From positions 1-12,759 of the forward strand of contig CANTGP010000041.1 of assembly GCA_947653315.1 (NCBI GenBank): a DNA stretch of 12,759 nucleotides. Reading direction: 5' to 3'. The position numbers and the translations under genes are program-made. Origin of the DNA: an uncultured Lachnospiraceae bacterium (GTDB lineage: Bacteria; Bacillota; Clostridia; Lachnospirales; Lachnospiraceae). The notes below the pieces were generated by a model. It saw nothing but the letters and a program-made list of their open reading frames with translations. It ran no database searches and was not told the origin of the DNA. Below are positions 1 through 12,759 of this stretch, in pieces (within the stretch, counting starts at the first letter, position 1; each line of letters begins with the position of its first letter).

Positions 1-249
1 GAATATTTTATCGTAGAAAATAAGGATGTTGATTTTTCATTTCCCGTATTGATATTGGTAGGCGATAAAGACAGCACAGGCAAGGTAAAGGCATATTGTA
101 AAAAATGGGCAGATCAAACGGGATATCCTCTGCATTTTATAAAACAGGCAAAGCATTTTGCCAATGGGGATAATCCGGAGCAAGTAAACAGGGAAATAGA
201 AAACTTTATGCTCGAAACGGTGCAGGGAATAAGGCAAGTTTTACCTTGA
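1..249 (+). CDS. alpha/beta hydrolase, C-terminal fragment (5' end outside window)
   Basis: The frame is open from base 1 to the TGA at 247-249, giving about 82 residues of a C-terminus. The pattern PVLILVGDKDSTG is typical of the strand carrying the acid residue of an alpha/beta hydrolase triad, and QAKHFANGDNPEQVN fits the loop carrying the catalytic histidine, followed by the closing helix EIENFM. The nucleophile Ser region lies outside the window. The substrate cannot be told; such proteins include lipases, esterases and peptidases. It lies 67 bases upstream of the first GTPase with no obvious terminator between, so read-through is possible, although a promoter-like pair overlaps its stop codon. 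The fold call is an inference from these two motifs only. Confidence 0.7.
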   Translation, partial: EYFIVENKDVDFSFPVLILVGDKDSTGKVKAYCKKWADQTGYPLHFIKQAKHFANGDNPEQVNREIENFMLETVQGIRQVLP

Positions 250-274
250 CATAAACCGAAAACAAGAGCAAAAT
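246..274 (+). promoter_or_regulatory. candidate sigma-A promoter for the COG0523 GTPase pair
   Basis: A perfect -35 hexamer TTGACA lies at 246-251, overlapping the hydrolase stop codon. A 17-base spacer leads to CAAAAT at 269-274, a weak -10 (4 of 6 matches). The arms CAAAATAC (269-276) and GTATTGTG (292-299) form an imperfect inverted repeat that would overlap the -10 and the start site, a position suited to a repressor. The -35 is convincing and the -10 is not. Confidence 0.4.
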
Positions 275-316
275 ACATTAAGAGCGGAGTAGTATTGTGG
301 AAAGGAGTAGTTGGCA

Positions 317-1483
317 ATGACAAAAATTGATATTGTATCCGGGTTCCTTGGGGCAGGTAAGACGACATTGATTAAAAAGCTGTTAAAAGAGGCGCTGGCA
401 GGTACAAAAGTAGTATTGATAGAAAATGAATTTGGGGAAATCGGTATAGACGGAGGTTTCCTGAAAGAGGCGGGGATCGGCGAATCGGGAATCGAGGTTA
501 AGGAAATGAATTCCGGCTGTATCTGTTGTTCCTTAGTGGGTGACTTCGGGGCATCCTTAAAAGAAGTGCTGGATACGTACGAGCCGGAACGGATTTTAAT
601 CGAGCCTTCCGGTGTCGGGAAACTTTCCGATGTCATGAAGGCAGTACAGGATGTGGTGACGGAAGCGGAAGTAGGGTTAAACAGCGCTGTGGCCGTGGTG
701 GATGCTTTGAAATGCAAGATGTATATGAAGAATTTCGGCGAATTTTTCATCAACCAAATAGAACATGCCGGGACGATTATCTTAAGCCGTACCGGTAAAA
801 TCAGCGAAGAAAAACTGGCTGCCTGTGTGGAGATGCTCCGCGGGCACAATGCGAAGGCGAAAATCATCACCACGCCTTGGGAGCAGTTGGACGGCAGGGA
901 TATACTGGAAACCATCGAAGGCGCGAAAGATTTGGAGGCGGAGCTGATGGCGGAAGTGATGGCACATGCCCATGAGCACCATCATGACGGGGAAGAATGC
1001 CACCACGGGCACCACCATGACGGGGAGGAATGTCACCATGAGCACCACCATGACGGGGAGGAATGCCACCATGAGCACCACCATGACGGGGAGGAATGCC
1101 ACCACGAGCATCACCATGACGGGGAGGAGTGCCGTCATGACCACCATCACGACCATGGACCGGACTGCACCTGCGGCTGTCATGATCATGAGCACCATCA
1201 TGCGGATGAGGTATTCACCAGTTGGGGGCTGGAAACCCCGGCGGTTTATGCGCGGGAAGATGTGGAAGCCATATTAAGCGCATTGGAAGACGAGAGCCGG
1301 TACGGTCTTGTGCTGCGGGCAAAGGGGATGGTTCCGGCAGGGGACGGTTCCTGGATTTATTTTGACTATGTTCCCGGGGAAAGCGATGTGCGGGAAGGCA
1401 GACCGGAATATACCGGGAAATTCTGTGTCATCGGCTCCAAATTAAACGAGGAAAATTTGGAGAAGCTGTTTATGCGGAAATGA
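317..1483 (+). CDS. COG0523 (CobW/HypB/UreG-type) GTPase with His/Cys-rich metal-binding insert
   Basis: A 388-residue P-loop GTPase of the COG0523 family, whose members act as metal insertases or metallochaperones, mostly for zinc or cobalt. The Walker A motif GFLGAGKTT is at residues 9-17, ENEFGEIGID at 36-45, the family metal motif GCICC at 67-71, and EPSGVGKLSDV acts as the switch II/Walker B region. Where many relatives have NKxD this protein reads LSRTGK. A linker of about 80 residues (roughly 215-295) is extremely rich in His, Cys, Asp and Glu, with five 11-residue repeats and a CTCGC motif. A CobW_C-like domain follows to the end. The ATG at 317 is chosen over an in-frame TTG at 311 because AAAGGAG (301-307) then has a 9-base spacing. 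The next GTPase starts 16 bases downstream. Zinc is the more likely metal from the His/Cys content, but this is inference. Confidence 0.9.
   Translation: MTKIDIVSGFLGAGKTTLIKKLLKEALAGTKVVLIENEFGEIGIDGGFLKEAGIGESGIEVKEMNSGCICCSLVGDFGASLKEVLDTYEPERILIEPSGVGKLSDVMKAVQDVVTEAEVGLNSAVAVVDALKCKMYMKNFGEFFINQIEHAGTIILSRTGKISEEKLAACVEMLRGHNAKAKIITTPWEQLDGRDILETIEGAKDLEAELMAEVMAHAHEHHHDGEECHHGHHHDGEECHHEHHHDGEECHHEHHHDGEECHHEHHHDGEECRHDHHHDHGPDCTCGCHDHEHHHADEVFTSWGLETPAVYAREDVEAILSALEDESRYGLVLRAKGMVPAGDGSWIYFDYVPGESDVREGRPEYTGKFCVIGSKLNEENLEKLFMRK
974..1138 (+). repeat. in-frame 33-bp tandem repeat, five copies, encoding EHHHDGEECHH
   Basis: Five contiguous 33-base units start at 974, 1007, 1040, 1073 and 1106. 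They encode residues 220-274 of the GTPase as EHHHDGEECHH with small changes: G for E in copy 2, R for the first H of the final HH pair in copy 5. Copies 2-4 are nearly identical in DNA, which points to recent expansion by slippage or unequal crossing over. A sixth degenerate stretch (HDHHHDHGPDCTCGC) follows. Because the unit is a multiple of three, copy number can change without breaking the frame. Confidence 0.95.
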
Positions 1484-1499
1484 AAATGGGAGAGAAGTC

Positions 1500-2429
1500 A
1501 TGAAACCTGTATATGTGATCAACGGATTTTTGGAAAGCGGTAAGACGGAATTCATTACCTATACGCTGGGGCAGTCATATTTCCAGGTAAAGGGGAAAAC
1601 GCTGCTCATCCTCTGCGAAGAAGGGGAAACGGAGTATGAGGAATTTTTACTGAAAAAAAGCAAAACGGTAGTGGAGTATGTGGAGGAGGAAGAAGAATTT
1701 ACCCCCGACCGTCTCATTGCGTTGGAGAAAAAACACAAACCGGAGCGGATTATCATTGAATATAACGGAATGTGGAATTTTAAGAATATGAAGCTGCCAT
1801 GGCACTGGTCCGTCGAGCAGCAGATTACCACCATCGATGCGTCCACATTTCCGATGTACTTTAACAACATGAAATCCCTGCTGGCGGAAATGGTGCGTGG
1901 TTCGGAACTGATTATTTTCAACCGTTGTGACGGCGTGGAGGATTTGAGCGTTTACCGGCGCAATATTAAGGCGATTAACCAAAAGGCGGAAATCGTGTTT
2001 GAGGATTCCAACGGGGAGATTGATGAAATTTTTGAGGAAGACCTTCCTTATTCGCTTTCGGATGACCCGATTGTGCTGGACGATAACGGTTATGGGATAT
2101 GGTATTTGGATTCGCTGGACCATTTGGAGCGCTACGAGGGGAAGAAGGTGCAGTTTACGGCGATGGTGCTGATACCGGAGCAGTTCCCGGACGGTTATTT
2201 CGTGCCGGGGAGGATGGCGATGACCTGCTGCGCCGAGGATATGGCATTTTTGGGTTTTGCCTGCCGGTGCGGGGAGACGGGGCAGCTTAAAAACAAACAG
2301 TGGGTGAAGGTGACGGCAATCGTCCGGAAGGAGTATTTCGCGGATTATCAGGCGGAAGGCCCCGTGCTGGAAGCGGTCAGCGTGGAGAAGACGAAAGCGC
2401 CCAAAGAAGAAGTCATAAGTTTTGTATAA
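1500..2429 (+). CDS. COG0523-type GTPase fused to a YcgQ/TIGR03943-like C-terminal domain
   Basis: A 309-residue protein. The N-terminal half is a COG0523-like GTPase: Walker A GFLESGKT at residues 9-16, a RIIIEYNGMW segment in place of the usual EPSG, and FNRCD, close to the NKxD guanine motif. It has no CxCC metal motif. The C-terminal part, from about residue 205, reads as an OB-fold-like domain of the TIGR03943/YcgQ (DUF1980) type: YEGKKVQFTA, then RMAMTCCAEDMAF with the paired Cys at 243-244, then QWVKVTAIV. YcgQ-like proteins are usually encoded beside a YcgR-type permease and a COG0523 GTPase in metal-linked operons; here the GTPase and YcgQ-like parts are one protein and no permease is in the window. 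It starts 16 bases after the first GTPase with a GGGAGAGA ribosome site. The domain call is from motif recognition and the function in metal trafficking is inferred. Confidence 0.8.
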   Translation: MKPVYVINGFLESGKTEFITYTLGQSYFQVKGKTLLILCEEGETEYEEFLLKKSKTVVEYVEEEEEFTPDRLIALEKKHKPERIIIEYNGMWNFKNMKLPWHWSVEQQITTIDASTFPMYFNNMKSLLAEMVRGSELIIFNRCDGVEDLSVYRRNIKAINQKAEIVFEDSNGEIDEIFEEDLPYSLSDDPIVLDDNGYGIWYLDSLDHLERYEGKKVQFTAMVLIPEQFPDGYFVPGRMAMTCCAEDMAFLGFACRCGETGQLKNKQWVKVTAIVRKEYFADYQAEGPVLEAVSVEKTKAPKEEVISFV

Positions 2430-2448
2430 GCATGGTCTGCGCTCCGTG

Positions 2449-2489
2449 CGGTCTGTCGTTGCATACGGACCGGAACGGTGCAAGTCCGT
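2449..2489 (+). other. two tandem hairpins between the GTPase and ylmH-like gene
   Basis: An 8-bp stem (2449-2456 with 2465-2472, one G-U pair, 8-base loop) is followed at once by a short hairpin, ACGG/CCGT (2475-2478 with 2486-2489). Neither is followed by a T-run, so a terminator is unlikely. They sit in the 77-base gap before the ylmH-like start and may shape its translation. Confidence 0.4.
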
Positions 2490-2506
2490 GGGAATGGAAT
2501 CGGAAT

Positions 2507-3277
2507 ATGTCTGCAGAGAGCGAAAAGGAATTACAGCAGTTGAAAAAGAGGATTTTGGAGCTGGCGCGGAAATCCTACGAACACAACATTTATACGTATA
2601 CAGGGTTCTTAAGCATGGCGGAGCAGGATGTTTTTTTCGGTATGCTGCCGGAGATTGGGGGAGCGGTTTACGGACTGTACGGCGGCAGACAGGACTGTGA
2701 GCGGCGGATGCTGCGGTTTGGCAGCGAAGACGCTTTGGGTTATGGGGAGGATTTCCCCATTGTCTGCCTGTCGGTCAGACCTTTGGCGGAAAAATTTGCG
2801 GACGACATGACCCACCGGGATTTCCTCGGGGCGGTGATGAATCTTGGCATCGACCGGAGTACCGTGGGGGATATCCTGCTGGAAGGAAAATCCGCCTATC
2901 TTTTCTGTACGGATAAGATTGCCCCGTATTTGAAAGAACATTTGGACCGGGTGAATCATACCAAAGTCATCTGCAGGGAAGCGGATGCCGTGGCGGAGAT
3001 TCCGGCGAAGGAGCCGGAGGAAATGCGGTTTACGGTGTCATCGGAACGGGCGGACGGAATCATCGCGAAAGTGTACCGCCTGTCCAGAACCCAAAGTCTG
3101 GCACTTTTCAGGGAACGGAAGATTTTCGTGAACGGCAGGCTGAATGAGAACAACAGTTATTCCATGAAAGACGGGGACATGGTTTCCGTGCGCGGGTACG
3201 GCAGGTTTGTTTACCACGGATTGGGCCATGAGACGAAAAAGGGAAAATGGAGCGTGTCGGCGGGCGTGTACCGGTAG
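2507..3277 (+). CDS. ylmH: YlmH family RNA-binding protein with S4 domain
   Basis: A 256-residue protein with the YlmH layout: a two-part N-terminal region (SMAEQDVFFGMLPEIG, then FPIVCLSVRP, HRDFLGAVMNLGIDRSTVGDI and the segment around AYLFCTDKIAPYL) followed by an S4 RNA-binding domain from about residue 189 (YRLSRTQSLALFRERKIFVNG, then DGDMVSVRGYGRF). YlmH of Bacillus subtilis binds RNA and has been linked to ribosome-associated quality control; in many Firmicutes it sits in the ylmEFG-ylmH-divIVA cluster, which is not present here. The ATG at 2507 gives a family-like length and N-terminus; an in-frame ATG at 2432 would add 25 residues unlike the family. The ribosome site at 2507 is weak (GGAATCGGAAT), so the start is less sure than the identity. 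It ends 10 bases before the CmpB-type gene, suggesting co-transcription. Confidence 0.85.
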   Translation: MSAESEKELQQLKKRILELARKSYEHNIYTYTGFLSMAEQDVFFGMLPEIGGAVYGLYGGRQDCERRMLRFGSEDALGYGEDFPIVCLSVRPLAEKFADDMTHRDFLGAVMNLGIDRSTVGDILLEGKSAYLFCTDKIAPYLKEHLDRVNHTKVICREADAVAEIPAKEPEEMRFTVSSERADGIIAKVYRLSRTQSLALFRERKIFVNGRLNENNSYSMKDGDMVSVRGYGRFVYHGLGHETKKGKWSVSAGVYR

Positions 3278-3287
3278 GAGGAAGATA

Positions 3288-4241
3288 ATGTATCCGTATA
3301 CGATAGCACAATGGCTATTTTTCTTTTATTTTTATTGTTTTTTCGGTTGGTGTTTTGAATCCGCGTATGTGTCCTTAAAAAACAGGCATCCGGTGAACCG
3401 GGGATTCATGCGCGGTCCTTTCCTTCCGCTTTACGGGAGCGGGGCAGTCATGATGCTGGTGGTATCCATGCCGTTCCAGTCCAATATGGTATTGACTTAT
3501 ATCGCCGGATGCATCGGGGCGACGGCGCTGGAGTATGTGACCGGGGTGACGATGGAGGCGTTGTTTAAGGTAAGGTATTGGGATTATTCCAACCAAAAAT
3601 TTAATTTCCAGGGGCAGGTCTGCCTGTCCTCTACGCTTGCATGGGGAGGGCTGACCATATTGATGACGCATGTAGTGCATAAGCCCGTGGAGCGGCTTGT
3701 TTTGGGGATTCCTTTGGATATCCTGACGGTGGCGGTATCCCTGCTGACGGTTTGTCTCGTGGCGGATTTCACGTTATCGTTTAAGGCAGCCATCGATTTG
3801 CGCGATATCCTTATGAAAATGGAAGCGGCACGGGAGGAACTGGAGCGGATGCAGAAGCGTTTGGATGTCATTGTTGCGCTGTCCAATGAGGAACGCGAAG
3901 AACGCAAGCGTGAGCGCAGCGGGAGAATGGACGAGCTTGCGGCAGGGATTGAGGAACGGCTGCTGCATGTGAAGGAGAAAATTGCAAACGGGGTATCCGC
4001 ATATCCGGAGGGCATAAAGGAGGAAATTGCGGAACTGCGGTTTAAATACCGGCTGAGTGCGGAAAACAGGAAGCAGCTAATCCATTTTAAGGATTTTTAT
4101 AAACGCCAGATGTTGAAAGGGAACCCGATGATGGTATCCAAACGGTTTGGGGACATGCTGCGGGAACTGCAGGAAAATTTGGATGGGAAACAGGAAACGC
4201 ATCAAAAAGACGGGAAGGATGAAAACGAAAACGCAGGGTAG
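3288..4241 (+). CDS. putative ABC-transporter-permease-like membrane protein (CmpB type, PF06541) with coiled-coil tail
   Basis: A 317-residue protein. The N-terminal half has about five hydrophobic segments: residues 6-30 with FFGWCFES, about 45-63 after RGFMRGPFLPLYG, about 67-88 with ALEYVTG, about 115-130, and about 140-165. WDYSNQKFNFQGQVCL lies in the loop between them. GWC-E, P-YG, EY-TG and WDYS are the hallmarks I associate with PF06541, a family named as putative ABC permease but of unproven function. From about residue 170 the protein is soluble, charged and heptad-like (MEAAREELERMQKRL), so a cytoplasmic coiled coil is likely. The ATG at 3288 follows TAGGAGG (3275-3281), which overlaps the upstream stop codon, so translation is probably coupled to ylmH. 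Its 3' end forms half of a hairpin shared with the convergent PHP gene. A second family member lies at 8085-8492. Confidence 0.8.
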   Translation: MYPYTIAQWLFFFYFYCFFGWCFESAYVSLKNRHPVNRGFMRGPFLPLYGSGAVMMLVVSMPFQSNMVLTYIAGCIGATALEYVTGVTMEALFKVRYWDYSNQKFNFQGQVCLSSTLAWGGLTILMTHVVHKPVERLVLGIPLDILTVAVSLLTVCLVADFTLSFKAAIDLRDILMKMEAAREELERMQKRLDVIVALSNEEREERKRERSGRMDELAAGIEERLLHVKEKIANGVSAYPEGIKEEIAELRFKYRLSAENRKQLIHFKDFYKRQMLKGNPMMVSKRFGDMLRELQENLDGKQETHQKDGKDENENAG

Positions 4242-4259
4242 GTTATCCCACCCTGCGTT
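4230..4259. terminator. hairpin spanning both convergent stop codons, probable bidirectional terminator
   Basis: The arms AACGCAGGGT (4230-4239) and ACCCTGCGTT (4250-4259) pair perfectly over 10 bp. The TAG of the CmpB-type gene (4239-4241) and the TAA of the PHP gene (4243-4245, minus strand) fall at the edge of and inside the loop. Read on the minus strand the stem is followed by TTTTCGTTTTC, a reasonable U-rich tail; on the plus strand it is followed only by TCCCTTT. It should therefore serve the PHP gene better. Confidence 0.7.
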
Positions 4260-5067
4260 CCCTTTGCCTGTGTTTCGGCATGTATACGTAAAGGTTATTT
4301 TCCACAAGTTCCAGTTTCCGCTTATGGCGGCGGAACAGCGCCGAAAATTTATTATAGAACCAAAAGGAGTAAACAAGCAGGTCATTGGCTTTTCCGATTT
4401 TCTGCTTCGTGGTATGCAGGTAACGCCTGCCGTCCGCAGTTATGGAGACGTCGGAGCGGATGGCATGAATCAAATCCGTTTCGTTTCTGATGTCGGCATC
4501 AATCAGTGTGTAGCCAAAGCCCGTGCAGTTCTCCCTGTGGGAATCGCTTCCGCCGGTACCGGGTTTATCAAAACGTGCGGCGAGTTCCAAAGCGGCCCGG
4601 TTGGACTCCGGTGATTCGCAGGCATTGTAGGTTTCGATAAAATCAAACCGGGATACGAGCGTCCGTGATTTTTTTCCCTGTTTGGTATTCATCAGGCTTA
4701 AGTATTTTTCCCCGCAGGGATGGGCAGGTCCTAAAATTCCGCCGAAATGATGTACGATATCGATTAACAGGCTGACCGGCAGTCCGCGCAGTTCCAAAAG
4801 GGGAAGTTTTACCCCCGTGGGCATAACGACAATGATATGGCCCGCATCGATGGTATCGTACTCGATTCCTTTCAGAACCACAAAATCCTCAAATTCTTTT
4901 CCCTTGATATTTTTTTCATAATACCGGTATGCCTTGTAAGAATTATGGTCCGTAATGAGCATTCCCTGATATCCTTTGTCCCGCAGCGTGCGGATGGTAT
5001 CCGCAACCGTGATTTTCCCGTCCAAAGACCCTTCTTTTGTATGGCAGTGCATATCTAATTTCAACAT
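4243..5067 (-). CDS. PHP-domain metal-dependent phosphoesterase
   Basis: A 274-residue PHP-domain protein. Metal-ligand motifs appear in family order: D-M-H-C-H at residues 5-9 (H7, H9), TDHNS at 39-43 (D40, H41), GIEYD with E69, AGHIIVV with H77, GPAHP with H116, and GGSDSH with D175 and H177. PHP enzymes hydrolyse phosphoesters with a cluster of bound metal ions; the substrate cannot be told from sequence. A basic, aromatic tail (about 225-274, with YSFWFYNKF and RRHKRK) goes beyond the core domain and could touch membrane or nucleic acid. The ATG at 5067 has an AGAGG site only 3 bases away; the next codon is TTG, which would give a 6-base spacing, so the start is uncertain by one codon. 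It lies 266 bases downstream of pyrI with its own likely promoter. Confidence 0.85.
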   Translation of the reverse strand: MLKLDMHCHTKEGSLDGKITVADTIRTLRDKGYQGMLITDHNSYKAYRYYEKNIKGKEFEDFVVLKGIEYDTIDAGHIIVVMPTGVKLPLLELRGLPVSLLIDIVHHFGGILGPAHPCGEKYLSLMNTKQGKKSRTLVSRFDFIETYNACESPESNRAALELAARFDKPGTGGSDSHRENCTGFGYTLIDADIRNETDLIHAIRSDVSITADGRRYLHTTKQKIGKANDLLVYSFWFYNKFSALFRRHKRKLELVENNLYVYMPKHRQRERRVG

Positions 5068-5103
5068 ATACCTCTTTTCCTTTTCCGCCGGTTGACCGGT
5101 TTC

Positions 5104-5219
5104 TTTTTTTGCTTGTTTTTGCTTGTTTTTGTCTGTTTTTGCTTGTTTTTGCTTGTTTTTGTCTGCTTTTACTTGTTTTTTGTTTGCTTTTTATATGGTT
5201 TTGGTTTTTGTCTGCTTTT
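5104..5219. repeat. helically phased T-tract (A-tract) array in the PHP gene leader
   Basis: Runs of four to seven T recur with a 10-base period: tracts of five T begin at 5106 (within a run from 5104), 5116, 5126, 5136, 5146 and 5156, then at 5167 (four T) and 5176 (six T). The units are GCTTGTTTTT (A) and GTCTGTTTTT (B) in the order A-A-B-A-A-B', so 5111-5140 and 5141-5170 form a 30-bp duplication with one mismatch. Less regular tracts continue to 5219. On the transcribed (minus) sense it reads as (CAAGCAAAAA)n. Phased A-tracts cause intrinsic DNA curvature. The alternatives are a tandem protein-binding array or an unstructured A-rich 5' UTR. Confidence 0.85.
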
Positions 5220-5251
5220 GGCCGGTTCCGAAAGACGGCGGAACCAACCAA
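5218..5251. other. hairpin at the predicted 5' end of the PHP transcript
   Basis: GGTTCCG (5224-5230) pairs with CGGAACC (5239-5245) around an 8-base loop, and an outer TTGG/CCAA stem (5218-5221 with 5248-5251) closes it across a 2x2 internal loop. The predicted transcription start (about 5250, minus strand) falls at its foot, so the RNA would begin with this structure. There is no U-run on either side to make it a normal terminator. Confidence 0.5.
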
Positions 5252-5256
5252 ATATT

Positions 5257-5284
5257 ATTTTACCCTATTTCGGACAAATGTAAA
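5257..5284 (-). promoter_or_regulatory. candidate sigma-A promoter for the PHP gene
   Basis: On the minus strand TTTACA (5284-5279) and TAAAAT (5262-5257) are separated by 16 bases, with one mismatch to each consensus hexamer. A start near 5250 would give a leader of about 180 bases holding the 5' hairpin and the phased A-tracts. No strong terminator was seen after pyrI, so read-through from pyrBI is also possible. Confidence 0.55.
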
Positions 5285-5333
5285 TAGCTTTTCCGTAAAA
5301 AACGGTAACATTTATTTCCATGTTTTTTCCTGC

Positions 5334-5783
5334 TTATTTCCACGGATAACGCTGGAGCCGTTCATTGTATTTTTCCTCGCAGTATTTGCAGCGGTAGATT
5401 TCCTTCTTTTCATCGGAAAGGACAAAAACATGGGGAAGTTCCTGTTCGATGGAGGTAATGCACCGGGGATTTTTGCACCGGATAATATTCCTTATTTCTT
5501 TCGGGAGCACCAAATCTTTTTTGTCCACGATTTCCCCGTCCTTAATGACGTTGACGGTGATGTTGTGGTCAATGAACGCAAGGACATCCAAATCGAGGGT
5601 ATTGATGTCGCATTCCACTTTCAGGATATCTTTCTTTCCCATTTTATTGCTGCGGGCATTTTTGATGATTGCCACGGTGCAGTCCAGTTTGTCCAACTGT
5701 AAATGATGGTAGATGGCAAGGCTTTTACCCGCGGCGATATGGTCGAGGACGAAGCCCTCTTCGATTTTTCCTACATTCAGCAT
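5334..5783 (-). CDS. pyrI: aspartate carbamoyltransferase regulatory chain
   Basis: A 149-residue regulatory chain of aspartate transcarbamoylase. In characterised enzymes this chain carries the allosteric nucleotide site and joins catalytic trimers through a zinc domain. The N-terminal allosteric domain shows the pattern EGFVLDHI...GKSLAIY and SNKMGKKDILKVE. The C-terminal zinc site is intact: C103 and C108 (CKNPRC), C132 and C135 (CKYC). Length matches the family. The start has AAGGAG about 11 bases upstream on the minus strand, and the gene begins 29 bases after the pyrB stop, so the two are an operon. With all four zinc ligands present, the holoenzyme should assemble as a regulated catalytic/regulatory complex. 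Confidence 0.97.
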   Translation of the reverse strand: MLNVGKIEEGFVLDHIAAGKSLAIYHHLQLDKLDCTVAIIKNARSNKMGKKDILKVECDINTLDLDVLAFIDHNITVNVIKDGEIVDKKDLVLPKEIRNIIRCKNPRCITSIEQELPHVFVLSDEKKEIYRCKYCEEKYNERLQRYPWK

Positions 5784-5812
5784 AATGAATTTTTCTCCTT
5801 TCTCCTGCCGTT

Positions 5813-6733
5813 TTATACGTTTGTCTTGATGCCCAGTAACGTAAGGATCAGTGCCATCCGGACATAGACGCCGTATTGTACTTGCTTGAAATAAGCGGCG
5901 CGGGGATCGTCGTCCACTTCCACGGAAATTTCGTTTACGCGGGGGAGTGGATGGAGGATCAGCATGTCCTGTTTGGCAAGTTTCATTTTTTCCTTATTCA
6001 GGATATAAAAGTCTTTCAGGCGGACGTAATCTTCTTCATTGAAAAAACGTTCCCGCTGTACCCTTGTCATGTAAAGAAAATCCAGCCGGGGCATGATTTC
6101 TTCCAAACGGATGACTTCCTCATATGGGATGTGTTTTTCCTTTAACATGTCGGTAATGTAATCGGGAACCTTGAGTTCCTCCGGTGAAATGAAGATAAAC
6201 CGGATGCCGGGGTAGCGTACCAGCGCATGAATCAGGGAATGGACGGTCCTGCCGAATTTTAAGTCGCCGCATAAGCCGATGGTAAAATCGCGGAGGTTCC
6301 CTTTCAGGGAGCGGATGGTCAGAAGGTCGGTAAGCGTCTGCGTCGGATGCTGGTGTCCGCCGTCCCCGGCATTGATGACGGGAATGGAGGATTTGCTGGC
6401 CGCCACCATGGGAGCGCCTTCTTTCGGATGGCGCATGGCGCAGATATCGGCAAAGCAGGAAATCACCCGTATGGTATCGGATACGCTTTCGCCCTTGGAA
6501 GCGGAGGAGGATCCGGCATCGGAAAAGCCGATGACGCTGCCGCCCAAACTAAGCATGGCGGATTCAAAACTCAGCCTTGTCCGTGTGCTCGGCTCATAGA
6601 AACAGGTGGCAAGTTTCTTCCCGTCACAGGCGTGGGCATATTTGGGCATGTTGTTTTCGATATCGTTTGCCAAATCAAAGAGGTCGTCCAGTTCTTCAAC
6701 GGTAAAATCTAAAGGACTCATTAAGTGTCGCAT
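5813..6733 (-). CDS. pyrB: aspartate carbamoyltransferase catalytic chain
   Basis: A 306-residue catalytic chain that joins carbamoyl phosphate and L-aspartate to make N-carbamoyl-L-aspartate, the committed step of de novo pyrimidine synthesis, in the cytoplasm. The carbamoyl-phosphate loop STRTR is at 49-53, K80 lies in the mobile loop [13 protein letters not shown] is at 100-103, HPTQ at 129-132, TRVQRERF at 223-230, and the LHPLPR loop at 260-265. All active-site segments appear intact and length is typical. The ATG at 6733 is preferred over a second in-frame ATG four codons later because AAGGAAGG lies 9 bases upstream. pyrI follows 29 bases downstream. Upstream is a purine-rich leader with four AGGAAA-type repeats and two hairpins. 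Confidence 0.98.
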
Positions 6734-6737
6734 GGTT

Positions 6738-6785
6738 GTTTTCCTTCCTTTTTTCTTTCCTAATTCTTTTTCCTATTCTTTTCCT
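6738..6785 (-). repeat. four tandem AGGAA-type units in the pyrB leader
   Basis: On the minus strand four units of 11-13 bases run head to tail: AGGAAAAGAAT (6785-6775), AGGAAAAAGAATT (6774-6762), AGGAAAGAAAAA (6761-6750) and AGGAAGGAAAAC (6749-6738). The last holds the likely pyrB ribosome site. Each unit carries a partial Shine-Dalgarno core in an unstructured purine stretch. Confidence 0.7.
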
Positions 6786-6800
6786 GATAAAATATGCCAA

Positions 6801-6836
6801 ACAAAATCGAAGGAAATAAATTCCCTTCGATTTTGT
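6801..6836. terminator. 13-bp inverted repeat between the nitroreductase gene and pyrB
   Basis: ACAAAATCGAAGG (6801-6813) and CCTTCGATTTTGT (6824-6836) are perfect complements around a 10-base loop. A-rich and T-rich ends on the outer arms give it the form of a bidirectional terminator; on the minus strand the descending arm runs into TTTTGTTTGG. It probably ends nitroreductase transcripts before pyrB. A role in pyrB attenuation cannot be excluded. Confidence 0.55.
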
Positions 6837-6839
6837 GGG

Positions 6840-6864
6840 ATACCGGCAGCCGCCGGTATTTTTT
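6840..6864 (+). terminator. GC-rich hairpin with T-tract, oriented on the plus strand
   Basis: ATACCGGC (6840-6847) pairs with GCCGGTAT (6852-6859) around AGCC, and six T follow (6859-6864): a textbook intrinsic terminator on the plus strand. It abuts the nitroreductase stop codon (6863-6865, minus strand). All nearby genes run the other way, so it may block antisense transcription; on the minus strand it lacks a U-run. Confidence 0.6.
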
Positions 6865-7402
6865 ACATGTAAGTTAACAGGTCGTCCACCGATTTGCGTT
6901 TTAATGCGGCGGGTTCTTCATCGGGATAGCCGATGGGAATCAGCGCCACAACTTCACGGTCGTCAGGAACGCCAAGGATTTCGGCAGCTTTCCGGTCGTC
7001 AAAAATTCCTTCGATGACGCTGCCAATGCCGTGTTCGTAAGCGGCAAGACAAAATGTCTGGGATGCAATACCCGCATCGAACATCTGCCAGGAATCGCCC
7101 CTATGGGTGGAATAAGAACCGTCGCGTTCAAAACCGCACCTGTTTTTGATGACGGTAATAACAATCAGCATGGGCGCACCCTTGATGATTTCGCCGTTCT
7201 TCGGATAATCGGATGTGCATTCATCGGCAATCCGGTCTTTCATTTCCCCTTCTGCCGCAATATAGCGGACAATTTGTGTATGTTTCCAGCTCGGAACATG
7301 GGAAACCGTTTCCACAATTTCTGCAAGTACGGCATGGTCGATAGGCTGGTCCTTGAATCTGCGGATGCTTCTGCGTCCGGTGATACATTCTTTTGCGGTC
7401 AT
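6863..7402 (-). CDS. nitroreductase family protein (FMN-dependent oxidoreductase)
   Basis: A 179-residue nitroreductase-family protein; these are usually FMN-binding dimers that reduce nitro, quinone or related substrates with NAD(P)H. The N-terminal RRSIRRF (10-16) is the typical phosphate-contacting segment, followed by HVPSWKHTQIVRY, a mid-protein DAGIASQTFCLAAYEHGIGSV helix and turn, and the C-terminal VVALIPIGYPDEEP. Length is normal for the short form of the family. The start is supported by a strong AAGGAGGT site six bases before the ATG. A good promoter lies upstream, so it has its own transcript. The real substrate is unknown; a role in pyrimidine metabolism is not implied by its place beside pyrB. 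Confidence 0.9.
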   Translation of the reverse strand: MTAKECITGRRSIRRFKDQPIDHAVLAEIVETVSHVPSWKHTQIVRYIAAEGEMKDRIADECTSDYPKNGEIIKGAPMLIVITVIKNRCGFERDGSYSTHRGDSWQMFDAGIASQTFCLAAYEHGIGSVIEGIFDDRKAAEILGVPDDREVVALIPIGYPDEEPAALKRKSVDDLLTYM

Positions 7403-7475
7403 TCGTTACCTCCTTTATGTTCTTACACTTCCGTGTAGCGGCGGCTGCCCGTCTGTCAGGCATGTCTGTCCTTAT

Positions 7476-7504
7476 ATGATACCATAACGGGAATGGGGTT
7501 TCAA
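7476..7504 (-). promoter_or_regulatory. extended -10 sigma-A promoter for the nitroreductase gene
   Basis: On the minus strand TTGAAA (7504-7499) and TATCAT (7481-7476) are separated by exactly 17 bases, and TGG directly before the -10 gives an extended -10. Each hexamer has one mismatch to consensus. A start near 7469 would leave a leader of about 67 bases. Confidence 0.7.
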
Positions 7505-7584
7505 TGTGGTAGATAAGAAAATTTTGTGAATTTACCGAATTTGCGGCTTTGTATTTTTGATACCTTTCAGAAAACCATGTAATA

Positions 7585-7618
7585 GATACTTGTATCCTGA
7601 AGGGGAATTGTATAAAAT
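7585..7618 (+). promoter_or_regulatory. candidate promoter for the bPH2 gene with palindrome over the -35
   Basis: TTGTAT (7590-7595) and TAAAAT (7613-7618) are separated by 17 bases. The palindrome GATAC-TT-GTATC (7585-7596) covers the -35 and could be a repressor or activator site. The predicted start near 7625 leaves a leader of about 95 bases. Confidence 0.5.
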
Positions 7619-7718
7619 AATAATGGTATGGTAAAAACCGGACAGCATGGAGTAAGGGAGGCTGGACGGGTTGGCATAAAGGTAAGGAACTGACCGGAAA
7701 ATAAGGAGGAAACGGAAA

Positions 7719-8072
7719 ATGGAATATATTGAAAGGAAAAGGCTGCTGTTTTTTGGTCTTCCATGGACTTTTACGAAATATACGGTGATGGAGGACGATG
7801 TGGTAATCAACAGCGGTTTTTTTAAAACCCATGAAAATGACTGTTATATGTATAAAATACAGGATGTGGAGCTTCAGGCTTCACTGCCGGAGAGGATTTT
7901 CGGTTTGGGCACGGTAATATGCTATACGGGGGATACGACCCATCCGAAACTGGAGCTGGTACACATCCGGCGGGCAAAGGAAATCAAGGATTATATTCTA
8001 AGGGCTTCGGAGGAAGCCAGAAGGAAAAGGCGGACGCTTAATACGCTGGACATCGGTACGGACATTGAATGA
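7719..8072 (+). CDS. small bacterial PH-domain (bPH2/YdbS-like) protein
   Basis: A 117-residue protein that is almost entirely one bacterial PH-like domain of the PF03703 (bPH2) type: TKYTVMEDDVVINSGFF gives the first strands, then CYMYKIQDVELQASLPERIFGLGTVICYTGDTTHPKL, then the closing HIRRAKEIKDYIL helix. The signature is IQDVELQASLPERIFGLGTV. Unlike YdbS/YdbT relatives there are no membrane segments, so this is a soluble stand-alone domain with a basic C-terminus (EEARRKRRT). Function is unknown; binding to membrane or a partner is a guess. The start has AAGGAGG at 7703-7709, nine bases before the ATG. It converges on the CmpB-type gene with 12 bases between stop codons and no clear terminator. 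Confidence 0.8.
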   Translation: MEYIERKRLLFFGLPWTFTKYTVMEDDVVINSGFFKTHENDCYMYKIQDVELQASLPERIFGLGTVICYTGDTTHPKLELVHIRRAKEIKDYILRASEEARRKRRTLNTLDIGTDIE

Positions 8073-8084
8073 GCGGGGGGCGGT

Positions 8085-8492
8085 TCACCGGCAGGCTTCA
8101 TCGGTTTCCCGTATCAGCCGTTCAAACAGCAGACCGGTAAAAAGCCAGCAGGGAAGGTAGTCCAGCCGTATGATTTTCTTTATATTCCAGCGGGAATGCC
8201 CGTAGTCCCACGGACAGAGGTCGCGGCGGCTTAACAGCGTTCCGGTAATGTATTCACCGAGGAAAATCAGGGCGGCGTATACCGTTCCCCGTACCAGGAA
8301 GTGCTTTTTTCCCATCAGGCGGCATACGGGGGCAAGGAATGCCGCCATGCCGTATATGGGGAACATCCAAATGGAGGTGTTCCCTGTTAATTTGAATTCC
8401 CTGCGCCGGAAGGAATCCAACGCGGTAAACGTAATTTCAAGGCACCAGCCGAGGATGCCGCAGTGGATGAAGTTATGGATTGTTTTTTTCAT
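8085..8492 (-). CDS. short CmpB-type (PF06541) putative membrane protein
   Basis: A 135-residue membrane protein that shares the markers of the larger protein at 3288-4241: GWCLEI near the N-terminus, SIWMFPIYGMAAF, FLGEYITG and CPWDYGHSRWNIKKIIRLDYLPCW. It ends soon after the last hydrophobic segment and has no coiled-coil tail. About four hydrophobic stretches are visible (roughly 5-25, 40-60, 68-85 and 110-125). No good ribosome site precedes the ATG at 8492 (upstream reads AAAACTGAAAAC), so translation may be weak or the start misplaced. It is divergent from the ATPase/TOPRIM operon, and the palindrome at 8569-8582 lies between them. The transport function in the family name is unproven. 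Confidence 0.75.
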   Translation of the reverse strand: MKKTIHNFIHCGILGWCLEITFTALDSFRRREFKLTGNTSIWMFPIYGMAAFLAPVCRLMGKKHFLVRGTVYAALIFLGEYITGTLLSRRDLCPWDYGHSRWNIKKIIRLDYLPCWLFTGLLFERLIRETDEACR

Positions 8493-8556
8493 GTTTTCAG
8501 TTTTGCCGGTTTGGGACGGGATTATTCCTTGGTGGGGCGATACTTTTAGCTTTTTT

Positions 8557-8584
8557 TTGACGGGGGTTTATAGTATACTATACG
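8557..8584 (+). promoter_or_regulatory. promoter of the ATPase/TOPRIM operon with a 14-bp palindromic operator
   Basis: TTGACG (8557-8562) and TATACG (8579-8584) are 16 bases apart. The perfect palindrome TATAGTATACTATA (8569-8582) fills most of the spacer and overlaps the -10, the classic place for a repressor or MerR-type activator site. Being symmetric it also offers a TATACT on the minus strand for the divergent gene, although no -35 was found there. An AT-rich palindrome can also arise from overlapping -10-like sequences. Confidence 0.5.
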
Positions 8585-8612
8585 GATAAGGAAAGTGAGG
8601 AGGCGCAAAAAG

Positions 8613-9740
8613 ATGCCGAAACATATTCGTGCGGTGCATATTGATTCTTTCCGGGGAATCAGGAACCTGCATTTGGAGGAATTGGCACCGGTTAATATTA
8701 TAACCGGTGATAATAATAGCGGGAAAACCAGTGTTTTGGAAGTGATGGAAAGTTTGGATGATCCCGGCAGTTTCCGTATGTGGAGAAGTCTAATCCGTAA
8801 GGAAAGATTTGCCCCGGTGAATATGGGAATGACTCCGTTTGAAGGTCTGTCGGGTTTGTTCCCTGTGAATGGGGAGGAGATGCGGATAAGTTATAAGGTG
8901 GATTTTTCGGATGGTACGTCAAATGGGTTGGAAGTCGTTGGCAGTACAGTGGAAGAAAGTCTGCCGGTAAAGGAAATGGAAAAATTGTCAGTTATGGTTT
9001 TTCATGCGGGAGATGAAGAAAACGACGAGGAAAACGGTGAAAAAGAAGAAAACGTAATCGATGTGGAAAAATTATGGTTTTCGGTTTTTTTGGATGAGGA
9101 ATTGATTTTGGATAGCGGGTGTTATGATGTGCAAACGCGATTCCGTCACGAAAGAAATATCAATCATCATTTAGCGGATGTGAATTACATTTCCCCGGTA
9201 CGCCATGCGGAAGGGACTGTTTTTTTGAACAGTGTTTTGGACAACCCGGAATTGTATGAGCAGATGTTACAGGTCCTTAGGGAATTTGATCCGGGTATCA
9301 TTAGTATTAATGTGGATAATGCGAATGAAAAATACCGGCGTGGGAATATATACAAGATACTTTCCAGGGAACATAAGAGGGCACTGCCGCTAAACGTATA
9401 TGGCGATGGAATGAAAAAAGCCATTTTGCTGATGAGTGCAGTGATTCGGACCCAGGGGGGAATTTTATTGTTGGATGAATTTGAAACGGCAATTCATACG
9501 ACTGCAATGGAAAAAGTGTTCCGCTGGATACTGGAAACCTGTGTAAAGCTGGATGTGCAGTTGTTTCTTACTACGCACAGTGAAGAAGCCATCGATAAGA
9601 TTTTGAAATGCAGTCCCGTTTTACAGGATAAAATGAAAGTCTTTACGTTGTATAAAAAAGAAGACGGTACGGTAGCGCGGGTATTGGATGCCCGGAAAGC
9701 AATTGAGATTAAAGATGAAATGGGGATAGAATTACGGTAA
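8613..9740 (+). CDS. OLD-like AAA/ABC-class ATPase, first gene of an ATPase/TOPRIM pair
   Basis: A 375-residue ATPase of the OLD/AAA_15/AAA_21 type (SMC/RecF-like ABC ATPases). The N-terminus reads RAVHIDSFRGIRNLHLEEL, typical of the family. Walker A GDNNSGKTS is at 32-40, an acidic stretch at 133-147, the ABC signature region YGDGMKKAI at 263-271, Walker B ILLLDEFE at 284-291 (D288, E289), and the switch histidine in TTHS at H322. No nuclease or TOPRIM domain follows in the same chain. The ATG at 8613 is chosen because GAGGAGG (8597-8603) lies nine bases upstream; an in-frame GTG at 8595 sits inside that site. Its TAA overlaps the next ATG, so the two proteins are translationally coupled. 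Such ATPases act as sensors or regulators of a partner nuclease in anti-phage systems; here that role is inference. Composition looks more AT-rich than the flanks. Confidence 0.88.
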   Translation: MPKHIRAVHIDSFRGIRNLHLEELAPVNIITGDNNSGKTSVLEVMESLDDPGSFRMWRSLIRKERFAPVNMGMTPFEGLSGLFPVNGEEMRISYKVDFSDGTSNGLEVVGSTVEESLPVKEMEKLSVMVFHAGDEENDEENGEKEENVIDVEKLWFSVFLDEELILDSGCYDVQTRFRHERNINHHLADVNYISPVRHAEGTVFLNSVLDNPELYEQMLQVLREFDPGIISINVDNANEKYRRGNIYKILSREHKRALPLNVYGDGMKKAILLMSAVIRTQGGILLLDEFETAIHTTAMEKVFRWILETCVKLDVQLFLTTHSEEAIDKILKCSPVLQDKMKVFTLYKKEDGTVARVLDARKAIEIKDEMGIELR

Positions 9741-10366
9741 TGAACAGCGTATTATTATGTGAGGGATCAACGGATTTTGCCTTGCTGCAATATTTTATGC
9801 GGAAGGTATACGGTTGGGAGGATAAGGAGCGGGGACCGGGATTCCTGCGTCCGTCAAGGGTATTGGGGAAGGATGGGAACAAGCTGGTAATTGGGGGAAC
9901 GGGCGGCAGCAGTCAAATCCTTTCCAAGCTGGAAAAGATTGTGGATAATAATTTTCATTCAGCGTATGATACGGAATATTACCATAAAATAGCAATCGTG
10001 ACAGACCGGGATGAGGAAGGGACGGAAAACGGTTCAAAAGAAGAAAAAACGCTCGGAATATTGTTTTTAGTTATTCCGTTTGAAGAAACGGGGGCTTTGG
10101 AAACTTTTCTTTTAAAAGTGATTTCCAACCAAGACGAATATGACAAAAAAATTATTGAACAGGGAAACCGTTTTGTAGATCAGGTAGATGCGGAAAAACG
10201 GTATTTGAAATCCCGCAGATATATTACAAAGGCAAAATTTGACGTATATTTTTCTATCCGGACGCCGGCAGCTTTTTTTGTGGAACGGCAGAATATATTG
10301 AAAGATGTCGCATGGGACGGATATATGGAGATTCAGGATAGCTTCCGGGAATTGGAAAAGTTATAA
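9740..10366 (+). CDS. TOPRIM-fold protein (DUF3226/OLD-TOPRIM-like), partner of the ATPase
   Basis: A 208-residue protein. The start VLLCEGSTDFALLQYF with E8 is the first TOPRIM motif. KIAIVTDRDEEG (83-94) supplies the DxD motif at D89-R90-D91, followed by E92. PFEETGALETFLL (113-125) resembles the following segment of DUF3226 and OLD-type TOPRIM proteins, and IGGTGGSSQI (51-60) is a Gly-rich linker. TOPRIM domains in OLD proteins cut nucleic acid with bound metal. The C-terminal part (YLKSRRYITKAKFDVYFSIRTP) fits the closing helices of DUF3226-like proteins. Its ATG shares the A of the ATPase stop codon (TAATG). An ATPase plus a separate TOPRIM protein is the layout of the PARIS system (AriA/AriB), but AriB is DUF4435, and I could not tell whether this protein belongs to that family. 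Function as an anti-phage effector is inferred. Confidence 0.8.
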   Translation: MNSVLLCEGSTDFALLQYFMRKVYGWEDKERGPGFLRPSRVLGKDGNKLVIGGTGGSSQILSKLEKIVDNNFHSAYDTEYYHKIAIVTDRDEEGTENGSKEEKTLGILFLVIPFEETGALETFLLKVISNQDEYDKKIIEQGNRFVDQVDAEKRYLKSRRYITKAKFDVYFSIRTPAAFFVERQNILKDVAWDGYMEIQDSFRELEKL

Positions 10367-10374
10367 TTTTTATG

Positions 10375-10429
10375 CAGGAAAGATGCCGGTTACAAGTCAC
10401 CCAATGGCCTGTAACCGGCATCTTCCCTG
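10375..10429. terminator. large inverted repeat between convergent genes, probable bidirectional terminator
   Basis: AGATGCCGGTTACA (10381-10394) and TGTAACCGGCATCT (10410-10423) match perfectly around a 15-base loop, and with single bulges pairing extends to about 10375 and 10429. It fills most of the 80-base gap between the TOPRIM gene and the convergent DUF5050 gene. The tails are TCTTCCC and TCTTTCC rather than a clear U-run, so termination may be weak or need a factor. Confidence 0.5.
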
Positions 10430-10446
10430 TTCAATGACACAGTATC

Positions 10447-11490
10447 TTATTTTTTGCGGTTTTGGAGCGCAGCCTGCGCAGCGGCATCGAAATTAGTCAC
10501 ATATATGGAACCGGTGGTAGGCGTCATGTACATCGGCGTATCGGAATCGAAGGCGGTAAAATATACATAGGAGGAAGTGATGTTAATGTTTTTGTAAATC
10601 CCGTTTTTCACGGTTTCCACGTTGCTTCCGTCCGTCCGCATCCGTTTGAGAGCCGGATCGGTTTTGGAATTTGTCTGATAATAAATGTAATCCCCGTATA
10701 CGTTAAAGAAATCAATTCTTTCATTGGTCAGGACTTCCACCACATTATCCGTCGGGGAATAACGGCACAGGCGGTAGTCTTCGGGTACGTCCATGAAGTA
10801 GAAATAGCCGTTATGGTAAACCGGGTTATAAACATTTCCTTCCCATACGGTGGAAACCGAGTCGCTTGCGGTATTCAGGGCATAGAGGTAATGGTTATCC
10901 TGCGTGCCGTTGAAATAAATGATGCCGTCCTCACAGGAAGCGGGGTTGACAAGGTAATCCAGCACACGCTGGTCCTCCGACTTGTCAATTTTTATTTTGA
11001 ACAGTTCCGTGCCGTTGGTATTGTGGTTGTCAAAATTCTGGTAATACAGGTAGTTCCCGCAAAGCTGCAGGGTGATGGCGTTGCCGCGTTTGAGGCATTT
11101 GTTGTTCTTGCCGCTTAATTCGCAGCGGTAAATCCCGTAAGTACGCTGTGCAAATCCCAAACCCTGGCCGGAATCATGGCTGTCCAAAAAATAATACAGA
11201 TAGTGGTCGTCCGCGTTGATGGAAGTGACTTTTGAAGTGGAGAGCTTTTTCATGTCGGTTCCCTGCGGCGTCATGGAATAAAGACATCCGTTGTCATACA
11301 GGTTTGAAAAATAAACAACGCCGTTCCGTTCACAGAACAGTCCGTTGTTGTTCAGGTTCCCGGCCGTGTTGCCCGTTACGTAGCCTTCGTTCATTTTGAT
11401 TCGGCGGGTAAACATGACAATAAGGAATGCCGAAATAATGCCTATGATAAGTAGGGCGGAAAGAATAATCGTGCGTGTTTTTTTACTCAT
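10447..11490 (-). CDS. membrane-anchored DUF5050 protein, beta-propeller-like
   Basis: A 347-residue protein with a short basic start, one hydrophobic anchor at about 8-27 and an extracellular remainder. The body contains about seven repeats of an aromatic strand motif: VVYFSNLYDNGCLYSM, HYLYYFLDS, YLYYQNFD, IIYFNGTQDNHYLYAL, YFYFMDVPEDYRLCRY, YIYYQTNS and YVYFTAFDSDTPMYM. This is the pattern of DUF5050 domains, which look like bladed propellers and are common in surface proteins of clostridia; no biochemical function is known to me. The start has AAAGGA seven bases before the ATG. It has its own strong promoter and a leader with predicted structure. The upstream minus-strand gene is a cell-wall amidase, so a surface role is plausible. 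Confidence 0.8.
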   Translation of the reverse strand: MSKKTRTIILSALLIIGIISAFLIVMFTRRIKMNEGYVTGNTAGNLNNNGLFCERNGVVYFSNLYDNGCLYSMTPQGTDMKKLSTSKVTSINADDHYLYYFLDSHDSGQGLGFAQRTYGIYRCELSGKNNKCLKRGNAITLQLCGNYLYYQNFDNHNTNGTELFKIKIDKSEDQRVLDYLVNPASCEDGIIYFNGTQDNHYLYALNTASDSVSTVWEGNVYNPVYHNGYFYFMDVPEDYRLCRYSPTDNVVEVLTNERIDFFNVYGDYIYYQTNSKTDPALKRMRTDGSNVETVKNGIYKNINITSSYVYFTAFDSDTPMYMTPTTGSIYVTNFDAAAQAALQNRKK

Positions 11491-11506
11491 GGTAAAGTCC
11501 TTTCTT

Positions 11507-11577
11507 GGGATACCGGTACGGAATGCGGCGCAGAACCAAGATTCTGCGTCGTTAAGTCCGGCGGTAATGGTTATCCC
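11507..11577 (-). other. predicted structured 5' leader of the DUF5050 gene
   Basis: In the minus-strand RNA a closing helix joins 11577-11569 (GGGATAACC) to 11514-11507 (GGTATCCC) with one bulged base. Inside, a hairpin of nine pairs (11550-11542 with 11535-11527, 6-base loop CCAAGA on the plus strand) is seen. The ribosome site (11503-11498) lies four bases beyond the closing helix. I do not recognise a known riboswitch class, and no U-run follows. Confidence 0.4.
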
Positions 11578-11624
11578 TGTATCATCAAATAATGTATTGG
11601 TACCGGATATTCCTGTATACGCTT

Positions 11625-11653
11625 ATTATACTGCTTGTGGTTTGGGAAATCAA
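11625..11653 (-). promoter_or_regulatory. strong sigma-A promoter for the DUF5050 gene
   Basis: On the minus strand TTGATT (11653-11648) and a perfect TATAAT (11630-11625) are separated by exactly 17 bases. A start near 11618 would give a leader of about 128 bases. It lies just past the amidase stop codon, so DUF5050 need not depend on amidase transcription. Confidence 0.75.
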
Positions 11654-11733
11654 CGCCGGAATGGAATTTCGCGGAAATCCCGTGGCCGCCGTCCCGCAAC
11701 AGACTTTTTCCGCGCGTCCGCCCATGCCGGAAT

Positions 11734-12264
11734 TTACGGGATGGAATCCAAAATTCCGTCCGCAATGGCCTGTGCAAGCTCGTCAAAGCGGTTGTCGAAG
11801 ATGGCGTTGTCGCTGTCGTTGTTAATGAATCCGGCTTCCACCAGTACGGCGGGCATCTGCGTCCGGTTTAAGACCACCAGGTTCGTCCGTTCGCTGACGC
11901 CGTGGTTGACGAAGCCGAGCGCCTGGAGGTTTTCGTTAATGTTTTCCGCGATGTTTGCGGCCGCTCCGGAGCGGTTATAGACAATGGATTCGATTCCGGT
12001 GTATTGGTTCGGGTATACGCTGGAATTGCGGTGGATGGATATGAAATAATCGCCGCCTGCTTCATTGGCTTTTTCCGCTTTGCGGGCAGGACTGTCGTAA
12101 CTGTCGTCCGTGCGGGTATAAACCACGTTCATGCCTGCATTTTCCAAAAGCCTTCCTACCGCAAGGGTAAGGCGCAGCGCGTCGTCTTTTTCCTGTCTGC
12201 CGTTGTAAGTGGCGCCCGGGTTTGCGCCGCCGTGTCCGGCGTCCAGCACGATGGTATATGGCAT
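11734..12264 (-). CDS. N-acetylmuramoyl-L-alanine amidase (Amidase_3, PF01520), single domain
   Basis: A 176-residue zinc amidase that cuts the bond between N-acetylmuramic acid and L-alanine in peptidoglycan. Zinc ligands are H11 (LDAGHGG), E25 (GRQEKDD) and H78 (SIHRNSS); the catalytic glutamate is E143 in VLVEAGFINN. The ATG at 12264 is chosen over an upstream GTG at 12273 because GGAAGGTG lies six bases before it and MPYTIVLDAGHGG is a natural start. The protein has only the catalytic domain: no signal peptide, no membrane segment and no SPOR or wall-binding repeats. Export would need another route, or it may act during lysis or sporulation; phage origin is possible but no phage genes are near. 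It ends 243 bases before the next gene on that strand. Confidence 0.93.
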   Translation of the reverse strand: MPYTIVLDAGHGGANPGATYNGRQEKDDALRLTLAVGRLLENAGMNVVYTRTDDSYDSPARKAEKANEAGGDYFISIHRNSSVYPNQYTGIESIVYNRSGAAANIAENINENLQALGFVNHGVSERTNLVVLNRTQMPAVLVEAGFINNDSDNAIFDNRFDELAQAIADGILDSIP

Positions 12265-12304
12265 AAGTATCACCTTCCGTTTTCCTGTTTGATGGTATGG
12301 TTTT

Positions 12305-12334
12305 ATAGTATGAAAAAAAGGAAATAAGGTGCAA
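12305..12334 (-). promoter_or_regulatory. weak candidate promoter for the amidase gene
   Basis: On the minus strand TTGCAC (12334-12329) is followed after 18 bases by TACTAT (12310-12305), which overlaps a better -10-like TATAAA (12307-12302) at poorer spacing (21). A start near 12297 leaves a leader of about 35 bases. Confidence 0.35.
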
Positions 12335-12373
12335 AAGATTTTCCCCTTTCTTCCACAAAAGCAAATTGTTTTT

Positions 12374-12759
12374 TCAAGTTATGGCAGATAACAGGTCGGC
12401 AGGTCTTTCCAAAAAATAATCTGCTTTTATGTGATTACTATGGCTGCCCCATACTGCCAAAGCAAAATCAATTCCTGCATTTTCCGCACATTTGCTGTCA
12501 TATTTGCTGTCTCCGATATAAAGTACTTTCCTATGGTCTGCTTTTGCTAATTACATATATTTCAAAAGCGGTGCGGCATTGGGTTTATGTTCCTGTGTAT
12601 CATCTGCACATATGATTGTTTTAAAAAAATGGCTGATTCCGGACAGGCAAAAATCATGTGCAAATTCTTCCCTTGTTTTTGATGTGACAATTCCTATTTC
12701 ATAATCCAGACTTAGAAGATTTTTCAGTAGTCCGGTTATTCCGTCAAATACCTTCATGG
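12374..12759 (-). pseudogene. HAD-family hydrolase broken by one in-frame TAA (5' end outside window)
   Basis: The minus-strand frame is open from the window edge to a TAA at 12551-12553, then continues in the same frame for 58 more codons to a TGA at 12374-12376. The two parts join into one normal HAD phosphatase C-terminus. Before the stop lie FDGITGLLKNLLSLDYEIGIVTSKT (motif II Thr) and HKPNAAPLLKYM (motif III Lys). After it lie RKVLYIGDSKYDSKCAENAG (motif IV Asp) and IDFALAVWGS. The upper part lacks the motif IV acid residues and should be inactive. A single base change explains the break. The N-terminus with the nucleophile Asp is outside the window. A sequencing error cannot be ruled out from this sequence alone. 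The substrate is unknown; phosphoglycolate phosphatase-like enzymes look similar. Confidence 0.8.

Follow-up and report, generated by a model that had tools for sequence, protein, structure and literature searches.

A split OLD-like ATPase and TOPRIM-type effector pair, probably disarmed, in an uncultured Lachnospiraceae bacterium

Here we report that two overlapping genes of an uncultured Lachnospiraceae bacterium encode a split pair, an OLD-like ATPase and a TOPRIM-type effector, which its profile matches identify as the catalogued defence candidate PDC-M38. We read it as a split ATPase–TOPRIM abortive-infection module in disarmed form, a reading that draws on sequence and on analogy with described systems. 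In our judgement it is probable, though well short of certain, that this PDC-M38-type module acts in the manner of PARIS and AbiL, and that in this genome the ATPase is intact and the effector has probably been killed or crippled by a recent in-frame deletion. The unit family was already known; what we add is the effector deletion, the repeated effector damage within the genus and the cargo site in which the pair lies.

The gene pair and its surroundings

The window, that is, the whole 12,759-nucleotide stretch analysed, is contig C41 of a 508-contig, 3.24-Mb genome that is 81% complete. On its forward strand, positions 8613–9740 encode a 375-aa ABC-class ATPase (AAA_21/AAA_15), the predicted sensor and restrainer, in which no damage was detected, and positions 9740–10366 encode a 208-aa DUF3226/TOPRIM-type effector, which profile matches and a homologue alignment mark as an internally deleted allele. 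The ATPase stop codon TAA (9738–9740) and the effector start codon ATG (9740–9742) meet in a TAATG junction with a one-base overlap; a check of the open reading frames bore out these coordinates, frames and overlap, all of which had been given in an earlier note on this DNA. Two reverse-strand genes identified by family match, an ABC_trans_CmpB family gene on the left (8085–8492) and a DUF5050 gene on the right (10447–11490), flank the variable site described below. The remaining genes to which a family could be matched are of core type (CobW, YlmH-like, CmpB, PHP, carbamoyltransferase, nitroreductase and amidase), in agreement with the earlier placement of the pair among housekeeping genes. 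The GC content of the pair is 42.1% versus 48.1% in the rest of the window; the low GC noted earlier stands to this extent, but the contrast is weaker than claimed because the 60-base lines within the unit span 17–32 G/C (mean 25.1).

Tandem repeats occur elsewhere in the window. Within the CobW-family GTPase gene, five copies of a 33-bp repeat (970–1153) encode a His-rich linker of the HHHDGEECHH type, possibly metal-binding, and repeats with periods of 10 and 30, rich in TTTTTGCTTG, occupy 5102–5203 between the PHP-domain gene and a PyrI-like ORF.

The regulatory elements proposed for the unit fared unevenly. The operator-like element upstream of the pair is real, a 14-bp perfect palindrome TATAGTATACTATA at 8569–8582 (1 match; a palindrome with at most two mismatches in 2 of 200 shuffles), but it lies where the −10 element would be, and it may be an operator overlapping the −10 region. 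For the claim that the unit has its own promoter, a consensus scan gave no match directly upstream of 8613; a TTGACG was noted at 8557. A 10-of-12 promoter-like match (9703–9732) lies directly before the effector start; the scan returned 8 promoter-like matches, compared with 4.7 (s.d. 2.0) in shuffles. The hairpin assigned to the end of the unit is present in the gap separating the effector stop codon from the DUF5050 3′ end and is very stable (10375–10429; arms 10375–10399 and 10405–10429; RNA minimum free energy −37.8 kcal/mol; equally stable shuffles 0 of 200), but it has no T-run and does not appear in the output of the terminator scan, which found no intrinsic terminator at the ends of the pair. 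Its arm sequence was found at this position alone in the genome, which set aside a repeat element.

Identity of the two proteins

As had been claimed, the ATPase has all core motifs of the ABC class: Walker A GDNNSGKT (residues 32–39), signature YGDGMK (263–268), Walker B ILLLDE (284–289) and the switch His in TTH (320–322). The catalytic core (G, K and T of Walker A, the signature, D and E of Walker B, and the His) is kept in 118–120 of the 120 listed homologues, and the window protein shows zero differences at columns conserved in at least 97% of them; as far as its sequence tells, the ATPase of this genome is intact, with no sign of damage. Pfam matches to AAA_21 (76.9 bits) and AAA_15 (64.1 bits) both exceed the curated cut-offs. 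Among PADLOC profiles the strongest match is PDC-M38A (5.5e-115; protein 1–375 to profile 1–366 of 367), followed at a distance (383 versus 123 bits) by AbiLi (4.9e-36) and then by AriA (5.7e-23), GajA (8.8e-11) and Old (1.3e-9); a match to the retron Eco8 effector profile (2.1e-7) fell under its cut-off. A profile built from 22 ATPases matched, at E ≤ 0.001, the PDB sequences of retron and Septu ATPases, OLD, AriA and RecF, all weakly.

For the effector, the best 120 of 494 homologues were aligned. The TOPRIM E and DxD motifs recognized earlier are present in the right order and conserved: E8 (9761–9763) is kept in 118 of these 120 and both Asp residues of the metal-site motif D89-x-D91 (10004–10012, forward strand) in all 120. 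The protein matches DUF3226 (PF11536) with 36.1 bits against a cut-off of 27 (48.4 for a full-length relative) and OLD-like_TOPRIM with 17.8 bits, below the cut-off of 23.2, which was reached by 1 of the 7 relatives scanned (L078, 23.7 bits). A profile search gave no DUF4435 match at E ≤ 1, and the earlier reading of the effector as DUF3226/OLD-TOPRIM-like and not clearly DUF4435 is upheld. PDC-M38B was matched at 1.9e-84 in two stretches, the better one joining residues 96–208 to profile positions 132–244 of 244. The best solved structure for the effector model was PDB 2p62, a DUF3226-type protein that carries no TOPRIM label; the 50 matches listed for either effector model name neither AriB nor OLD, which excludes nothing. 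The effector is likely TOPRIM-type, a grade we choose because the support consists of motifs and one relative that passes the cut-off and not of a strong direct match. In two of the best 120 homologues, K replaces the metal-site E8, another possible sign of disarmed effectors.

The PADLOC profile search, which the earlier note had proposed as a check, thus gave PDC-M38A and PDC-M38B as the strongest matches by far, an assignment made at the level of profile matches. Domain profiles, defence-candidate profiles and the patchy insertion among core-type genes all agree with a split OLD-like ATPase plus TOPRIM unit. A match to defence profiles does not imply a working system, however.

An internal deletion in the effector

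Damage to the effector had escaped the earlier note. Homologue alignment locates the loss of 33 family residues between residues 96 and 97 (10025–10030, forward strand), directly after the DxD motif, in a segment kept by 118 of the best 120 homologues. These 118 measure 236–297 aa, compared with 208 and 215 aa for the remaining two. The nearest full-length relative among the matches listed, P0002 (241 aa), has the segment as residues 97–129 and is identical to the window effector at 206 of the 208 remaining residues, which is why we consider the deletion recent. It would measure 99 bp if whole codons were lost, the in-frame loss of 33 codons being deduced from the proteins. A genome search with the family profile gave the same picture, the effector matching positions 1–101 and 133–245 of 245 with a gap at the junction. 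Two further natural alleles are shortened: P0001 (208 aa), a non-identical protein with 206 of 208 residues identical to the window effector, has the same deletion, and P0039 (215 aa) has a different deletion that overlaps the 33-residue one and is identical to P0025 at 215 of 215 aligned positions.

In the P0002 model (mean pLDDT 89.3), the missing segment takes in one strand (123–129) and most of the helix (95–109) to which the DxD strand leads. The model of the window effector has a mean pLDDT of 79.0, dropping to 46–57 over residues 91–120, and still aligns to 2p62. Conservation of the segment averages 0.43 versus 0.71 elsewhere, and the segment includes a Trp present in 117 of the best 120 homologues. 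From the missing segment we infer that effector activity has been lost or strongly reduced, which probably leaves this copy inactive, or disarmed. The allele offers a natural loss of the segment for comparison with intact relatives. That the two in-frame deletions found behind the DxD motif among the best 120 homologues represent selected disarming and not mere decay seems to us very unlikely; if it were so, the effector frame and C-terminal half would have been kept so that the ATPase retains a partner or its regulation, and these alleles would give a split ATPase–TOPRIM defence module in a form that is tolerated, serves as a decoy or can be switched.

A variable chromosomal site and the distribution of the pair

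Strong DUF5050 matches were found in 13 of the 16 genus genomes, and 11 have both flanks on one contig (G000, G001, G003, G004, G005, G009, G010, G012, G013, G014 and G015). Three of these carry no insert, the flank matches ending ~60–140 bp apart (G003, G010 and G015), and eight carry cargo, which is the pair itself in one, the window genome (G000). The cargo of G004 (L042:3161–6164) matches NsnABC in PADLOC (2.7e-120, 2.1e-106 and 3.6e-139), NsnB being an AAA_15 ATPase; that of G009 comprises a type II methyltransferase (PADLOC 1e-122) and other genes; G014 has VWA, PP2C and kinase genes; and G001, G005, G012 and G013 have, judged by eye, transport, folate-type or regulatory genes. Wadjet-type JetC2 and JetD2 adjoin the DUF5050 gene in G011 (L101:4905–10419), where one flank only is present, the CmpB flank not being found on the stretch examined. 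Apart from those judged by eye, these assignments come from ten cargo proteins of G004, G009, G011 and G014 that were scanned because they looked promising, and they do not amount to a tally. Cargo at the site is thus of various kinds, defence systems among them, and the site is no pure defence island.

The search for a defence-island context, another check that had been suggested, found defence cargo at the same site in relatives but could show no enrichment beside the pair. At 30 pair loci, the nearest two genes on either side, where present, made up a near set of 111, which matched 51 PADLOC families at 1e-15, the 25 listed including a SNF2/PLD helicase profile (2 genes), PDC-M13A and PDC-M13B (2 each), mad3 (4), a type III methyltransferase (1) and SoFic (1). 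The 93 far genes (fifth and sixth), which come from the same loci and are a weak control, matched 49 families, the 25 listed including AbiEi, BrxHI, DpdJ, type IIG and AriA. With 51 near versus 49 far families, tallies that count families rather than proteins, no defence enrichment next to the pair could be demonstrated. Ten chosen neighbours searched against PADLOC at 1e-10 gave one match, the SNF2/PLD-type helicase of L078.

The pair is patchily distributed. Its presence throughout the genus, which the earlier note had held to speak against its reading, was not observed, any trace of the effector being found in just 4 of the 16 genomes. In the family, 14 of 397 genomes carry the pair or a trace of it, and 11 of them have one near-full-length open effector frame, the exceptions being the window genome, G164 and G287; a phylum sample gave 4 of 398 genomes, the window genome counted. 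All four genus copies have a damaged effector. G005 retains effector residues 1–37 and 198–238 in two frames next to an open 364-aa ATPase, G006 retains residues 193–241 with the ATPase split over two frames, and in G009 the effector survives as three pieces, each in a different frame, and the ATPase as a fragment; these three assemblies are mostly fragmented, and single frameshifts may be sequencing errors, which is less likely for the missing stretches. G005 also has a second, more distant ATPase (30% identity, C108), beside which no effector was matched.

Among 34 loci from genomes of named species, including Lachnospiraceae, Treponema and Selenomonadaceae, 29 keep the effector as one open frame immediately downstream of the ATPase. 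The remaining five (L065, L081, L083, L084 and L085) are broken or separated, with ATPase sequence still upstream in L081 and L083. In Schaedlerella arabinosiphila (L065:4356–10741), the ATPase and the broken effector frame lie ~4.6 kb apart, which suggests an insertion. At two spirochaete loci (L078:2134–5992 and L079:858–4704), a 1081–1082-aa gene, which in L078 matches SNF2/PLD helicase profiles, and a 202-aa gene precede the pair and possibly form a larger operon with it. Searches for mobile carriage, at the sensitivity used, found no relative in plasmid and phage records, and none of the 56 IMG/VR stretches that matched the pattern was confirmed as one.

Proposed mechanism and alternatives

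By analogy with the split systems compared below, we tentatively assign the roles of sensor and restrainer to the ATPase and that of toxic nuclease to the DUF3226 protein. The ABC ATPase would assemble and keep the TOPRIM nuclease inactive until it senses a phage product, whereupon the nuclease would be released or activated, cut nucleic acid, with tRNA or other RNA a likelier substrate than DNA, and stop growth. In this genome, the recent in-frame loss of 33 codons would have removed most of the post-DxD helix and one strand. The tight pairing and the gene overlap fit such a mechanism, which is modelled on that of PARIS: passages of PMC12409363 describe AriA as a hexamer that holds AriB captive until a phage trigger frees it as a two-metal tRNase. 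According to excerpts of PMC10440598, separate AAA proteins neutralize the TOPRIM toxins of Clostridium algidicarnis and Streptococcus agalactiae in neutralization assays, and AbiLii is the toxic effector of AbiL. A costly toxin would also account for effector damage in every one of the four genus copies when the ATPase frame stays open in two.

We weighed other explanations for the pair and its deletion. It is unlikely, though it deserves thought, that this is the same module with a shortened effector that is still active, the missing segment being dispensable to the fold. The frame, E8 and DxD are retained, conservation is lower in the segment than elsewhere in the protein, the deletion in P0039 overlaps it and the shortened model matches 2p62; yet the segment is missing in only 2 of the best 120 homologues, bears the conserved Trp and most of the helix that follows the metal-site strand, and belongs to a protein whose other three genus copies are plainly broken. 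An assembly artefact, which the 508 contigs and 81% completeness might invite, is highly improbable, the non-identical P0001, whose longest contig is 1603 bases, having the same deletion.

Other alternatives concern the function of the pair. We think it rather improbable that it is a toxin–antitoxin or addiction pair not directed at phage. TOPRIM:AAA pairs behaved as toxin and antitoxin in the published assays, the sole AAA pair that the available text of PMC10440598 reports as phage-screened in E. coli, one with a non-TOPRIM toxin, gave no hits, and the damaged effectors of G000 and G005, where the ATPase frame is open, suit a costly toxin. However, searches of plasmid and phage records did not find the pair, relatives have defence cargo at this site, and the authors of the published TOPRIM:AAA pairs themselves propose Abi systems in that text. 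That the pair is a RecF/SMC-like housekeeping ATPase for repair plus an accessory nuclease, as weak P-loop matches to RecF and SMC_N might suggest, is scarcely credible: RecF scores 35.7 bits against a cut-off of 172, the strongest profile is PDC-M38A and not that of a housekeeping ATPase, 12 of the 16 genus genomes and 383 of the 397 in the family lack the pair, and the ATPase is tightly coupled to a TOPRIM-type partner. The reading we prefer is still that of a disarmed ATPase–TOPRIM module.

Comparison with known systems

The earlier suggestion of a possible new split system is not sustained, because PADLOC already holds PDC-M38 and toxin:antitoxin pairs of the same architecture are described in the part of PMC10440598 consulted; PDC stands for phage defence candidate, as given in an excerpt of PMC11514479. 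In the literature searched, we found no mention of DUF3226 or of PDC-M38 and no functional test of a PDC-M38-type pair. PARIS (AriA–AriB) likewise has an ABC ATPase and a TOPRIM-type nuclease as adjacent genes, and an extract of a review (PMC10568477) treats it as possibly a fourth, split OLD class. Its detection rule, as worded in the passage seen of PMC9122126, asks for AAA_15 of at least 32 bits or AAA_21 of at least 27 bits together with a DUF4435 partner of at least 27 bits. The ATPase passes both thresholds with the Pfam scores given above, but the partner here is DUF3226 and the rule fails because DUF4435 is absent, which rules out PARIS membership. AbiL (AbiLi–AbiLii, RloB type) is bicistronic too, and its ATPase profile ranks second here, but the effector matches AbiLii at only 7.7e-4 over 63 residues and RloB with 14.0 bits against a cut-off of 31.5, and membership is excluded by the partner domain. 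OLD, Gabija GajA and the retron Eco8 effector also belong to the ABC ATPase plus TOPRIM group, but as single chains, whereas here there are two ORFs.

In the TOPRIM_OLD:AAA pairs (D44 and D60 with D29) reported in the accessible portion of PMC10440598, an AAA protein neutralizes a separate TOPRIM toxin. The best solved fold match of the effector, 2p62, is the archaeal PH0156 of Pyrococcus horikoshii, described as hypothetical. The present pair ties DUF3226, a family whose fold matches this solved archaeal structure, to the split ATPase–TOPRIM defence group; it also points to a genus site for varied cargo that includes defence systems. With PDC-M38 itself the agreement covers both proteins, the ATPase matching over its full length and the B protein, which here is short of 33 residues, hence in two stretches.
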